The notes beneath the pieces are model-generated. The model worked only from the letters and a program-made list of their open reading frames with translations. It had not been told where the DNA came from and did not search any database. Shown here one piece after another: positions 1 to 64,000 of a DNA stretch of 64,000 bases. Origin of the DNA: Roseimicrobium gellanilyticum (GTDB taxonomy: Bacteria > Verrucomicrobiota > Verrucomicrobiia > Verrucomicrobiales > Verrucomicrobiaceae). Numbering within the stretch: position 1 is the first letter of the stretch; each line of letters opens with the position of its first letter. The stretch is from NCBI RefSeq assembly GCF_003315205.1, contig NZ_QNRR01000004.1, forward strand, positions 434,001 through 498,000, in the 5' to 3' direction. Made by a program: the position numbers and the translations under genes.

Positions 1-651
1 TACGATGCGAGGATGAAAGCCCTGCGTGGCGCAAAGGCTCAGCATGTGATTGTAGAAGCCCGGGGAACGCGATTTCGAAATAACCACGAAGGGTGCTTTA
101 CCGCAGTCCGCCAGCCGCAGTTTCCTGCCGTGCTCCAGCCGCGGCGTCACCAGCGCGAGTCGGTCCTTGATCACCGGCATGGCGTGGAAGCCGCCGCCTG
201 GTGGCAGCGGCATGCGCATGAAGGCGATGTCGATCTCACCCTCGCGCAATGCCTCCGCCTGCTCCGCGGAGGACATGTCCCGCAGCATCACCTCCACATT
301 GGGCAGGGACTCCCGCAGGCGTACCACCACGCGCGGCACAACATCCAGCGTCGTGAAACCAAAGCCGATGCGCAATCGCCCGGCACGTCCCGCCGCCATC
401 TTCCGTCCGCTCTCCAGCAATTGCTCGAAGCTCGCAATCACCCGCCGCGCCTGCGTGAGCCACGTCTCACCAAAGATGGTGAGACGCGTGCCGTGCCGCC
501 CCCGCTCGAAGAGAACCGCACCCAGTTCCTCCTCCATCTTGCGGATCTGCTTTGTCAGCGCCGGCTGGCTCAGATGCAGTACACGCGCCGCACGGCCGAA
601 GTGGAGCTGCTCTGCCAGCACGACAAAGGAGCGCAGTTCGTGAATGTCCAT
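1..651 (-). CDS. LysR-family transcriptional regulator (C-terminus cut by window edge)
   Basis: The minus-strand frame opens at ATG 651 and stays open to base 1. The N-terminus reads MDIHELRSFVVLAEQLHFGR and continues ARVLHLSQPALTKQIRKMEE, a typical LysR winged helix-turn-helix. It is followed by a linker helix and the start of the periplasmic-binding-like effector domain (residues ~90 on). About 217 of the usual ~300 residues are present. The gene is divergent from the HAD gene at 893, the usual arrangement for LysR control of a neighbour, but the effector cannot be told from this part. Confidence 0.9.
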   Translation of the reverse strand, partial: MDIHELRSFVVLAEQLHFGRAARVLHLSQPALTKQIRKMEEELGAVLFERGRHGTRLTIFGETWLTQARRVIASFEQLLESGRKMAAGRAGRLRIGFGFTTLDVVPRVVVRLRESLPNVEVMLRDMSSAEQAEALREGEIDIAFMRMPLPPGGGFHAMPVIKDRLALVTPRLEHGRKLRLADCGKAPFVVISKSRSPGFYNHMLSLCATQGFHPRIV

Positions 652-662
652 AACTTGAGGTT

Positions 663-673
663 ATCACGGTGAT
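663..673. promoter_or_regulatory. Small palindrome upstream of the LysR gene
   Basis: ATCACGGTGAT is a perfect dyad around a central G, 11 bases upstream of the LysR start and inside the divergent intergenic region 652-892. Its position fits an autoregulatory operator. A dyad this short can also occur by chance. Confidence 0.3.
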
Positions 674-892
674 GAGAAAGCACCATTGGAATTATCAGCC
701 CGCGAGCCTACCCTTCGTTATCATGAAACCGCGTCTGCCCAAGCTGTAGCCCTGCCACGGTACCGCATCGCAACCCACCCGCGCCTCTGCCTCTGACCAG
801 ACCCGCGCGGGCTCAACAAAGAATCCGTTACTCACGGAGCAAGGCCTGCGCCTGCTCATCAACCAGGAACCTGCAAAGAAATCTCACCCCCT

Positions 893-1780
893 ATGACATC
901 ATCACTTCTCACGCCTCCAGTACGCACGACACCCGCCACAGTCTCGGCCTTCTTCAAAGGCACTCCCGCACTGCGCCCGGCTGCGAAGCTGGCTGCCATC
1001 GACCTGGATGGCACCCTGCTCGGCCCCGACCGGCGGCCCAGTCGCGAGAATCTCGCCGCCGTGGCCCGTCTGCAGCAACATGGCATCACCGTCGTCATCG
1101 CCTCCGGCCGCCATTTCGATGCCATTGCGCCCATCGCCACGCAACTCAGTGCGGTGGACTGGTACGTTTGCTCCCAAGGCGCGGAGGTCACCCATGCCGA
1201 CCGCAAGACCGTGCTGGAGCGTCAGTACATGACGCGCACAGAAGTGGAGCTCGCCCTCGCCACGGGCGACCAGCTAGGCCTCGTCTCACTCGTGCAGGTA
1301 CCCGAAGGCACCATCACCGATGCCGACTCCTCCCGCGAACCCCAGCTCGCATATCACGACAGTATCAATGGCCGCTCCTCACGCCGCATCCCCCGCGCGC
1401 AAATCCTCGAGCGCCAGGCCTACAAAGTCTTGTGGGTTGGCGCGCCTGAGTACGTCGCCGGCCTGCGTCATCTGCCTGAGGTCACCGCGCTCCCCATGCA
1501 GGCCCTGCACACCGAGCATGGCATCTTCGAGCTCATGCCTCACACCGTGACGAAGGCGAATGGCCTGACACGCCTCACCGCACATCTCGGCCTGAGCGCC
1601 AGGGATGTCGTGGCCTTCGGCGATGGCGAAAATGATATCGCCATGTTCCAATGGGCGGGCGCCTCCTACGCCATGCCCCACGGTCATCCCAACGCCCTTG
1701 CAGCCGCCAAGCGCATCGCTCCTGGAGGGGCGCCTGAAAACGCCCTCGCTCGCGCCATCGATCTCTACCTCGCTCAGTAA
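893..1780 (+). CDS. HAD-superfamily phosphatase, Cof type (subfamily IIB)
   Basis: A 295-residue cytosolic hydrolase. All HAD motifs are visible: motif I AIDLDGTL with Asp37 (nucleophile) and Asp39, motif II IASGR with Ser71, a Lys in the TKANGL stretch, and motif IV FGDGENDIAMF with Asp244/Asp248. The cap between motifs II and III fits the IIB class that dephosphorylates sugar phosphates, nucleotides or flavin precursors; the substrate cannot be read from sequence. A ~30-residue N-terminal extension precedes motif I. No clear Shine-Dalgarno. It is divergent from the LysR gene, which may regulate it. Confidence 0.88.
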   Translation: MTSSLLTPPVRTTPATVSAFFKGTPALRPAAKLAAIDLDGTLLGPDRRPSRENLAAVARLQQHGITVVIASGRHFDAIAPIATQLSAVDWYVCSQGAEVTHADRKTVLERQYMTRTEVELALATGDQLGLVSLVQVPEGTITDADSSREPQLAYHDSINGRSSRRIPRAQILERQAYKVLWVGAPEYVAGLRHLPEVTALPMQALHTEHGIFELMPHTVTKANGLTRLTAHLGLSARDVVAFGDGENDIAMFQWAGASYAMPHGHPNALAAAKRIAPGGAPENALARAIDLYLAQ

Positions 1781-1845
1781 CTCCACATCCTCTCCGTCGT
1801 CGTCCGCGACATCGTGCTCCTGCACTTTTACTTGCGCATCTTCGG

Positions 1846-1913
1846 CCGGCCCAGAGGGCTTTCATCCGCCCGTGCAGTGTACTTTCACCTGCACGGGTCT
1901 GACGTTTCACCTG
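1846..1913. repeat. Dispersed repeat family D, diverged copy
   Basis: Related to the copies at 3513 and 11477. It shares the CACCTGCACGGG and CTGACGTTYCACCT blocks at the same spacing, but the 5' half has diverged. It lies between the convergent HAD and small-membrane-protein genes. Confidence 0.6.
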
Positions 1914-1918
1914 CACAC

Positions 1919-1937
1919 GCATGCCGTTTTGGCATGC
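1919..1937. terminator. Hairpin between convergent genes
   Basis: GCATGCC-GTTTT-GGCATGC, a perfect 7-bp stem lying just past the stop of the minus-strand gene ending at 1939. There is no strong T-run, so it is a weak or bidirectional terminator candidate. Confidence 0.45.
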
Positions 1938-1938
1938 A

Positions 1939-2208
1939 TCACCACACCCCCCTGGCGTCCAGCACCTCTGCCCACCAGAAGAAGTATGTCCTCATGGGCT
2001 CGGCCAGGAGCGGGATGTCAGTCAGCAACATGTAAGGTCCAATATAGAACCTGACCCAGCCCGGCACATCGAATGCACCACTGGACGATGTAGTCCGGAG
2101 GAATGAAAAATAGAGCGGCGGAATGCTCAGTAGATACAGCAAAGGCAGCACTGCTGTGAGCGCATACCACCAACCGCGAGATGAGGATGCGAGAGGAGAT
2201 TCAGGCAT
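1939..2208 (-). CDS. Small membrane protein, paralogue 1 of a tandem family
   Basis: 89 residues from MPESPLASSS. The frame is open further upstream, but this start matches the 92- and 98-residue paralogues. After a short hydrophilic N-terminus there is one strong membrane segment (ALTAVLPLLYLLSIPPLYF), then an aromatic-rich tail (VRFYIGPYMLLTDIPLL ... RTYFFWWAEVL). Members at 3604, 3897 and 4255 share the pattern: hydrophilic start, LLY-L-(S/T)-(I/L/F)-P membrane helix, a Tyr/Pro-rich stretch and a Trp-containing end. No known family recognised; function unknown. Confidence 0.7.
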   Translation of the reverse strand: MPESPLASSSRGWWYALTAVLPLLYLLSIPPLYFSFLRTTSSSGAFDVPGWVRFYIGPYMLLTDIPLLAEPMRTYFFWWAEVLDARGVW

Positions 2209-2332
2209 GGGAGAGTATGTGTCGGAGTCCTGCGAGCCTGTGCACTCTTCAATGATGTCTTCCCCTTTGATACTCCATGTCTCAGAATTGCTCACATGTA
2301 CTTTTCTGCGGGAAACAGTCCGGTGCTTGTAC

Positions 2333-2611
2333 CTACCGCAACCGCCGGGATTCAAAACAATCCTCGCATTCAAATCTCACCAGGGCATCCCATGCCGGGT
2401 AGTCCTTCGTGAGAGGCATGGTGGCGTTCTCAATGCCATGGGTTTCCATGAATCCGGGTGAAAGCAGGTAGGTGTGGGTCGCCTCTCCTTCCCAAATGAA
2501 GGAAAAACGGACCGCCTCCGCCAGATACGCCTCATGCCGCGCAGGCTCGTAGTCTGGCGAATACCATACTGCCTCACCACCTTGACCGCAGACTGGACAT
2601 GAAATGCGCAT
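2333..2611 (-). CDS. Hypothetical protein with split CxxC zinc-ribbon pairs
   Basis: 92 residues. CPVC at Cys5/Cys8 and CEDC at Cys82/Cys85 could bind one zinc between the two ends of the chain. The middle is acidic and aromatic without a recognised domain. It lies on the same strand as, and upstream of, small membrane protein paralogue 1. Probably cytosolic; function unknown. The cysteine pairs and ATG start make it credible. Confidence 0.65.
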   Translation of the reverse strand: MRISCPVCGQGGEAVWYSPDYEPARHEAYLAEAVRFSFIWEGEATHTYLLSPGFMETHGIENATMPLTKDYPAWDALVRFECEDCFESRRLR

Positions 2612-2738
2612 GAGTTTTCAGCAACGTTGTTCGATGCAACATTGGCAGGACGTTCTGCGCAAGGCCATTCTGTGGGAGAAACATTCAGCCCGGGCGGTGC
2701 CGTGATATCTGCACTCTCTGAAGCTTCCCTTCCGCCAC

Positions 2739-3314
2739 TCACTGCCCGCCCGACTCCGGCACCGGATCATGAGACACCATGATGAGTTCTCCCGTGGGGA
2801 AGCCCAGCGCCGCGGCTTTCGCTTTCAGCTCTCCCAGAGTCGCAGGCTTCATCTGCGGCGTGCGTGAGAGAATCCACAGGTAGTCCCTCGTGGGGCCGGA
2901 TACCAGGGCGTAACCGTACGCCTTTTGATCCAACGCGATCACGTGGTAGCTCGCGTAGAAGGGTGAGCTCACCTTCACTTTGAAGCTTCCCGTGCCGGGG
3001 TCACCCAGCGGCTTGGCCAGGCCATCCGCTGTCTTCCACTTGCGCGACTTCGGATCGTACCCGCGATTCAGTACCAGCACCCCGCCATCGGGGCTTTCGG
3101 AGTAGGTCGCGGTCACATTCGTCAGTCCGCGTTCAAAGGGATGGTCCAGCCGCGCGATTTCATACCACCTGCCTTCATAACGCTTGACGTCGAATCCCGT
3201 CACGGGTGTCACGCCATCCGGCGCAGAAACGCAACTGGAGAGGACCATGGCCACGCCCAGCATGAGGATGGAGACTGCGCGATGGAGAGGAACCGGAGTG
3301 TGGGGAGCATGCAT
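2739..3314 (-). CDS. Lipocalin family lipoprotein (Blc-like)
   Basis: 191 residues from MHAPHTPVP. A signal peptide ends in the lipobox LSSC (Cys28), so it is probably lipid-anchored in the outer membrane. The lipocalin signature is clear: KRYEGRWYEIARLDHPFERG, then NVTATYS, NRGYDPKSRKW, YHVIALDQKAYGYALVSGP and LWILSRTP. Blc-type lipocalins bind fatty acids or lysophospholipids and are linked to membrane stress. The open frame continues to 3497, but that extension is low-complexity and lacks a signal sequence. Confidence 0.9.
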   Translation of the reverse strand: MHAPHTPVPLHRAVSILMLGVAMVLSSCVSAPDGVTPVTGFDVKRYEGRWYEIARLDHPFERGLTNVTATYSESPDGGVLVLNRGYDPKSRKWKTADGLAKPLGDPGTGSFKVKVSSPFYASYHVIALDQKAYGYALVSGPTRDYLWILSRTPQMKPATLGELKAKAAALGFPTGELIMVSHDPVPESGGQ

Positions 3315-3512
3315 GAATGTGTGGTGTGGGGGATGAAACGGATGTGGGGAGGATGAGCAAATGCAGGGGCGTGAACATGAACGCGACCCTGCCTCTCTGC
3401 CTTCGCCTACGGATTCGCTTCTCGTGCCACCTTCCGTGGTATGCATGAGGGGATTCACACATCCCTGAGCACCTTCATCGTACTCACGAACGTCCACAGC
3501 CGCGTTCAGGTG

Positions 3513-3579
3513 GGAAGGCCGGAGGCCCTTCGTCCACCCGCGTCCGGCATCGCATCCGCATGAGGCTGACGTTCCACCT
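3513..3579. repeat. Dispersed repeat family D, copy 2
   Basis: Shares a 25-base identical block beginning GGAGGCCCTTCGTCCACC, and a CTGACGTTCCACCT block at nearly the same spacing, with the copy at 11477. It lies between the lipocalin start and small membrane protein paralogue 2. Confidence 0.75.
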
Positions 3580-3603
3580 CACCTCACCTCTGCTCACCTC
3601 ATA

Positions 3604-3900
3604 TCAGGGTCTCCCATTCACCAGTCCCTCCCACCAGTACACATACTCCAGCATCACTCCGCTCACGGGGGATTCGTTGTAGAGCCAGAGACCGGGTTTC
3701 CCGTACCACACGACCACAGGGGAGGGGAGCTGGTCCTCAGGACGGTACTTCTCCGCCAGCACGAGGATGGGCGGCAGCGTCACCACATACAGCATCAGTG
3801 CCGCCAGAAAAATCAGCACCACCGTCCCGCCCGTCGTGCGGGCGTGTGAAGGAGGCCGTGCGTTCTCGCGCGAAGACTCGTCAGTCTGATGCTCACTCAT
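3604..3900 (-). CDS. Small membrane protein, paralogue 2
   Basis: 98 residues from MSEHQTDESS. ATG 3900-3898 overlaps the TGA (3899-3897) of paralogue 3 as ATGA, which fixes the start and implies translational coupling. It has a hydrophilic N-terminus, one membrane helix (VVLIFLAALMLYVVTLPPILVL) and a tail with VVWYGKPGLWLYNESP and YVYWWEGL. It resembles paralogues 1, 3 and 4. Function unknown. Confidence 0.72.
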   Translation of the reverse strand: MSEHQTDESSRENARPPSHARTTGGTVVLIFLAALMLYVVTLPPILVLAEKYRPEDQLPSPVVVWYGKPGLWLYNESPVSGVMLEYVYWWEGLVNGRP

Positions 3901-4175
3901 GGGACCGGATCGTAGGGGGTGGGCAATCCCGTCGTCTTCAGGTACCACGTGTGGTAGCGCTGTGTCAGCGGCCACTCATGGATCCAGCTGTAGGGCTTGA
4001 AATACCATTTCATCAAGGCCGAGTCATCCACCGCTGGATGGGACACGGCATAGTCCACCACCGCCGGCAGTGTGAGGAAATACAACACCGGCACGGCGAG
4101 CAGGCCGAGCGTCCAGCCCAGCCACGGAGAGGCAGCACGCGTCTTCACCTCGTCGTTGGAGCTTTCATCATTCAT
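3897..4175 (-). CDS. Small membrane protein, paralogue 3
   Basis: 92 residues from MNDESSNDEV. One membrane helix (LGWTLGLLAVPVLYFLTLP), then KWYFKPYSWIHEWPL and a Tyr/Trp-rich end. Closest to the frameshifted paralogue 4, where SWTLALVAVPLLYVLTFP aligns with it. Its stop overlaps the start of paralogue 2. The open frame continues to 4286, but the extension is low-complexity and absent from the paralogues. Confidence 0.72.
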   Translation of the reverse strand: MNDESSNDEVKTRAASPWLGWTLGLLAVPVLYFLTLPAVVDYAVSHPAVDDSALMKWYFKPYSWIHEWPLTQRYHTWYLKTTGLPTPYDPVP

Positions 4176-4254
4176 GCGGCCCTGTCGTGGGTAAGTGGGG
4201 GCATGCCCGGTTCCATCGTGCTGCTTCATGCTGGAGTGTGCAAGCAACTCATGC

Positions 4255-4528
4255 TTACTCCAGCATGGACCGCCACCACGCGCCATACTGGTTCAGGGGA
4301 TGGGCCGGCGGTGTTTTGTCCATCATCCAGAAAAAGGGACGCGCATAGACATTCAGCCATGCCGGAGGCCGCCGTGGCGTTCCCGGTGATGGGGTATACG
4401 AAGGAGGCATCACGGTGAAGAAGATAAGCGGAAACGTCAGCACATACAGCAGCGGCACGGCGACCAGTGCGAGAGTCCAGCTCATCCAGCGGGATGGGTG
4501 TCTGCTCAGGAGAGTCGTCGTTATTCAT
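4255..4528 (-). pseudogene. Small membrane protein, paralogue 4, apparently frameshifted
   Basis: Two overlapping frames together look like one member. From ATG 4528 the frame reads MNNDDSPEQTP, like the MNDESSNDEV start of paralogue 3, but then enters a frame without a membrane helix. One base over, the frame carries the expected helix MSWTLALVAVPLLYVLTFP and the tail ending WWRSMLE at 4255. A one-base indel near 4490-4515 would rejoin them into ~91 residues, the family size. Alternatives are a sequencing error or translation from internal ATG 4485, which lacks a Shine-Dalgarno. Confidence 0.6.
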
Positions 4529-4761
4529 CGGCTGCGGCAGCGTTCCCGCTTCTGGCCATGCACTACTCCTTCACCGGGTGAAAAGCCCATCTGGAAACTT
4601 GAAGAGCGCGACCATGTGGATTTCGAGCATCTCGGAAAGAAGCTCTGGGGTCGCCATGACATGGCATGGTAACGCCCCTGGCCCCAGCGGCAAGTCGCAA
4701 GATTCCCTCGGCAAAACTCGTATGCATAGCAGAGGCCCACACCTGTGACGACCGACCCGAC

Positions 4762-7047
4762 ATGAAGCTCACCCCTGCCGCCACTCTCCTTGCGTCCCTC
4801 GTCCTCACGCTCCCGGCCATCGCCGCGGACTCTGCCTCTGCTGCACTCCCAGCCATGTCGCCGTCGAAGACTCCCGTCGACCCTCGCTATCCCACTGCCG
4901 CCGCCGTCCAGATCAACAACCTCCTCATCACCCACTGGCAGAAGAACAACGTCACGGTGAATCCACCCGCGAGTGAGGAGACTTACCTGCGCCGCGTGTA
5001 TCTTGATATTATCGGCCGCATTCCCACGCTGCAGGAGGCGCGCGCCTATCTTGAGGATACCAGGCCGCTCCTGGAGAAGCGTGGGGAGCTCATAGATGAA
5101 CTCCTGGCCAGCGAAGGGCACGCGCTGCATATGTACGCCTTTTGGGCAGACATCCTGCGTGTGCAGTCCAATGCGAATGGCGGCCAGGGGAACATGACCT
5201 CCAGGCCCTACGTCGAGCACATCAAGAAACGCATCCGCGAGAACCAGCCGTACGACAAGTTTGTTCACGAACTCCTCACCGCCCAGGGCAAGGTCTGGCA
5301 CAATCCTGCCATTGGCTACTACATGCGCGACCTCGGCATGCCCTTGGAGAATCTCGCCAGCACCTCACGCATCTTCCTCGGTACCCGCATCGAGTGCGCG
5401 CAGTGCCATAACGATCCCTTCGACAAGACGACGCAGATGCAGTTCTACCAGATGGCGGCCTTCACCTACCCGCTGGAGACAAACTTCACCGGCATCTCCG
5501 CTGAGGACGAGGTGAACAAGATGAAGCGCGCCGCGGAGAAGAAGCCTGACCAGGCTGCGCAGGCACGCTGGCTCGGCATCATCTCGGAGAACCTCGGCGA
5601 CTTCGTCCGCTACAGCAAGGTGCAGGCCTTGCCGGAGAAGCGCCAGCTGAAGCTCCCGCACGACTACCAGTACTCCGACGCGAAGCCCAAGGATCGCATC
5701 ACTCCGCTGACCATGATGGGCGAGCAGGTCACCTGCGACCCGCAGAAGGCAGACTCCGTGAAAGCCTTCGCCGACTGGCTCACGTCTCCGCAGAATCCGC
5801 GCTTTACCACCGTCATCGCAAACCGCCTGTGGAAGAAAGTATTCGGTCGCGGCCTCATCGAGCCGGTGGATGAGATGATGGACAGCACCGTCGCCACGGA
5901 CCCGGTGCTCATGCAGCATCTCGAGAAGCTGATGCGCGACTTGCGCTACGACACCCGCGCCTTTCTCGCCGTGCTCTACCGCACGGATGCGTATCAGCGT
6001 GCCGCCTCCCACGCCGAGCTGCAGCCTGGGGAGGCCTATCACTTTACCGGCCCGCTCCTGCGCCGCATGACCGCCGAGCAGATCTGGGATTCCTTCATCA
6101 CCCTCATCCATCCCAATCCCGACCTGCCTCGCCGCCATGGCATTGATGCGGAGATGGCTTCACGCATCCTCTACAAGGGGAAGCTCAGTGATGCGCTTGA
6201 CCTTCTCGATGCGCAGGAAGTTTTCGACGGCTCCATGAAAGCCGCACTCGCTTACGAAGCCAGTGCGCAGGAGTCCAAGGGGTTGAAGGACAAGTTCACC
6301 GCCGCGCAGAAGGCCAAGGACAAGCCCCTCATGGAGAAGCTCAATGTGGAAATCCGCATGCTCAGCTTCACCTCACGCACAGGCATCCATGAGAACGTCG
6401 TCGTCCCTGCCGTTGCCCGTCTCTACACCAAGAAGACCGGGCAGCCCGCGCCCGCGCCCATCCCTGTGCGTACGCCCACGCTCAAGGAGCTGCAAAACGC
6501 TGGCCAGCAGCGCGACTACATCCCCGTACCCGGTTATGATCTCGACCCTGCCATCGCGCGTGAAGAACAAAGGGCTGCTGGGACTCGCGATGGCCTCTTC
6601 CGTGCGGAAGCACGGCGCTACGGCATCGACCCCCGGGAGTGGGATGCCTACATCGCCACCCGTCGTCGCCATGCCATGGAGTGGAAGCGCGCTGCCGAGC
6701 TGGACTCTCCCGCACCGCGCGGCCACTTCCTCCGCGAGTTCGGCCAGAGCGACCGCGACATGATAGAGAACTCGAGCTCGGATGCCGCCATCGCCCAGGC
6801 CCTCGTCCTCATGAACAGCAGCCTCTTTGAGGAAATCACCAAACGCTACACCCAGCTCGGCCTCAATCTCGCCACCACGCAATATCCGGAGGACCAGGTG
6901 GACATCATCTACCAGACCCTCCTTACTCGCAAACCCACCACCACCGAGAAGGCTGCCTGGGAAAAGGCGAAAGCGCGAGGCTTGGATAAACCCGAAGACC
7001 TCATCTACGCGCTTATCAATACGCAGCAGTTTATCTTCGTGCAGTAG
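4762..7047 (+). CDS. DUF1549/DUF1553 secreted protein with CxxCH site
   Basis: 761 residues from MKLTPAATLLASLVL, which begins a signal peptide; the frame upstream has no export signal. The N-terminal half is the DUF1549 (PSCyt2) domain with YLRRVYLDIIGRIPT and the haem-type CAQCH site at Cys212, Cys215 and His216. The C-terminal half is DUF1553 (PSD1), ending near ALINTQQFIFVQ. Such proteins abound in planctomycetes and verrucomicrobia and usually sit beside a DUF1501 gene. Here there is no such partner. Role unknown; periplasmic redox or surface function is inferred. Confidence 0.9.
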   Translation: MKLTPAATLLASLVLTLPAIAADSASAALPAMSPSKTPVDPRYPTAAAVQINNLLITHWQKNNVTVNPPASEETYLRRVYLDIIGRIPTLQEARAYLEDTRPLLEKRGELIDELLASEGHALHMYAFWADILRVQSNANGGQGNMTSRPYVEHIKKRIRENQPYDKFVHELLTAQGKVWHNPAIGYYMRDLGMPLENLASTSRIFLGTRIECAQCHNDPFDKTTQMQFYQMAAFTYPLETNFTGISAEDEVNKMKRAAEKKPDQAAQARWLGIISENLGDFVRYSKVQALPEKRQLKLPHDYQYSDAKPKDRITPLTMMGEQVTCDPQKADSVKAFADWLTSPQNPRFTTVIANRLWKKVFGRGLIEPVDEMMDSTVATDPVLMQHLEKLMRDLRYDTRAFLAVLYRTDAYQRAASHAELQPGEAYHFTGPLLRRMTAEQIWDSFITLIHPNPDLPRRHGIDAEMASRILYKGKLSDALDLLDAQEVFDGSMKAALAYEASAQESKGLKDKFTAAQKAKDKPLMEKLNVEIRMLSFTSRTGIHENVVVPAVARLYTKKTGQPAPAPIPVRTPTLKELQNAGQQRDYIPVPGYDLDPAIAREEQRAAGTRDGLFRAEARRYGIDPREWDAYIATRRRHAMEWKRAAELDSPAPRGHFLREFGQSDRDMIENSSSDAAIAQALVLMNSSLFEEITKRYTQLGLNLATTQYPEDQVDIIYQTLLTRKPTTTEKAAWEKAKARGLDKPEDLIYALINTQQFIFVQ

Positions 7048-7076
7048 TGGGCCAGAGTAGATTTTGACAATTCAAA

Positions 7077-7197
7077 GGAGCGCGGCCTTTTCAGGTCGCA
7101 GGGTGGCGAGGTGAGGCGAGTTTTGGATTCTTCTGCACTCATATATATCCGCATTGTCTTGCGGGTAGCCACCCCTCGGGTTGAAAGACCGCGCTCC
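7077..7197. repeat. 121-bp element with imperfect terminal inverted repeats
   Basis: The ends GGAGCGCGGCCTTT (7077-7090) and AAAGACCGCGCTCC (7184-7197) are inverted copies with one mismatch. The match extends loosely inward through GGGTGGC/GCCACCC. No coding potential. It looks like a miniature inverted-repeat element between the convergent DUF1549 and glycine-zipper genes. Confidence 0.6.
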
Positions 7198-7230
7198 ATT
7201 CGTTGATTTGCGTGTATAACGTGGGGGACA

Positions 7231-7743
7231 CTACTTTCCGTCCTTGTCCGCGTCGCCGGGGATGGCGCGCTCCACACGGTCCCAGGCATCGCGCGAGGCG
7301 CGTTTCGCCTTGTCCCAGCCGAGGCGGGACTTGCCTTTCCGCTCCTCCCACATTCTAGCGAAATCGGATTCGCCTTCGTCGAAGTTCTTGTACTTCTGCG
7401 AACCGTAGGCCTCATAGCCCTGACGGTAGGCGGGCTCGTAGTCTTCGTAGGTCATGTTTGCGTCCGCATAGTCGCGCTGGTTCCAGTTCTCCCTCCAGTA
7501 CGCCTCCTCCACGGTGGGGTTGATACCTTCCGCGGCACCCTTACCCACGAGTCCTCCGACCACGGCACCTACGGCTGCGCCGACAGCCATGCCCACGGGG
7601 CCTCCCGGGATGCCTGCTGCTGCACCGGCCACGCCGCCGCTGGCTGCGCCTACTCCCGTACCTACGGGATGCGCCCCAGGAGCACCGCTGATGGGATCTT
7701 CGTTGCGGGCGTCGGCCCGTGCCTTTTCGCGTTCTGTTTTCAT
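7231..7743 (-). CDS. Glycine-zipper domain protein
   Basis: 170 residues from MKTEREKARA. Residues ~25-70 form a Gly/Ala-rich zipper (GVAGAAAGIPGGPVGMAVGA and on) that can insert in or associate with membranes. The tail has the NPTVEEAYWRENW and YEDYEPAYRQGYE motifs seen in a widespread family of uncharacterised stress or envelope proteins, ending in a Lys/Asp-rich helix. There is no signal peptide. Function unknown. Confidence 0.75.
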   Translation of the reverse strand: MKTEREKARADARNEDPISGAPGAHPVGTGVGAASGGVAGAAAGIPGGPVGMAVGAAVGAVVGGLVGKGAAEGINPTVEEAYWRENWNQRDYADANMTYEDYEPAYRQGYEAYGSQKYKNFDEGESDFARMWEERKGKSRLGWDKAKRASRDAWDRVERAIPGDADKDGK

Positions 7744-8053
7744 GGAGTCAAATAGTAGGGGGTGTGAATCGATCGCTTTGTCTGCGAACACGCAAGCCTA
7801 TTGAGGCTTGCTCGTGTGAGGCAGCAGTGGCGATTGCTGGCATTGCATCGCCGCCGCACATGTCCATGGGCGTGTTTATGGCATGGCACATGCAGCTTTT
7901 TGAAACTGCGACCTTTGGACTCGTGCAAGATGTCGCTCTGGAGTTTGCAGCTGATGCAAAGCCACCCTCGCATCGGGTGCACTGCATGGTGCTCCAATGA
8001 GCCATGCCTGGCTCTCCAGCTTTGCGTTTCAACTCAAAAGAGTGTTTCGCCAC
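7744..8053. other. Gene-free stretch
   Basis: 310 bases upstream of the glycine-zipper gene and downstream of the 8054 gene's stop. Several short frames exist on both strands, but none has a recognisable domain or a plausible start. No repeat or hairpin noticed. Confidence 0.5.
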
Positions 8054-9106
8054 TTACCTCTTCACAAACCGCAACCACACCGGTGCGTTCGCGAAATCAC
8101 CATCACCCGCAAACGCTCCTGCGTTCCAGCCGAAGTTCCGCGCGTCTTCTGGAAGGATGTCCGGCATCACATTCGCCACGAAGCGTGCGGGCTGCCCTGT
8201 CGCTGAAGACTCCTGCACCATCGCCACGAACTCATCGGACATCAGTCCTGTCGCAAACACCAGCACCGGTCCTGCATCCGTATGCATCGCCACGCCGGTG
8301 CCGCGCACGTTGCCACGGAACTCCTTCACGCCGCTCGCCACGGTGCCATGCACGCGCAGGCGCTTCTCGCCAAAGCTCGCTGGGTCTGAAATCGCCGCGC
8401 TGAACTGCGCCGTATCCAGCAGCGGTGTGTTCTTCTCTTCCTGGCGCTGCTCATACGCGATGATGCCGATCACCAGCGAGGCAATCGCGAGGTACAAGCC
8501 CCATAGATTCAACACCGGCTGCCAGCAGATGCGCCACTCCAGCGCGGACTTCTTCTCCTCGCTCGCATTTTCCGCGAGATGCTGAAATAGCGCCGCCTTC
8601 CCACGCTTGAGCACAAACCAGCTGAGCAGCCGCAGCAGGGGAAGGGGAAGCCACAGCGCCACTGCGGAGCGCAGCATCAGCACTTGGTGATTCGCATGGC
8701 AGGGCTCGTTCCATGCCATCACCATCAGGACTGCAGGCCCCAGTACCGCGAGCACATCCACGAGGATGTAGGAGGGGTGGGTGGTGAGATACGCATAGCG
8801 CATCTTTGCCCGTGTCTGTGCCGCGATGGCGCCGTCGCCCTGGTGCACCGGAGTCCATTCCTCAACTCGCAGCTTCGGCCACAGGATGTCCCGCACGAGG
8901 CACCGGAACATCCACAATCCCACCACCAGCACCAGCCAATAGTGCCACGTGATGGGCTCCAGATTTGGCGCACACCCACGTACGCCGAGGCGGTCCAGCA
9001 CCTTCGCCACAAAGGCGCCCGTCGCCATGATCGCGATGAATACTGTCACCATCAGCTTGAGCAGGCTCGGCAGACGACGGACGAAGCGGTTGAGCGCGCG
9101 AAGCAT
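8054..9106 (-). CDS. Uncharacterised multi-pass membrane protein
   Basis: 350 residues from the ATG at 9106; a TTG 21 codons upstream is less likely. Membrane segments lie near the start (LLKLMVTVFIAIMATGAFVA), then HYWLVLVVGLWMFRCLV, ILVDVLAVLGPAVLMVMAW, ALWLPLPLLRLLSWFVL and LYLAIASLVIGIIAY. A soluble C-terminal ~110-residue domain (from LLDTAQFSAAI) follows, rich in Gly and Val. No known family recognised. Confidence 0.7.
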   Translation of the reverse strand: MLRALNRFVRRLPSLLKLMVTVFIAIMATGAFVAKVLDRLGVRGCAPNLEPITWHYWLVLVVGLWMFRCLVRDILWPKLRVEEWTPVHQGDGAIAAQTRAKMRYAYLTTHPSYILVDVLAVLGPAVLMVMAWNEPCHANHQVLMLRSAVALWLPLPLLRLLSWFVLKRGKAALFQHLAENASEEKKSALEWRICWQPVLNLWGLYLAIASLVIGIIAYEQRQEEKNTPLLDTAQFSAAISDPASFGEKRLRVHGTVASGVKEFRGNVRGTGVAMHTDAGPVLVFATGLMSDEFVAMVQESSATGQPARFVANVMPDILPEDARNFGWNAGAFAGDGDFANAPVWLRFVKR

Positions 9107-9146
9107 GAGGGGGAGGAGCCTGGTCAGCGGTGAGTACCGCAGTTGA

Positions 9147-9173
9147 AACGCAAAGCAGCGAGGCAGCAAAGAG
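9147..9173. repeat. Dispersed ACGCAAAGCAGC-type repeat, copy 1
   Basis: ACGCAAAGCAGCGAGGCAGC and AAAGAG resemble the copy at 11559 (ACGCAAAGCAGCAAAGCAAC). Purely intergenic, with no coding role. Confidence 0.5.
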
Positions 9174-9402
9174 ATTCAGGACAATTTGATGCCATATGAG
9201 CGTGGGATGAATCGGTGCGACGACAGCGCGCAGCAAGCTTGGTATTCTAACGCTTGTGTTCTTTGCGCTCTTTTGCGGCCATTCCCTCAGGACCTGCCGG
9301 GACATGGTTGCCTTTGTTCTCATACACCATCACCCACCACATCACGCGTCCCCGCCATCTGGCCCTCCCAACCAATGAGCCTTCACCCCTCACTCCCACT
9401 TC

Positions 9403-10080
9403 TCAATGCCGCCGCATCCTCGGCGGTGGCCACACGCAGCTCTCCACCCTGCCGCGCAGCGCCTTCAGTGGCGCCGGTCCCCAGAAACGGCTGTCGTAAC
9501 TGTTCTTCGTATTGTCCCCCAGCACATACACAGAGTCCGGCGGCACGGTAAAGGTGGCGCCCTCGTGCGTGAGACCGCCGCCCGGCACAGCATAGGTCAC
9601 ATAGCTCAGTCCCTCCAGCGCCGGAGGCACGGAGCCATTCACCGTCAGCTTCCCGCCCACAATGGCAATCGTGTCCCCGGGAAGCCCTACCGCGCGCTCG
9701 AGGAAAATGGTGCTCTTCCCGTCCCGCGTTTCAATCGCCGGGACATCGCCGGTATTCAGAATCACCAGATCCCCGTGGGTCGGCAGGGTCCCACTCCGAT
9801 ACGCGCGCAGGTTCACATACACATAGTCACCCTTCGTCACCGTCGGTTCCATGGTATTGACGGACGCCTCAAAAATCCTCGAGCCGATGCCTACGGGCAG
9901 CACCGTCATCACAAGCCACGCGCCCAGGGCCACCAGCAGAGCGACCACCCCCAGCAACCCTCCTTTGAGCCAGGGGGATGTCCTTTTTCCTTTTGCGACC
10001 GACCCGCCCCGGGCATGGCCGCCACGGCTCAAGGCAGGGGAGGGTGGAGTGGGGGATGGTAGCGGAGATGGCTCGCGCAT
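9403..10080 (-). CDS. Signal peptidase I homologue with both catalytic residues replaced
   Basis: 225 residues with one N-terminal membrane helix (GGLLGVVALLVALGAWLVM, ~40-60). The S26 fold is clear: box B NTMEPTVTKGDYVYVN, box D LERAVGLPGDTIAI and box E LGDNTKNSYDSRFWG. In active SPase I, Ser precedes Met in box B and Lys precedes Arg in box D. Here they are Thr76 and Glu128, so the Ser/Lys dyad is missing. It is probably inactive or altered rather than the housekeeping LepB. Divergent from the YkuD gene. Confidence 0.85.
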   Translation of the reverse strand: MREPSPLPSPTPPSPALSRGGHARGGSVAKGKRTSPWLKGGLLGVVALLVALGAWLVMTVLPVGIGSRIFEASVNTMEPTVTKGDYVYVNLRAYRSGTLPTHGDLVILNTGDVPAIETRDGKSTIFLERAVGLPGDTIAIVGGKLTVNGSVPPALEGLSYVTYAVPGGGLTHEGATFTVPPDSVYVLGDNTKNSYDSRFWGPAPLKALRGRVESCVWPPPRMRRH

Positions 10081-10352
10081 GATTGGATGACGTCAGGAGG
10101 CTGCCCCAGCACAGCATGTTTGCCGCAGGATGGGTAGCGAAATGCACGGCTGGGCCAGCTTGCGTCTCTGCCCCCTTCATCATTCACCACGTGCCTCCGC
10201 CAACTCTCATTCGAAAAAAATCTCCTGCAGCAGGCAACCACGGATCACCCCACTTTCTCCCACGCTCCGCTCCGCCGCTCCGAAGGTGGACAACCCCGCA
10301 GTGGTGCATCATACTGGCACGCCCCCAAAACCTTTTACCCCTTTCCCTACGC

Positions 10353-11027
10353 ATGCCGCTGTCGCTGCTCACGCCTGTGTTTCGTCGTGTCCGTTCTCTC
10401 ATCACCCATGGCCATGCGTGCAGGGCTGCGCTCGGCGTTTGCGCCTCGCTGCTGCTGACGAACTGCGCAGACGTCTACTACTACGGACCCGCCGGCGCTG
10501 TGTCTGGTCGCACGGTGTACCTTGAGGGCTACGACCCCGGCGACAGCCGCTACGCAGGCCAGCCCACCGATACGAACTCCTGGTGGCGCGGCGATGGCGT
10601 TCCGGGAAATCCCCACATCGTCATCTCCCTCGGCCAGCAGCAGGCGTTCTTCTACAAGAGCGGCAAACTCGTCGGCGTCTCCTCCCTCTCCACCGGGGAT
10701 GTGGACCATCCCACACCCACCGGGAAGTTCACCATCTCGCAGAAGAACCAGTGGCACCAGTCCAGCCAGTACGGCGATTACGTGGACTACAGTGGCAACG
10801 TCGTGGCATCGAACATCGATCGCAACGTCGATCCGCAGCCGCCCGGTACCAAGTATGATGGAGCAAACATGCATTATTTCATGCGCTTCACCCGCGGCAT
10901 CGGCATGCACGCCGGGTACCTTCCCGGCTATCCCGCCAGTCACGGCTGCGTGCGCATGCCGGTTGACATGGCGCAGGCATTTTTTCGCAATGTGACTGTT
11001 GGCACGCCGGTGGAAGTGCGCTACTAA
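10353..11027 (+). CDS. L,D-transpeptidase (YkuD domain) lipoprotein
   Basis: 224 residues from MPLSLLTPVF. A signal peptide ends with lipobox LLTNC (Cys38), so it is a periplasmic membrane-anchored enzyme. The YkuD catalytic block GMHAGYLPGYPASHGCVRMP is present with His186 and the SHGCVR nucleophile Cys199. Family members form 3-3 peptidoglycan cross-links or attach lipoproteins to peptidoglycan. The rhodanese gene starts 13 bases downstream on the same strand. Upstream in-frame sequence to 10083 has no export signal. Confidence 0.9.
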   Translation: MPLSLLTPVFRRVRSLITHGHACRAALGVCASLLLTNCADVYYYGPAGAVSGRTVYLEGYDPGDSRYAGQPTDTNSWWRGDGVPGNPHIVISLGQQQAFFYKSGKLVGVSSLSTGDVDHPTPTGKFTISQKNQWHQSSQYGDYVDYSGNVVASNIDRNVDPQPPGTKYDGANMHYFMRFTRGIGMHAGYLPGYPASHGCVRMPVDMAQAFFRNVTVGTPVEVRY

Positions 11028-11040
11028 AGCGCCCTCCTAA

Positions 11041-11367
11041 ATGGAAATTTCCCCAGAAGAACTTCACGAGCTGATGCAGCGCCCCGGTCCGCGCGCCTTC
11101 CGGCTCATCGACGTGCGCGAAGAAGACGAGTTCCGCCACTGCAAGCTGGACTGGGCCGAACTCATCCCCCTGAACACGCTGCCCCAGCAGGCCCCCGCGC
11201 GCCTGCTGGATCTGGACCGCCCCATCGTGGTCTATTGCCACCATGGCGTCCGCTCCCACCACGCCGCCGAGTGGCTCCGCAGTGTCGGCTACAAGACCGT
11301 CTTCAACCTCACCGGCGGCATCGACGCCTGGTCTGACCGCGTGGACGGCCGCGTGCCGAAGTACTGA
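11041..11367 (+). CDS. Single-domain rhodanese (sulfurtransferase)
   Basis: 108 residues. It has the RLIDVREEDEF start of the rhodanese fold and the active loop VYCHHGVRS with the persulfide Cys, ending GGIDAWSDRVD. Cytosolic sulfur carrier or transferase, like GlpE or the single-domain rhodaneses used in thio-modification; the acceptor is unknown. Likely co-transcribed with the YkuD gene just upstream. Confidence 0.9.
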   Translation: MEISPEELHELMQRPGPRAFRLIDVREEDEFRHCKLDWAELIPLNTLPQQAPARLLDLDRPIVVYCHHGVRSHHAAEWLRSVGYKTVFNLTGGIDAWSDRVDGRVPKY

Positions 11368-11447
11368 GGGGTGGGGAAGCGCAGGGAGGGAAGGAAAAGG
11401 GGTGTCAGGCAAACTTCCCCTCTCCGTCTTCGCTTCTGCTCCTCAAG

Positions 11448-11468
11448 TCTGAAATCTGAAATCTGAAA
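11448..11468. repeat. 7-bp tandem repeat, TCTGAAA x3
   Basis: Three perfect head-to-tail copies of TCTGAAA, followed directly by TT. Non-coding; a possible slippage site. Confidence 0.8.
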
Positions 11469-11476
11469 TTCTTCAG

Positions 11477-11545
11477 GGAAGCCCGGAGGCCCTTCGTCCA
11501 CCCGCGTCCTCCCTCGCCACCTGCACGGGCCTGACGTTCCACCTG
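11477..11545. repeat. Dispersed repeat family D, copy 3
   Basis: Matches the copy at 3513 over a 25-base identical block and the CTGACGTTCCACCT block. It also shares CACCTGCACGGG with the diverged copy at 1846, linking the three. Confidence 0.75.
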
Positions 11546-11558
11546 ACAGGAGATTGAA

Positions 11559-11595
11559 AAACGCAAAGCAGCAAAGCAACGAAGCAGCAAAGAGT
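11559..11595. repeat. Dispersed ACGCAAAGCAGC-type repeat, copy 2
   Basis: ACGCAAAGCAGCAAAGCAAC continues into GAAGCAGCAAAGAG. It resembles the copy at 9147. Confidence 0.5.
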
Positions 11596-12022
11596 CGATG
11601 GAGAAACCAAGGAGAAACCCAGGACGTTAGGCCTCCGGCCTGACAGCGTGTCCCATGTCACCTGTCACATCACCCGACGAGCTGGAGACGTGGCGGGGAT
11701 TCTGCACGTGATGGGTTCCCCGCTCCTGCCCAAAGCGGTGCTTCGCACGCGCACTCCAAGGCGCTTCGCGCAAGGTGGCACCTGGGCATGATCTTTCACG
11801 GTGCAGAGGGCTGAAGATGTCACGAGACGTTTCTCAAGGTCGAGGGAGTGGTGGGCATAGCGAATCATGTACCTCGGCCCGCTTTCATCAGGCATGAGGA
11901 AGGAGCGCTTTGCGTCGTGGAGTGTGACGTGCCGAGCCCCGCCTTGCGCAGGTGCGTCTGATTAAGAAACCGTGGTGGATGAACAGGGGAATGGGGTATT
12001 GCGCACCACCTCAACGTACCAG

Positions 12023-12262
12023 GTCGCTTTGCGTCCTGGAGTGCGCGTGGCATAGGCCTCCCTTGAGGCCGCGACACCGCTTTGAACGGAGGAATCGCGT
12101 CCTGATCTCCTGGATGGATTCATTGGAACCCAGCATCCGGAGCTTCCCGGTGGGAGAGTATCTTGAGCATTGGATCGTGATACCTCCCCGCGGTGCTCAT
12201 CCTCTCCGTTCAAAGCGGTGTCGCGCTAACGCTTGCCACGCGCACTCCACGACGCAAAGCGG
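12023..12262. repeat. MITE-like element with long inverted arms (family C)
   Basis: The left arm (12023-12092) and right arm (12201-12262) are imperfect reverse complements. The inner parts (12071-12091 and 12204-12224) are perfect over 21 bases around ACCGCTTTGAACGGAG. The outer parts share CGCTTTGCGTC-TGGAGTGCGCGTGGCA. The ~108-bp centre is non-coding. A further arm copy lies at 13588-13650. Confidence 0.7.
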
Positions 12263-12479
12263 TCCTTCCGCGTGCCACGTGAAAGCGAACCGAGATCATG
12301 GTTTGATGTGCCCGCAGATTTTTCTCTTAACCTGGCGCACATGCGCGCTGCGGGACGCGCCTCCCTACCGGATCTTTAAAAGCAGAGACTTTCTTCGGCG
12401 CAAGAACAGCCAGGGTGAAGCACCCCATACGACACACCGGTCCTGCATCTCTTCCACACGAGCATCCTTTTCCCCCTGC

Positions 12480-13523
12480 CTACCGCCGCACCTTGATCGC
12501 CGTGGAGGGGTCGCCTGCGCCTTGGCCCACGCTTTGCCCCATCGGTCCGAGCGTGGGACTGGTCTTGCCCTTGGCCAGCGCTTCGCGCACGGAGAGCGGC
12601 TTCTCACCGGTGTCTGCGGTGCCCGGAGTGCCCATGCCTACACTGCCCCCACTGCCCACGGATTCCATCTTGGGACCGCCCACTTTCATCTCCAGTTTTT
12701 CGCGATTCATCGACGCGATCACCACTCCATCATCTTTCAGCAGGAGTTCGCCTGCCTTTTGCCCAATCTTGCTGTGGTCACGCACATGGGTGATTCCCGC
12801 TTTGGCCAAGTCCCCCTGTAGCTTGGCCAGATGGCTCCGGTTACCCGTTTCCGTGGAGATGCCCGGCATCAGGACCACCTGGAGACGGCCCGGCTCCAGC
12901 TCTGGATCCACGGCCTTCATCGCCTCCAGCGCGTCTTCGATGGTAGGTATCCCCGAGCCATCATACACATGCATCATGGCGCCCACGTTGGTCTCCGGAT
13001 CGAACAAGCACACACCCGTGCAGGTCGCCAGGTCGGCAGTGCGCAGCGCCTGGCCCTTCTCGAGTTTCGCCGCGACGACTTTCCCCATGTCAGCATAGCC
13101 CACGACTGCAGACGTGCCCTCGGCGCGATCCAGGACCGTCGGCAGCCTCAATTCCATTGCGCCCTTGTCCATGCGCTCGGCCTCTTCGTGGTGCCTTGCT
13201 TCTTCCAGCTCCGACGCCGTCGACATGTCCGTCTCAACTTCGAAGGACACCGCGTGTTCTTCCCGCAGCCGTTTCCCGGCATCCTTCACGCATTGGGCCA
13301 CTCCCTTGAGCCATCCCTCTACATTCTTCGGCTGGTCGGTCAGGACGGTGTCCCCCCACTCTCTCAACTCAGAGAGGACGAGTTCATTCATGCGCGCCTC
13401 CTTGGAGGGAGTCAGCTCCATCTCGCCGATGAGCGTCTCGATGTGGCCCATCACCCGTGTCACCACCGTGGATTTCTCATCCAGATTGAGGGCCGATGCG
13501 ATTTCTTCGGGTTCCAGAGGCAT
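12480..13523 (-). CDS. CheD-like glutamine deamidase domain protein, orphan
   Basis: 347 residues. Residues ~135-265 match the CheD fold: RTADLATCTGVCLFDPETN, GAMMHVYDG and GNRSHLAKLQGDLAKAGI. The catalytic triad is conserved with exact CheD spacing, Thr162-x5-Cys168-x16-His185. CheD deamidates or demethylates chemoreceptors with CheC, but no chemotaxis gene lies nearby. The N-terminal ~130 residues are acidic and helical and the last ~70 are Gly/Pro-rich; both are absent from ordinary ~160-residue CheD. Flanked by repeats. Confidence 0.72.
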   Translation of the reverse strand: MPLEPEEIASALNLDEKSTVVTRVMGHIETLIGEMELTPSKEARMNELVLSELREWGDTVLTDQPKNVEGWLKGVAQCVKDAGKRLREEHAVSFEVETDMSTASELEEARHHEEAERMDKGAMELRLPTVLDRAEGTSAVVGYADMGKVVAAKLEKGQALRTADLATCTGVCLFDPETNVGAMMHVYDGSGIPTIEDALEAMKAVDPELEPGRLQVVLMPGISTETGNRSHLAKLQGDLAKAGITHVRDHSKIGQKAGELLLKDDGVVIASMNREKLEMKVGGPKMESVGSGGSVGMGTPGTADTGEKPLSVREALAKGKTSPTLGPMGQSVGQGAGDPSTAIKVRR

Positions 13524-13556
13524 CTCTCACCGTAAAAAATGTTCGATGGCGTTGCA

Positions 13557-13585
13557 AATTGAAACTCCAATTGAAACTCCGATTG
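13557..13585. repeat. Short tandem of AATTGAAACTCC
   Basis: Two 12-base units (AATTGAAACTCC, then AATTGAAACTCC) followed by a partial GATTGAAG, just upstream of the CheD-like start. Non-coding. Confidence 0.65.
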
Positions 13586-13587
13586 AA

Positions 13588-13650
13588 GTGGAGTGCTCGT
13601 GGCAAGTGTGAGTGCGACACCGCCTTGAACGGAGGAACGGCGTCCCGATG
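13588..13650. repeat. Family C repeat arm
   Basis: TGGAGTGCTCGTGGCA and GCGACACCGCCTTGAACGGA correspond in order to the left arm of the 12023-12262 element. It is a solitary arm between the CheD-like and xylanase genes. Confidence 0.6.
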
Positions 13651-13814
13651 TTTTGGCAGGATTTCAACAATCTTTGGCGGGGCGTAACCAGACATGGTTC
13701 ATGGATGCACCCATCATGAAGGGCGTGTGCTTCGTGTTCGCATGGAGCGCCGCCGTGTTGTTCAGAGCGGAGGCGCCCACGCGTGTTGGAGTCCATGACA
13801 GCCTGACTATCTTT

Positions 13815-14918
13815 ATGCGCTTCGGACTCACCTTCCTCCCGCTCGTCCTCATGCATCTTCATCTGGCGCAGCCCATGAGCCACGGTGCAGACACGCTCAA
13901 AGAAGCCTCGCCCTTCCCCATGGGCGTGGGCATTCGTGATCGCGTCTTTGAGCTTCCGGGGGATTGGCCACTGCTCACCGCGCACTACGAATACGTCACT
14001 CCGGAGAATGACATGAAGCCCGTGGCCGTGCAGCCGCAGCCGGGACAGTGGCGGTTCGAGACCGCAGACCGCTTTGTCGACTTCGCGCTCTCCAAGAAAC
14101 TCAAGGTCGTGGGCCATTGCCTCGTCTGGGCCAAGGACGATCGCACCCCTCCGTGGTTCGCCACGGATGGGGACAAGCCCGCCTCGCGTGAAGTGCTGCT
14201 CGCACGCATGAAGACCCACATCGACACCGTCGTGGGCCGCTACCGGGGAAAAATCGCCATGTGGGACGTGGTGAATGAAGCGCTGGATGACGGAAGCGCG
14301 TATCTGCGTGACTCCTCATGGAGCCGCGCGTGTGGTGAGGAATTCATCGCCAAAGCGTTTGTCTATGCGCATGCCGCCGACCCGGACGCCTTGCTCATCT
14401 ACAACGACTACAACAACGAACTGGACGGCAAGTTCGAGAAGATGGTGCGGTTGATTGAGTCCCTGCATGCTCAGCAGGTGCCGATGCATGCCATCGGCCT
14501 CCAGGGCCACTACGAACTGGATATGGTACCCTTCGAGGCTCTGGAGCGAACCCTTGCCGCGATGCAGAGGATGGGGATGAAAGTGGTCGTGTCCGAACTC
14601 GACATCGATGTCATCCCCCGTGGTCGCTGGTGGGCGAACAACGGAGCCGAGCGCGCCACCCTCTCAAAGTACGACCCCTACAAGGACGGTTGCCCGCCCG
14701 AGATTCTCCAGCGTCAGGCGGAGCAATACGCGCGCCTCTTCCAGCTTTTCAGGAAGTACTCAGATACCATCCTGCGCATCTCCTTCTGGAACCTGCATGA
14801 CGGCCAGAGCTGGCTGAATGACTTCCCCTGGAAGCGTGCAAATCATCCTCTGCTCTTCGATCGTGAGAAGAAACCCAAGCCTGCCTATCATGCCGTGATG
14901 AGAGAACTCAAGCCATGA
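13815..14918 (+). CDS. GH10 endo-1,4-beta-xylanase
   Basis: 367 residues from MRFGLTFLPLVLMHLHLAQP, a signal peptide, so secreted. The GH10 barrel is well kept: TPENDMKP, VVGHCLVWAKDD, the acid/base WDVVNEAL (Glu155) and the nucleophile VVSELDIDV (Glu261), then FWNLHDGQSWLNDFPW. It cleaves internal xylan bonds. There is no carbohydrate-binding module and no polysaccharide operon around it; the gene stands alone. The frame is open upstream to 13653, but that part reads through repeat sequence. Confidence 0.92.
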   Translation: MRFGLTFLPLVLMHLHLAQPMSHGADTLKEASPFPMGVGIRDRVFELPGDWPLLTAHYEYVTPENDMKPVAVQPQPGQWRFETADRFVDFALSKKLKVVGHCLVWAKDDRTPPWFATDGDKPASREVLLARMKTHIDTVVGRYRGKIAMWDVVNEALDDGSAYLRDSSWSRACGEEFIAKAFVYAHAADPDALLIYNDYNNELDGKFEKMVRLIESLHAQQVPMHAIGLQGHYELDMVPFEALERTLAAMQRMGMKVVVSELDIDVIPRGRWWANNGAERATLSKYDPYKDGCPPEILQRQAEQYARLFQLFRKYSDTILRISFWNLHDGQSWLNDFPWKRANHPLLFDREKKPKPAYHAVMRELKP

Positions 14919-15062
14919 GTTCTGAAGCTTGAGGCCTGACCCACCGGGTGTCCTTCGTTTTGACCCCACAGCAGTCAGGCACTCTTCCGTGAGCTACGTT
15001 CACTCCTCCCGGAATCGGAGTGAACGCAGTCCAGTGTTCATCTCACTTTGCTGCCCTCACCA

Positions 15063-15368
15063 CTACGCATCCAGCGCATGGGTCGCATGCGTGATCGCGC
15101 CACCGGCTCTCAGCGCGGCGGCCACGATGGTCGCCTCCGTCAGCTCCGCTTCGGTCGCGCCGGCCCGCTTGGCATTGCCGCTGTGTATTTCGATGCAGTA
15201 GGGGCACTGTGTCGTCACGGCTACGGCCACGGCGATGAGCTCCTTGTACTTCACCGGGATCTCGCCCTCGGCCACGGCGAGCTTGTCGAAGGCCCAGAAG
15301 GCCTTCATCGCCTCCGGAGCGAGTTCTTCCATCTTCTTGATCCTGGTCAGATTCTTTTGCTGATACAT
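15063..15368 (-). CDS. Carboxymuconolactone decarboxylase/AhpD-like protein
   Basis: 101 residues from MYQQKNLTRIKK. It has the AhpD redox motif CPYC (Cys55, Cys58) with IEIHSGNAKRAGATEAE following and His62 placed as in alkylhydroperoxidase-like proteins. This suggests a thiol peroxidase or reductase role rather than lactone decarboxylation. It follows the methyltransferase gene on the same strand after 49 bases, so the two are probably one operon. Confidence 0.85.
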   Translation of the reverse strand: MYQQKNLTRIKKMEELAPEAMKAFWAFDKLAVAEGEIPVKYKELIAVAVAVTTQCPYCIEIHSGNAKRAGATEAELTEATIVAAALRAGGAITHATHALDA

Positions 15369-15417
15369 ATGTGTGAGTTCGTCTATGGTTCTTAGTTCAT
15401 GATTCTTGACCGGTGGC

Positions 15418-16287
15418 TCAGACCTTCGTCGCCACCACCTCCAGATACTCAGCGGCGATCTCCGTACAGCCGGGGTCCACGGCGATGTTGTACTTCGTGT
15501 GCAGGTCCACCAGGTCCTTGCGTAGAGCATCCTGACCAGACGCCGTCAGCGACTCAAAGGCCTTCAGCGTCGGACCGTAGTACTTGCGGAAATACTCCAC
15601 TGTCTCCGCAGGCGGGAAGGGATAACGCATGCAGCCTATCTGGCGTGTGATGCGCACATCCGTGAAGCCCTGGCGCAGGCGCTGCTGCACCATGTCTTCC
15701 TTGCCCCATTCCATGGGGGAGGGCACGCCTGCGGGCGGCGGCGGCACATGCGTCTTGAATACGCCGAACATCTTTCCGATGAAGCCCTCGGGTGTCCAGT
15801 TCGCCAGGGCGATTTGGCCACCGGGGCGTGTTACACGACGCAATTCCGCCGTCGCCTTTGCGGGTTGCGGCGTGAACATCACGCCAAACATGCTCACGGT
15901 GAGATCGAAGCTGCTCTCACGGAAAGGCAGCGCCTCCGCATCCGCTTCTTCGAAGAGGATGCGCAGCCCCGCCTGGGCCGCGCGGCTGCGCGCCTGGTCC
16001 AGCAGATTCGCCGCGATGTCGATGCCATGCACCAGGCAGCCATTCCCCGCCGCGATGACCGCGAGGTTCCCCGTGCCGCACGCTACGTCCAGCACGCGAG
16101 CGCCGCGTTGCATGGGCTGCCGCGACATGAAGTCCTCCGCGAAGTTCTCAATGACGCGGGCGATTTCACCGAAGTCTCCGGATTCCCAGGTTGCCTTCTG
16201 TTTGACCTTGATGAGGCCGAGGTCCGGCAGCGCCGGTGCAGTGTTGGGGGGGGTCTGTTGGTTCTGGCTGGGTGCGAGTGTTTGCAT
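15418..16287 (-). CDS. Class I SAM-dependent methyltransferase
   Basis: 289 residues from MQTLAPSQNQ; an in-frame ATG at 16311 is an alternative. SAM-binding motif I is VLDVACGTGNLAVIAA, followed by VHGIDIAANLL, EADAEALPF, DLTVSMFGVMF and RRVTRPGGQIALANW, the UbiE/Methyltransf_11 pattern. The acceptor is unknown; small-molecule or quinone-type substrates are common. Upstream partner of the AhpD-like gene. Confidence 0.87.
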   Translation of the reverse strand: MQTLAPSQNQQTPPNTAPALPDLGLIKVKQKATWESGDFGEIARVIENFAEDFMSRQPMQRGARVLDVACGTGNLAVIAAGNGCLVHGIDIAANLLDQARSRAAQAGLRILFEEADAEALPFRESSFDLTVSMFGVMFTPQPAKATAELRRVTRPGGQIALANWTPEGFIGKMFGVFKTHVPPPPAGVPSPMEWGKEDMVQQRLRQGFTDVRITRQIGCMRYPFPPAETVEYFRKYYGPTLKAFESLTASGQDALRKDLVDLHTKYNIAVDPGCTEIAAEYLEVVATKV

Positions 16288-16395
16288 ACTTGTTCTGGTT
16301 TGTCTAACCATGGCAAGATACCCAAACACCCCTCCGTCTGCTTGGCCGTGCGGCCCAGTCTTTTGACTGTGGAGTTCAGACAGGGCCTGCGCCTC

Positions 16396-16471
16396 GCAAA
16401 GTAGCTACGGCTTCAGCCGTATGTGTCGGGCTGCAGCGTCACTGATTCGACTGAAGTCGAAGCTACTTTGC
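16396..16471. repeat. Family A palindromic element, copy 1
   Basis: 76 bp with ends GCAAAGTAGCT and AGCTACTTTGC. The left arm has the palindrome TACGGCTTCAGCCGTA and the right arm TTCGACTGAAGTCGAA, so the arms differ inside. Copies 2 and 3 (21486, 22050) have the same two arms in reverse order, so this copy is inverted relative to them. Confidence 0.85.
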
Positions 16472-16514
16472 ATACTGCATCTTCGCTGGGAGTGGTGATG
16501 GCCCCTCAGCTTCT

Positions 16515-16605
16515 GTCTCCGAAGTTCCTCTGCGTCTCTGTGGCTCTGTGTTGAACCCACTGAACATGACCACACCCATCCATCCCGGAACCAACCCTCA
16601 CGCTT
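16515..16605. repeat. Family E dispersed repeat, copy 1
   Basis: GTCTCCGAAGTTCCTCTGCG continuing TCTCTGTG-CTCTG-GTTGAA, then ACCACACCCAT after a variable part. It matches 31543-31637 over ~90 bases with scattered differences. Confidence 0.7.
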
Positions 16606-16638
16606 AACCTCGTGCTCATCCCTCCACCATCCTTCTCC

Positions 16639-17517
16639 TCACTCCTTCACCTCGACATCCTTCTCCTGCCGGTAGGAGAGGGGTGGCACGCCGAAACGCT
16701 CCTTGAACACACGGCTGAAGTGCGACACATGCTCGAATCCGCTCTCCAGCGCCACCTCCGTGATGTTCATCCTCGAGTGGCGCAACAAATTTGCCGCGTG
16801 ATCCAGTCGACGCTGTAGCAGCCATTTTCCCGGCGATTCCTGGAACTCCTCATGGAAGTCACGCTTGAAGGAGGAAAGGCTGCGATGGCACAGCTTCGCA
16901 TACTCCTCCATGGAGAGATTGTAGCGGAAGTTCGCCTCCATAATCTCGCTGATGCCAGGTGCATCACTCGCAGCGACCCGGCAGAAATATGCCGCCAGCT
17001 CCGCGTTCGTACCGCTGGTCAGCACACTCATCACCAGTTCCTTCAGCTTCAGCCGCACGAGAGGTTCTGGAGGTTTCTCCATGGCGACCAGGTAAGTGCG
17101 CATGGACTGGAAGAGGGCCGCCAGCGCCACATCGCTCTCCACACGCAGCGCCACCTTGGTCGGCGCGCAGTTCTTGGTGCCGAGGTTCAGGCTTTCAACC
17201 ACCTCGCGCACCGTGCTGCGCATGAGCGTGTCGGGGATGAAAACCATCAGCATGCACACATCGACCTCGAAGTGCTGCTCCGCCACCGTCGCGCCTTTCT
17301 TGAAAAAGACCGTCTCACCGGGATGCACCGTCCACACACCATCTGGCGTATGCCAGGTCTTTTTCCCCGTCACCACATGGACAAAGTAATCCTTCTCCGT
17401 CCAGTTCGGCAGCATCTTCAGGTCCGTGCCGCAGGTGTACTCGGCAAAGAGGAAATCACCGATCACGAGCTTGCTGTAGCTCGGGTTGTCACGCACCGCA
17501 TCGTAGAGATTGAGCAT
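16639..17517 (-). CDS. AraC-family transcriptional regulator
   Basis: 292 residues from MLNLYDAVRDN. The N-terminus is a cupin-like sensor (residues ~20-110, with HVVTGKKTWHTPDG and HPGETVFFKKG). The C-terminus has two AraC helix-turn-helices (residues ~195-285): LSMEEYAKLCHRSLSSFKRD and ITEVALESGFEHVSHFSRVF. Ligand unknown. It is divergent from the coiled-coil gene at 17792. Confidence 0.9.
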   Translation of the reverse strand: MLNLYDAVRDNPSYSKLVIGDFLFAEYTCGTDLKMLPNWTEKDYFVHVVTGKKTWHTPDGVWTVHPGETVFFKKGATVAEQHFEVDVCMLMVFIPDTLMRSTVREVVESLNLGTKNCAPTKVALRVESDVALAALFQSMRTYLVAMEKPPEPLVRLKLKELVMSVLTSGTNAELAAYFCRVAASDAPGISEIMEANFRYNLSMEEYAKLCHRSLSSFKRDFHEEFQESPGKWLLQRRLDHAANLLRHSRMNITEVALESGFEHVSHFSRVFKERFGVPPLSYRQEKDVEVKE

Positions 17518-17791
17518 GCTGGAATCCCGGCTGAGGGCAGGGAAGGCCAAGACCATACATGCGCCGGAGGAACTCGCACGGAGAACTTCCTTAGGCACGC
17601 CAGCTCCTTCCTACGCTTTCTGAAGTGCCGCAGCCGGCTCCCCCCTCACGAAGGGAAGCACCCGCTCGTCCAGGAGCGCCACCTCACCTCACCTCGCCGC
17701 ACCGTCTCCATGGACGATCTTACCCCTGAGTCCGCTCTGTCACGAACTTCCCGTTTGACGCCCTGCTTTGTGCACGCGACCGTCGCAAACC

Positions 17792-18355
17792 ATGGACAAG
17801 GATACGTGGGCCTTGAAACTCGGCAAACTGGCCACCGAAGCCAAGGAGCGACGCTCTGCTGCTGCGGCCGCCATGAACCGCACAGGTTCCCAGGGGGAAA
17901 CCGTCCGTCAGACCCGCGCCCGCATGCAGGCGGAGGAGGCACGCCTGCAGGAGGAAGAGGCACGCCTGCAGGAGGAAGAGGCACGCCTGCAGGAGGAAGA
18001 GGCGCGTCGCCAGGACGCCATCCACAATCGCGCTTTGGAGAACGGCAATGCCCTCGAGTCTCTTCCAGAGAATCCCATGCTCCATGAGCACGAGCATCTG
18101 GACTCCGAAATGGCCGGCCTGCAGGCGCAGATTGGAGCGCTCGAAAGCGAAAGATCCAAGTTACAGGCAGAGAATAGCGAACTCGTGCGCGATGTGTTGA
18201 ACTTGCGGGCCAAGGTGGAGGGACTGGAGACCATCGTCACCTCCCTCCGGGATGAGCTCGCCTTGCTGCGCTCGCAATCCCAAGGCCAGTCCAATCTGCG
18301 GAAGGCGGCGACGCACCACGTCACTCAGCAGATGCACCGTAAAAGATCGAAGTGA
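17792..18355 (+). CDS. Coiled-coil protein with heptad tandem repeat
   Basis: 187 residues from MDKDTWALKL. Two coiled-coil stretches: residues ~45-80 with repeated QEEEARL heptads, and residues ~105-165 (LQAQIGALESERSKLQAENS and on). No signal peptide, membrane helix or enzyme motif. The heptads come from a perfect 21-bp DNA tandem, so copy number may vary between strains. The 3' end overlaps the convergent gene by 35 bp. Possible structural or scaffold role; unknown. Confidence 0.75.
   Translation: MDKDTWALKLGKLATEAKERRSAAAAAMNRTGSQGETVRQTRARMQAEEARLQEEEARLQEEEARLQEEEARRQDAIHNRALENGNALESLPENPMLHEHEHLDSEMAGLQAQIGALESERSKLQAENSELVRDVLNLRAKVEGLETIVTSLRDELALLRSQSQGQSNLRKAATHHVTQQMHRKRSK
17930..18013 (+). 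repeat. 21-bp tandem repeat encoding heptads
   Basis: Four units of the form GAGGAAGAGGCACGCCTGCA(G). The middle two are identical, and the first and last have substitutions. Each encodes EEEARLQ. Confidence 0.9.
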
Positions 18356-18908
18356 CCTTTCCCTTCGTGAAGTGGAACTGGAGCCCGCCGTACACCGTGC
18401 CGGCGATGAAGACGCTCCCCGCCTTGCTCATCTCCTTGTCCTCATAGCTGCCGTACACCGCGCGCACCTCCGCCTCCGTGCTGCCCAGGCCGATGCCCTT
18501 CGCCGTCTTCTTGGCCGCATCCCACGGGGCTTGCGCGGTGAACATGAGCACGCGCTTGCTGCCACCTTTTTTCTCAGAGACCATCTCTGCCACGATGCCG
18601 GACTTCGGCCAGGACCACTGCTGCACGTATTCGCCCAGCGCCTCCCATTCGATGTCCTTGCCCATCTTCTCCGGCTTGCCCAGCAGCGCCGTGATGTCCT
18701 TCGCGCTCATCTCCAGCTTCAGCCCGCCGAGCGAGTCCTCATTCATCAGCTTGAACCCACGCTCCGCAGGGTCCTGCGACGCCTCCTGAGCGGGCAGGGG
18801 AGTCGTGGTCATGGTGAGCATGGCCGAGGCGAGAAGTGCTGCCGCGCCGAGCATGCTCGCACTCTTGCTCGTGAAATAGCTCCGGGACGTTGCCTTCATC
18901 TCAGTCAT
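18321..18908 (-). CDS. Secreted protein of unknown function
   Basis: About 195 residues from MTEMKATSRS; ATGs at 18938, 18920 and 18899 are alternatives. The signal peptide SMLGAAALLASAMLTMTTTP precedes PAQEASQDPAE. The mature part (GGLKLEMSAKDITALLGKPE ... GLGSTEAEVRAVYGSYEDKE) has two repeats of a motif resembling SmpA/OmlA-type domains, where a turn-of-threshold phrase precedes a pair of strands. This resemblance is tentative. Convergent with, and overlapping, the coiled-coil gene. Confidence 0.75.
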   Translation of the reverse strand: MTEMKATSRSYFTSKSASMLGAAALLASAMLTMTTTPLPAQEASQDPAERGFKLMNEDSLGGLKLEMSAKDITALLGKPEKMGKDIEWEALGEYVQQWSWPKSGIVAEMVSEKKGGSKRVLMFTAQAPWDAAKKTAKGIGLGSTEAEVRAVYGSYEDKEMSKAGSVFIAGTVYGGLQFHFTKGKVTSIFYGASAE

Positions 18909-19047
18909 GGGAAAGTTCATAGATGGTACAGCATTCATGTCAGAAGTGGAGGGGTTGTGACAGGAGAGAGCAGTGGGAATGCTGCCCGCTGGACAAACCA
19001 GCACAGGTGAGGCATTTTTGCGACTTCGCATTCGGTGAGGTATCGGC

Positions 19048-19416
19048 ATGGCTATTCCCAGAAAAGGTTCCAGAGGCATCAAGGTGGACGGTGTGTCCTA
19101 TCGCTGGCGCATCCGGCGCAAGCCTTCGTATGAGCAGGAGTGTTTTAGTGATACGTTTTCAGTCGGTGTGGAGTGGGCGGATCCTCGTTCGCGCTCTGTG
19201 CTGGTGTTGGAATCTGCCTACGCCCGATTGGACAGCATCATGGGCATGCGTCCGAGCTCCGAGCCGATCACGCCGCAGATCATTGCCAGCTCGATTCGTG
19301 CTGCCCTGTCCAAAGGCTGGCAGCCGGGAGTGAAGGGCTCCGCCTTCAAGCATCCGCTGCTCGCAGGTCCCATTGATCCAGAGTGGCGTGGATTTCGAAG
19401 TTGCTCCGGCACATGA
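19048..19416 (+). CDS. Conserved hypothetical protein (MAIPRKGSR family)
   Basis: 122 residues. The start MAIPRKGSRGIKVDGVSYRW and the IIASSIRAALSKGWQPGVKG segment match a small family met in actinobacteria, myxobacteria and verrucomicrobia. No catalytic motif, no export signal, function unknown. It is divergent from the secreted-protein gene and 70 bases upstream of the ATP-grasp gene. Confidence 0.75.
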   Translation: MAIPRKGSRGIKVDGVSYRWRIRRKPSYEQECFSDTFSVGVEWADPRSRSVLVLESAYARLDSIMGMRPSSEPITPQIIASSIRAALSKGWQPGVKGSAFKHPLLAGPIDPEWRGFRSCSGT

Positions 19417-19486
19417 TTTCCAAGATCGGGGAAAGTCCTTGGCGATCTCGTGAAGGGCAGCCGCCTCCATTCCATACTCTCTCCGC

Positions 19487-20389
19487 ATGCTCGTCCTCAG
19501 CGAAGCCTCACCCCAGCTCCCACCCTCTGCCAGCGCCTCGGACATCCAGCGCTCCACGGAGGCAGCGCAGCTCGCGGGATGCAAGGTGTATCATATCCCA
19601 CAGGATTTGCCGGAGGGTGTATCAGCCGAGGACGCGCTCTGGCACATCCCCATGCAGGAGCAGAAGACGGCGGCCATCTGGATTGGCTACATCCCACTGC
19701 CCTCCCACTATGAGGCCATCCACGCTGCGGCGCTCGCGAAGAACATCCGCATCATCAATGCACCGGCCGAATTCCGCCGCGCCGAGGAGTTTGACCGTTT
19801 CTACCCGCGGCTCGCCGAGATCACGGCTCGGAGCGCCGTGGCAGACTCCATCGAGACTTGTGAAGCGGCCGCCGTGCAGATTGGTTACCCCGTCTTTGTA
19901 AAAGGCACCATCCAATCCCTGAAGTCGAAGGGGGTGGACGCTTGCGTGGCGCACGATGCCGCCCAGCTCCGCGACATCGCGGGGCGCATCCTGCAGAGTT
20001 ATCGTCGCTCCCTGGGGAAAGTGATTGTCCGCGAGCTCGTCTCCCTGCGCCACAGCCGCACGGGTCCGGGAGGCTTTCCTCTCGGCCGCGAGTACCGTGT
20101 ATTCGTGCTACAGGGTGAGGTCGTGGGGCTTGGGTACTACTGGGAGGGAGACGATGAACTGGCTGCGCTTCATGAGGATGAAACCCGGCTCATCTCGTCC
20201 CTCGCGTGTGAAGCTGCCAGAAGGGTGGATGTGCCCTACCTTACCGTGGATATCGGGCAGCGTGATAACGGCGACTGGCTGGTGATTGAAGTCGGAGATG
20301 CCCAGTTCTCCGGACTGAGTCAGGTGTCCATTCATGCCCTGTGGCACAGGTTGGCTTTTTCATTGTCGTCTGGTGAGGCGCTGGCGTAA
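19487..20389 (+). CDS. ATP-grasp domain protein
   Basis: 300 residues. Residues ~130-285 have ATP-grasp features: GYPVFVKGTIQSLKSKG (ATP-binding lysines), KVIVRELVSL, GREYRVFVLQGEVVGLGYYW and LTVDIGQRDNGDWLVIEVGD with acidic metal ligands. Related to stand-alone ATP-grasp proteins (DUF4343-like) that ligate a carboxylate to an amine or thiol. Substrate unknown. The secreted protein at 20402 follows after 12 bases. Confidence 0.82.
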   Translation: MLVLSEASPQLPPSASASDIQRSTEAAQLAGCKVYHIPQDLPEGVSAEDALWHIPMQEQKTAAIWIGYIPLPSHYEAIHAAALAKNIRIINAPAEFRRAEEFDRFYPRLAEITARSAVADSIETCEAAAVQIGYPVFVKGTIQSLKSKGVDACVAHDAAQLRDIAGRILQSYRRSLGKVIVRELVSLRHSRTGPGGFPLGREYRVFVLQGEVVGLGYYWEGDDELAALHEDETRLISSLACEAARRVDVPYLTVDIGQRDNGDWLVIEVGDAQFSGLSQVSIHALWHRLAFSLSSGEALA

Positions 20390-20401
20390 ATTTACCGCGC
20401 C

Positions 20402-20878
20402 ATGAAACACCTCCTCGCTTTCTCCCTTCTCCTCCTCTCCTCTGCCACCCTCTTTGCGGAGTGGAAAATCGATGCTCCCGTGGACAAGGTCGAAGGCCCA
20501 CTCAAAGGTGAAATCTACGGGGCGCCCTTCACCTTGGGAAAAGCGGAATGGTCCAACCTGACGTTGCGCATTGAGTCTGCTGACAAGCAGGGGAACTGGC
20601 CGGTGTCGAGCCTCGTGATCTTCGTCAAGCCGGGCGAGAAAAAGGAGTGGGTCATCACCCCGGACACGGAGAAGAATCCACACGTGCACATGAAGTTCGC
20701 CAAGAAGGGAGCGAAGTTTCCGGGCACGCTGACGTACACCGGCGAGTACTCCATGCGCCTGACCGTGCTCAGCGAGACCGCAGACAGCGCCAGGCTCGCC
20801 ATCCACATCTCCCTGCCGGACTACAAGAAGTCGCATCTCATCGGGGAATTCGAGGCGAAGATGGTGAAGAAACAATGA
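20402..20878 (+). CDS. Secreted hypothetical protein
   Basis: 158 residues. A clear signal peptide (MKHLLAFSLLLLSSATLFA, cleavage before EWKID) precedes a beta-rich mature domain without cysteines or recognised motifs. Periplasmic by inference. It follows the ATP-grasp gene after 12 bases and may be co-transcribed. Confidence 0.75.
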   Translation: MKHLLAFSLLLLSSATLFAEWKIDAPVDKVEGPLKGEIYGAPFTLGKAEWSNLTLRIESADKQGNWPVSSLVIFVKPGEKKEWVITPDTEKNPHVHMKFAKKGAKFPGTLTYTGEYSMRLTVLSETADSARLAIHISLPDYKKSHLIGEFEAKMVKKQ

Positions 20879-20978
20879 TGACGGCGGGGAACTCCGAAAA
20901 GTAGGGACAGATGTCCTGCGCGTGGCGGTGTGATCGTCATGGGTTTGAGCAAAGGAATCAACCCATCCCCACACCGCC

Positions 20979-21443
20979 ATGATCGAATCTCCCCAAATCA
21001 TCCAGACCAGTGCCCAGCTCGCCGCCATCATCCCCATTACCGTTCCGCGTGACCAGATTGGCGAGGCCATGATGCCCGGCCTCACCGAAATCATGACCGC
21101 CGTGAAGGCACAGGGCATCGGCCCTGCCGGCGCGTGGTTCACGCATCACCTCCGCATCGAGCCGGAGATCTTTGACTTCGAAATCTGCGTGCCTGTGACC
21201 GCTCCCGTGAAGCCCGTGGGCCGCGTCATCCCCGGCATCTGGCCATCCATGCGAGTCATCCGCACCGTCTACCATGGTCCCTACGAAGGCATGGGCGACG
21301 CCTGGGGCGAGTTCGAAGCGTGGATCGAAACTCAAGGTCTTAAAGGCACCCAGGACCTCTGGGAGCGCTACCTCGTCGGACCCGAAGTCGGCCCGGATGG
21401 GGGCCTGTATCGCACGGAGCTGAATAGGCCGCTGGCGGAGTAG
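20979..21443 (+). CDS. GyrI-like small-molecule-binding protein
   Basis: 154 residues. The pattern matches the AraC effector-binding/GyrI-like (SOUL-type) domain: TSAQLAAIIPITVPRDQIGE, FDFEICVPVTAPV, MRVIRTVYHGPYEGMGDAWG and a final DLWERYLVGPE block. These stand-alone domains bind hydrophobic cations or toxins. No DNA-binding part is fused. A family A repeat follows the stop. Confidence 0.82.
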   Translation: MIESPQIIQTSAQLAAIIPITVPRDQIGEAMMPGLTEIMTAVKAQGIGPAGAWFTHHLRIEPEIFDFEICVPVTAPVKPVGRVIPGIWPSMRVIRTVYHGPYEGMGDAWGEFEAWIETQGLKGTQDLWERYLVGPEVGPDGGLYRTELNRPLAE

Positions 21444-21485
21444 TCGGCCAGCTATACCCGGTGTGGGGCGGTGCGTCGGCACCCT

Positions 21486-21560
21486 GCAAAGTAGCCTCGA
21501 CTTCAGTCGAATCAGTCGCGTTGCAGCCGAGCACATACGGCTGAAGCCGTAGCTACTTTG
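21486..21560. repeat. Family A palindromic element, copy 2
   Basis: 75 bp. The left arm has TCGACTTCAGTCGA and the right arm TACGGCTGAAGCCGTA, bounded by GCAAAGTAGC and GTAGCTACTTTG. It lies between the GyrI-like gene and the small membrane protein. Confidence 0.85.
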
Positions 21561-21621
21561 AGCTGCAGCCGCCGCGGCATTTCACCACCATTGCAGAGGA
21601 GCGGAGCCCCCGTTCAAGGAG

Positions 21622-21640
21622 CGGCACTAGCTTAGTGCCG
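21622..21640. repeat. Short perfect hairpin
   Basis: CGGCACTA-GCT-TAGTGCCG, an 8-bp perfect stem inside the gene-free stretch 21444-21747. No T-run follows. It may be a small dispersed palindrome. Confidence 0.55.
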
Positions 21641-21747
21641 GTGGTGGCGCTGGCGGGTGCGGAGCCGCAGGTGACGCATGGCATCGTCCATAGGTCTCGC
21701 AATCCTCTGGCATCCGCCATCCTCCAAGATAAGTTGGATCCACTTTC

Positions 21748-22020
21748 ATGCTTCGCCACGCTCGCACCCTCGTCTTCTTCATCGCCCTTGGCGCTGCGGG
21801 ATGGTTCCTCTATGCCCATCGGAACGACAAGGAGAACGAGTATTGCACCACCTACTCCTACGGATCGCCGTTTCCCTGGCGCATCGAGAACTGTGAATGC
21901 GATGGACGTGGCGGGCTGACTGAGTATCCCATGGATTCCGTTGTGTGGAACTTGTCCCTGGCGCTGGCGGGTGCATTCGGCATTTCGCGTTTGGTGCCCA
22001 GGAGAGATTCGGCATCCTGA
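21748..22020 (+). CDS. Small two-helix membrane protein
   Basis: 90 residues. Membrane helix 1 is LVFFIALGAAGWFLYA and helix 2 VVWNLSLALAGAFGISRLV. Between them a loop carries three Cys (YCTTYSYGS ... ENCECDG). No family recognised. It lies between two family A repeats. Weak start context, but codon use and topology look real. Confidence 0.6.
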   Translation: MLRHARTLVFFIALGAAGWFLYAHRNDKENEYCTTYSYGSPFPWRIENCECDGRGGLTEYPMDSVVWNLSLALAGAFGISRLVPRRDSAS

Positions 22021-22049
22021 CGAGACACTTCCCCGCGTTGCTGCCGCAC

Positions 22050-22124
22050 GCAAAGTAGCTTCGACTTCAGTCGAATCAGTCGCGCTGCAGCCGAATGCAT
22101 ACGGCTGAAGCCGTAGCTACTTTG
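22050..22124. repeat. Family A palindromic element, copy 3
   Basis: 75 bp, same orientation as copy 2. Its last base abuts the stop codon (TAA, 22127-22125) of the membrane-fusion gene, so it may act as that gene's 3' hairpin. Confidence 0.85.
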
Positions 22125-23129
22125 TTATTTCGCCGCCGTCTTCTCCTCGCCTTTCGCCTTTTCCTTCTCACCCGCCACACTTCCCGCATCAATAAACACA
22201 TCCACCTGCTGACCCACATAAATCGGCGGGTCCTTGGGGCGTTGCAGGCTGTAGATCACCTGGAGCACACGCGTGTCCACACGCTCGGTGCTTGCTCCGG
22301 TGAGCGAAACCTTCGGAATCACATAGGGCTCCACACGTACGAACTGTAGCGGAATCGGATTCGTCGTGTCGCCTTTGATGAAGGCCTTCGCGGCCTGACC
22401 GGGACGCACACGGGTGGCATTCTGTTCATCCACATCGGCACGCACCTGAAGCCGGTCCAAATCACCCAGCACCATCGCCGGAGCCTTCGGCGCGGTCGCG
22501 GCGTATTCCCCGGCGCGGATGTTCACCTGCAGAATGGTGCCCTCTCTCGGTGCGCGCACGGTGAGGCGCTGGATGAGCAGTTCCGTTTGCTTCACATCGG
22601 CTTCGGAAGCGAGGAGCTGCGCGTTGCTCGCGGCGAGCTGGGCCTTGGCCACATTCACATCATTCTCGCGCTGGCGCACTTCATCCACACTCACGGCGCG
22701 GGTGTCGGGCATGTCGCGCACACGCTTGTAGAGGTCCTCCTGCTTCACCACGGTCGCCTTGGCCACTTCGATGTTTGCCTTGGAAACTTCTACCATGGCG
22801 CGCTGACGCAGCAGCGTCGCCTGGAAGTCGCGGTCATCCAGTCGGAAGAGAGGGTCATTCACCTTCACGTTGTCATTCACCTTCACCAGCACCTCGGTGA
22901 CAAGACCCGCCGCAGGCACACCGATGGAGACGTTCTCACTCAGCGCTTCCAAAATGCCCGTGGCCGCCACTGTGCTGGCAAACGGTTTGCTTGCGGGGGC
23001 CACCGGAGGCGGGAGGATCTTCGCCTGGTCTTCCGCTTTGATCTTCTGCAGCAGCAGCGTGACGCTCACAAAACCTCCGAGAGCTATCGCGAAGGTGAGA
23101 TAGCGGATGAGTTTGGAAAGGAAGTTCAT
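22125..23129 (-). CDS. HlyD-type membrane-fusion protein of an ABC exporter
   Basis: 334 residues with an N-terminal anchor (YLTFAIALGGFVSVTLLLQ), a biotinyl-lipoyl-like part (GVPAAGLVTEVLVKVNDNVK), a long helical hairpin (residues ~115-190) and a beta-barrel part. It bridges the inner-membrane exporter to the outer membrane. Last gene of the FtsX-permease/ATPase/fusion-protein set, as in DevBCA or MacAB systems, though 612 bases of repeats separate it from the ATPase. Confidence 0.88.
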   Translation of the reverse strand: MNFLSKLIRYLTFAIALGGFVSVTLLLQKIKAEDQAKILPPPVAPASKPFASTVAATGILEALSENVSIGVPAAGLVTEVLVKVNDNVKVNDPLFRLDDRDFQATLLRQRAMVEVSKANIEVAKATVVKQEDLYKRVRDMPDTRAVSVDEVRQRENDVNVAKAQLAASNAQLLASEADVKQTELLIQRLTVRAPREGTILQVNIRAGEYAATAPKAPAMVLGDLDRLQVRADVDEQNATRVRPGQAAKAFIKGDTTNPIPLQFVRVEPYVIPKVSLTGASTERVDTRVLQVIYSLQRPKDPPIYVGQQVDVFIDAGSVAGEKEKAKGEEKTAAK

Positions 23130-23741
23130 GAGGTGGGGACTGGGGAGTATTGGAATGATGGAGTAATGGAATACTAGAATGATGAGCGCTCATCGAACAC
23201 ATCCACCAGCATGCTCATGCAGAGAATGAGAAAGGGAAACGTCCCGTGACCTCATTCGCAGTCCGGAGAAGGAAGCCGTCCCAGGAGGTGCCACCTTGCG
23301 CGTAGCGCTTTGGAGTGCGTGTGCGAAGCACCGCTTTGGTGGGGAACGGTGCAAGCGGGAAGCGCCATTTGGAGTGCTGGAGCTTGCTCCAGCTTTGGGG
23401 AGCAGAGCTTGCTCTGCGTGAAGCCACCGAAAAAATAACCACTCGCGCAGGAGTCCCCGTAGATTCGCCTCGCAGACGAGAATCACATCCGCAGCGGCTT
23501 CACGGCAGCAAGCTGCCTGCGGGAAAGCTGGAGCAAGCTCCAGCACTCCAAATCTCCGGCCCCTGCTCTGCACGCCAAGCTCCCCTCCCAAAGCGGTGCT
23601 TCGCACCGTACTCCAAGGCGCTGCGCGCAAGGTGGTGCACGATGGAGACGAGACATGCCTGCTCGTGTAATTCATCTCACGAGACGGCTCGCAGGCGGCT
23701 GCGGTGTGCAGGGGTAGTTTCATCACATTCGTCCCTTCCGT
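23130..23741. other. Gene-free stretch forming a large imperfect inverted repeat
   Basis: 612 bases between the exporter ATPase and fusion-protein genes. 23285-23640 holds nested inverted repeats of families B and C; the rest shows nothing recognisable. Confidence 0.65.
23285..23640. repeat. Nested inverted repeat of families B and C
   Basis: The outer arms are family C copies in opposite orientation (sharing CCAAAGCGGTGCTTCGCAC, ACTCCAA and CGCAAGGTGG). Inside are family B copies, also inverted, built on the 16-base palindrome CTGGAGCTTGCTCCAG and GCAGCTTGCTGC-type palindromes. The whole could fold into one long cruciform. Confidence 0.7.
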
Positions 23742-24488
23742 TTAATGATGAAACACCGGAGGTTCAGCGCGGTCCACATCGTGCACCTCCACAATCTTCC
23801 CATCATCCATCTGCGCAATGCGGTCCGCGTGAGAGAAAATGCGGTTGTCATGGGTCACGATGATCACGCAGCGGCCGGGGACGCGCGCGATTTTTTCAAA
23901 GAGGTCCATCACCAGCGCGCCATTCTTCGCATCGAGCGCGGCGGTGGGTTCATCACAGATGATGAGGCGTGGCTCATGCACCAGTGCGCGTGCAATCGCC
24001 ACGCGCTGCTGCTGGCCGCCGGAGAGCTGATTGGGCCGGTGCTTCCAGCGCTCGCCGAGACCCACCTGAGCCAGGACTTCACGCGCCTTCGCCTCTGCCT
24101 TGCGCGGACTCACGCCTTGGATGAGCAGCGGCACGCTCACGTTCTCCGCGCAGTTCAGCGTGGGGATGAGATTGAAGGATTGGAAGATGAAGCCGATGTT
24201 CTCCGCGCGGAACTTCGTCACCACGCCATTGCTCAGCTTGTCGATTTGCCTGCCGAAGACCTCGATGCTGCCCTGCTCGGCACGCAAGGTCCCGGCGAGG
24301 ATGCTCAGCAGCGTGGTCTTCCCACAGCCGGAGGGACCCACCAGCATCATGATTTCGCCATCACGCGCATCGAAGTCCACGCCCTTGAGCACAGTGAGCT
24401 TCGAGCCACCGTCGCCGAAGCTTTTCACGATGCCCTTGGCATGCACAGCGATTTTGTGATCGCCCCGGTTGGGAGGTGTGTCACTCAT
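23742..24488 (-). CDS. ABC transporter ATPase of an exporter
   Basis: 248 residues from MSDTPPNRGD. ATG 24488-24486 overlaps the permease TGA (24487-24485) as ATGA. Walker A is GPSGCGKT (51-58), with FIFQSFNLIPTLNCAENVSV, signature LSGGQQQR, Walker B LIICDEPTAALD and a THD switch. This is the LolD/MacB/DevA class, which powers FtsX-type permeases for lipoproteins, glycolipids, peptides or drugs. Cargo is not determinable here. Confidence 0.92.
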   Translation of the reverse strand: MSDTPPNRGDHKIAVHAKGIVKSFGDGGSKLTVLKGVDFDARDGEIMMLVGPSGCGKTTLLSILAGTLRAEQGSIEVFGRQIDKLSNGVVTKFRAENIGFIFQSFNLIPTLNCAENVSVPLLIQGVSPRKAEAKAREVLAQVGLGERWKHRPNQLSGGQQQRVAIARALVHEPRLIICDEPTAALDAKNGALVMDLFEKIARVPGRCVIIVTHDNRIFSHADRIAQMDDGKIVEVHDVDRAEPPVFHH

Positions 24489-25654
24489 CCGCGGAAGACC
24501 ATGGCGGGTTCGAACCGGCTGACGCGCCAGATGCCGATGAGCGCTGCCAGCATGCAGATGAAAAGGATGATGGCGAGGGAGAACACAGGGATCTCCCATG
24601 TCATGTAAAAGGGCGGCTGCTCATTTTTGATGCCGAAGTAGCCAAAAAGCGCGGTACCGGCCATGCCAATGCCGAAGCCGATGACGCCCACCGTGAGCGC
24701 CTGCAGGATGAGCATGCCGCAGAGCTTCGTACTGGAGGCGCCCATGGCCTTGAGCGCGCCGAGGTGCTTGATGTTCTCCAGCACGAACGCATAAAACGTC
24801 TGGCAGGAAATCGCGATGCCCACGATGAAGCCAATGATCACCGTGGTACCGAAGGAAACGGGGATACCCGTGTTTCGCACATACCACCAGATGGTGGAAG
24901 TGCCGAAGTCATACGGTGAGGAATTGAAGGAGTGGTTCACATACGCCCTCATACCCGTGGCCTTTTGGATATCTGCCGCCGCCTGCACATCGCTGATGCC
25001 CTCCTTGGGCGCGGCAATGATGGCGGAGAGCATCTTGCGCGAGGCCGGGGTGTACTGGAGGGCTCGTTCATAGGTGGTCCACACGTAGGGACCACCGGTG
25101 AAGCTCGTCATGGCATCGCAGATGCCGACCACGCGGGCTTCCATGTCATTGATCTCAAAGACATCACCCACCTTGATCCACGTGCTCTTGTCACCGGGAT
25201 TCTTCGCCAGGCGTTTCACCGCGAGGTCATCGATGATCACCGTATTTGGCAGTCGCAGGTCCTCAAGGTTGCCCTGGATCATCTTCGCTGGAGCGCCAGC
25301 GAGCGTGGTGGGGTCAACGCCCAGGAGCTGGATGACCTTGAACTTGCCATTCTCCAGGCGCACGCGCTGGATGCCGGAGAAGAGCGGCATGGCCCACGCC
25401 ACGCTGTCCACACTGCGCACGCGCGCCACATCCGTATCGCGCAGGGGATTGGTCTCATTCACCTGCTCCACCTTCTCATCCACCACCCAGATGGGCGCGG
25501 GCACATTCTTCAGCGTAGCCGTGGTCCACCGCATGAGGCCGCAGAAGACCGAGGCCTGCTGGGCAATGAGGAAGGTGGCAAAGAAGATGCCGAACACCAG
25601 CATGAGATACTTCGCGGTATCACCGAAGAGCATCTTGAGGGCGAGGCGGTACAT
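24485..25654 (-). CDS. FtsX-type ABC exporter permease
   Basis: 389 residues. One N-terminal helix (MLVFGIFFATFLIAQQ), a ~230-residue periplasmic domain, then three C-terminal helices (TVIIGFIVGIAISCQTFYAF, ALTVGVIGFGIGMAGTALFG, PVFSLAIILFICMLAALIGI), the FtsX/MacB/DevC topology. ENIKHLGALKAMGASS is the typical cytosolic coupling motif. First gene of the exporter set, downstream of the MarR regulator. Confidence 0.9.
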   Translation of the reverse strand: MYRLALKMLFGDTAKYLMLVFGIFFATFLIAQQASVFCGLMRWTTATLKNVPAPIWVVDEKVEQVNETNPLRDTDVARVRSVDSVAWAMPLFSGIQRVRLENGKFKVIQLLGVDPTTLAGAPAKMIQGNLEDLRLPNTVIIDDLAVKRLAKNPGDKSTWIKVGDVFEINDMEARVVGICDAMTSFTGGPYVWTTYERALQYTPASRKMLSAIIAAPKEGISDVQAAADIQKATGMRAYVNHSFNSSPYDFGTSTIWWYVRNTGIPVSFGTTVIIGFIVGIAISCQTFYAFVLENIKHLGALKAMGASSTKLCGMLILQALTVGVIGFGIGMAGTALFGYFGIKNEQPPFYMTWEIPVFSLAIILFICMLAALIGIWRVSRFEPAMVFRG

Positions 25655-26108
25655 GGTGAAGCGACGGTAGGACGGTAGTCAGGCGGGGAGCGGAGAATGG
25701 GGGGCGCTCGGGGTGGGGAGCTGCTGTTCGGAGATTTGGAGTGCTGGAGCTTGCTCCAGCTTTCCCGCAGGCAGCTTGCTGCCGTGAAGCCATGGTTGAT
25801 GTGCTACTTGTCCGAGACGTGGGCCATAAGAACCTTCGAGGCGGGTGATGGCACTCTGGGTGGCTTCACGTGGAGCAAGCTCCACTCCCAAAAGCTGGAG
25901 CAAGCTCCAGCACTCCAAATGGTGCTGTGCGCTCCGCTTCTCCATTAATTCTCTGCCATCCCACACCACATCACCACACCCTCTTCCACCCACCACCCCT
26001 TGTGTCGCGATGCCACCAGCAAACTGCGGCGGGAGATCCAGTCGCCTTTGCGGCAGTGTGCTGTGATCTCCGGCTCCCATAGGAATTCAGTCCTTCTCGC
26101 TCCGGATC
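25655..26108. other. Gene-free stretch with family B inverted repeat
   Basis: 454 bases between the MarR gene and the permease. It holds the family B inverted element 25731-25925. 25926-26108 is C-rich with no feature seen. Confidence 0.6.
25731..25925. repeat. Family B inverted-repeat element
   Basis: The ends GATTTGGAGTGCTGGAGC and AGCTCCAGCACTCCAAAT are inverted copies. Inside are GGCTTCACG/CGTGAAGCC and palindromes CTGGAGCTTGCTCCAG and GTGGAGCAAGCTCCAC. The same blocks occur in 23285-23640. Confidence 0.8.
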
Positions 26109-26585
26109 CTAGCCCGCCAGAGCCAGCAACGCGCGTCGGATGAGGATGCGCTCGTCTTCGGTAAACCCAATCAAGAGCTTCTTTTCCATCTGGTCTCCCA
26201 CCTTCTGCAGGGCAGCCAGCACCTTCCTGCCAGCAGGAGTGATCTCCACCAGGTACACGCGGCGGTCTTCCGGGTGGTCCTTGCGGCGGGCCAGCTTTCC
26301 CTTCTCCAGCGCATCCACCATCTTCACCATGGTGGTGCGGTCGATGCGCAGCTTCCGACCGAGCTGCTGCTGGGACATGGAGCCCTCCTCACCCAGCAGC
26401 CACAGCACGCCGCCGCAGTGGACATCAATGCCAAGTTTTTTGCATTCGTCGCTGAAGAGGGTCCAGATGCGTTGGTGTGCCTTCGCCACGAGGAAGCCCG
26501 TGTAGCGGGTCAGGCCCTCGGGCAGGGGTTCGCGTTCCGCCCCTTCAGGCAGGCGGAACATCAAATCACAAAGGTCGGCACCCAT
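26109..26585 (-). CDS. MarR-family transcriptional regulator
   Basis: 158 residues from the ATG at 26585; a TTG at 26636 is possible but less likely. The winged helix is clear: HCGGVLWLLGEEGSMSQQQL, IDRTTMVKMVDALEKGKLAR, then RKDHPEDRRVYLVEITPAGR. It precedes the ABC exporter on the same strand, the common layout for MarR repressors of efflux pumps. It probably senses a small molecule exported by that pump. Confidence 0.9.
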   Translation of the reverse strand: MGADLCDLMFRLPEGAEREPLPEGLTRYTGFLVAKAHQRIWTLFSDECKKLGIDVHCGGVLWLLGEEGSMSQQQLGRKLRIDRTTMVKMVDALEKGKLARRKDHPEDRRVYLVEITPAGRKVLAALQKVGDQMEKKLLIGFTEDERILIRRALLALAG

Positions 26586-26590
26586 GATGG

Positions 26591-26603
26591 TCAGTATTGC
26601 TGA
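26591..26603. promoter_or_regulatory. Possible MarR autoregulatory dyad
   Basis: TCAG-TATTG-CTGA lies five bases upstream of the MarR start codon, where an autoregulatory operator would be expected. Four-base arms are weak evidence. Confidence 0.25.
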
Positions 26604-26634
26604 TGATTTTTCTTCTGTCAAAGCCTGCGCCTCC

Positions 26635-26675
26635 AAAAACGAAGGCGGCGGCAGGGTCCAGACCGCTGCCGCCGC
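26635..26675 (-). terminator. Rho-independent terminator after hpf
   Basis: Read on the minus strand: a 10-bp stem GCGGCGGCAG / CTGCCGCCGC with an 11-base loop, then CTTCGTTTTTGG. It lies 41 bases past the hpf stop and so ends the kdsA-lpt-hpf transcript. Confidence 0.8.
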
Positions 26676-26715
26676 TCAAATTGGACAAAGGCAAAGATTC
26701 TATCGTGTCGAATTC

Positions 26716-27321
26716 TTATGCCGCGTGCCCGTTCATCTCAGGCTCCACCATCCCGTACTCGCCGTCCTTGCGGCGGAAAAGGATGGCCAGCTTCCCGTCG
26801 TTCTTCGCATTGTGGAAAAGGACGAAGGGACGATCGCTGAGCTCCAGGTCCATGATGGCCTCGTCCGGGAAGAGGGGCTTCATGCGGAAGTTCTCGCGGT
26901 GGATGATCACCGGCTCGATGTCGTCATGCTCGGTGTTGGCATGCATGGACTCTTCCGTGAAGACCTGCTCCTGGATGTGCTTGATGGAGCCGTTGCGCGG
27001 GCGGTGATGGCTCTTGAGGAGGCGCGTCTTGAACTTGCGCATGCGGCGCGCGATCTTGCTCACGCTTTCGTCGATGGCGGAGTAGATGTCGCCCGTGGTC
27101 GTGTCCACCTCAATGGTGATGTGGTTCGCACAGTGCAGAATGATTTCCGCCTTCTGGCGCTCCTTGTTCTCCACGTCGAGGATGATCTTCGCGTCGATGA
27201 TGCGCGGGTAGTCGAGGTGGAGGTTCTCGACCTTTCGCTGCGCGTAGTCACGCATGGGCTCGGTCACGCTTACGTGACGTCCGGTGACGGTGATGGGCAG
27301 GTTTACATTGTGCACTTGCAT
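26716..27321 (-). CDS. hpf: Ribosome hibernation promoting factor, long form
   Basis: 201 residues. The N-terminal S30AE domain (residues 1-105: NLPITVTGRHVSVTEPMRDY, the KVENL helix, DIYSAIDESVSKIARRMRKF) binds the 30S subunit. The C-terminal domain (~140-195: IIHRENFRMKPLFPDEAIMD, PFVLFHNAKNDGKLAILFRR) drives 100S dimerisation in long HPF. It has a rare strong Shine-Dalgarno, AAGGAGG, six bases before ATG. It lies 144 bases after lptB, as in many Gram-negatives. Confidence 0.93.
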   Translation of the reverse strand: MQVHNVNLPITVTGRHVSVTEPMRDYAQRKVENLHLDYPRIIDAKIILDVENKERQKAEIILHCANHITIEVDTTTGDIYSAIDESVSKIARRMRKFKTRLLKSHHRPRNGSIKHIQEQVFTEESMHANTEHDDIEPVIIHRENFRMKPLFPDEAIMDLELSDRPFVLFHNAKNDGKLAILFRRKDGEYGMVEPEMNGHAA

Positions 27322-27465
27322 GGTTTTCCTCCTTGGTTGGTTTTACCTCAAAAATGGTCCGTGTGGTGTTTGCGATATACGGGCGTGTGCGTGCTTCTGC
27401 TGTGCTGGGACGTAGGCTTGCGTTCGTGCGCTTGCGTGGCGTGGCGGCTTGCGATGAGCCGCGCG

Positions 27466-28416
27466 TCACATGCTGAAGTTCTCGCCGAGGTATCGCTCTC
27501 GGGCGAGGGGGTGGTTCACGATGTACTCGCGCGTGCCGTGGAGCAGCACGCGTCCTTCATGAATGAGATACGCGCGATCCACGATGCCCAGTGTCTCGCG
27601 CACATTGTGGTCGGTGATGAGAATGGCCAGTCCCACGCTCTTGAGCATCAGGATGATTTTTTGAATATCCTCCACAGCCAAAGGATCCACGCCGGAGAAG
27701 GGTTCGTCCAGCATGATCAGCTTCGGCTCTGTAACTAATGAGCGGGCGATGGTCAGGCGGCGCTTCTCACCGCCGGAGAGGGTCAGGGCCAGATTGTCCG
27801 CCACGTGGTCGATGCCGAACTTCTCCATGAGCTGCTGGCACTGGGTCTCGCGCTCCCTGGCGGTGAAGTTCTGGGTCTCCATCACGGCCAGAATGTTCTG
27901 CCGGACGGTGAGCTTGCGGAAGATGGACTCTTCCTGTGGCAGGTAGCCCATGCCCAGACGCGCCCGCTTGTACATGGGTTCGGCCGTGGTATCCAGGCCG
28001 TTGAAAAAGACCTGGCCGCCATTCGGCTGCACCAGTCCCACAATCATGTAGAAGGAGGTGGTCTTGCCCGCGCCGTTCGGTCCCAGCAGGCCGACGATTT
28101 CACCGCGCTTCACCTCGATGTCCACGCCATTCACCACGGCGCGGCCATCGTATACTTTCCTCAGTCCGCGGGTGTAAAGCAGGGTTTCCCCGTCAGTAGC
28201 GTCTTGATTTGCCTCCTGCTGACGGGCAAAAAAATCATCCTCGGAGGCCTTGGTTTGCTGCTTGCGTCGGGGGGCCGCGGCGGCGCTGGCGGCCACCACT
28301 CCTTCCACGGGTTCCTGGGCAGCGGAGAGCAGGTCGGCCTGCTCTTGCTGTGACTGCGGCTGTAGAGGAGCGTCATCCCTATCCAGGGGGCGCTGTTTGC
28401 GTCCTTTCTTCCTCAC
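27466..28416 (-). CDS. lptB: Lipopolysaccharide export ATPase LptB with long N-terminal extension
   Basis: 316 residues from a GTG start that overlaps the previous stop (TAGTG). Residues ~78-316 are LptB: Walker A GPNGAGKT (112-119), MGYLPQEESIFRKLTVRQNI, signature LSGGEKRR, Walker B LIMLDEPFSGVDP and LITDHNVRETL. It powers LPS extraction with LptFG, not in the window. The first ~75 residues are a charged Gln/Ala-rich tail absent from typical ~240-residue LptB. A later in-frame start could trim it. Confidence 0.92.
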   Translation of the reverse strand: MRKKGRKQRPLDRDDAPLQPQSQQEQADLLSAAQEPVEGVVAASAAAAPRRKQQTKASEDDFFARQQEANQDATDGETLLYTRGLRKVYDGRAVVNGVDIEVKRGEIVGLLGPNGAGKTTSFYMIVGLVQPNGGQVFFNGLDTTAEPMYKRARLGMGYLPQEESIFRKLTVRQNILAVMETQNFTARERETQCQQLMEKFGIDHVADNLALTLSGGEKRRLTIARSLVTEPKLIMLDEPFSGVDPLAVEDIQKIILMLKSVGLAILITDHNVRETLGIVDRAYLIHEGRVLLHGTREYIVNHPLARERYLGENFSM

Positions 28417-29573
28417 TACTGCTGGCCTCCTTGAGTGCGATTGTTCAAAACGGGAGCGGGCCCGGCTCCGGGAGCCGTGGGTGGTACGGCCACGCCAACA
28501 GAAGCGCCGTTGGGAGCACCTTTCAGGCCTTTCTTATCGTCTTCCTGAATCAGGCGGGTCTCATTCGGTCCAAACGACTGGAACTGGCCATTCGCCTTGA
28601 TCAGGAAATAGGTGGAAGGAGACTTGGCCACGGTGAGGTTCCGCCCCTCCTGAATCTGGGGCCAGCCACGCAGGATGATGTCGCCAGTCTTGCCGTCGTA
28701 GTCAGCCTCACGGCCAATTCCGGTCTGGAGTTCGCCCTTGTCGGACATCTTGTTGATGAGCACTTTGCGCCCTTTGGCGATCGCGCGTTTCAGGCTGCTG
28801 TTGCCGTCCGGCTTGGCGTCCGAGGCAGAAGCGGGTTTGTTTGCGGCACCGCTGGCCGCAAGCTCACTGGCGGTGGGGGCCTTGGGAGGAGGAGGCGTCG
28901 TTGCGGCAGACTTGCCGTCCGCACCTTTTTCCTCTTCCTTGTTCATGTACACCTGCAGCTCATCGCAGGTCAGGTGGAACTGGGGGTGATTCACCACCAC
29001 ATTCTCCACGAAGACTCCAAAACCCTCGCGAGAATCGAAGAAGGAGCTCTGCGAATTGATCACCGTCTCCTGGGGCGGCGTTTTGGGTTTCTCTTCCAGA
29101 GGCGTGGGCTTCAGCGGCTGGGGCTTCGGGCCCCCACCTGCGGTGGTCAGCGGGGAGGCCTTCACAGCAGGGCTGGCCACGGGCACATCATCTGGCGAGC
29201 GCATGGCTGGTGAGGTGTTGCTCTGGGCCAGCAGTATCTGGCCCTCCGGAGCCAGGCGGCTCATGGCGGATTCCATCCGAGCGGTGGACTCCGCAGTGTG
29301 GGCCTGATCTGAGAAGGAAGGCTGGGTGGGGGAGCTCTGCCTCGCCTCAGACACCAGTGTTTCCATGCGCTGGGCCTGCGGCAGTTCCTGCGCCTTGCGC
29401 TGCAGGTCCGCGATGCCATTGGCCTTCGCTTCGGTCAGCACACGGGCCGCTTCCTGGGCACTCTTCATTGCTTCACGCGAGCGGATGACGGGAAATCCAT
29501 TCCGTCCGGCCTGGGCGACTGCCTGGGAGGCTGCGGCGAGCACGCAGCAGGTGGTGATCAAAGTCAGTTTCAT
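28416..29573 (-). CDS. LptA/OstA-like periplasmic protein
   Basis: 385 residues with signal peptide (MKLTLITTCCVLAAASQAVA). A disordered Pro/Ala/Ser-rich region (~25-165) leads to OstA-like beta strands: FFDSREGFGVFVENVVVNHP, FHLTCDELQVYM, a ~60-residue low-complexity insert, then GIGREADYDGKTGDIILRGW. Length is about twice that of E. coli LptA. Gene order (LptC-like, this, lptB) supports an LPS-bridge role. Its start follows the previous stop by one base. Confidence 0.75.
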   Translation of the reverse strand: MKLTLITTCCVLAAASQAVAQAGRNGFPVIRSREAMKSAQEAARVLTEAKANGIADLQRKAQELPQAQRMETLVSEARQSSPTQPSFSDQAHTAESTARMESAMSRLAPEGQILLAQSNTSPAMRSPDDVPVASPAVKASPLTTAGGGPKPQPLKPTPLEEKPKTPPQETVINSQSSFFDSREGFGVFVENVVVNHPQFHLTCDELQVYMNKEEEKGADGKSAATTPPPPKAPTASELAASGAANKPASASDAKPDGNSSLKRAIAKGRKVLINKMSDKGELQTGIGREADYDGKTGDIILRGWPQIQEGRNLTVAKSPSTYFLIKANGQFQSFGPNETRLIQEDDKKGLKGAPNGASVGVAVPPTAPGAGPAPVLNNRTQGGQQ

Positions 29574-29574
29574 C

Positions 29575-30375
29575 TCACTTCTTCGGATTCGTGGGTGATG
29601 CCGCGCCTGCGTCCGGCTTCTTGGAAGCGGCCGCGGCAGCAGGCGTAGTGGCGGTGGTTGCCGGCTGGCCGCTGGCAGTGGGTGAGGCGGGGGCGGTAGC
29701 TGAGGCGTCCTTGTCAGGAGTGCCTTTCCCCGGTTTGGGTTCCTTCTTTTCCTTTTCCGCTGAGGTGCCGGCGGGAGACTTGGTGAGGGCAGAGGCGTCG
29801 TGGAGCACCATGCGCACATTGCCGACCATCTTCCCCTGTCCGGTGATCGTGTCGAAGATCAACGTATCCCCTTGGAGGTCGAAATCGGAGCGGCTGATGC
29901 GGCTCCGCTCGTCACTGGCGATGATGTTGCTGGGCATGTGGTACGTGGCCGTGCGCAGCTGCACGCGCATGTCCTTCTCCGCCTCGCCGGGCGGGCCATA
30001 CATCCAGATGTCCATGCGCTCCAGGAACATGTTTTCCGTATCCATGCGCGTCATGCTCTTCGCCTGTACCATGCTGGCGGGCGCGCCATTCTTGAAACTC
30101 GGAATCTCCAGCTCCTTGTGCTGCTCACCCACGGGCAGCATCTTGCCAAAGGCAAAGAGACCCGTCGTGGGAGCGGCAGGAGTGGCGGTCGCAGGCTTTC
30201 CTGCACTCTCTTCCTCCGTGCCAGCCTTTGCTTCCTTGGCCCTGGCTTTGCCTTCCTTCTTTGCGGCGTCCTTTTCCTGGGCCTGCGCACCCGTCACACT
30301 GCCCATGACGAGCAGCAGGAGCAGCGTCATGGCCAGCCGGAGGCGCCTCTGGATACTGGGGGAGGACATTGCCAT
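29575..30375 (-). CDS. LptC-like membrane-anchored protein
   Basis: 266 residues. An N-terminal helix (LRLAMTLLLLLVMGSVTGA) is followed by a Lys/Glu/Ala-rich linker. A beta-rich core (residues ~85-195: NMFLERMDIWMYGPPG, MRVQLRTATYHMPSNIIASD, FDLQGDTLIFDTITGQGKMV) fits the LptC jellyroll. The C-terminal ~70 residues are low-complexity Ala/Thr/Pro. Position between kdsA and the LptA-like gene supports the call. ATG overlaps the kdsA stop (TAATG). Confidence 0.7.
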   Translation of the reverse strand: MAMSSPSIQRRLRLAMTLLLLLVMGSVTGAQAQEKDAAKKEGKARAKEAKAGTEEESAGKPATATPAAPTTGLFAFGKMLPVGEQHKELEIPSFKNGAPASMVQAKSMTRMDTENMFLERMDIWMYGPPGEAEKDMRVQLRTATYHMPSNIIASDERSRISRSDFDLQGDTLIFDTITGQGKMVGNVRMVLHDASALTKSPAGTSAEKEKKEPKPGKGTPDKDASATAPASPTASGQPATTATTPAAAAASKKPDAGAASPTNPKK

Positions 30376-31217
30376 TACTCTTTCGCGATTTCGTGGATGC
30401 GCAACAACTGGCTGAGCAACCCCTTTAGGTCGCCAAGGGGGATTTGATTAGGCCCATCACTGAGGGCTTTTGAGGGGTCCACATGCGTCTCTATGAATAC
30501 GCCGTCCACCCCGGCGGCGACTGCCGCACGTGCCAGTACCGGCGCCAGCTTCCCGTCGCCGCCCGTGGCGCTTCCCAGTCCTCCGGGACGCTGCACCGAG
30601 TGTGTGGCATCCATGACCACACGATAGCCCAACTCACGCATCCAGTAGAGTGACCTCATGTCGGCGACGAGGTTTTGATACCCGAATGTAGTCCCACGTT
30701 CAGTGAAAACAAAGTTATTACAGCCCACAGACTGCAGTTTTTCCGCAATGTTCTTCACATCCCAAGGCGCCAGGAATTGGCCCTTCTTCACGTTCACCGC
30801 CCGGCCCGTACGGCCCGCCGCCTCGATGAGGTCGGTCTGACGGCAGAGGAAGGCCGGGATTTGGAGAAAATCAATCCACTCTGCCGCTCGCGTGGCCTCC
30901 TCCGGGCTGTGCACATCCGTCGTCACGGGCACACCCAGTTCTTTGCCAATCGCGGCGAGAATCCCGCAGCCCTCCTCCAAGGACATGCCCCGGTAGCTCT
31001 TGCCCGAACTGCGGTTCGCCTTGTCATAGCTCGCCTTGAAGACCCAGCGTAGGCCGAGTTCATCGGCAATCCCCTTGATCTGGCGGGCCATGTCCCACAC
31101 GAAGGCCTCACTTTCGATGACACAGGGCCCCAAGATGAAGACGGGCTGGACACCATCAAAACGGACATCGCGGCCAAGGTCGACGATGGGGAGTGAGCTG
31201 AGAAACGGAGCTGGCAA
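30375..31217 (-). CDS. kdsA: 3-deoxy-8-phosphooctulonate (Kdo8P) synthase
   Basis: 280 residues. It condenses arabinose 5-phosphate and PEP to Kdo8P for lipid A-core synthesis in the cytosol. KdsA motifs include LGPCVIES, FKASYDKANRSSGKSYRG, TTDVHSPEEA, IPAFLCRQTDL, NVKKGQFLAPWD, TERGTTFGYQNL, MDATHSVQRPGG and FIETHVDP. The window shows no ATG in a suitable place, so the start is probably TTG 31217. First gene of the kdsA-lpt cluster. Confidence 0.95.
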   Translation of the reverse strand: MPAPFLSSLPIVDLGRDVRFDGVQPVFILGPCVIESEAFVWDMARQIKGIADELGLRWVFKASYDKANRSSGKSYRGMSLEEGCGILAAIGKELGVPVTTDVHSPEEATRAAEWIDFLQIPAFLCRQTDLIEAAGRTGRAVNVKKGQFLAPWDVKNIAEKLQSVGCNNFVFTERGTTFGYQNLVADMRSLYWMRELGYRVVMDATHSVQRPGGLGSATGGDGKLAPVLARAAVAAGVDGVFIETHVDPSKALSDGPNQIPLGDLKGLLSQLLRIHEIAKE

Positions 31218-31542
31218 AACGTGGGAGGAAGTGAGTGAAACTGAGGCTGAAGGCGAATCGAGGGGGCAGACAGTAATGAAGGCTCCGTGGATTGCAACGC
31301 CTGCATGTCAGGGAACGGGGCGTTTGTGACAAGCGGAATGCAAAATAAAGTGCAAAATGCGCGAGGAGAGGGTGGCGGGGAGGGGTTGATGGTTGATAGC
31401 CTGAGAGGTGGGAACGGAGGGACGCATCAAAGGGGTTGCCAGTTTCAGGTGAAGTACGGCGAGACGAGCGCACGTGCCGAGAGGTGTCTGTTCAGTGGCT
31501 CCGGCTATCAACCATCAACCATAGACCATCAACCCTTCTTCA

Positions 31543-31637
31543 GTCTCCGAAGTTCCTCTGCGTCTCTGTGTCTCTGCGTTGAATCCCATGCAGGCGACCA
31601 CACCCATTCTGTCCGCACACAACCCTCCCGCTCAATC
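31543..31637. repeat. Family E dispersed repeat, copy 2
   Basis: GTCTCCGAAGTTCCTCTGCG continuing TCTCTGTGTCTCTGCGTTGAA, then ACCACACCCAT. Same order as copy 1 at 16515. Confidence 0.7.
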
Positions 31638-31660
31638 CAACGCCTCAGCAGGGCGAAAAC

Positions 31661-31692
31661 AAAAAGCCCGCCATGCATCCACACAGCGGGCT
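31661..31692 (-). terminator. Rho-independent terminator after the DUF1080 gene
   Basis: On the minus strand AGCCCGC pairs with GCGGGCT across a 14-base loop, followed by TTTTGTTTT. It begins 29 bases past the DUF1080 stop. Confidence 0.8.
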
Positions 31693-31720
31693 CCGCAAAA
31701 AATCAGAAATCAAAAATGAC

Positions 31721-32515
31721 CTACAGCGGTCTCACCCAATAATTCCGCACACGCACCGGGGGATCATTCTTGTGGTCCTGCAGACGGATGGCTCCCTTCT
31801 CCGGGAAATCCCCATCATAGTTCGTGATGTTCTTGTGCTTCGTCGGCCCCATGATCTTCGTGTGGTTCTGCACGCACACACCATTCACAAAGGTCGTGAT
31901 GTACGCCGGCTCCACCACCTTGCCGTCTTTCAGCTTCGGCGCGGTGAAGATGATGTCATAGGTCTGCCACTCGCCTGCCTTGCGCACCGCATTTACCATC
32001 GGGGGCGTCTGGCCGTAGATGGAGCCGGTCATACCATCTGCGTAGGTCGGGTTGTTGTCATTGTCCATCATCTGGGACTCGTACTTGTCCATGAAGAACA
32101 CGCCTGCATTGCCCTTCTTCTGGGAATTGCCCTTCGTATTCGGCGCGCTCATCCACTCGATATGGAGCTGGCAGCTCGCGAATTGCTCCTTCGTCCAGCA
32201 GTCGCCGCCCGCGATGAGCAGCTCGCCATTCTCCACCTTCCACGGGCAGGGCTTGCCCTCCTTGCTCACCAGCGCGTCCGTGCTGCCGCCATTGAAGATG
32301 ATCACTGCATCCGCCGGCGCATCGTCATTTGTCTTGCCCGGCTTCACCACCGGCGGCGCGGGACGTTTGATATCGTGCACACGCCACTCCGTGCCCGGAA
32401 TGACGGGTGTGTCTTCATACCCGATGGGCGAAGGCTTGTCCTTCTCCTGGCCATGGCAGGCCACAGCAGTGAAGGCGAAGGAGAGCAGAAGCGAAGCAGA
32501 GAACGGAATCTTCAT
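31721..32515 (-). CDS. DUF1080 (3-keto-disaccharide hydrolase-like) secreted protein
   Basis: 264 residues. The signal sequence ends AVAC (Cys20), so it may be a lipoprotein. The DUF1080 concanavalin-like fold shows in DAVIIFNGGSTDALVSKEG, QLHIEWMSAPNTKGNSQKKG, AGVFFMDKYESQMMD, PPMVNAVRKAGEWQTYDIIF and the final GAIRLQDHKNDPPVRVRNYW. Members are abundant in this phylum; some cleave 3-keto-glycosides. Single gene with its own terminator. Confidence 0.9.
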   Translation of the reverse strand: MKIPFSASLLLSFAFTAVACHGQEKDKPSPIGYEDTPVIPGTEWRVHDIKRPAPPVVKPGKTNDDAPADAVIIFNGGSTDALVSKEGKPCPWKVENGELLIAGGDCWTKEQFASCQLHIEWMSAPNTKGNSQKKGNAGVFFMDKYESQMMDNDNNPTYADGMTGSIYGQTPPMVNAVRKAGEWQTYDIIFTAPKLKDGKVVEPAYITTFVNGVCVQNHTKIMGPTKHKNITNYDGDFPEKGAIRLQDHKNDPPVRVRNYWVRPL

Positions 32516-32577
32516 GGAGGATGACGAGGACTACACTGACTGGGTAACGATGCTGAAACGCGACGCACGCATAACTG

Positions 32578-32707
32578 TTGCAGATTCTTCTTGCAAGTGT
32601 CCGGTGGGAAGCTGTCGCGTTCTCTCAACCGCGGAGTGGAGCGGCCTGGTGGCTCGTCAGGCTCATCATCCCGCTTCGCGGGATCAGAGGTTGGAGGTCG
32701 CCCCACA
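32578..32707 (+). pseudogene. Decayed duplicate of tRNA-fMet and its promoter region
   Basis: The block TTGCAGATTCTTCTTGCAAG (32578) and the tRNA-like CGCGGAGTGGAGCGGCCTGG (from 32630) repeat the intact locus exactly 182 bases later (32760, 32812). The copy keeps the CAGGCTCAT anticodon-loop region but has TCCCGCTTCGCGGGA in place of the 3' anticodon stem, a ruined T-arm (GAGGTTGGAGGTCG) and no CCA. The -10 position has also lost its match. Confidence 0.75.
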
Positions 32708-32772
32708 GTTGGAGTTGTATGAGCGATGAAGCGACAAAACAGAAGTGAAGCATCAACAATTGCAGATTCTTC

Positions 32773-32800
32773 TTGCAAGTGTCCGACTCTGAACGAGTAT
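32773..32800 (+). promoter_or_regulatory. Predicted promoter of tRNA-fMet
   Basis: -35 TTGCAA (32773-32778), 16-base spacer, -10 GAGTAT (32795-32800), with the tRNA 5' end 12 bases on. The -35 and upstream TTGCAGATTC block are conserved in the decayed duplicate, whereas the -10 is not. Confidence 0.5.
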
Positions 32801-32811
32801 CACCGTCCAAT

Positions 32812-32888
<77 letters not shown>

Positions 32889-32896
32889 ATTTCAAG

Positions 32897-32930
32897 AAGT
32901 CCGCCTGGCGAAAGCTCGGCGGACTTTTTC
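32897..32930 (+). terminator. Rho-independent terminator after tRNA-fMet
   Basis: AAGTCCGCC-(loop)-GGCGGACTT then TTTC. It starts 9 bases after the tRNA CCA and ends just before the GIY-YIG gene. Confidence 0.88.
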
Positions 32931-32936
32931 TTGCGT

Positions 32937-33203
32937 ATGCTCTACCAGGTTTACGTCATCCAAAACGAAGAGGGCCGATTCTACATCGGCGTTTCGGAAG
33001 ACGTCCTCAATCGGCTGGAAGATCACAACAACGGAGTCTCCAAATGGACCAAGCACCGAGGTCTTTGGAAACTGGTCTGGCAAAGCGAGGTTCTCAGCTT
33101 GGGCGAGGCCCGTGGGCTGGAGAACGAGTTGAAGCGGCAAAAAGGCGGAGTTGGTTTCTATGCGCGCACTGGTCTGCAACGAGGTGGCTCGTCAGGCTCA
33201 TAA
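32937..33203 (+). CDS. Small GIY-YIG nuclease-family protein
   Basis: 88 residues from MLYQVYVIQNEEG; a TTG two codons earlier is possible. GIY-YIG elements YVI (residues ~6-8) and FYIG, then the Arg/Glu-bearing helices LNRLEDHNNG and LGEARGLENELKRQKG. No DNA-binding domain is attached. The last residues (GGSSGS) and the stop are read from a tRNA-fMet 3' fragment. The gene sits exactly between two direct copies of the tRNA 3' end, as if it moved with or was inserted by them. Confidence 0.82.
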   Translation: MLYQVYVIQNEEGRFYIGVSEDVLNRLEDHNNGVSKWTKHRGLWKLVWQSEVLSLGEARGLENELKRQKGGVGFYARTGLQRGGSSGS

Positions 33204-33248
33204 TCCCGCTTCGCGGGATCACAGGTTCAAATCCTGTCCCCACAACCA
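33183..33248 (+). pseudogene. 3' fragment of tRNA-fMet
   Basis: GGTGGCTCGTCAGGCTCATA, then TCCCGCTTCGCGGGATCACA in place of the 3' anticodon stem, then a perfect T-arm and CCCCACAACCA. It lacks the acceptor 5' strand. The 3' 30+ bases, plus ATTTCAA beyond CCA, directly repeat the end of the intact tRNA 360 bases upstream. It shares the TCCCGCTTCGCGGGA change with the decayed copy at 32630. Confidence 0.8.
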
Positions 33249-33256
33249 ATTTCAAC

Positions 33257-33292
33257 AAAGCCCCTGCAACTCACGTTTGCAGGGGCTTTTTG
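33257..33292 (+). terminator. Rho-independent terminator after the tRNA fragment
   Basis: AAAGCCCCTGC-(loop)-GCAGGGGCTTTTTG. Strong stem and T-run. Confidence 0.9.
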
Positions 33293-33327
33293 TTTGAAAT
33301 GTGCTATCGAGCTTCAGCAGCTCCGAC

Positions 33328-33348
33328 GTAGCTGCGGTTTCAGCCGTA
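33328..33348. repeat. Family A half element
   Basis: GTAGCTGCGGTTTCAGCCGT(A) matches one arm of the family A elements with a single-base change in the palindrome. The second arm is missing. Confidence 0.5.
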
Positions 33349-33436
33349 CAATCTTCGGCGTGACTGACTCACTTGGCCAAGCTCCGTATGCACTGTACGC
33401 TGCCCCCTCGCAGGGAGCGGGTTCGCCGAAGATTCC

Positions 33437-34093
33437 TCAAGCCAATCCCACATGCTTGAGCGCTTCCAGCGGCGGGCCATCGAAAGTGGCTGAGGCGACG
33501 TTGCCCACGTAGCCGATGGCTTTCATGCCTTCGGCGGTGGTGTAGTAGCCTCCGGCGGTGAGATCGCGATAACGTTTAAAGAAGGCTGCGGCGGCTTTGT
33601 GCTCAGGCTTGGTCTTTGCGGGATGGCAGAGGTCATCGCAGATCGCGGTTTGTTGCTCGTCCGTGAGCTCGGCAAAGACCTTTTTGAAGCGGCGGCTCGC
33701 TTCGTCATCGATCCATTTCAATCCTTCGAGCACGATGCGGCGGTCGGTGGCTTGGGCGGGGTAGGGTGAGCTTATCCATTCGTCGATGAAGTCCGGGACT
33801 CCCACGGAGGAGGCACTCGGGGAACTCGCGTCTGCAGGAATGATCACATCGCACAAGGCATGGGCCGCACGACGCTGCGGCTCCGAGAGCGTGAGTGGCC
33901 AGACGTCGCCCGGTTGGTAGACCTTCACCATGCTCGGGTCGGGTCCGTACCCTTTCGCGAGGGGTGGGGCAGTGGTGGTGCTTTCTGCGGCGTGCAGGCC
34001 GGTGTCGCGAGCGGCGACGGTGGCTGCGGTACTGAGCATCCATTGGATGGCCTTGCGGCGGTCCATGCGTGGGAGGTCGACAGGCGTGCTCAT
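33437..34093 (-). CDS. Gluconate 2-dehydrogenase subunit 3-like protein
   Basis: 218 residues. The N-terminus has a Tat-like start (MDRRKAIQWMLSTAATVAAR). The domain follows with LSEPQRRAAHALCDVIIPAD, GVPDFIDEWISSPY, FAELTDEQQTAICDDL and FFKRYRDLTAGGYYTTAEGM, the subunit-3 pattern. Partner of the GMC oxidoreductase, whose stop lies one base upstream. It likely helps export or maturation of the flavoprotein to the periplasm. Confidence 0.9.
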   Translation of the reverse strand: MSTPVDLPRMDRRKAIQWMLSTAATVAARDTGLHAAESTTTAPPLAKGYGPDPSMVKVYQPGDVWPLTLSEPQRRAAHALCDVIIPADASSPSASSVGVPDFIDEWISSPYPAQATDRRIVLEGLKWIDDEASRRFKKVFAELTDEQQTAICDDLCHPAKTKPEHKAAAAFFKRYRDLTAGGYYTTAEGMKAIGYVGNVASATFDGPPLEALKHVGLA

Positions 34094-34094
34094 G

Positions 34095-35906
34095 TTAGAG
34101 ATTCCCTTTCTTCAATTCATCCATCAGGTGGTCGGCCATGCGCCAGGCCAGGGCCATGATGGTGAGGGTGGGGTTCTTGTCTGCAGTGCTGGCGAAGGGG
34201 GCGCCATCCGCGAGGAACAGGTTTTTTACATCCCAGGTCTGGCTCCATTGATTCGTCACGGAGGTCTCGCGATCCTCGCCCATGATTGCTCCTCCCACTT
34301 CGTGAATCACCGAGCCGCCGGGCTTCATCGTCTTGAAGATGTCGGCCTCCGTCTTCGGCGAAACCTTGCCGCCTGCTGCCTGGAGCAACTCGGTGATGAA
34401 CTTCTGCTGATGGCGCACCTGATTGAGATCAAAGTCCGTCCACTTCCAGTGGAACCGCAGTACCGGAATGCCCCACTGATCCTTCAAGGTGGGATCGAGC
34501 TCGCAGTAGGTGCCGTCATTCGGCAGCATGGTGCCTTGGGCTCCAAAGCCCAGGTTGCATCCGTAAAAGCGCCGCGCGTCTTCCTTGAGACGTTTTCCGT
34601 AGAGGACACCGCCATCACCTGCGAGCCTGTCGATGCCGTTCACCACGGTCAGCGAGGGCATCTGCCGTCCCGTCGTGAATTCCAGATGATAACCGCCGGG
34701 GAAGCCGAGCTCGCCGTTGCGATTTTGATCATGCAACGTCCATGGCACATAGGCGTGCGGCCCGCCTGCGCCATCTTCGTTGTGTACTGGCATGTTCTCG
34801 AACGCCGGAATGTGAGCGCCTACGCTGCTCGAGACGGAATCGGTGATGTACTTGCCCACCTTGCCGCTGGAGTTGGCGAGTCCGTGGGGGAACAGCGCCG
34901 ACTTCGAGTTCAGCAAGAGGCGCACCGACTCCTGCGAACTCGCCGCCAGCACCACCACGCGTCCTGCCGCATGGCGTTCCTGGCCGTTTGTCTTGTCGAT
35001 GAATGTCACTCCGGTGGCCTTGCCCTGCTTGTCGATGGTGACCTCGCGGGCCATCGCGTTGGGCAGGATATCCAGATTCTCCGTGGCGAGTGCTGGTCGC
35101 AGGTGCACCGTTTGTGAGTCGTAGTTCGCACGGATGGCGCAGCCGCGATGGCAGTCCGTGGCCCAGAAGCAGGGTGCCCGCATGCGCATGTGCTCGGCGA
35201 GGATACGCTGCGCCTTCGCATTCTTCGGATGCAGCTTCGCCGGCAGCGTGTCCGCATCCTGTGGCTTCGTCAGCACGGCGCGGTGGATGGGCACAATCTT
35301 CGCGCCAACTTTCTGGCCATGCTTCTGCGCATACAGTTCACCCACACGCAGCTTCGGTGCCGGCTGCAACACGCCTGGTGATGAGTCGGGTGAATTCTCC
35401 AGCCCTTCGTTCGTGCCGAACACTCCGACCAGCATCTCCACCTTGTCGTAGTACGGCGCGACATCTTCATAGCCGATGGGCCAGTCAAACCCGGCACCGA
35501 ACCGCGTGCGGGGCTTGAAGTCATAAGGCCCGTTGCGCAGCGAGATGCGGCCCCAGTGATTCGTGCGGCCACCCATCATGCGCTGCCGCCACCAGCGGAA
35601 CTGATGTTCCGGCTCGGGGCTCGCGTTCGTGTAGGGCTCGCCGGGAATGTTCCAGCCGCTGTTGATGGAGCAATCGTGGAAGCCGTATTGCTTGTCCGGT
35701 GTGCTGACACCGCGCAGAGGCGCATGACTCGGCAACTGGAACATGGCCACCTCAGTCGCAGGGTCAAATGATCGCCCGGCCTCCAGCATGAGCACCTTCA
35801 CGCCTTCCATCGTCAGCGTGTAGGCCGTCTGGCCACCGCCTGCGCCGGAGCCCACGATGATCACATCGTAGGTGTCTTTGAGTGTGTTGGAGGTGATGAC
35901 AGGCAT
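34095..35906 (-). CDS. GMC-family FAD oxidoreductase
   Basis: 603 residues. FAD-binding motif YDVIIVGSGAGGGQTAYTLT at the N-terminus, MLEAGRSFD, GGRTNHWGR, ATDCHRGCAIRANYDS, and the C-terminal HEVGGAIMGED with the catalytic-region His, then NLFLADGAPFASTADKNPTL. It oxidises sugars or polyols (gluconate or glucoside 3-dehydrogenase type), giving keto-sugars of the kind DUF1080 proteins may handle. No signal peptide; export may depend on subunit 3. Confidence 0.92.
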   Translation of the reverse strand: MPVITSNTLKDTYDVIIVGSGAGGGQTAYTLTMEGVKVLMLEAGRSFDPATEVAMFQLPSHAPLRGVSTPDKQYGFHDCSINSGWNIPGEPYTNASPEPEHQFRWWRQRMMGGRTNHWGRISLRNGPYDFKPRTRFGAGFDWPIGYEDVAPYYDKVEMLVGVFGTNEGLENSPDSSPGVLQPAPKLRVGELYAQKHGQKVGAKIVPIHRAVLTKPQDADTLPAKLHPKNAKAQRILAEHMRMRAPCFWATDCHRGCAIRANYDSQTVHLRPALATENLDILPNAMAREVTIDKQGKATGVTFIDKTNGQERHAAGRVVVLAASSQESVRLLLNSKSALFPHGLANSSGKVGKYITDSVSSSVGAHIPAFENMPVHNEDGAGGPHAYVPWTLHDQNRNGELGFPGGYHLEFTTGRQMPSLTVVNGIDRLAGDGGVLYGKRLKEDARRFYGCNLGFGAQGTMLPNDGTYCELDPTLKDQWGIPVLRFHWKWTDFDLNQVRHQQKFITELLQAAGGKVSPKTEADIFKTMKPGGSVIHEVGGAIMGEDRETSVTNQWSQTWDVKNLFLADGAPFASTADKNPTLTIMALAWRMADHLMDELKKGNL

Positions 35907-35921
35907 GGCGTGAAGGAGCAG

Positions 35922-36605
35922 TTATTTGCCGCAGAAGGTCTCCAGCATCTTGATCCACGGGCCCACATAGTGGCCGTTGTCGTGGAAGGTGCGTCCACTG
36001 ACCATGTGGCGGTCGATGACGCACGGTTCATTCACATAGATGCCGCCGCAGACTTCGAGGTCGAACTTGCACTTCGCCACCGTGGCCATGCGCAGTCCTT
36101 TCACGATGCCGGCGCGGGCGGGAATCTCCACGCCGTGGCACACGCTCGCCATGGGCCTGCCGTTCTCCCAGAACCAGCGCGTGGCACGCAGCAGGTCTTC
36201 GTCCTCGCGGATGTATTCCGGAGCGCGTCCGCCGCTGAAGAAAATGCCCGCGTAGTCTTCGGGCTTGATGTCCTTGAAGGTGATGTCGGCATTGATGGTG
36301 TAGCCCTCCCATTCTTTCGTGATCGTCCAGCCGGGCTTCACCTCGTGCAGCACCATCTGGTAGCGGCGCTTCTCCGGCGCGGCGACTACGGGCTCGAAGC
36401 CGCCTTCAATGAGGCGGTAGTACGGATAGAGCGTGTCCACGGTTTCTGTGGCGTCGCCGACGATGACGAGAACTTTGGGCTTGGTCATGGATGGGGAGGG
36501 GGATGGCTGTGAAGGCAGAGTCTGAGATGTCTCTTTGGCCGCGCGGAGGTTGGTGGAGCCTGCGACGGCAAGGCTGGAAAGGGCGACAAACTGCCGGCGG
36601 TTCAT
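35922..36605 (-). CDS. DJ-1/PfpI-family protein, Tat-exported
   Basis: 227 residues from MNRRQFVALSSLAVAGSTNL, a Tat-type signal; an ATG three codons upstream is an alternative. The PfpI fold is clear: KPKVLVIVGDATET (Glu54), YAGIFFSGGRAPEY, and the nucleophile elbow ASVCHGVE with Cys156-His157. This class includes amidases, glyoxalases and chaperones. First gene of the PfpI-GMC-subunit 3 operon (15-base gap), so perhaps it repairs or processes the oxidised product. Confidence 0.9.
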   Translation of the reverse strand: MNRRQFVALSSLAVAGSTNLRAAKETSQTLPSQPSPSPSMTKPKVLVIVGDATETVDTLYPYYRLIEGGFEPVVAAPEKRRYQMVLHEVKPGWTITKEWEGYTINADITFKDIKPEDYAGIFFSGGRAPEYIREDEDLLRATRWFWENGRPMASVCHGVEIPARAGIVKGLRMATVAKCKFDLEVCGGIYVNEPCVIDRHMVSGRTFHDNGHYVGPWIKMLETFCGK

Positions 36606-36622
36606 GTACTCCATTACGCCGC

Positions 36623-36639
36623 TTGGCGGATGCCGCCAA
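36623..36639. promoter_or_regulatory. Perfect dyad in the divergent promoter region
   Basis: TTGGCGG-ATG-CCGCCAA, a perfect 7-bp inverted repeat in the 86-bp gap between the PfpI operon and the XylR-type regulator. It is a good candidate operator for the regulator. Confidence 0.5.
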
Positions 36640-36691
36640 TACAGCTATGGTGCATGGAAACTCAGGTTTTTCGTCACTTCACTTTCCGCCC

Positions 36692-37861
36692 ATGGGCATC
36701 CCCAGACGTCGCCGTATTCCTCGTGTGGCACTCCTTATCGAGACCACTCGCACGTTCTCACGCGAAATGCTTTCGGGTGTGCGCCGCTACGTGGCCGAGC
36801 ATGGACCGTGGTCCACCTTCCTTGAGCTTCGCGCTCCGGACTCCTCGCCTCCCGCGTGGCTGCGGCACTGGGATGGCGACGGTATTCTGACGCGTACCTT
36901 CACTCAAGAGATGGCCGACCTCGTCACCGCCACCGGCCTGCCTGCTGTGGAGGTTCGCTCCAAGGCACTCGCTGGTGCTCGGCCTTTCGTAGGCATAGAC
37001 AACGCCCACATTGGGCGTGCCGTGGCCGAGCATTTCTTTGAGCGGGGTTACCGGAGGTTCGCCGTGTACAGCCTGCAGTCAGAGAGCTTTTTCGTCGAGC
37101 GTGTACGGAATTTTGTCAGTACGGTGCAATCCTATGGCTGCGCCTGTTCGGAACTGCCCGAAGCCAAGTCAGACAGCGTGGCTGACTGGGAGAAGAGTCA
37201 GGCCCGCCTCATCACCTGGCTTTCACAACTGCCAAAGCCCGTCGGTGTCTTTGCCGCCAACGATCAGCTCGGTGTCCGCCTTCTCGAAGCGTGTCAGCGC
37301 GCGGGTGTTGCTGTTCCCGAAGAAGTGGCCGTGGTGGGGGCTGAGAATGAGGAAACCCTCTGCACCTTCGCCACGCCGCCTCTGACGAGCGTCCGATTCG
37401 ATGGCCAGACAGTGGGCTACACTGCCGCCGGCGTGCTGGACAAGATGATGCACGGAAAGGCGCCGCGCACCCGTGAAACTCTCATTCCTCCCAAAGGGAT
37501 TGTCGTGCGTGGCTCCTCTGATGAACTGGTGATCAACGACAGCCTCGTCGCCCACGCCGCACGTCTCATTCGGGAGAACGCGATGAACGGCATCAACGTG
37601 GATGACCTTTGTCGCAAGCTCAACGCCTCCCGCAGCACACTCGACCGTCGCATGAAAGCGGCCTTGAACCGTTCGCCCAAGGAGGAGATCATGCGCATTC
37701 GATTCCGCGAGATCGAACGGCTTCTTCTCGAGACGGACCTCACCATCGATGTCATCGCCCGGCAGACCGGCTTCAGTCACAGCCACTATCTGCAGGCCGT
37801 CTTCAAGCAATCCTATGGCACGACGCCTGGAGCGTTTCGGAGCAGAAAACAAGCCCGGTGA
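36692..37861 (+). CDS. XylR-type transcriptional regulator (LacI-like sensor plus AraC HTH)
   Basis: 389 residues from MGIPRRRRIP. Residues ~10-275 form a LacI/PurR-like sugar-binding domain (VALLIETTRTFSREMLSGVR, FVGIDNAHIGRAVAEHFFER, GVFAANDQLGVRLLEACQRA). Residues ~285-385 form the AraC double HTH (INVDDLCRKLNASRSTLDRR, TIDVIARQTGFSHSHYLQAV). It probably activates or represses the divergent sugar-oxidation operon in response to a sugar. Confidence 0.92.
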   Translation: MGIPRRRRIPRVALLIETTRTFSREMLSGVRRYVAEHGPWSTFLELRAPDSSPPAWLRHWDGDGILTRTFTQEMADLVTATGLPAVEVRSKALAGARPFVGIDNAHIGRAVAEHFFERGYRRFAVYSLQSESFFVERVRNFVSTVQSYGCACSELPEAKSDSVADWEKSQARLITWLSQLPKPVGVFAANDQLGVRLLEACQRAGVAVPEEVAVVGAENEETLCTFATPPLTSVRFDGQTVGYTAAGVLDKMMHGKAPRTRETLIPPKGIVVRGSSDELVINDSLVAHAARLIRENAMNGINVDDLCRKLNASRSTLDRRMKAALNRSPKEEIMRIRFREIERLLLETDLTIDVIARQTGFSHSHYLQAVFKQSYGTTPGAFRSRKQAR

Positions 37862-37876
37862 GCCTCGTGAAAATGA

Positions 37877-37903
37877 GACAGCCGGAGTTTCCACTCCGGC
37901 CGT
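37877..37903. terminator. Hairpin between convergent genes
   Basis: GAC-GCCGGAGT-TTCC-ACTCCGGC-GTC type stem (37877-37903) between the XylR stop (37861) and the glutathione peroxidase stop (37932). No T-run; possibly bidirectional. Confidence 0.5.
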
Positions 37904-37931
37904 CTGAATACACGATGAAAGCGAGCACCGC

Positions 37932-38480
37932 TCACTTGGCCGCCAGTGCTTGCTCAATGGCTGCGACGACGCTGGGGTCATCAACCTTGGTTTTGGGCTC
38001 GATGCGCATGATGGGTTTGCCGTCGCGACCGATGAGGAACTTGCCGAAGTTCCATTTCACGTCCCCGGGGAAGGCGCCCTTCTTCCCTGTGAGCGCCTCA
38101 TAGAGCGGATGCTTTGGCTCGCCCTTCACCTGCACCTTGTCGAACATCGGGAAGCTGACGTTGTACTTGGTGGTGCAGAAGGTCTTAACCTCCTCATTCG
38201 TGCCGGGCTCCTGCCCGCCGAAGTCATTGCAGGGAAAGCCCATGACGACGAGACCGCGATCCTTGTATTTCTCGTAGGCGGCTTCCAGGTCCTTGTATTG
38301 GGGCGTGTTGCCGCACTTCGAGGCGACGTTTACGACGAGGAGCACTTTGCCGGAGTAGGCCTTCAAGGAAGTGTCCTTGCCGTCAATGTCCTTGAGCGGG
38401 ACATCTTTGAGAGGTTTCTGATTTTCCGCTCCGAAGGCGGCAGTAGCAGCGAGCATGAGGGTGACCAGGATGTGTTTCAT
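37932..38480 (-). CDS. Glutathione peroxidase-family thiol peroxidase
   Basis: 182 residues with signal peptide (MKHILVTLMLAATAAFGA), so periplasmic. The catalytic tetrad is complete: Cys56 in NVASKCGNT, Gln90 in CNDFGGQEPG, and Trp143-Asn144 in KWNFGKFLI. It uses Cys rather than selenocysteine and probably thioredoxin-like donors. It reduces peroxides. Single gene, convergent with the regulator. Confidence 0.93.
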   Translation of the reverse strand: MKHILVTLMLAATAAFGAENQKPLKDVPLKDIDGKDTSLKAYSGKVLLVVNVASKCGNTPQYKDLEAAYEKYKDRGLVVMGFPCNDFGGQEPGTNEEVKTFCTTKYNVSFPMFDKVQVKGEPKHPLYEALTGKKGAFPGDVKWNFGKFLIGRDGKPIMRIEPKTKVDDPSVVAAIEQALAAK

Positions 38481-38549
38481 GAGGAGGAGGAAGACGGCCC
38501 GGGCGGAGCCACCTTTCAAGACACTCCACGCTATTCCCGGGGCAGGCAC

Positions 38550-38585
38550 AAAAAAGCTCCAGGAGCATGACGTGCTTCCTGGAGC
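38550..38585 (-). terminator. Rho-independent terminator of the DUF1592-HMA-DUF1552 operon
   Basis: On the minus strand GCTCCAGGAAGCA pairs with TGCTCCTGGAGC (one bulge), followed by TTTTTT. It lies 40 bases past the DUF1552 stop and closes the 25-kb minus-strand gene block. Confidence 0.88.
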
Positions 38586-38624
38586 GCTGAGTTCGTGAGC
38601 TTGGTACCGTCTTCGCTCCGGTGC

Positions 38625-39890
38625 TCACGCCACCTCCAGTCCCCGCATCGTCGTCTTCGCGGCGGCGAAGGTCGAGGTCTCGATGCCGAGACGCTGGAGC
38701 ATGCTGACATAGAGGGTGGAGAGGTCGTGATTGTGCTCCTTGTCGAAGGCGAGGTGCTGGCCGTGCTTGAAGCCGCCTCCGGCGAGGAGCACGGGGAGGT
38801 TCACATTGCTGTGGCTGTTCGCACTGCCCATGCAGGTGCCGTAGAGGACCTGGGTGCGCTCCAGCAGGTTCGCATCGCCTTCCTTCACTTCCGCGAGGCC
38901 GGAGAGGAACTTGCCGAGCACGTCGAACTGCCCTTCCTCATGGGCGCGCAATTCAGCGACCACATCAGGACGATTGCCGTGGTGGGTGATGTTGTGAATC
39001 ACCGTGGTGTCGACGAAGAGGGAGATGATACGCGTGGAATCCGTCTGGATGGCGAGCTTCATCAGGTCATAGAGCTGGCCGGTCTTGTTCACGAACTGCA
39101 GGCCTTCGGTGATGTCATCCGGAGCCTTGGCATCAACGACTGGCTTGGGCTTCTGCTCCCACGCTTCGGAGCTCTCCATGCGCTGCTCGAGCTCGCGCAC
39201 GGAGGTGAGGTATTGATCCAGGCGCGCCTGGTCATCGCGAGACAGGGATCGGTTGAGACGCGAAGTCTCTTCCGTGAGGAAATCCATCATGCTGCGGCCC
39301 TGGCGCAGCGCTTCCACGGTGGCGGTGACTTCCTCAGGCTTTCCCTGCACGAAGAGTTTCTGGAAGAGCTTCTTCGGACTGCTCTCCGCGGGAATGGGGG
39401 CGCCATTGCGCGTGTAGCTCAGCGTCTTGTTCTCCGTGGTCATGGCCAGCACGAGCGAGGGGTGTCGCGTCTGATTGCCAATCTGCTCTGCGGCGAACTG
39501 GTCCAGTGAGATGTCATTGCGGAAGCCTCCACGATCCGGGTGCGGCGTACCGGTGATGAAGCACTTCTCCGCCAGATGCCCCCCGCTCACGCCCGGCAGG
39601 CTCACGCCGGAGAAGACGGTGTACTGCGAACGATGCGCGGAAAGTTTCTCCAAATAGGGGGTGATGGCGTAGTCGCGGCCTTCCTTCTCCGGAAAGAAGA
39701 ACTGCGGCATGATGCCCTGATTCGTCTGGATGCACACCATGCGGCGCGGCACGGCGGACTCCGCGGAGGCAGCCTTTGCCGCCGCGCCGAAGACCGGGCG
39801 CATGGCATCCAGGAAAGGCAGGGCCAGCGTGACACCGGCACCACGCAGGAAGGCGCGGCGATTGAGCGGGGATTTCGCGACGTGGGTCAT
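38625..39890 (-). CDS. DUF1552 Tat-exported protein
   Basis: 421 residues. Tat-type start (NRRAFLRGAGVTLALPFLDA), then MVCIQTNQGIMPQFFFP, SGVSLPGVSGGHLAEKCFIT, GGFRNDISLDQFAAEQIG and a C-terminal HNHDLSTLYVSMLQRLGIET, typical of DUF1552. This family nearly always accompanies DUF1592-type cytochrome proteins. Role unknown. It follows the metal-binding gene after 23 bases. Confidence 0.92.
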   Translation of the reverse strand: MTHVAKSPLNRRAFLRGAGVTLALPFLDAMRPVFGAAAKAASAESAVPRRMVCIQTNQGIMPQFFFPEKEGRDYAITPYLEKLSAHRSQYTVFSGVSLPGVSGGHLAEKCFITGTPHPDRGGFRNDISLDQFAAEQIGNQTRHPSLVLAMTTENKTLSYTRNGAPIPAESSPKKLFQKLFVQGKPEEVTATVEALRQGRSMMDFLTEETSRLNRSLSRDDQARLDQYLTSVRELEQRMESSEAWEQKPKPVVDAKAPDDITEGLQFVNKTGQLYDLMKLAIQTDSTRIISLFVDTTVIHNITHHGNRPDVVAELRAHEEGQFDVLGKFLSGLAEVKEGDANLLERTQVLYGTCMGSANSHSNVNLPVLLAGGGFKHGQHLAFDKEHNHDLSTLYVSMLQRLGIETSTFAAAKTTMRGLEVA

Positions 39891-39913
39891 GGCGGAGTCG
39901 GGCTGGGTACTTA

Positions 39914-40546
39914 CTACTTGGCGGTCGAAGTGGCAGAGGCAGTCTTGGCGGGCGTGGGAGCGGGAGCAGGTGCCGCATCACTCTTTACGACGGTCACACG
40001 CGCTTTTTCCAAGGCAGTGATGAGAGCCTCGCGATTGGTGCGGGCCGGATCAATCGAGGCCGTGAGCCAGCCTTCCTTGAAGCTCACCGTGGCACGCTCC
40101 ACGCCATCGATGGAGGCGACCGTACGGTAGGCTCCATAGGCGCAGCCTTTGCAATCCAGCCCCGCCACCGCGATGCGTTCTTCCTTGCGCTGCTCCGGCT
40201 TGAGTTCGCTCACAGAAAAAATGTTGAAGGCGCCCTTAGAAACGTTGCGCAGCACATTGCTGATGCGTTCACGCACCTGGTCAGCCTTGGCATTCTTGAA
40301 GTGCTTGGAGGCCGGGTCGTAACCGAAGGTCACGACCGTGGTGTCGTAGTTCACATCCACGAGCCGGACCTGGGCAGGGGAGTCGGTGGGACTGCCAATC
40401 TGCAGCATGCTGGTCTGCTGGCGCAGGTCTTCCACGCGGTCAGGCTGGAAGAGTCCGGTGAGACGGTACTGCACCGTCACCTCCTCCGCGGAGGCTATCC
40501 CCGCGTGTACGGCCAGGCAGAAGAAGATGGAAAGGACGAATCTCAT
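39914..40546 (-). CDS. Secreted protein with heavy-metal-associated domain
   Basis: 210 residues. Signal peptide (MRFVLSIFFCLAVHAGIASA), a ~100-residue N-terminal domain with HMA-like strands but no CxxC, then an HMA domain (~125-190) with AGLDCKGCAYGAY (Cys132, Cys135) and a low-complexity Ala/Pro tail. A periplasmic copper-type chaperone is inferred. ATGA overlap (40546-40543) couples it to the DUF1592 gene. An HMA gene between DUF1592 and DUF1552 is unusual and suggests metal delivery to the set. Confidence 0.82.
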   Translation of the reverse strand: MRFVLSIFFCLAVHAGIASAEEVTVQYRLTGLFQPDRVEDLRQQTSMLQIGSPTDSPAQVRLVDVNYDTTVVTFGYDPASKHFKNAKADQVRERISNVLRNVSKGAFNIFSVSELKPEQRKEERIAVAGLDCKGCAYGAYRTVASIDGVERATVSFKEGWLTASIDPARTNREALITALEKARVTVVKSDAAPAPAPTPAKTASATSTAK

Positions 40547-43176
40547 CGGGTCTGGAAAAGGTCACTCTGGATCACCTCATGCAGCAGGTCGCGGATACCG
40601 CCGCCGCGCTTCTCCGCTGCAATGACGATGACGGCGATGGCTTCGCGATCGCGGAAGCTGGGCTCGCGGCCGGTGGCATAGGTGAGCCACTGGCGCGCGA
40701 GATTTGCCAGGAGCGTCTGGCGGTCAGCGGCGAGATAAGCCTGCAGCTCACGGATGTCCTTGAAGGCGCGTCCATCTGTCAGCTCGCCACTCGCATCCAC
40801 ATTCGGCCCCAGCTTGAAGCTGATGCCGATGAACGGGTCAATCTTCCCACGCGGGGCTGTATCTCCCAAATCCAAAGAGCGGTACCGCGTGCGGAAGCCG
40901 CCGATGACATCGTAGCTCTCCAACGCGAAGCCTGCCGGGTCGATCTTCGCATGGCAGCCGGCGCAGGTGGCGTCGTTCCGGTGCTTGTCCAGCAGCTCGC
41001 GAATCGTCGCCGCGCCACGCACATCCGGCTCCACCGCAGGCACCGAGGAGGGAGGCGGCTCAGGCGGATGGCCGAGGATGCGGTCCATGACAAAGGCACC
41101 GCGTGGCACCGGTGAGGTGGTGGTGCCATTCGCCGTGACTTTCAGGATGGAGGCCTGCGTGAGCAAGCCACCACGCTGACAGTCGGCGGGAAGGGCCACG
41201 CGACGGATGGAAGGCCCTACCACACCCTCGATGCCGTAGTGCACGGCGAGCTTTTCATTCAGCATGGCGAACTCCGAACGCACAAGGTGGGTGATGTCGA
41301 GATTCTTCACCAGCATCTCGCGGAAATATGCGCGCGTCTCCAGGATCATGGAGTCCTGCAGATACGGGCTGAACTCCGGGTAGAGCTTCTTGTCAGGGTC
41401 ATTGGCCGCGATGGAGCGCAGCTTCAGCCACTGGCCAGTGAAGTCCTCGATGAAACGTTCCGCGCGCTTGTCCTTGAGCAGGCGTTCGATTTCGGTGCTG
41501 AGGGTCTTTTGCTCATGCAGCGTGCCTGCAGTGGCGAGCTTGGTGAGTTGCTCATCCGGCGCAGTGTTGCTGAGGAAATAGGAGAGGCGGTTCGCGAGCG
41601 CGAAGTCATCGAGCTTTGCCGGCTCATAGTGGAAAAGGAAATCCGGCGAGCACAAGGCCGCGCGACAGGCCCAGCGCATGGCCGTTTCAAAGCAATCACC
41701 CGTCTTCAGCCGCTCTTCTACGAGACCCAGGTAACGCTTCCTCAACCCGTCAGAAACCGGACGACGGAAGGCACGAGGCAGGAAGTTGGCGAGCAATCGA
41801 TCCGCATCCACCAGTGGCTGGGTGCTGGTCACTGTCCAGACGCCCGGCACCGGTTCGGGAGTGTTCTTGCCGAGACGCAGCCAGGATTTTTCATAAGGCT
41901 TGCGGATGGGTGCGCGCACCTCGGGATGATCCTTCGGCACAAACTCCTGGATGGGCAGGTCGCCGAAGATGGCGCGATGCGAACGCGGCGGCCACACGTC
42001 ATTCAGCGGGCCTTCCACATCCATCCAGTCCACCGCGACGCCCGGACCGGTGAAGGCCATGGCGCGACCCTTGCGGTTGTAGTTCGCCACGGGCGCGAGC
42101 GAGGCGGCATCGAAGCCCATCATCTCATTGTGATTCAGCCACACTTCCACTTCGTGTTCCGTGGGCTTGAGGGAGGGCGCGTCGAGGTAGCCGTAGGTAT
42201 AGTTGGGATGCTGGCCACCACGGCCATCCGCCGTGAGCTGCACCACCGCGAGTCGCGCCGCCTCCGTGCCGCGCGCAGGGAGCACCTGTCCCTTGTCCCA
42301 CTGGAAGGACCAGATCGAAGTGCGCACACGGTAGCGGCCCGGATACACCGTGGTGTGGCCGCGGAAGTAGTAGTTCACCGATTCATCTTCACGACGGAAG
42401 ACGCCGACGCTGCTGCCCGTTTCGAAGCTGCCCATGGCCTCATGCGCGCCCTGGTCGATGTGTGCGATCTCACCTGCAGGCGCGTAGGCCGGATCCGCCT
42501 TCCCATCGCGCAGCAGAACCACATCCCCTTGCATGGAGAGGTTCGGCGCCTGCCCACCGCGGTCCGTGAGATACGTGCGCACCTTCTGCACCGTGGGCGC
42601 TTGGGGCCGGGTGGTGATGGCGAGGTCCAGCGCATGGTCTGCCGCCTCCATGTACTTCGCCAGGTTCACGTGGGAAATGCTCAGTGCCTCGCTGTTCTTG
42701 TCGAACCCATGGGCCGTGCCATCCGGCGGGAGCATCGCTTGCAGCGCGATGCCCGGCATATCGAAGAGATCGCGCACCGTGCTCTCATATTCGGAACGGG
42801 TGAGGCGTCGCAGTGCGGTGCGGCCTGTGCCTGCCTGGCGCGTCTCCTCAGCCTGGGTGAGTGTCGTCTTCATCCACGCCAGCACCGGCTGCATCTCGGC
42901 GGCTGGAGGGCGCTCGGATTTTTTTGGCGGCATTTCTCCGGACGCGATGCGGTCATGAATCTTCACCCATTGGGCGAATGTTTCCGCATGGGTAAAGTCC
43001 GTCTTCAGCGCGGAGAGATCGAAGTCGCCCTTTTTGGTATCAGAGTCATGGCAGTCCAGGCAGCGATTCTCCAGAAACGTCCTGGCAGTCGCAGGCAGAT
43101 CTGCCGTGCCCGCAGCGAACGCAGCAGGGGACAGGGCGGAAAGAAGGAACAGGAGCGGGAGATTCCTCAAGAACAC
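40543..43176 (-). CDS. DUF1592/DUF1588/DUF1585 c-type-cytochrome-like protein
   Basis: 877 residues with signal peptide (to ~Ala22). The first haem site is CLDCH (Cys39-Cys42-His43). Then follow DUF1587 (LTRSEYESTVRDLFDM), a carbohydrate-binding-like insert, DUF1595/DUF1592 (LANFLPRAFRRPV, LANRLSYFLSNTAPD), DUF1588 with CAGCH (Cys738-Cys741-His742) and DUF1585 at the end. Known in planctomycetes and verrucomicrobia; a periplasmic electron-transfer role is inferred. First gene of its operon, 91 bases after DUF58. Confidence 0.92.
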   Translation of the reverse strand: MFLRNLPLLFLLSALSPAAFAAGTADLPATARTFLENRCLDCHDSDTKKGDFDLSALKTDFTHAETFAQWVKIHDRIASGEMPPKKSERPPAAEMQPVLAWMKTTLTQAEETRQAGTGRTALRRLTRSEYESTVRDLFDMPGIALQAMLPPDGTAHGFDKNSEALSISHVNLAKYMEAADHALDLAITTRPQAPTVQKVRTYLTDRGGQAPNLSMQGDVVLLRDGKADPAYAPAGEIAHIDQGAHEAMGSFETGSSVGVFRREDESVNYYFRGHTTVYPGRYRVRTSIWSFQWDKGQVLPARGTEAARLAVVQLTADGRGGQHPNYTYGYLDAPSLKPTEHEVEVWLNHNEMMGFDAASLAPVANYNRKGRAMAFTGPGVAVDWMDVEGPLNDVWPPRSHRAIFGDLPIQEFVPKDHPEVRAPIRKPYEKSWLRLGKNTPEPVPGVWTVTSTQPLVDADRLLANFLPRAFRRPVSDGLRKRYLGLVEERLKTGDCFETAMRWACRAALCSPDFLFHYEPAKLDDFALANRLSYFLSNTAPDEQLTKLATAGTLHEQKTLSTEIERLLKDKRAERFIEDFTGQWLKLRSIAANDPDKKLYPEFSPYLQDSMILETRAYFREMLVKNLDITHLVRSEFAMLNEKLAVHYGIEGVVGPSIRRVALPADCQRGGLLTQASILKVTANGTTTSPVPRGAFVMDRILGHPPEPPPSSVPAVEPDVRGAATIRELLDKHRNDATCAGCHAKIDPAGFALESYDVIGGFRTRYRSLDLGDTAPRGKIDPFIGISFKLGPNVDASGELTDGRAFKDIRELQAYLAADRQTLLANLARQWLTYATGREPSFRDREAIAVIVIAAEKRGGGIRDLLHEVIQSDLFQTR

Positions 43177-43267
43177 GGCTCAAAATACGCAGCGATGTGT
43201 CCATTTGTTAGGAGGATTCGGCGGGGTAGGCGTCCTGGGGATCACCACCTGCAGGCAGCAGGAGCCT

Positions 43268-44146
43268 TCACGCCAGCCACGTACGCAGCGCGGTCACCAG
43301 TGAGTCTGCTGTGGTGGTGCTGTGCCAGCGAATGCCATGGGACTCGGCCTGGTGGCGGAGGCTGGCGCGCCACTCGGCCACCTTGCGTGCGTAGGCCACG
43401 CGGATGGGCTCGGCTGCGGTGCGGAGGCGGGTGTGATTCTCTGGCTCGATGAAGTCGAAATCACCGCCTTCCGGCAGGGCGACCTCCATGGGGTCGAGCA
43501 CCTGCAGTGCGAAGACGTCGTGGCCTTGGGCGCGGTAGACGGCGAGTTCAGCCAGGGTGTCTTGTTCGTTATCGAGGAAGTCAGAGATGAAGAGAAGAAA
43601 ACCACGCTGGCGGCAGAGGTCTCGTGCGGCCCGCAGTTCATCTGCCATGCTGGAAGCGCCTGATGCGGATGTCTGAGTGAGCATGGCACAGATGCCGGAC
43701 ACATGATCGGCGCTGCTGCGAGGGGGGAGCACCATTTCCGCGGAGAGACGCAGCGCGGGTGCGTCCCCCTGGCGTCGCGCGAGATGAGCAGCTCCGGCCA
43801 GAGCACGCTTGCCATACTGGAGCTTGGAACTTGGTCCGTGATGGATGGACATGGAGGCGCTGGTATCCAGCAGCAGATACACGGGGCGGCGGGACTCAGC
43901 GCGACTCTCGCGGGTGTAGAGGCGGTGGTGGCGAGCGAGGAGGGACCAGTTCACGCGCCGCAGATCATCGCCCGCCTGATAAGGGCGATGACTGTGGAAC
44001 TCCACGCCGGGGCCTCGTAGCAGGCTCTGGTGCTGCCCATGCCACACCGCATCGGCAAGACCGCGGCCCACGAGGTCAAGATCGTCGATGGCCAGGAAGA
44101 CCTCAGGATCCTCCACGGCGTGCGCGGCTGGAGTGGCGGTGTTCAT
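43268..44146 (-). CDS. DUF58 (vWA-like) protein of a MoxR operon
   Basis: 292 residues from MNTATPAAHA, coupled to moxR by ATGA (44146-44143). DUF58 signature HRPYQAGDDLRRVNWSLLAR (~54-73) and MIDAS DTSAS (Asp94-Ser98). DUF58 proteins are cytosolic partners of MoxR AAA+ chaperones that help insert metal or assemble complexes. Last gene of the Bat-type set. Confidence 0.92.
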   Translation of the reverse strand: MNTATPAAHAVEDPEVFLAIDDLDLVGRGLADAVWHGQHQSLLRGPGVEFHSHRPYQAGDDLRRVNWSLLARHHRLYTRESRAESRRPVYLLLDTSASMSIHHGPSSKLQYGKRALAGAAHLARRQGDAPALRLSAEMVLPPRSSADHVSGICAMLTQTSASGASSMADELRAARDLCRQRGFLLFISDFLDNEQDTLAELAVYRAQGHDVFALQVLDPMEVALPEGGDFDFIEPENHTRLRTAAEPIRVAYARKVAEWRASLRHQAESHGIRWHSTTTADSLVTALRTWLA

Positions 44147-45144
44147 GCTTTCTCCTGGGGAACGTGAGCCAGCAGTCTCGCGATGATGGCATCCGCATCG
44201 GTCTTCTCGGCACGCGCGCGGAAGTTCAGCACGAGACGATGACGCAGCACGGCTGGAGCAAGGGCGCGGATGTCCGCGAAGTCCACATGAGCGCGGCCAT
44301 TCAAAAGCGCGCGTGCCTTGCCTGCGAGTACAAGGGCTTGCGAGGCACGTGGACTCGCGCCGCACTCGATGAACTCGGTCACTCCTGCAACGCTGCCGGA
44401 CTGCGGCCGCGTGGCTGAGACCAGGCTCACCGCATAGCGGCCCACATCCGTCGCGATGGGCACTGCTTGCACCGTCTTTTGCAACGCATGAAGCGCTTCC
44501 GCATCCAGCACGGCATTCACGGTGGACAGCGCGTTGCCGGGCGCGTTCAGGGCGATGGAGAGTTCGTCTTCCAGGTTGGGGTACTCCACGCGAATGCAGA
44601 AGAAGAAGCGGTCGAGCTGCGCCTCGGGCAGAGGATAGGTGCCTTCCATCTCGATGGGGTTCTGTGTGGCGAGCACGAGGAAGGGCGAGGGGAGTTTGTG
44701 TGTCTCGCGGCCGATGGTGACTTCACCTTCCTGCATCGCTTGTAGCAGTGCGGCCTGGGTCTTCGGAGGCGTGCGGTTGATTTCATCCGCGAGCAGCACA
44801 TTGGCGAAGAGCGGGCCCTGCATCACGAGGCGGCGGTAGCGGCCGGTGGCGGGATCTTCCTCCAGCACTTCAGTGCCCGTGATATCGCCAGGCATAAGAT
44901 CCGGGGTGAACTGCACGCGGTGGAACTCCAGGTGCAGCGCCTTCGCCAGCGTGGCGCTCATGAGCGTCTTCCCCACACCCGGCACGCCGAGCAGGAGGGC
45001 GTGTCCACGGCAGAGCAGCGCAAGCAGCAGAAGCTCGGCAGTGTCCTCCTGACCGACGATGCATTTTTTCAATTCATTCCGCAGTGCTTCTCGGGCAGCG
45101 GAGAGGCGGGCGGCGGGATCGCTGGGAGTGGATACGGTGGACAT
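44143..45144 (-). CDS. MoxR-family AAA+ ATPase
   Basis: 333 residues. Walker A GVPGVGKT (53-60), GDITGTEVLEEDP, Walker B LLADEIN (117-123), sensor ATQNPIEMEGTYPLPEAQLD and the C-terminal lid with SPRASQALVLAGKARALLNG. It uses ATP to remodel partner complexes with vWA proteins. Followed directly by DUF58. Confidence 0.94.
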   Translation of the reverse strand: MSTVSTPSDPAARLSAAREALRNELKKCIVGQEDTAELLLLALLCRGHALLLGVPGVGKTLMSATLAKALHLEFHRVQFTPDLMPGDITGTEVLEEDPATGRYRRLVMQGPLFANVLLADEINRTPPKTQAALLQAMQEGEVTIGRETHKLPSPFLVLATQNPIEMEGTYPLPEAQLDRFFFCIRVEYPNLEDELSIALNAPGNALSTVNAVLDAEALHALQKTVQAVPIATDVGRYAVSLVSATRPQSGSVAGVTEFIECGASPRASQALVLAGKARALLNGRAHVDFADIRALAPAVLRHRLVLNFRARAEKTDADAIIARLLAHVPQEKA

Positions 45145-45186
45145 GATGTGAATGGAAAGAGGGGATGGAGTGAAGTGGGAGAGATG

Positions 45187-46083
45187 TTATTCGAATTTGG
45201 GACGACCACCGCCGACGGCGAGGCCGATGCGCTGGGCTGGCTCGGCATCCTCGGGAGCGGGGCGCTGGGTGCCTTTGCCGTCGCCATTGCCATCGAGTTG
45301 GGCATGCTCAGTGACGACGTAGTTGCCCTGCTTGTAGATGGCGAGCACCTGCTCGTAGGTGGCGAGGAAGAGTTCGGTGAGAGTGAGGACGCCGTCCTGA
45401 TTCGCATCGCTCGCCTCCGCCGCGAGTGCTTGTGCCAGGGCCTTGGGAAACTCGGTCTCGCTTTCCTTGTCCTCCGCAGAGCTGGCAGTGATGACGTAGC
45501 GTCCGGGGCCGGAGACGCGCTTTATCAAGTCTGTGCTCACTGTGGTGGTGCCCCATACCACCAGCGGGGTCTGCGGCGAGCACTCCTTCAGCGCAGTGCC
45601 GATCTCACGCATGCTCAGGTCTGGTCCCGGCAGGTTGAACATGGCGCCACCCGGGACGCCATTGGCGTGGCCCTCGAGAATGATCCATGCTGGCCCCGCA
45701 CCGTTAGTCTTGGTATGTGCCACGACCGTTTCCAGTTCGGCGAGCATCGCTTCTCGGGTGCATGGGCCGTCGTATCCGGCGCTCTTGGGGCCGTACAGCA
45801 CAGTGATGTTCGCCGCAGGAATGCCGAAGCGCTGGGTCAGGGAACTGCGGAGGGATTGCAGGTTTGCCTCATAGAAGTCGTGGTGCACATCATCTCCCGG
45901 CGTGCCATTGAAGATCCACACGCGGGGAGTGGTGGTGTTGGTGGACGGCTTCACGACTGCGTCCTGACTGAAGCAGAGTCCGTGCATGACAAGGCATGCT
46001 GCGGATAGCCGAAGGCTCAGGCAAAGTAGCTTCGGCTTCAGCCGAATGAGGATGCCCGCACTCGCGACCGATATTGTCATCAT
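45187..46083 (-). CDS. Caspase-like (C13/C14-fold) secreted protein, apparently catalytically dead
   Basis: About 298 residues from MMTISVASAG. Core strands RVWIFNGTPGDD, PAWIILEGHANG (His kept) and PLVVWGTTTVS, where the nucleophile Cys is expected after the fifth strand but Thr/Ser are found. An EF-hand-like DANQDGVLTLTE follows. The signal peptide n-region (GILIRLKPK) is encoded by a family A repeat. Fold assignment is tentative. In the Bat/MoxR operon between the propeller and MoxR genes. Confidence 0.65.
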   Translation of the reverse strand: MMTISVASAGILIRLKPKLLCLSLRLSAACLVMHGLCFSQDAVVKPSTNTTTPRVWIFNGTPGDDVHHDFYEANLQSLRSSLTQRFGIPAANITVLYGPKSAGYDGPCTREAMLAELETVVAHTKTNGAGPAWIILEGHANGVPGGAMFNLPGPDLSMREIGTALKECSPQTPLVVWGTTTVSTDLIKRVSGPGRYVITASSAEDKESETEFPKALAQALAAEASDANQDGVLTLTELFLATYEQVLAIYKQGNYVVTEHAQLDGNGDGKGTQRPAPEDAEPAQRIGLAVGGGRPKFE

Positions 46084-46128
46084 CCCTGCGCGAGGCCTCA
46101 CTGATTCGGCTGAAGCCGAAGCTACTTT
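46021..46128. repeat. Family A palindromic element, copy 4
   Basis: 108 bp. Ends GCAAAGTAGCT and AGCTACTTT; both arms carry the palindrome TTCGGCTTCAGCCGAA, with a longer centre than the 75-bp copies. It overlaps the start of the caspase-like gene. Confidence 0.85.
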
Positions 46129-46187
46129 CCTGAGGATGCGCATCAGGCTGTATCTAATGATGTGTAAGTATATCATCATAGATCAGT

Positions 46188-47429
46188 TCAGCGTGTGGCC
46201 GGATTCATCGGTGGGCGCTTCTTCCAGATGAGGATGCGGTTGTCGTAGGTCTTCACGGCAAGACGGTCAGGCCCGAGAATCGTCACGTGATAACATCCTG
46301 TGGGCGCAGGTGCAGCAGTCCACATCTCTTCGCCGCTTGGCACGGCAAGCTGGCGCACTGGCGCATTGGCCCGGCCGGAGGTGAGGAAGGCGCTTTTGTA
46401 ATCAGGTGAATAAGCGACGGACGTGAGATCATCAATGGAGCGGCTCACCGTGATGGCCAGCGGTGCATCTGCTGCGCAACGCACCACGCCCCTTTCACGC
46501 ATGGCGACCAGCGCCTCTGAGCCGTCTTGATTCACGGCAATCCAGCGAGGCGTGACGGAGATTTTTGAGATCCAAAGCACCTTCATGTCGGCGAGCGAGA
46601 TCATCGCTACGAGATCATCATCCGGCCCGGGAACTTCGAAGGCCAGTCCCGCAGTCTTGCCATCACCGGACACCGCCATGGACTGCGCGATGATGTTACG
46701 TGTGATTTCAGGAAAGATCTCTTTCACACTGATGCGGCGCGACACCACGGCGGGACCAGGCTCATGCAGCGCGAGACCCGCATTGGTGAATACGAGCAAC
46801 CTCTGCGTGTCAGGGAGGAACTCCAGGGCCACCGGCGGAGCCATCTGCTTCGCGTTCGGATTGTTGGGGTTCATCTGCCGCATCTCCGGTGGCAGGGTGA
46901 GCAGCCGCTTGCCCGCATCATCCTCGACCATCACAGCGCCAGATTGATTGGAGAAGGCGATGCGTTTGCCATCGGGCGTCCACGCCAGGGAACGGAGCGT
47001 GAGAGTGCCCGAGGTGGACTTTCCCAAGGTGCGCACCACGGCGAGATCTGTGGTATCCAAAATCTCGATGCCCGCGCTGTGCAGATTCGCCAGAAGGGTG
47101 CCTTTCGTGGTGGTGCGCAAAGGCCCGCGGTCCAGGCCTACGGCGGAGACCGCTTGCTGGCTCTCAATAGTCCACAGGCCATCACGGAATCCTTTGAGGA
47201 TGCGTTTCAGCCGCAGTCGCGCTTCCTCACTGGGATGCGACTCCATGGCGGTACGCATCACCGGCTCGGCATCGATCCTTTGCGAGAGCGCCTGTTGCGC
47301 TTCATCTCTCAGACGCACCTTGGGCGCGGCGAGCTGATCGATCAGTGCCTGAAGGCGCGCCTCTTCCGATGCTGGTTCCTGGGCGGAGAGCGTGGTGGTG
47401 AGACAGAGGATGGCAAGAAGCCTCTTCAT
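46188..47429 (-). CDS. Secreted beta-propeller (WD40-like) protein
   Basis: 413 residues from MKRLLAILCLTTTLSA (signal peptide). ATGA overlap with the upstream vWA gene (47429-47426). Residues ~20-90 are helical with Arg-rich repeats. After that, repeated blade phrases such as LRSLAWTPDGKRIAFSNQSG, MAVSGDGKTAGLAF and TSVAYSPDYKSAFLTSG fit a propeller. No enzyme motif. Probably a periplasmic scaffold for the operon's proteins. Confidence 0.82.
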   Translation of the reverse strand: MKRLLAILCLTTTLSAQEPASEEARLQALIDQLAAPKVRLRDEAQQALSQRIDAEPVMRTAMESHPSEEARLRLKRILKGFRDGLWTIESQQAVSAVGLDRGPLRTTTKGTLLANLHSAGIEILDTTDLAVVRTLGKSTSGTLTLRSLAWTPDGKRIAFSNQSGAVMVEDDAGKRLLTLPPEMRQMNPNNPNAKQMAPPVALEFLPDTQRLLVFTNAGLALHEPGPAVVSRRISVKEIFPEITRNIIAQSMAVSGDGKTAGLAFEVPGPDDDLVAMISLADMKVLWISKISVTPRWIAVNQDGSEALVAMRERGVVRCAADAPLAITVSRSIDDLTSVAYSPDYKSAFLTSGRANAPVRQLAVPSGEEMWTAAPAPTGCYHVTILGPDRLAVKTYDNRILIWKKRPPMNPATR

Positions 47430-49876
47430 GCGGAGGTGGAGACGGGAGTTTGAGGAGAATAACGGCCAGCGCGGCGTAGCACCCATTCCAGACCCAGCAG
47501 CACGAGCACGGCAGTCCACCAGGGCCAGTGGCTCCAGATGGGTTGCGGCCAGGCACGTGAGTCACGCGCGGCTCGCGCCTCGGAAGCAGCTCGACATGCG
47601 GCGATTGCCGACTCCGGTGTAGTGAGCACTTCGCCACCGCCTGCCTGCGCGAGTTCGGTCATCAATGCGGTATCCGGTGCGGAGCGTGTGTACTCGCTGT
47701 TCTGAATCAGGACGCCGCAAGGCACCACATCGGTAAGTGATTCGCGTCCGGCAGTGGTATCAAAAAGCACCTGCACCTCCTTTGCGGTGAGATCTGCTGG
47801 CACGGGGAGCGAGCCAGCGAACTCACGGCGATCACGGTCATAGATGAGGCGGATACGCGGGCTGCCGGGAACATCCAGCCGCGCGCCGATCTCCTGAACC
47901 GCCATCTTTGCAGGATCGGACTCCGCGAGGAACTCTGCGGCGACGGGGAGGAGCGTGCCCGGTCGTGCCTGGGCGGTGAGGATTTTTCCGGAGAGCTTGT
48001 CACGTCGCCAGCGGATGCTGTTTTCCGCGAGCCACTTCATCGTATTCACCCAGAAGGCCGCGTAGTGAGGCGAAGGATGCGGCGGGCGTGGCGTGGCGGG
48101 CGCACGCGCTTCGCTGGGGTGCGTGGTGAGCGAGGCACCCTGACCCAGCTCAATGCGATCTCCCAAAGTAGGTGCATTATCCGCGCTCCAACGGATCACG
48201 AATTCGCCCCAGCCGCCATTCGGATCTGGAAGGTAGGCGATGGAGCGCCCACGGCCGTAGTTTTGCGCGGCGATGACCGGTTGCTCGGGCTCATCCTGTA
48301 CCACAGCGAGCACGGTGGCTCCCGGTTTGGCGCGACGCACCCGGTTCATGCCGCCGAACTTCGGATGCGTGTCGAGGATGGCCGCATTCTCCTTCGCATC
48401 TGGCGTCATCTGCCAGATGGGATGGGTCCGCACGGAGAGGGGAATGGTGACTTCGAGCGCCTTGCCATAGTGGCCATCGCCATAGTCGAGCATGTCCACG
48501 GGCGTGATCTTTTCCCACGGCGTGCGGTCGTAGTTGCCCGTGTCGAAGGCGGTGTTGCCACCTGCCATGAGGAAGCCGCCGCCACGCTCCACCACCCAGT
48601 CCACGACCCATTGCATCTGCTCCGGGGAGAAGTTCCCCACGGGCACGTCGCTGACCATGATGACATCATAGCTGTGCAGTTCCTCCCGAGTGGTGGGGAA
48701 GGGGCGCGAGGAGTCGACGAGCATCTCGCCATTGGCAAACTTCACGGCAAAGAGATTCGGCTTGTCCACATACTGGCTCACCGGAGTGAAGGTCACGCAC
48801 TCGATCTCGCCGGTGCCGGTGCAGGCTGCGGTAATCATCTCGATGTCATTCACAAAGTGTCCTTCGGAACCGAGCGAGCGCTTGGCGTGGGTGCCTTCCG
48901 CGAGGAGCACGCGCAGCTTCGTGGTCACGACCTCCAGCGTGAAGCTGAAACGGTTGTCCTCCAGCGTTGCTTCCTTTCCTGGTCCGGAAAGTTCCAGGGT
49001 GTAGCGTGTGGTCTGCGCCGGACTGACGAAGCTGAGCTTGCGTGACGCGGAGGAAAAGCCGGAATCCGGTGCGGGTGAGGAAAAGTGTACTGGCTGGCGC
49101 GCGACCTCTGTGCCATCCGCGTCCCGGAGGATGAGTTCGAAGTTCTCCTTGGGCGTCACTCCGCCTGCTTCCAGTTCCACCGGCACGATGACGCGTGATT
49201 GCGCCCGCACCATGCGTGGTGGCAGCACGGAAAGGAGCGTCGCGTTCCGTGCAGGCACATCACGACCCACGAGCTTGGTCGAGGCACGGATGCCTGCATC
49301 ATGCAGGCCCCCCAATGCCGCGCTGATGCGAGTGGCGTCCTGAGTGCAGCCGTCGGATACCACGATGACGTGATCGATATTTGTGCTGCCACCACCGCTC
49401 GCCAGTTTTTCCAAAGCCGCAGCCAGCTTCGTCTGCTGTCCATCGGGAAGGGAGTTGCCTGCCTGAAGCTCGGCGGAAGAGATGATGGTGGAATCTCCGG
49501 CGAACTTGTGAATTTCCGGCTCAGGCAGACCGGCCGACTTCAGGGCGGCGCCCAAGTCACGAGTCCACTTTTGGCTTTCCTCCCAACGGGTGCCGCTTTC
49601 CGTGCCTGCGAGAGTCATGCTGGCAGAGGCATCCAGCAGCACGGCACTGCGTGACGTCTTTGTGGGCGTGCTGACATTCACCGAAGGGTTCAGCAGGATA
49701 AACGTGAGCAATGCGATCGTTCCCAAGCGTAACACGAGCGCCGGCGCCTGCAGCCACGAGGGACGCAACGGTCTGCCGCGAACCGCTGACGCCACCGCGA
49801 CCACGGCAGCGCACGCGGCCAGGCCGACGATCAACGCAACGGGCAAGGCGGGTTGCAGTGAAGAGAAGAAGGTCAT
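47426..49876 (-). CDS. vWA and glutamine-amidotransferase-like membrane protein
   Basis: 816 residues. Two N-terminal helices (~10-32, 45-63), vWA domain with MIDAS DASAS (Asp82-Ser86), a middle beta domain, a class I glutamine-amidotransferase-like domain (~400-600: YDVIMVSDVPVGNFSPEQMQ, ERGGGFLMAGGNTAFDTGNY) and a C-terminal helix (HWPWWTAVLVLLGLEWVL). The amidotransferase Cys/His pair is not evident. BatA/BatB-like partner, inner membrane, of the MoxR system. Confidence 0.85.
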   Translation of the reverse strand: MTFFSSLQPALPVALIVGLAACAAVVAVASAVRGRPLRPSWLQAPALVLRLGTIALLTFILLNPSVNVSTPTKTSRSAVLLDASASMTLAGTESGTRWEESQKWTRDLGAALKSAGLPEPEIHKFAGDSTIISSAELQAGNSLPDGQQTKLAAALEKLASGGGSTNIDHVIVVSDGCTQDATRISAALGGLHDAGIRASTKLVGRDVPARNATLLSVLPPRMVRAQSRVIVPVELEAGGVTPKENFELILRDADGTEVARQPVHFSSPAPDSGFSSASRKLSFVSPAQTTRYTLELSGPGKEATLEDNRFSFTLEVVTTKLRVLLAEGTHAKRSLGSEGHFVNDIEMITAACTGTGEIECVTFTPVSQYVDKPNLFAVKFANGEMLVDSSRPFPTTREELHSYDVIMVSDVPVGNFSPEQMQWVVDWVVERGGGFLMAGGNTAFDTGNYDRTPWEKITPVDMLDYGDGHYGKALEVTIPLSVRTHPIWQMTPDAKENAAILDTHPKFGGMNRVRRAKPGATVLAVVQDEPEQPVIAAQNYGRGRSIAYLPDPNGGWGEFVIRWSADNAPTLGDRIELGQGASLTTHPSEARAPATPRPPHPSPHYAAFWVNTMKWLAENSIRWRRDKLSGKILTAQARPGTLLPVAAEFLAESDPAKMAVQEIGARLDVPGSPRIRLIYDRDRREFAGSLPVPADLTAKEVQVLFDTTAGRESLTDVVPCGVLIQNSEYTRSAPDTALMTELAQAGGGEVLTTPESAIAACRAASEARAARDSRAWPQPIWSHWPWWTAVLVLLGLEWVLRRAGRYSPQTPVSTSA

Positions 49877-49902
49877 GCAGGAGAAGAGCAGCGGGATGGC
49901 GG

Positions 49903-51348
49903 TTACTCTTCCTCTGCATTCAGAGGCAGACGGATGGCAAGCGTTTGCTCTTCCAATCCGGTTCTTGTCTTTACACGGTTCACGCCTTCCGTCAGTGCCG
50001 CCTGCGCAGCGGCGAAGTCCGCGATGGGTTTGCCATTGATCTCGATGACGTCCATGCCAACGGCGAGTCCGGTCTTCGCCTTTTCCCGCTTTCCAATCTG
50101 CGCCACGGTGATGCCTCCTTGTGCTTTACGAAAGTCGACTCCGGGCAATGCATCCAGTCGGAAGGTGGTGCTCGTGGCGACGGCGGAGGATTCGTTGCGT
50201 CCTGCCGTGACTGCGGCGGTGAGTTCCTTGCCATCGCGTTGATACGTCAGTGTCAATGTGCCGCCCGGCTTCACCAGGGAGGAGAGAAAGCGAAGGTCGC
50301 CGCGTGAGAAGACTCGCTGTCCTGCGGCTGCGAGGATGATGTCTCCAGCCTTCAGCCCACCCGAGGATGCAGGGCCGCCTTGCATCACTTGGGAAAGTTT
50401 TGCGCCCGCCATGCTTACGAGCCCGGCGGCTTCAATATCCTTCCGTGTGGGCTCCTCGATCTGCCAGCCAAAGAATCCACGTTCCACCTTCCCTGTCTCC
50501 GCGAGTTGGGAGACCACATTGCGCACCAGGTTCGAAGGAATAGCAAAGCCGATGCCGACATTGAAACGGCCTGCGGCACCCCAGATGGCCGTGTTGATAC
50601 CGACCAGCCTGCCGTGTCGATCCGCAAGCACGCCGCCGGAGTTGCCGGGATTGATGGCAGCATCCGTCTGGATGTAGCTCTCATAGCCGCCCTGCGTGGT
50701 GAGATTGAGGTTCGCGCGGCGTACGGCAGAGACCATGCCCTTCGTGGCAGTGATGCCAATTTTGAAAGGATTGCCTACTGCGTACACCGGATCGCCGACG
50801 CGCACGCCATCGCTATCAGCGAGATGTAGGAACGGCAGGCCCGTGGCTTTGATTTTCAGGAGTGCGAGATCGGTGAGCGGATCATCACCAACGACTTCCG
50901 CATCGTAGCGACGTCGATCAGGGAACTCCACGGAGACGGCATCGGCTTGCTTGCCGTTGGAGAGGTGGATGACGTGACTGTTGGTGACAATCCAACCCTC
51001 CGGACCAATCACCACGCCAGAGCCCACGCCCTGCACACGTTCATTCTCGCGGCTGCCGCCATCACCGCCTTTGCCCTTGGGGCCGGAGAGATCGCGATTG
51101 AAGAATTGATCGAGCGGGTTCTTGGCATCTTCACCCTCCACAATGCGTGCGGGAAACACGGAGACCACGGCAGGGGTGACGACGTCGATGAGATCCGCAT
51201 CACTGGTGTAAGCTTGGGCAGTGCCTGTGGGCGCGGCGAATGCGATTGCGGCCTGTCCCGCCGCCATGCGCGGAGGCTCGGCGTGCAGCATGAGCGCGCT
51301 TGCGACAAGGAGGGTTCCTGCGAGTGCGGCGGGCTTACTGGGGTTCAT
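49903..51348 (-). CDS. HtrA/DegP-type serine protease with two PDZ-like domains
   Basis: 481 residues from MNPSKPAALA; ATG 51360 is an alternative. It has a signal peptide and is periplasmic. The trypsin-fold triad is intact: His125 (TNSHVIH), Asp160 (DPLTDLALLKI) and Ser237 (INPGNSGGVL). PDZ1 is around LSQVMQGGPASSGGLKAGDI and PDZ2 around GLAVGMDVIEINGKPIADF. The start overlaps the DUF4175 stop by 14 bases. A protease inside a MoxR/Bat operon is unusual and points to protein-quality work. Confidence 0.92.
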   Translation of the reverse strand: MNPSKPAALAGTLLVASALMLHAEPPRMAAGQAAIAFAAPTGTAQAYTSDADLIDVVTPAVVSVFPARIVEGEDAKNPLDQFFNRDLSGPKGKGGDGGSRENERVQGVGSGVVIGPEGWIVTNSHVIHLSNGKQADAVSVEFPDRRRYDAEVVGDDPLTDLALLKIKATGLPFLHLADSDGVRVGDPVYAVGNPFKIGITATKGMVSAVRRANLNLTTQGGYESYIQTDAAINPGNSGGVLADRHGRLVGINTAIWGAAGRFNVGIGFAIPSNLVRNVVSQLAETGKVERGFFGWQIEEPTRKDIEAAGLVSMAGAKLSQVMQGGPASSGGLKAGDIILAAAGQRVFSRGDLRFLSSLVKPGGTLTLTYQRDGKELTAAVTAGRNESSAVATSTTFRLDALPGVDFRKAQGGITVAQIGKREKAKTGLAVGMDVIEINGKPIADFAAAQAALTEGVNRVKTRTGLEEQTLAIRLPLNAEEE

Positions 51349-54300
51349 TGCCAAAGTCATCGGAAAGGTTGCGGAAGTAGGCTTCAATCTCGCGGCGGTA
51401 GTGCTCTGGCACGCGGCTCTGCGCGGCCTGCACGGTGCCACTGCCGGGGAGCGTGGCCATGAGTTGGTCCAGACGTTCAATGATTCCGTCGAAGGCGGTC
51501 ACGAGTGGCACGTCTGTGGCGAGTTGACTGGCCAGTCCGGTGATCGTGTCGTCACCGAGACGTTGGGCTTCTGCTGCGAAGCGCTCGATTTCTGCCCTGG
51601 GTGTGCCGGGGCCGGGTTTGGCTTCCTTGCTTTCGGTGCCTGCGCCAGGACCGCTGCCCGGCATGGGTTGAGCGGGGATGGTGATCTTCTTGCCGTTGAT
51701 GTTCACGGTCTGACCGGGCTGCATGCCCTGTGCGAGGAGCTTTTCAATAAGCTGCCGCTCTTCCGCGGCTCGCGCTGCCTCGGCTTCCTTGGCCGCCTTG
51801 TCGCGCAGACCTTTGGCCTTCTCGCGCACGTCCGCGAGGTGGGCGAGGCGGGATGCATTGAGCCGTCCAGCTTCGGCGTTCAGGGCCTTTGCCATCTGGT
51901 CGAGTCGTGCGGCGATGTCCTTGCCGTCAGGAGAGTCTGTGCCCGGTTGTGGTTGATCACTGGGTTTGGCGCCATCTCCTGAGGTGCCTTCATCTCCTGG
52001 CTTGTCGCCCTTGCCGTTGCCTCCCTTGGCGTCGACTTTGCCTTCTGCGAGTTGCTTCAGGTCTTTGGCCAAAGTTTCGGTGCCGGCACGTGCGCGCAGG
52101 GCGGCGAGTTCTGCCGCGGTGAGACCCGTGCCCGTGCCGTCCTGCTCTCCGTTTTTGCCTTGGCCTTGGGATTCACCCTTGCCGCGTTCCGCGGCGAGTT
52201 CTGCCAGGGCTTTCAGGATCTCATCGGCGAGTCCTGCATTGCGTGCGGCCTCTTTGAGTGCCTGCTGTTTGGCCTGCTGCTGCTTCTCTTTTGTATCCTG
52301 GGTGTTGGCGGCAACTTCTCCTGGCTTCTTCCCGGCACCTTTCCCCTGACCTGAGCTCTCGCCTTTGTCCTTGCCATTGGCGGCCAGTTCGGCCGGTTGT
52401 TCACCGGCACTCTTCCCCTGACCTGAACTTTTTCCTTCGCCTTCACCTTCTCCGCTTCCTTTGCCCTGGCCTTCACCCTTGCCAGACTTGCTGTCGGACT
52501 GCGCCTTGGCCGCCATCTGCTTCAGCGTTTCCGCAAGCTTTTCCTCGATCATCGCGCGGATGAAGTCGGAGAGATCGCGCAGGTGATGCTCGGCATCGGT
52601 GAGAGGTTGCTGGGCCGTGAGATGCTCCCTGGTATGCAGGCGTTCATCGGCGTCGCGCATGAAGGTCTCTGCAGCCGCCATGAGCTTGAGCATCTGTTCG
52701 TTCTTCCTTGGATGCGCTACGATGGCGGAGAACAACTCACCAGCATCCGTCGCAGCGACTTCCTGCTGTCGGCGTGACGATTCCAGCGGCGCCACGGCTT
52801 TCTTCTCCCCGGGCGCAATTTGTTCCCGCACGGACTTCTCTTCATTGGCGAGACGTTCGGCTTCCTTCGCCAGTTCCTCTAGCGGCTTGGGCTTGCTGTC
52901 GTCCTCTTCGTCCGGGTCGCTCTCATCGCCAAACGGAGTGTGAATCAGGATGAGATGCTTGCGGATCTGCAACAGGGAGCCGAGCGCGCGGTCGGAGGCG
53001 GGATGGGCCTGCTCCGTGAGCGTGCGCTGGAGATAGCGGCTGGTGTCACCCATCTGTGCGGCCGCGGTGAGGAGCAGGGCGAGATCATCCTGAGGGACGC
53101 CGGACTTCTGCGCCCACTCCGCGTGCAGCTCGTTTGTCTTCACGATGACATCCTGCTGCTTCACATCCGTTTCCTGGCACCGGGGTCCGATGCCTTCCGC
53201 CTGTTCGTTTTTCGCGTCCTCCTTCAGCACGTGGCAATCGGAAACGATCACGCGCTGGGCGCGAATGAGCTGGTTCAGCTTCGCAAACTGCCGCTTTTCC
53301 ATCGGTGGCGGCTTCCCACCATCTGCTTGGATCTCCAGCTTCTTGAAGTCGCGAATGTCGATGCAGCGGAGCGGACTCACACTGCGCGGACCACCACGCG
53401 GTTTGTGATCCAACGCATAGGCGTAGAGCTTCACGTTGTCGCGAATTGTCAGCGGCACGGTCTCCAGCATGGCGCGCGTGAGTTCGGAAACGTCGTGCTG
53501 GTCTTTCTCCGTGATTACCTTCTCCAGTGTCCAGATGGTCTGGCCTGCGGCCTCCATGATGAGGCCCACCTCCGCCACGCCGAAGTCATCGCGCGCGCGA
53601 ATACGCACCGGCAGTTCGGTCACGCACGTGGCCTGGCGATCCTTCATTGGCTCCAGCAGTTCAACCGTGGGGAGCTTGTCCACCGCTCCCACGACTTCAT
53701 ATCTCCAGGAGTCCACGGTGGCACCTTCCTTGTCGTAGATGGTGAGCACACCGGAGTACTTGCCCAGCGGCGCTTTCCACGAAGCTTGCACCGTGGAGCC
53801 GTCGTGCTTGAGAGGGAGCTTTTCCGGAGTGCTGGTGTCCGAGGCGAGCGTCCACTCCACGCGGTCGGGTGGCGTATTGAAGCGGAAGGTCCAGTCCAGC
53901 GCGCTGCCTTCCACCACGCTCGCATCCGCACCCTGGCGCTCTTCGGGAGCGACGCCTGTGTAGTCCGGGAAACGAATCGCGACCTTCGACTCCTCAAGAC
54001 GAGGGATCGGCCGGTACTGCACCACGTGTGTGGAAGTCCCACCATCGCCGGCGGAAACGCGCATTTCGATGTCTCCCGTCATGCTCGTGAGCACGGCGTC
54101 ATAGGTGCGTCCGTCCGAGAGCGCGTTGAGCGAGTGGGTTTGCCACTCGGACGTTCCAGCCTCTCTCACCTGCAGTTCCGGCGCTGCGGCTCTTCCGGAA
54201 AGCAACACAGCCACGCGTGGTGGATGCCGATCATCATAATGCGTGGGAAGCGACTGCCATGCCACAGTGGTATAGGTCGGCGCGCCCAATGGCATGACGA

Positions 54301-54847
54301 TGCGATGCAACGCCGTGCGAAACTCAGGAGACTGCCATGCTGTCACGAGAACCAGCACCGCGAGAAAAGCACAAACTGCGATCCCACGCACCATGCGAAC
54401 CGAAGGCGCCAGTGAATCCCAGCCACGGCCGCTTACCTGCTGCTGCGCTTCACTCAGCAGACGGGTGGTGAAATGCTGGTGCTCATCTGTGGATGAAGTG
54501 AGCACACCCCGCTGAGCGACCTCCCATGCCGTGCGCAGCTGTTGGCCGCAGGCAGGATCGGCCGCTTCCATGGCACGCACCACGGTTTCAGGATCGTTTC
54601 CTTTCCTCCCTGACAGCCACAGCCACACCGCGAGCACCAGGGCGCTTGCTGCCGTGATGCTGATCAACCACAACCTCAATGACTCGCCCCACGCCTCCTG
54701 CATGTCGAGGAGGGCGAGCATCAGAATGGAGCCCAGCAGCACTGCCGCTCCAGACAACATGGCAGTCGTACGATTGATGAAACCGCGCCGTTTCACGATG
54801 GCATGCACTGGAGCCTGGTCGAACAGGTCGTGGAGTGGGGGAGTCAT
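51335..54847 (-). CDS. DUF4175 family membrane protein
   Basis: 1170 residues. Two N-terminal helices (AMLSGAAVLLGSILMLALLD and LWLISITAASALVLAVWLWL), then several Ig-like periplasmic domains, a long coiled-coil region, a Gly/Lys/Glu/Gln low-complexity stretch (~770-960) and a C-terminal helical part ending ERLDQLMATLPGSG. DUF4175 proteins are frequent in Bat/MoxR loci. Anchored in the inner membrane; a structural scaffold by inference. Starts 3 bases after the BatA-like stop. Confidence 0.85.
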   Translation of the reverse strand: MTPPLHDLFDQAPVHAIVKRRGFINRTTAMLSGAAVLLGSILMLALLDMQEAWGESLRLWLISITAASALVLAVWLWLSGRKGNDPETVVRAMEAADPACGQQLRTAWEVAQRGVLTSSTDEHQHFTTRLLSEAQQQVSGRGWDSLAPSVRMVRGIAVCAFLAVLVLVTAWQSPEFRTALHRIVMPLGAPTYTTVAWQSLPTHYDDRHPPRVAVLLSGRAAAPELQVREAGTSEWQTHSLNALSDGRTYDAVLTSMTGDIEMRVSAGDGGTSTHVVQYRPIPRLEESKVAIRFPDYTGVAPEERQGADASVVEGSALDWTFRFNTPPDRVEWTLASDTSTPEKLPLKHDGSTVQASWKAPLGKYSGVLTIYDKEGATVDSWRYEVVGAVDKLPTVELLEPMKDRQATCVTELPVRIRARDDFGVAEVGLIMEAAGQTIWTLEKVITEKDQHDVSELTRAMLETVPLTIRDNVKLYAYALDHKPRGGPRSVSPLRCIDIRDFKKLEIQADGGKPPPMEKRQFAKLNQLIRAQRVIVSDCHVLKEDAKNEQAEGIGPRCQETDVKQQDVIVKTNELHAEWAQKSGVPQDDLALLLTAAAQMGDTSRYLQRTLTEQAHPASDRALGSLLQIRKHLILIHTPFGDESDPDEEDDSKPKPLEELAKEAERLANEEKSVREQIAPGEKKAVAPLESSRRQQEVAATDAGELFSAIVAHPRKNEQMLKLMAAAETFMRDADERLHTREHLTAQQPLTDAEHHLRDLSDFIRAMIEEKLAETLKQMAAKAQSDSKSGKGEGQGKGSGEGEGEGKSSGQGKSAGEQPAELAANGKDKGESSGQGKGAGKKPGEVAANTQDTKEKQQQAKQQALKEAARNAGLADEILKALAELAAERGKGESQGQGKNGEQDGTGTGLTAAELAALRARAGTETLAKDLKQLAEGKVDAKGGNGKGDKPGDEGTSGDGAKPSDQPQPGTDSPDGKDIAARLDQMAKALNAEAGRLNASRLAHLADVREKAKGLRDKAAKEAEAARAAEERQLIEKLLAQGMQPGQTVNINGKKITIPAQPMPGSGPGAGTESKEAKPGPGTPRAEIERFAAEAQRLGDDTITGLASQLATDVPLVTAFDGIIERLDQLMATLPGSGTVQAAQSRVPEHYRREIEAYFRNLSDDFGNEPQ

Positions 54848-54850
54848 CGG

Positions 54851-56788
54851 TCAGGCGTTGCGGGTGGGGCGCCGGGTGGCGACGATGTTTTCGACCGTGA
54901 GCAGTACCAGGAGCAGGGCCACGGCCCACGGCCAGAGTTCGTGACGCCACGGCACCGAGGCCGTTGCCAGCGTTGGATCATCCTTCGGTGTGATGGTTTG
55001 TATCGTGGTGTCCGGAACGCCAAAGGCGCGGCGCAGCGCCTCTGGCGGGGTCGCGACCACGGACGATTCAGCCGGTGCTGCCGCCACAATTTCCGTTCCA
55101 CCCGAGGCGGTGTCATACAGACCCGGAGCGCGCTTCTCATGGATGCCGGGATGCCTTGGCTTCAGCTCAGGTCCGGCACCCTCCGCACGCGAGGCATACG
55201 AGAAGAGACTCTTCACAAATGGCACAAACAGAGGATCGCGAGGCAAGTCGGTCCACTCACGTGTGAGCGAGTGCGCCAGCACCAGCACGCGGCCTTTCTG
55301 AACCGGTCCCGTCTTTTCCAGCAGCAACGCGTGACCTCCGTCCAACTTCGCAAGAGCCTTCCAACCGTCTCCTTCGGGAATGTCGAAGCAGTCACGCCAC
55401 TCGATTTCGCGGAGGTCGCCGCCTTCCCTGCCGTCGAAGGCGGCGAGGACGGGGTGGGTCCGCTCCCACTGTGTGATGGCGCGAACGGGACCGGATTCAT
55501 CGGCGCTGGCGGGCATCGTGGCTGCTGCTGCAGGCCGGACACCATTCGGCAAAAGACCTGCGGTCTCCAGCACGGCGGAAGCGCCACGCGTCCATCGCGC
55601 GTCCAGTATTACCACCAGTCCACCGCCCGACTCTACATATTGCGCCAGTTGGCGAGCATCCGCCGTGGAGAGGTTTGGCAGGCCGCACAGAGCCACTGCG
55701 CCCACGCCGGTCAGATCCGTTGCGCCCTGGCGACCGGAGAGTCCGTATGCGATGTCCGGTTGGAAGGGCGTCTTCCCGTGCGCCGCGCCGGAGGCGGTGA
55801 GCGCCTTCTCGCCAAAGTAGGCCTGCCCTTCGAAGGGTGTGGTTCCCGGATTGCCATCGATGAGCTTCACCTTGCGAGGTTCTACCCAGCGTACTGCGAA
55901 GGGACGTGCATCATCCGCGGGCCATGCATCCGTGCCAGCCACCGAAATGGTGCCGCGCACTTCATCGCGTGGAGGATTGATTTTGAAGATGACACGGTCG
56001 GCGCCCTCCAGCACTTGCTCGGTGGCGGTGATGCCCTCGGCTTTCAAGGTCACCGTGCGGTCTGCACCCGGTGGCAGTATGACTTCCGCTTCGATCTCCA
56101 TCTGCTCCATGACATAGGGAGTGAGCAAAGTAACATTTCGCACCGCCGCATTCACGGAAGATGGTGGTGTGAGCGCATGCACCTCCAAAGTCACCCCCGG
56201 AGGCCAGACTCGTGGAGGATTCGGCGGCAGGTCTCCCTCGGCGAGATGGGCAATCAGGACAATCTTCCCCGCACGCTTGGTGCCCGAGCCTCCCAGTCGA
56301 TCGAGCGCCCATCCCATGGCGCGCGTCAGATCCGTGGGCGCTCCCGCACGTGGCGTCCACTTGTCCGCTGGGTTGATGGTTTCCACTTCATCGGAAAACT
56401 GGGCCAGGGTGAGTTTGCTGCCTTCCGCCACCTGCTGGGTGCTTTGTTGCAGCAGCTTCATCCCCGCATCCTTCATGTCCTCGGTGACACTGCCCGAGGC
56501 ATCCAGCAGTACCACGGTCTCCGCAGGAGACTCTACCGCCTTTTCACTGGAGTTCAGAAACGGTCGGCAGAAGGCCAATGCCAGCAACGCCACAGCGAGC
56601 AGTCGCAAGAGCAGCAGCGGGATTTCCTCAAATCGCGAGCGTTTCCGCCGCTCCTTCAGTACCTCATTGAGGAACCTCAGCGTGCCCACCGGCACTTCGG
56701 TATAGCGCCGTCGCCGGCTCAGATGGATCCACAGCGGCACCGCCAGGGCCGCCATCGCCCACAGGAAGCCTGGGTGCATGAACCACAT
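54851..56788 (-). CDS. BatA-like membrane protein with vWA domain
   Basis: 645 residues. BatA N-terminal double helix (PGFLWAMAALAVPLWIHLSR and PLLLLRLLAVALLALAFCRP), vWA MIDAS DASGS (Asp96-Ser100), an amidotransferase-like/PBP-like middle (VGAVALCGLPNLST, SGGGLVVILDARWTRG) and a C-terminal helix (LWPWAVALLLVLLTVENIVA). First gene of the Bat/MoxR operon. ATG 56788 or, nine bases on, ATG 56779. Confidence 0.9.
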   Translation of the reverse strand: MWFMHPGFLWAMAALAVPLWIHLSRRRRYTEVPVGTLRFLNEVLKERRKRSRFEEIPLLLLRLLAVALLALAFCRPFLNSSEKAVESPAETVVLLDASGSVTEDMKDAGMKLLQQSTQQVAEGSKLTLAQFSDEVETINPADKWTPRAGAPTDLTRAMGWALDRLGGSGTKRAGKIVLIAHLAEGDLPPNPPRVWPPGVTLEVHALTPPSSVNAAVRNVTLLTPYVMEQMEIEAEVILPPGADRTVTLKAEGITATEQVLEGADRVIFKINPPRDEVRGTISVAGTDAWPADDARPFAVRWVEPRKVKLIDGNPGTTPFEGQAYFGEKALTASGAAHGKTPFQPDIAYGLSGRQGATDLTGVGAVALCGLPNLSTADARQLAQYVESGGGLVVILDARWTRGASAVLETAGLLPNGVRPAAAATMPASADESGPVRAITQWERTHPVLAAFDGREGGDLREIEWRDCFDIPEGDGWKALAKLDGGHALLLEKTGPVQKGRVLVLAHSLTREWTDLPRDPLFVPFVKSLFSYASRAEGAGPELKPRHPGIHEKRAPGLYDTASGGTEIVAAAPAESSVVATPPEALRRAFGVPDTTIQTITPKDDPTLATASVPWRHELWPWAVALLLVLLTVENIVATRRPTRNA

Positions 56789-56796
56789 CGGGCAGA

Positions 56797-56826
56797 ATCA
56801 TAGGAGAAAATCTCGCAGCCTGACAA
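56797..56826 (-). promoter_or_regulatory. Predicted sigma-70-type promoter of the Bat/MoxR operon
   Basis: On the minus strand -35 TTGTCA (56826-56821), 18-base spacer, -10 TATGAT (56802-56797). Each hexamer matches consensus at 5 of 6. Only 8 bases separate the -10 from ATG 56788, so transcription would start at or within ~2 bases of the start codon (leaderless mRNA). Confidence 0.55.
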
Positions 56827-56846
56827 GCTGGCAATTGTCTCCGCCA

Positions 56847-58874
56847 TCACTTCGCCAGGGAACGTTCTGCAAGGAGGAGCATCCAACGGAGCTTCATCAG
56901 CGAGGAAGGTTCCTGATTGGTGGCGGCGAGGTCGATGAGGTGTGCAAGAGAACGGGCACCCAGTTTATCCAGGGAAAAGCCTGCCTCTTGGAGTCGTGAT
57001 CGTGCTTCATGGTTGCGATTTTGCAGACCCGTCTCGGCCATCCATTCGAGGGAACTCGTGGCGGAGAGCACGATCTGAGTCAGGGCGGAGGTGGGGACAG
57101 GGTTTGGAGTTTCTTCCGGTTCCAGTTCCTGCTGTTCCTGTCCCACCTCGTCGGTATTCGAGGGCGCCTGCTGGGGCGTAGACGCGGGACGTTGCGATGT
57201 AGTGGCCGGTGCAGCGAAAAAGAATCCTGTGACTTTCGTGGAAGAGATCAGCGCAAGGGGAAAGAGTCGCAGCCTCCCGTGGATGCGCTGGCATCGTCCG
57301 ACCAGTGTGCCCCCTTCCAGATCTTGGGGGGTGAGCTTCTCCAATCGCTCGATCGCGGGCTGGTTCAGCTCATCGAAAGTCAGATGCAGTTCGAGCAGTC
57401 CCCCTGCTGTATCACGCAGCAGCCATGAGAGGCTTTGGGTGATGGGATCGAAGGGTTGTCTCAGCCACTGAGCTGGTTTCACCACTTGAAAAGCTGCGCG
57501 TGGATCGCGCTCACGGAGCCCGGGAGGCGTGGCCTTGTCCAGGAGAGCATCCAGCATGGCCCAATCCTCAATCACAGGTGCACCAAGGTCTGCCGGTGTG
57601 GTGACACCGGTCACCAGGGCACGCGTTTGTGTGGAGGAGGAAAGGCGGCTCCAACGGTTTTTTCGCGCCTTGGTAATCCGAAACCGGCTGCGGGAGATTT
57701 GGGCTGGTGATTCCGCACCCTCCCACGGGCCCGCTTGTGTGTATCTCGCCACCGCGTTGAATCCCGACATCCCTTGGAATGCACGCGGACGTGCCTCCGA
57801 CCATGTGGCCCAGGAGGCATTCCCCTGGTCCCACAGGAGAAGCGTGAGACCTTCGTATCCAGATAGCGTGCGCCATGGCCATGCTGCGACGCCGACCAGA
57901 TTCAGCGCGCCGACTTCCACGTAGGACTCCCTGGCCACTCCCGTGAGATGCGCCTGCGGTTTCGTCATCAGAGCTTGAACCAAGGCGTACGCGGTGGCCA
58001 TGTTCTCAAAGATCTCGCTCAGGTCGGCATGGGGGCGGCGCAGCTGCCAGTCACATGCCTGTGAGGCCAAGCGTTGCAGCAGAAGGTTCAGCCGATGTAG
58101 TTCTGCCGTTTGAGCCGAAACAGAGAGCGCATCCAGGCGCTCTATCATGGCCGGGGGAAGTCTCGCGAGTCCTGCGCCCAGAATCTCCTCCAGCGTCGCT
58201 GCGACGGTGCGCAGCAGGCTGTCGCGGTGCCCCGGTGCTTTCGTAGTCGCATCGCTTTTGATCGCGGGTGGTGCCCATCTGATGCCAGCACGTGCACGCA
58301 CCGTCAGCACTGCGGCAGCTGCGAAATGACGATGCCGCTTCTCCGCAGGGCCACGTACAATAATGCCGCTGAGTCCCGCGCCAGGCACACCCCGCACCTC
58401 GGCGTTCAGCCCGGGGAAAGTCACCACAAGAGCGTCATCCAAGTGGAAGGTCACCTCCTGAGTGTGGGCCAGCTCATGGGCGATGCGCAGGTCCGGCATA
58501 CCGTAGTACGCGATCACGTCCTCATCGCTCAGGGCCGTCCACTCCGCGTGAGCGCGTTCTCCTCCGGAAGGTTGCTGCGCATCCGCCGTTTCTGGTGGCT
58601 GTTGCATCAGGTGGAGGCAGGCGGCGAGGATGTGCTGGCATACACCCGTTGCGGGGCAGGTGCAGGTGGCCTTTGCCGGGCCGGCCTCGACGAGAGACAC
58701 ACACTGGCCGCTGACGGTCAGCAACAGAACGTTGCCCGACCATTCCGCATGGGTCACCTCGCCACGCTCAAGGTCCTTCTGTGCGCGGCGCATCAGCCCC
58801 TTGTTCGAGAGCGCTTCGAGCGTCTCGATACTGAGTGAGGCATGCAACCCGCGGATACTGGCTTCGGTGCTCAT
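56847..58874 (-). CDS. SWIM zinc-finger protein (YehQ-like)
   Basis: 675 residues from MSTEASIRGL. A Shine-Dalgarno-like GAGG precedes this ATG and it lies 5 bases after the vWA stop, so it is preferred over ATG 58910. The SWIM motif CxCx5CxH is Cys71, Cys73, Cys79, His81 (ATCTCPATGVCQHI). The rest is helical with no recognised domain. SWIM fingers bind nucleic acid or protein. Last gene of the YehL-M-P-Q-like set. Confidence 0.88.
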   Translation of the reverse strand: MSTEASIRGLHASLSIETLEALSNKGLMRRAQKDLERGEVTHAEWSGNVLLLTVSGQCVSLVEAGPAKATCTCPATGVCQHILAACLHLMQQPPETADAQQPSGGERAHAEWTALSDEDVIAYYGMPDLRIAHELAHTQEVTFHLDDALVVTFPGLNAEVRGVPGAGLSGIIVRGPAEKRHRHFAAAAVLTVRARAGIRWAPPAIKSDATTKAPGHRDSLLRTVAATLEEILGAGLARLPPAMIERLDALSVSAQTAELHRLNLLLQRLASQACDWQLRRPHADLSEIFENMATAYALVQALMTKPQAHLTGVARESYVEVGALNLVGVAAWPWRTLSGYEGLTLLLWDQGNASWATWSEARPRAFQGMSGFNAVARYTQAGPWEGAESPAQISRSRFRITKARKNRWSRLSSSTQTRALVTGVTTPADLGAPVIEDWAMLDALLDKATPPGLRERDPRAAFQVVKPAQWLRQPFDPITQSLSWLLRDTAGGLLELHLTFDELNQPAIERLEKLTPQDLEGGTLVGRCQRIHGRLRLFPLALISSTKVTGFFFAAPATTSQRPASTPQQAPSNTDEVGQEQQELEPEETPNPVPTSALTQIVLSATSSLEWMAETGLQNRNHEARSRLQEAGFSLDKLGARSLAHLIDLAATNQEPSSLMKLRWMLLLAERSLAK

Positions 58875-58879
58875 GCCAT

Positions 58880-60016
58880 CTACCTCAGTGCGACAATGCG
58901 TGAGAGCCATCCAGCAAGCTGCTTCGGAGTCAGGGCTGCCACCTCCATGCCCACATCCACGAGGCGCTGTGCCATTTGCGCATCGTATTGCGGCACTGCC
59001 TCGGCATCCAGTGCTGCGAGTCCCAGCGGGATGACACCAGACTCCTTCATCCGCTTCACCGCAGCCAGCATGTGGACCACGGACCCACCCTCGATGAAAT
59101 CGCTCACCAGCACGAGGACGGTGCGGCGAGGCTGCTCAATCAGTGTTTCACAATAGTGCAGCGCCTTCGCGATATCCGTACCGCCTCCGAGTTGCACACT
59201 CATGAGCACCTCCACAGGATCATCTGCATGCTCCGAGAGATCCACCACCTCCGTATCAAATACGACCAGCTTCACACGCAGCGAAGGCAGCCCGGCGAAG
59301 ATGCCTGCCATGACCGCGCTGTGGATCACGCTGTCTGCCATGGAGCCGCTCTGGTCGACGCACATGATGATATTCCAGGGCAGATGCTGCGTGTTCCTGG
59401 CAAAGAATTTCTGTTCATGCAGCACCAGGGCTTTCCTGGCGGGGTCGTAGTGCTTCAGGTTCCGGCGCAGGGTGGCGCGCCAGTCAAAATTTTGCGCCAC
59501 TTTCAGCGGACTGTGGCGGAAGCGGTTGAGGCGCCCACTGAGTGCCTGGCGCACTTCGCTCTCCCATTTCTTGCGGATCTCCTCCACCACATGGCGGATG
59601 ATCCGGCGCGCTTGATCCAGCACCTGTCCCTGCAGGTGCCCCCGGAAGCTGAGCAAAGTCTTCAGCAGATCGATGTTCGGCTCCAGCTTGGCGAGTGTCT
59701 CCGGGTCCGTGACCAGTTCCTTCAGCTCGTAGCGATCGAGCGCATGCTTCTCGATGATCTCCACCGTCTCGCGGGGAAAGAGTTCCCGCACTTCAGAGAG
59801 CCAGCTGGGCACGGTAAACTCCGGAGGTCCGCTGCCGCCTTCACGTGAAGTGCCCGGATCCTCGCGCAGACCACGGCCCCGATATTCACGGGCGTAGAGA
59901 TAGTCCAGCGCCGCCTCCATGCGCTGCTGCTGTTGTGTGGACAAGCCGGATGGAAGCTGACGCTGGGAAAACCTTCCCAGCACCAGTCGCCAGCGATCAA
60001 GGGCAGTATTGCTCAT
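58880..60016 (-). CDS. vWA-domain protein (YehP-like)
   Basis: 378 residues from MSNTALDRWR, ATGA-coupled to the DUF5682 gene (60016-60013). An N-terminal helical domain (~1-190) is followed by the vWA domain with a perfect MIDAS IIMCVDQSGSM (Asp221-Ser225), then HSAVMAGIFAGLPSLRVKLV and VLVLVSDFIEGG. No membrane helix; cytosolic partner of the MoxR-type ATPase. Confidence 0.92.
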   Translation of the reverse strand: MSNTALDRWRLVLGRFSQRQLPSGLSTQQQQRMEAALDYLYAREYRGRGLREDPGTSREGGSGPPEFTVPSWLSEVRELFPRETVEIIEKHALDRYELKELVTDPETLAKLEPNIDLLKTLLSFRGHLQGQVLDQARRIIRHVVEEIRKKWESEVRQALSGRLNRFRHSPLKVAQNFDWRATLRRNLKHYDPARKALVLHEQKFFARNTQHLPWNIIMCVDQSGSMADSVIHSAVMAGIFAGLPSLRVKLVVFDTEVVDLSEHADDPVEVLMSVQLGGGTDIAKALHYCETLIEQPRRTVLVLVSDFIEGGSVVHMLAAVKRMKESGVIPLGLAALDAEAVPQYDAQMAQRLVDVGMEVAALTPKQLAGWLSRIVALR

Positions 60017-62487
60017 GCGGGAATCGGTTGGGATTGGGGGGTGAGCCATGCTTCCAGGCCATCATCACGCAGGGACTGCTCCACGGCGGCGGTGGTATGC
60101 AGCGCCTGCATCATGTCCGCCTCCGTAAATTGATGCACGCGGGCAAGCTGCAGGGACTCCACACCATGCCGGGTGGCCACGAGAGCTGCGACGCGATCAG
60201 TTTCGCGAGGCGTCAGATCGGACCACGCCAATCGCAAGTGGGGCAGCCGGTGAAGGAACTCCTCTTCCGTCCAGGTTTGGAACAGCGCCTCGACCGCTTC
60301 CGCCAGCCGTGGTTCACGCCAGGCCAGTTCCCGTTCTGTCTTCAGAAGTCCCGCGAGGAAGTTCACCTGCCTGGCACCATCATCCACGGCGGGTGACAGC
60401 GCGCCCTGCGTGAGCGTGATCAGCGCCTCTGTGTCCATCCTGCCTGTGGCATGCAGCAGGCCGGCAATCGCTCCGCGCAGCAGTGGTGGCGTAGAAACTT
60501 GGGCGAGCACACGGGCCGCTGCTTGCCAGAAGAGATCCGCATCCAATAGGAGTTCCCTGGTCTGTGCCGCGAGGCGGCTGTTGAGCAGAAGGCAGGCATC
60601 TACCACGGGTGGAGCGCCATCCTCCGGCACCTGCGCTGCGTGCTCCAGGAGCTGGCAGGCGCGCGCATACGCGGTGCTCATGAGTTCGGGCAGCATCGTC
60701 AGACGCTGTGCCTCCAGTGGTTCTCGGCTCTGCCAGAGCAGCATGAGCTGGCTGAGCGCGCTGGACACCGAGACGAAGGAGGCATCTTGAGCCACCCAGT
60801 CCGAGAGATGCTGCGCACATTCTTCCGCGGCGGCTTTCAATCCCATCTGGCAGGCGCGGATGATGAGCGAGACACCTGCGGCGGCGCTCTCTGCTGCTTC
60901 GTCATCCAGCTTCATCATCTCCGCGCGCAGCCTGGCTGAGGCAGCTTCTTCTACCGAGCTGCCGTAGGCGGAGCACTCGATGAGTTTGCTCTCCGTCTGG
61001 GGTGTCCACTGGCAGTCCCAGTGCTCAATGACGCGTCGCACCTCCACACCGCGCAGGAAATCAGGGCCTGCCCGGCGCAAGCCATAGGGCACGGAGAGAA
61101 ATTCCACGCAGTGAAGAAACCGGCTCACGCCACGGTGATTCTCGCGGCTGTAGATTTCGAGAGCCAGATTCTGCGTGGAACCAAATGCGACGGGCAGCTT
61201 CGCGGCAGTCGCCACACGGCGGAAGTCCTCCACCAGGGGCGGCACTCCCGCGTCGGGTGGGACACTCCCGGTCGCATCTCCCGTGAGCAGTTTGCTTGCG
61301 AGTGCCATGATGGCGGCGCCGTCAGCACCGAGCTCGCCTTTGACGAGGCAACCGCGAATCGCGTCCCAGAGATCTTCGCGGGACGGGCCGGGGTGGCCGC
61401 GCAATTGCGCCAGTCGAGAGGCCTGCTCCATGGCGGCGATTTCATCCGCCACGGATATGGATGCAGACATGTCACGACTGCGTGCTGCCTGGCCAAGCTG
61501 CACGAGCAATTGCAAAGTGGTGTGATGCAGCGGCTCTCCTTCCGCACGCTCCAGCGCCTCCCACATGACCTGGTAGTAGCCGGGCTGTGGCATGCCCGCG
61601 GAATAGCCAGAGAGGGAGTCGAGTTGGGGGAAGGTGTAACGGGTGAGGCATGAATGGCTTTGGGCAGGCACATGCCGCTTTGCCTCGCGGGGGGAGGCTG
61701 CTACCAGGGCGGGCAGGACGACACTGTGGAAACCACCCGTCACCACCAGTACCGGTCGTGGATCTCCGGCCTCCTCATTCCGGGCCAGGGTCTCGCGAAT
61801 AGCTGCTGCCATGACTGCTTCGCGTGCGGCGGTGCCATCGGCTTCCAACACTTCTTGCGGAGTGTCTTTCCGTGAGAGCCAGCAATACGCGGCCACTTCC
61901 TGCACCAGCCGCTCCACGCTCAACTGCCACCCACGCACCTCGATAAGGTGATCCCACAGCTCATCGTGATCACGGCATCCGCAGCGGGATGCCAGATAGC
62001 GCAGGGCTTCACTGCGCTGGAAATGATGCTCTGCCTGGAGAGATTCGATGTGCAAGGCGCCGGGATGCTCGGCTGCCTCCCGCTCCACACCGCGCTGGCT
62101 TGCATAGTCGAGATCAATAAAGCGCAACTCCGCACCTACGGCGTGCCCCTCGCGGAGCGCCACCCACTCCGGTGAATAGGCGGCCATGGGAAAGTAGGAG
62201 GCGCAACGTTCGTCGGCCGCCTTCGCTGCCTTTCCTCCCATGCGGTAGTGCGTGTAGATGGCCACGGGCGGCTTACAACGCGCATCCACCAGATGTGTGA
62301 TCAAAGGTGTGAAATCGTCCGGTCCTTCCACCAACACTGCGCGTGGCCGGTGCTCGCGAATCCATCGCCGCAATTGCCACGCACACGCGGGACTGTGGTG
62401 CCGCACAGGAAAGTAGAGCACCTCGGGTGTGATCATGGCGCGCTGCACCTCCTGCAGCGTCGCTCTGCTGGAGGTGCTGCTGCTCAT
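60013..62487 (-). CDS. DUF5682 family protein (YehM-like), TraB/TIKI-like N-terminus
   Basis: 824 residues from MSSSTSSRAT, ATGA-coupled to the ATPase gene; ATG 62499 is an alternative. The N-terminal ~250 residues resemble the TraB/TIKI/ChaN fold: YFPVRHHSPACAWQLRRWIR (His30, His31), RAVLVEGPDDF (Glu54) and a later VLVVTGGFHS. The C-terminal ~500 residues are alpha-helical repeats. Known only as a conserved partner of MoxR/vWA/SWIM genes. Confidence 0.85.
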   Translation of the reverse strand: MSSSTSSRATLQEVQRAMITPEVLYFPVRHHSPACAWQLRRWIREHRPRAVLVEGPDDFTPLITHLVDARCKPPVAIYTHYRMGGKAAKAADERCASYFPMAAYSPEWVALREGHAVGAELRFIDLDYASQRGVEREAAEHPGALHIESLQAEHHFQRSEALRYLASRCGCRDHDELWDHLIEVRGWQLSVERLVQEVAAYCWLSRKDTPQEVLEADGTAAREAVMAAAIRETLARNEEAGDPRPVLVVTGGFHSVVLPALVAASPREAKRHVPAQSHSCLTRYTFPQLDSLSGYSAGMPQPGYYQVMWEALERAEGEPLHHTTLQLLVQLGQAARSRDMSASISVADEIAAMEQASRLAQLRGHPGPSREDLWDAIRGCLVKGELGADGAAIMALASKLLTGDATGSVPPDAGVPPLVEDFRRVATAAKLPVAFGSTQNLALEIYSRENHRGVSRFLHCVEFLSVPYGLRRAGPDFLRGVEVRRVIEHWDCQWTPQTESKLIECSAYGSSVEEAASARLRAEMMKLDDEAAESAAAGVSLIIRACQMGLKAAAEECAQHLSDWVAQDASFVSVSSALSQLMLLWQSREPLEAQRLTMLPELMSTAYARACQLLEHAAQVPEDGAPPVVDACLLLNSRLAAQTRELLLDADLFWQAAARVLAQVSTPPLLRGAIAGLLHATGRMDTEALITLTQGALSPAVDDGARQVNFLAGLLKTERELAWREPRLAEAVEALFQTWTEEEFLHRLPHLRLAWSDLTPRETDRVAALVATRHGVESLQLARVHQFTEADMMQALHTTAAVEQSLRDDGLEAWLTPQSQPIPA

Positions 62488-63614
62488 CGAGTCAGCCATC
62501 GGCGCGCGCTGTGAAATTGTGACCAGGCTCGCCCTTTGGCGGCACGCGCCTTCACGACCACGTCCAGATAGTGGCGCAGTTTTTTGGCATCATCTGGATT
62601 ATCCTTCAGCGCGGTGCCCAGGAGCTGCCTCGCAAGGTGTTCCGGTTCTACGGATCCTTTGCCAAAGTAGTGCGCATCAAGCGCTGCCGCGTGTGCCACG
62701 GCGACCGCTTCCGCCGTGGACATTACAGTGCTCGGCTTCTCGATCACCGTGCCTTCATCGGTGCGGCCCTGGCGCAAGTCCTGGAAGGTGGTCACCAGCA
62801 CCTCCATCACATCTTCCGGATACTTCACCTGGATGCCGGAGCCGCTGAGCAGTGTCTCTGCCTGAAGTCGCACCAGTTCCATTTCCAGCTTCTTGTCGTC
62901 CAGCGCGGGCACGGTCTCGAAGTTGAACCGGCGCTTCAGCGCGCTGGACATTTCGTGCACGCCGCGGTCGCGGAGGTTGGCCGTGGCGATGACATTGAAT
63001 CCGCGCTGCGCTTGCAGCACGGCGTCCTCTCCCAGTTCAGGGATGTGCATGGCCTTGTCCGAAAGGACGCTCACCATCGTGTCCTGGATTTCCGGCTGGC
63101 AGCGCGTGATTTCCTCAAAGCGCACCAGGCCTCCACGCTTCATCGCTGTGTGCAGGGGGGATGGAACCAGGGCCCGCTGGGAAGGTCCTTCCGCGAGCAG
63201 CAGTGCATAGTTCCACGAGTACTTGATGTGGTCATCCGTGGTGCCGGCGGTCCCCTGGATCACCAGAGTAGAATCCCCGCTGATGGCCGCGGAGAGCAGT
63301 TCGGACAGCATGGACTTCGCCGTACCCGGCTCACCCACCAGCATGAGTCCACGCTGGCCCAGCACTGTCACGATGCACCGCTCGATGAGTGCGGTGTCAC
63401 CGTAGTACTTTTTCGTGATGACCGTTTTTGTCTTCTTTCCCTCCCACTCATGACTGAGGGCAGCGCCGTCGGAGCCGATGATGAACTGTCTCACCGTCTG
63501 TGGAGAGAGATTCCAGTTCACTGGTTTTGCACCCGGGTCATTGGCTGCGAGCGCGGCGAGTTCCCTGGCAAAGCGGTGTTCTGCAGGAGGCTGGATGTGG
63601 TCCTTGTCTGCCAT
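62484..63614 (-). CDS. MoxR-type AAA+ ATPase (YehL-like)
   Basis: 376 residues. Walker A GEPGTAKS (94-101), a Walker B-like LVRFEEI (163-169), sensor FNVIATANLRDRG and Arg finger region MSSALKRRFNFET. A ~60-residue N-terminal extension (NWNLSPQTVRQFIIGSDG) is typical of this subclass. It drives remodelling with the vWA protein. Its stop overlaps the DUF5682 start. Confidence 0.93.
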   Translation of the reverse strand: MADKDHIQPPAEHRFARELAALAANDPGAKPVNWNLSPQTVRQFIIGSDGAALSHEWEGKKTKTVITKKYYGDTALIERCIVTVLGQRGLMLVGEPGTAKSMLSELLSAAISGDSTLVIQGTAGTTDDHIKYSWNYALLLAEGPSQRALVPSPLHTAMKRGGLVRFEEITRCQPEIQDTMVSVLSDKAMHIPELGEDAVLQAQRGFNVIATANLRDRGVHEMSSALKRRFNFETVPALDDKKLEMELVRLQAETLLSGSGIQVKYPEDVMEVLVTTFQDLRQGRTDEGTVIEKPSTVMSTAEAVAVAHAAALDAHYFGKGSVEPEHLARQLLGTALKDNPDDAKKLRHYLDVVVKARAAKGRAWSQFHSARRWLTR

Positions 63615-63631
63615 GATGTGGTGTGGTGATG

Positions 63632-64000
63632 CTAGGCCTCTGCGGTGGGTGCGTCAGCAGTCTTTCCTGCGATCTTGGTGAGGTCCCCCATCACTTCTGA
63701 AAATGGTACGGGAGGTACATCTCCGAAAGCAAGCAGCCGGGGGTCATCCTCCTTGTGGGGTTCATCATAGATGTAACTTCCGACCGTCACGGTGCCGGCC
63801 TTCACGAAGCTGAGGGTCCCGAGCGTGATGCTTTCATCCATGCTGATGCCGATGTACATGCCATCCAACAGGAGGAACGCCTCAATGCCGGCGCCGGAGA
63901 AGGTCTTCCGGTAGGAGGAGACACCGCCTCCATCGACTACTGAACCCCGCGTCCAGCCGAGCTTTTCCGAGCGGCTGCGGAATGTCATGGCATTGAGTGA
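63632..64000 (-). CDS. C-terminal end of a DUF4132-like (YehI/MolR-type) protein, cut by the window edge
   Basis: At least 122 residues, open to base 64000. It includes EKLGWTRGSVVDGGGVSSYR, AGIEAFLLLDGMYIGISMDE, GTLSFVKAGTVTVGSYIYDE and DVPPVPFSEVMGDLTKI, which resemble the end of DUF4132 proteins usually placed before YehL-like ATPases. An ATG exists at 63988, but the family is ~1100-1200 residues, so more of the gene should lie outside. It ends 17 bases before the ATPase start. Confidence 0.65.
   Translation of the reverse strand, partial: SLNAMTFRSRSEKLGWTRGSVVDGGGVSSYRKTFSGAGIEAFLLLDGMYIGISMDESITLGTLSFVKAGTVTVGSYIYDEPHKEDDPRLLAFGDVPPVPFSEVMGDLTKIAGKTADAPTAEA

What the first reader, a model, noticed from the sequence alone, without database searches (positions are those of the whole stretch)
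12480..13523. Orphan CheD-like deamidase with exact catalytic spacing and extra domains
Thr162-x5-Cys168-x16-His185 equals the CheD triad spacing, yet no chemotaxis gene is near. Extra N- and C-terminal regions double the size. It may deamidate a non-chemotaxis target.
Basis: partly seen in the sequence, partly recalled or inferred. Interest (0 to 1): 0.5.

Follow-up and report, generated by a model that had tools for sequence, protein, structure and literature searches.

The report
Stand-alone CheD-like protein deamidase
A soil bacterium with no detectable chemotaxis receptors carries an enlarged relative of the chemotaxis enzyme CheD with its three catalytic residues intact, so it probably modifies some other, still unknown protein.

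Summary
The ORF at 12480-13523 (-), 347 aa, has Thr162-x5-Cys168-x16-His185 in a CheD-like domain (about 138-270), with a helical N-terminal part (1-121) and a probably disordered tail (272-347). CheD homology is supported by NCBIfam (E 8.6e-05), profile-profile comparison (E 1.3e-10; 60 of 60 shuffled decoys score far lower) and predicted fold (Thermotoga CheD first, Z 13.3; Z 11.3 from the domain's own sequence alone). The spacing is not CheD-specific: human NTAN1 has it too. The 7.93-Mb genome shows no Pfam CheD, chemoreceptor domain or FHIPEP. The family has one paralogue here and one relative in the other genus member, and is absent from the other 55 of 57 genomes searched. All three copies keep the triad, lie among different neighbours and lose several CheD signatures. 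Best reading: a genus-restricted CNF1/YfiH-superfamily cysteine deamidase acting on a non-receptor protein; target and activity are unproven. It is a new variant of a known kind: NTAN1, XopAK/HopK1-type effectors and a moumouvirus CheD already show relatives outside chemotaxis.

The parts
12480..13523 (-). CDS, 347 aa, CheD-like cysteine amidohydrolase with N- and C-terminal extensions
   Evidence: ORF; coding-like codon use, GC3 0.759, within the range of the other well-scoring window genes; two homologues with aligned starts
13161..13523 (-). Residues 1-121: predicted helical N-terminal region, found only in this family
   Evidence: Model: ten-residue mean pLDDT 80-92 for residues 1-90, 37-56 for 91-130; a search with this part alone in G000 and G001 finds the three family members and one further hit at E 0.8; its best structural matches, Z up to 7.4, are within the stated background for helical bundles
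12714..13112 (-). Residues about 138-270: CNF1/YfiH-type (CheD-like) catalytic domain
   Evidence: hhalign to 13 CheDs E 1.3e-10; VIA-align Z 13.3 to 2f9z_C, rmsd 3.1, 133 residues; single-sequence model Z 11.3, rmsd 3.3, 133 residues
13038..13040 (-). Codon of Thr162, aligned with the CheD catalytic Thr
   Evidence: Invariant in 3 of 3 family members and in 16 of 16 with 13 CheDs added
13020..13022 (-). Codon of Cys168, predicted nucleophile
   Evidence: Invariant in 3 of 3 and 16 of 16
12969..12971 (-). Codon of His185, predicted general base
   Evidence: Invariant in 3 of 3 and 16 of 16
12483..12710 (-). Residues 272-347: predicted disordered tail, rich in Gly, Lys and Ser
   Evidence: One segment with pLDDT below 50; a search with the tail region in G000 and G001 finds only the three family members

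Best explanation
The gene encodes a soluble cysteine amidohydrolase of the CNF1/YfiH superfamily, closest to CheD. Cys168 attacks a side-chain amide, His185 activates it and Thr162 orients the histidine, turning a Gln (or Asn) of a target protein into Glu (or Asp). Because no chemoreceptors were found in the genome, the target is probably not a receptor. The helical N-terminal part probably selects the target and the flexible tail may assist in binding or localisation. Shown here: homology, predicted fold, triad conservation, no detectable chemoreceptors, restriction to the genus among the genomes searched. Inferred: that it is active, that it is a deamidase rather than another amidase, and the role of the extra parts.
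For: CheD models are matched by all three members, with E 8.6e-05, 0.0011 and 0.0086. Profile-profile E 1.3e-10 to 13 verrucomicrobial CheDs, score 74.8 against at most 21.3 in 60 column-shuffled decoys and 13.9 for the reversed alignment. Those 13 are genuine: 13 of 13 match Pfam CheD. Fold: CheD 2f9z_C first with Z 13.3, then NTAN1 up to 10.8, YlmD/YfiH 8.0-10.2, BLF1 6.2-6.6 and CNF 5.3-5.6; CheD then NTAN1 also lead with a single-sequence model (11.3 and 9.0). Triad invariant in 3 of 3 members, the other two being 42% and 34% identical to the window protein. In each of the three pairs the catalytic domain is better conserved (55, 46, 63%) than the N-terminal part (32, 26, 42%) or the tail (38, 29, 59%), as expected if catalysis is selected. 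No MCPsignal, PF03975 or FHIPEP in a genome rated 99.73% complete.
Against: No activity is shown and no target is known. Only three sequences exist, so conservation is thinly sampled. The Leu-Pro after His, a 15-column stretch holding Asp-x-Gly, the IG-x-RN and the Arg-Thr of G-x3-RT are not kept in the alignment with CheDs, so the pocket has probably changed and the substrate could be something other than a protein glutamine. The full-length model has low overall confidence (mean pLDDT 65.1, pTM 0.40), the domain model a moderate one (66.6, 0.67). The CheD scores lie far below the curated cut-offs (22.9 bits against 240). For the paralogue the effector family XopAK scores slightly above CheD (19.5 against 19.3 bits).
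Confidence: 0.6

Rival explanations
1. An exported or injected effector that deamidates a protein of another organism, as CNF1-type toxins do.
For: The NCBIfam XopAK effector family is a weaker match for the window protein (E 0.0018) and the first match for the paralogue (E 5.3e-04 over 97 residues), both far below the curated cut-off; the third member has no XopAK match. G001, the other genome with a member, has the same length to the base as a published rhizosphere isolate (7,957,748 bp). A genus-restricted family with two copies and a disordered tail is effector-like (inference).
Against: No type III/flagellar FHIPEP in G000, no type VI VipB and no contractile sheath PF04984 in G000 or G001. 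No shared partner gene among the neighbours scanned, 10, 5 and 5 at the three loci. No hydrophobic signal peptide is visible at the N-terminus (my reading). Type I, II, IV and IX secretion were not tested.
Confidence: 0.15
2. An N-terminal asparagine amidase like NTAN1, feeding a bacterial N-degron pathway.
For: Same triad spacing as NTAN1, second fold match (Z up to 10.8), weak Pfam N_Asn_amidohyd hit (E 0.16). ATE_C, the transferase family that would act on the product (role recalled), is present in both genomes.
Against: ATE_C is in 40 of 57 genomes: the two with this family and 38 of the 55 without it, so there is no specific link. NTAN1 gets its specificity from an appended C-terminal region (PMC7022378); the tail here is predicted disordered. 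ClpS was not tested.
Confidence: 0.08
3. A binding protein or regulator that keeps the fold but does not catalyse.
For: In Bacillus subtilis, binding by CheD matters more for chemotaxis than its enzymatic activity (PMC3513319, passages seen).
Against: All three catalytic residues are kept in 3 of 3 divergent members.
Confidence: 0.1
4. A small-molecule amidase or nucleosidase, as in the YfiH/YlmD branch.
For: YlmD and YfiH structures score Z 8.0-10.2; weak Pfam Cu-oxidase_4 matches in the window protein and the G001 member (E 0.11 and 0.061).
Against: CheD scores higher in sequence and fold. The metal ligands of YfiH were not tested.
Confidence: 0.07

Closest known systems
CheD, chemoreceptor glutamine deamidase (PF03975; 2f9z_C Thermotoga maritima)
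   Same: Predicted fold, Thr-x5-Cys-x16-His, Cys-x7-Pro
   Different: Twice the size; does not keep the Gly of Leu-Gly-Ser-Cys, the Leu-Pro after His, the stretch with Asp-x-Gly, IG-x-RN and the Arg-Thr of G-x3-RT; no PF03975 match; no chemoreceptor domain found in the genome
NTAN1, protein N-terminal asparagine amidohydrolase (6a0e, 6a0f)
   Same: Predicted fold (Z up to 10.8) and triad spacing, with Ser instead of Thr
   Different: From multicellular eukaryotes; specificity comes from an appended C-terminal region, for which no counterpart was seen here
XopAK / HopK1 C-terminal effector family (NF041406)
   Same: Weak profile match through the catalytic domain in 2 of 3 members; a deaminase domain is predicted there (PMC11116571, passages)
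   Different: Far below the curated cut-off; those are type III effectors and no FHIPEP was found here
CheD-annotated protein of Moumouvirus australiensis (A0A2P1EL59)
   Same: Best structural match among viral proteins (E 5.1e-04); also a CheD-like protein outside chemotaxis
   Different: Viral; relation beyond the fold not examined
CNF1, CNFy and BLF1 toxin deamidases
   Same: Superfamily fold at Z 5.3-6.6
   Different: Sequence identity only 4-10% in those alignments; other triad spacing and architecture (recalled)

Membership tests
CNF1/YfiH-like cysteine hydrolase superfamily | Alpha-beta-beta sandwich fold | tested here: met
   By title, 17 of the first 18 VIA rows are CheD, NTAN1 or YfiH/YlmD/DUF152/peptidoglycan-editing proteins, Z 8.0-13.3; the other, 1t8h, has no family in its title. 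Single-sequence model: 24 of the first 25 rows are of these kinds, BLF1 or CNF, 1t8h again the exception
CNF1/YfiH-like cysteine hydrolase superfamily | Catalytic Cys and His, with Ser/Thr or carbonyl as third element | tested here: met
   T162, C168, H185 invariant in 3 of 3 and aligned with the CheD triad; spatial geometry not measured
CheD | Thr-x5-Cys-x16-His | tested here: met
   shared with NTAN1, so not diagnostic
CheD | Match to curated CheD models above their cut-offs | tested here: not met
   NCBIfam 22.9 bits against a cut-off of 240; no PF03975 match
CheD | Residues invariant or nearly so in 13 CheDs outside the triad (Leu-Pro after His, Asp-x-Gly, IG-x-RN, Arg-Thr of G-x3-RT) | tested here: not met
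   Alignments of the CheDs alone and with the 3 family members; the Leu before Cys, the Pro after it and the Gly of G-x3-RT are kept
CheD | Chemoreceptor substrates in the same cell | tested here: not met
   0 MCPsignal matches at E 0.001 in G000; the control rings in 7 of 14 genomes
CheD | Glutamine deamidase activity | not testable with these tools
   Needs an assay
NTAN1 | Appended C-terminal region that gives specificity for N-terminal Asn | tested here: inconclusive
   Tail predicted disordered, pLDDT below 50, but the alignment had three sequences
XopAK type III effectors | Match above curated cut-off | tested here: not met
   17.8 and 19.5 bits against 150; no match listed for the third member
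XopAK type III effectors | Type III secretion system in the genome | tested here: not met
   No FHIPEP in G000; the control rings in 4 of 14 genomes

The most novel reading that the evidence does not exclude
A CheD-derived enzyme captured by soil Verrucomicrobiota without chemoreceptors, fitted with a new helical targeting domain and a disordered tail, that regulates one of the cell's own proteins by site-specific deamidation: a bacterial deamidation switch outside chemotaxis and outside toxins.
Probability: 0.35. Interest if true: 0.65.

Novelty: new variant of a known kind. Interest (0 to 1): 0.38.

Why it matters
Enzymatic deamidation of proteins by bacteria is known mostly from chemoreceptor adaptation and from toxins (recalled). 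A CheD relative that keeps its catalytic residues in a genome without detectable receptors would point to a further use of this chemistry, with a clean test: find the protein whose Gln or Asn is deamidated only when Cys168 is intact. It also suggests that the T-x5-C-x16-H spacing marks a branch of the superfamily (CheD, NTAN1) rather than chemotaxis.

Tried and rejected
Relatives beyond the genus: two scans of genome contigs, one of viral contigs, tblastn of phages and plasmids found none; pattern-based scans can miss distant copies, and records near the window's own may be left out. The phylum search with the three-member profile found 12 genomes besides the own one, but their 13 ORFs are ordinary CheDs. 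Genome neighbourhood as a clue to function: rejected, since the loci have different neighbours (GH10 xylanase and rhodanese; Asp/Asn beta-hydroxylase and AP_endonuc_2 TIM barrel; FtsK, PSCyt1 cytochrome and pseudouridine synthase; 10, 5 and 5 genes scanned). Antiphage defence: 0 PADLOC matches in 3 of 3 members. PHROGs: one weak tape-measure hit in 1 of 3 members (E 0.024), taken as coiled-coil chance. Horizontal origin by composition: GC 0.62 against 0.61 for the window and GC3 0.759 within the range of 17 other genes (0.66-0.82), no support. N-degron link through ATE_C: not specific. Repeats beside the gene as a mobile cassette: nothing like the bracketing pair was found at the other two loci, other units of the cluster occur elsewhere in the window, and the 12000-12480 flank has no plasmid match; not pursued. 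Promoter scan: no sigma-70-like site, and terminator-like sites at chance level. N-terminal domain: VIA rows up to Z 7.4 lie within the stated background for helical bundles. CheC-interface residues (Met101/Phe102 of B. subtilis CheD) were considered but are no test here: in my reading none of the 13 canonical CheDs has Met-Phe at that place either. Literature: nine searches, eight answered; the titles and abstract starts shown, a capped part of the hits, included no CheD-like protein of Verrucomicrobiota outside chemotaxis. I read PMC7330248 whole, saw passages of PMC7022378, PMC8960835, PMC3513319, PMC2883993 and PMC11116571, and of the rest only listings.

Full report
Observation. The ORF at 12480-13523 on the minus strand encodes 347 residues. 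It is a plausible gene: its codon use resembles that of other window genes, a GGTGAG stretch lies just before the ATG (my reading), and its start aligns with those of two homologues. Thr162, Cys168 and His185 stand as described, and no other T-x5-C-x16-H occurs in it. The pattern arises in 98 of 20,000 shuffles of the protein, so alone it is suggestive only.

Homology. NCBIfam places CheD first (E 8.6e-05, 22.9 bits, cut-off 240). The PDB sequence search gives Thermotoga CheD alone at E 0.062 for the single sequence, and first at E 0.0031 for the three-member profile, above three other chains at E 0.17 or worse. Pfam's CheD model is not matched. A likely reason: on a canonical CheD, L009, that model's match begins at residue 52 (profile position 2), just after the catalytic His at 49, so it covers the half where this protein has diverged. 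A profile-profile comparison with 13 verrucomicrobial CheDs gives E 1.3e-10, probability 97%, across 125 columns. All of 60 column-shuffled decoys and the reversed alignment stay at or below a score of 21.3, against 74.8. The 13 CheDs were recruited by the family profile itself and picked by a script that asked for the triad spacing (each of the 13 loci gave one), which biases towards similarity; but 13 of 13 are CheD by Pfam on their own. In reverse, an HMM built from these CheDs finds the three family members (E 3.6e-10 to 2.5e-08) among the genes my caller picked in the window, L005 and L006, the next score being at E 2.1.

Fold. The AlphaFold2 model from three sequences has mean pLDDT 65.1 and pTM 0.40: a helical region (1-121), an alpha/beta domain (139-270) and a tail with pLDDT below 50 (272-347). 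Foldseek ranks CheD 2f9z_C first (E 6.4e-06). VIA-align gives Z 13.3, rmsd 3.1, over 133 residues of a 154-residue chain, then NTAN1 (up to 10.8), YlmD/YfiH (8.0-10.2), BLF1 (up to 6.6) and CNF (up to 5.6). A model of residues 128-280 from the window sequence alone, so without help from any relative (pLDDT 66.6, pTM 0.67), again ranks CheD first (Z 11.3) and NTAN1 second (9.0). In the viral library its only match at E 0.001 or better is a CheD-annotated moumouvirus protein.

Family and distribution. One paralogue lies in the same genome (381 aa, 42% identity, L003) and one relative in the other genome of the genus (439-aa ORF, 34-36%, L002). The other 55 of 57 genomes searched, among them 34 of the same family, have none. 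The phylum search of 387 genomes adds only ordinary CheDs. Phages, plasmids, viral contigs and two scans of genome contigs give none. G001's contig is 7,957,748 bp long, equal to the published chromosome of Roseimicrobium sp. ORNL1 (PMC7330248, read whole); the window therefore probably comes from a Roseimicrobium, possibly R. gellanilyticum (inference). The triad is invariant in 3 of 3 members. In each of the three pairs the catalytic domain is better conserved than the N-terminal part or the tail.

What is lost. In alignment with 13 CheDs, the 16 sequences share Thr, Leu, Cys, Pro, His and one later Gly. The family does not keep the Gly of the Leu-Gly-Ser-Cys motif, the Leu-Pro after His, a 15-column stretch holding Asp-x-Gly, IG-x-RN and the Arg-Thr of G-x3-RT. 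The catalytic centre is kept while much around it is changed.

Context. The genome has no MCPsignal, PF03975 or FHIPEP match at E 0.001, so neither receptor substrates nor the FlhA/SctV export-gate family (names recalled) were found. PF03975 would miss a protein like this one, but it matches all 13 canonical CheDs tested. CheA, CheC, CheR and CheB were not searched. VipB and contractile sheath give no match in G000 or G001 (controls ring in 1 and 3 of 14 genomes). The three loci have different neighbours.

Interpretation. It therefore points to the branch of the superfamily that includes CheD and NTAN1, not to chemotaxis as such. The most economical reading is a protein deamidase with a changed target. 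An exported effector is the main rival: the paralogue's best NCBIfam match is the XopAK effector family (E 5.3e-04, against 0.0011 for CheD), but that is far below the cut-off, the third member does not match it, and the injection machines searched for were not found. An N-terminal asparagine amidase is possible, but ATE_C, which would follow it, is also in 38 of the 55 genomes without the family.

Verdict. Real, correctly described and of moderate interest: a genus-restricted architecture on a known catalytic fold, with the target unknown.

Noticed in passing
window 11873-12294, and 12204-12250 with 13588-13634: Cluster of degenerate intergenic repeats around the gene, including a 47-nt inverted pair (89%) that brackets it; other units of the flank recur at 3512-3582, 23286-23339 and 23587-23635.
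   Followed up: partly
L005:8212-9066 (-): An aspartyl/asparaginyl beta-hydroxylase gene (PF05118, E 1.3e-51) lies 304 bases downstream of the paralogue on the same strand.
   Followed up: no
BFVD A0A2P1EL59: A moumouvirus protein annotated as CheD is the best viral structural match: another CheD-like protein outside chemotaxis.
   Followed up: no
L009:1462-1947 (+), residues 49-52: The Pfam CheD match starts just after the catalytic His (seen on 1 of 13 CheDs), so searches with that model may miss divergent CheD-like enzymes such as this one.
   Followed up: partly
window 13653-14918 (+): A GH10 glycosyl hydrolase gene (PF00331, E 2.3e-85) is the divergently oriented neighbour.
   Followed up: no
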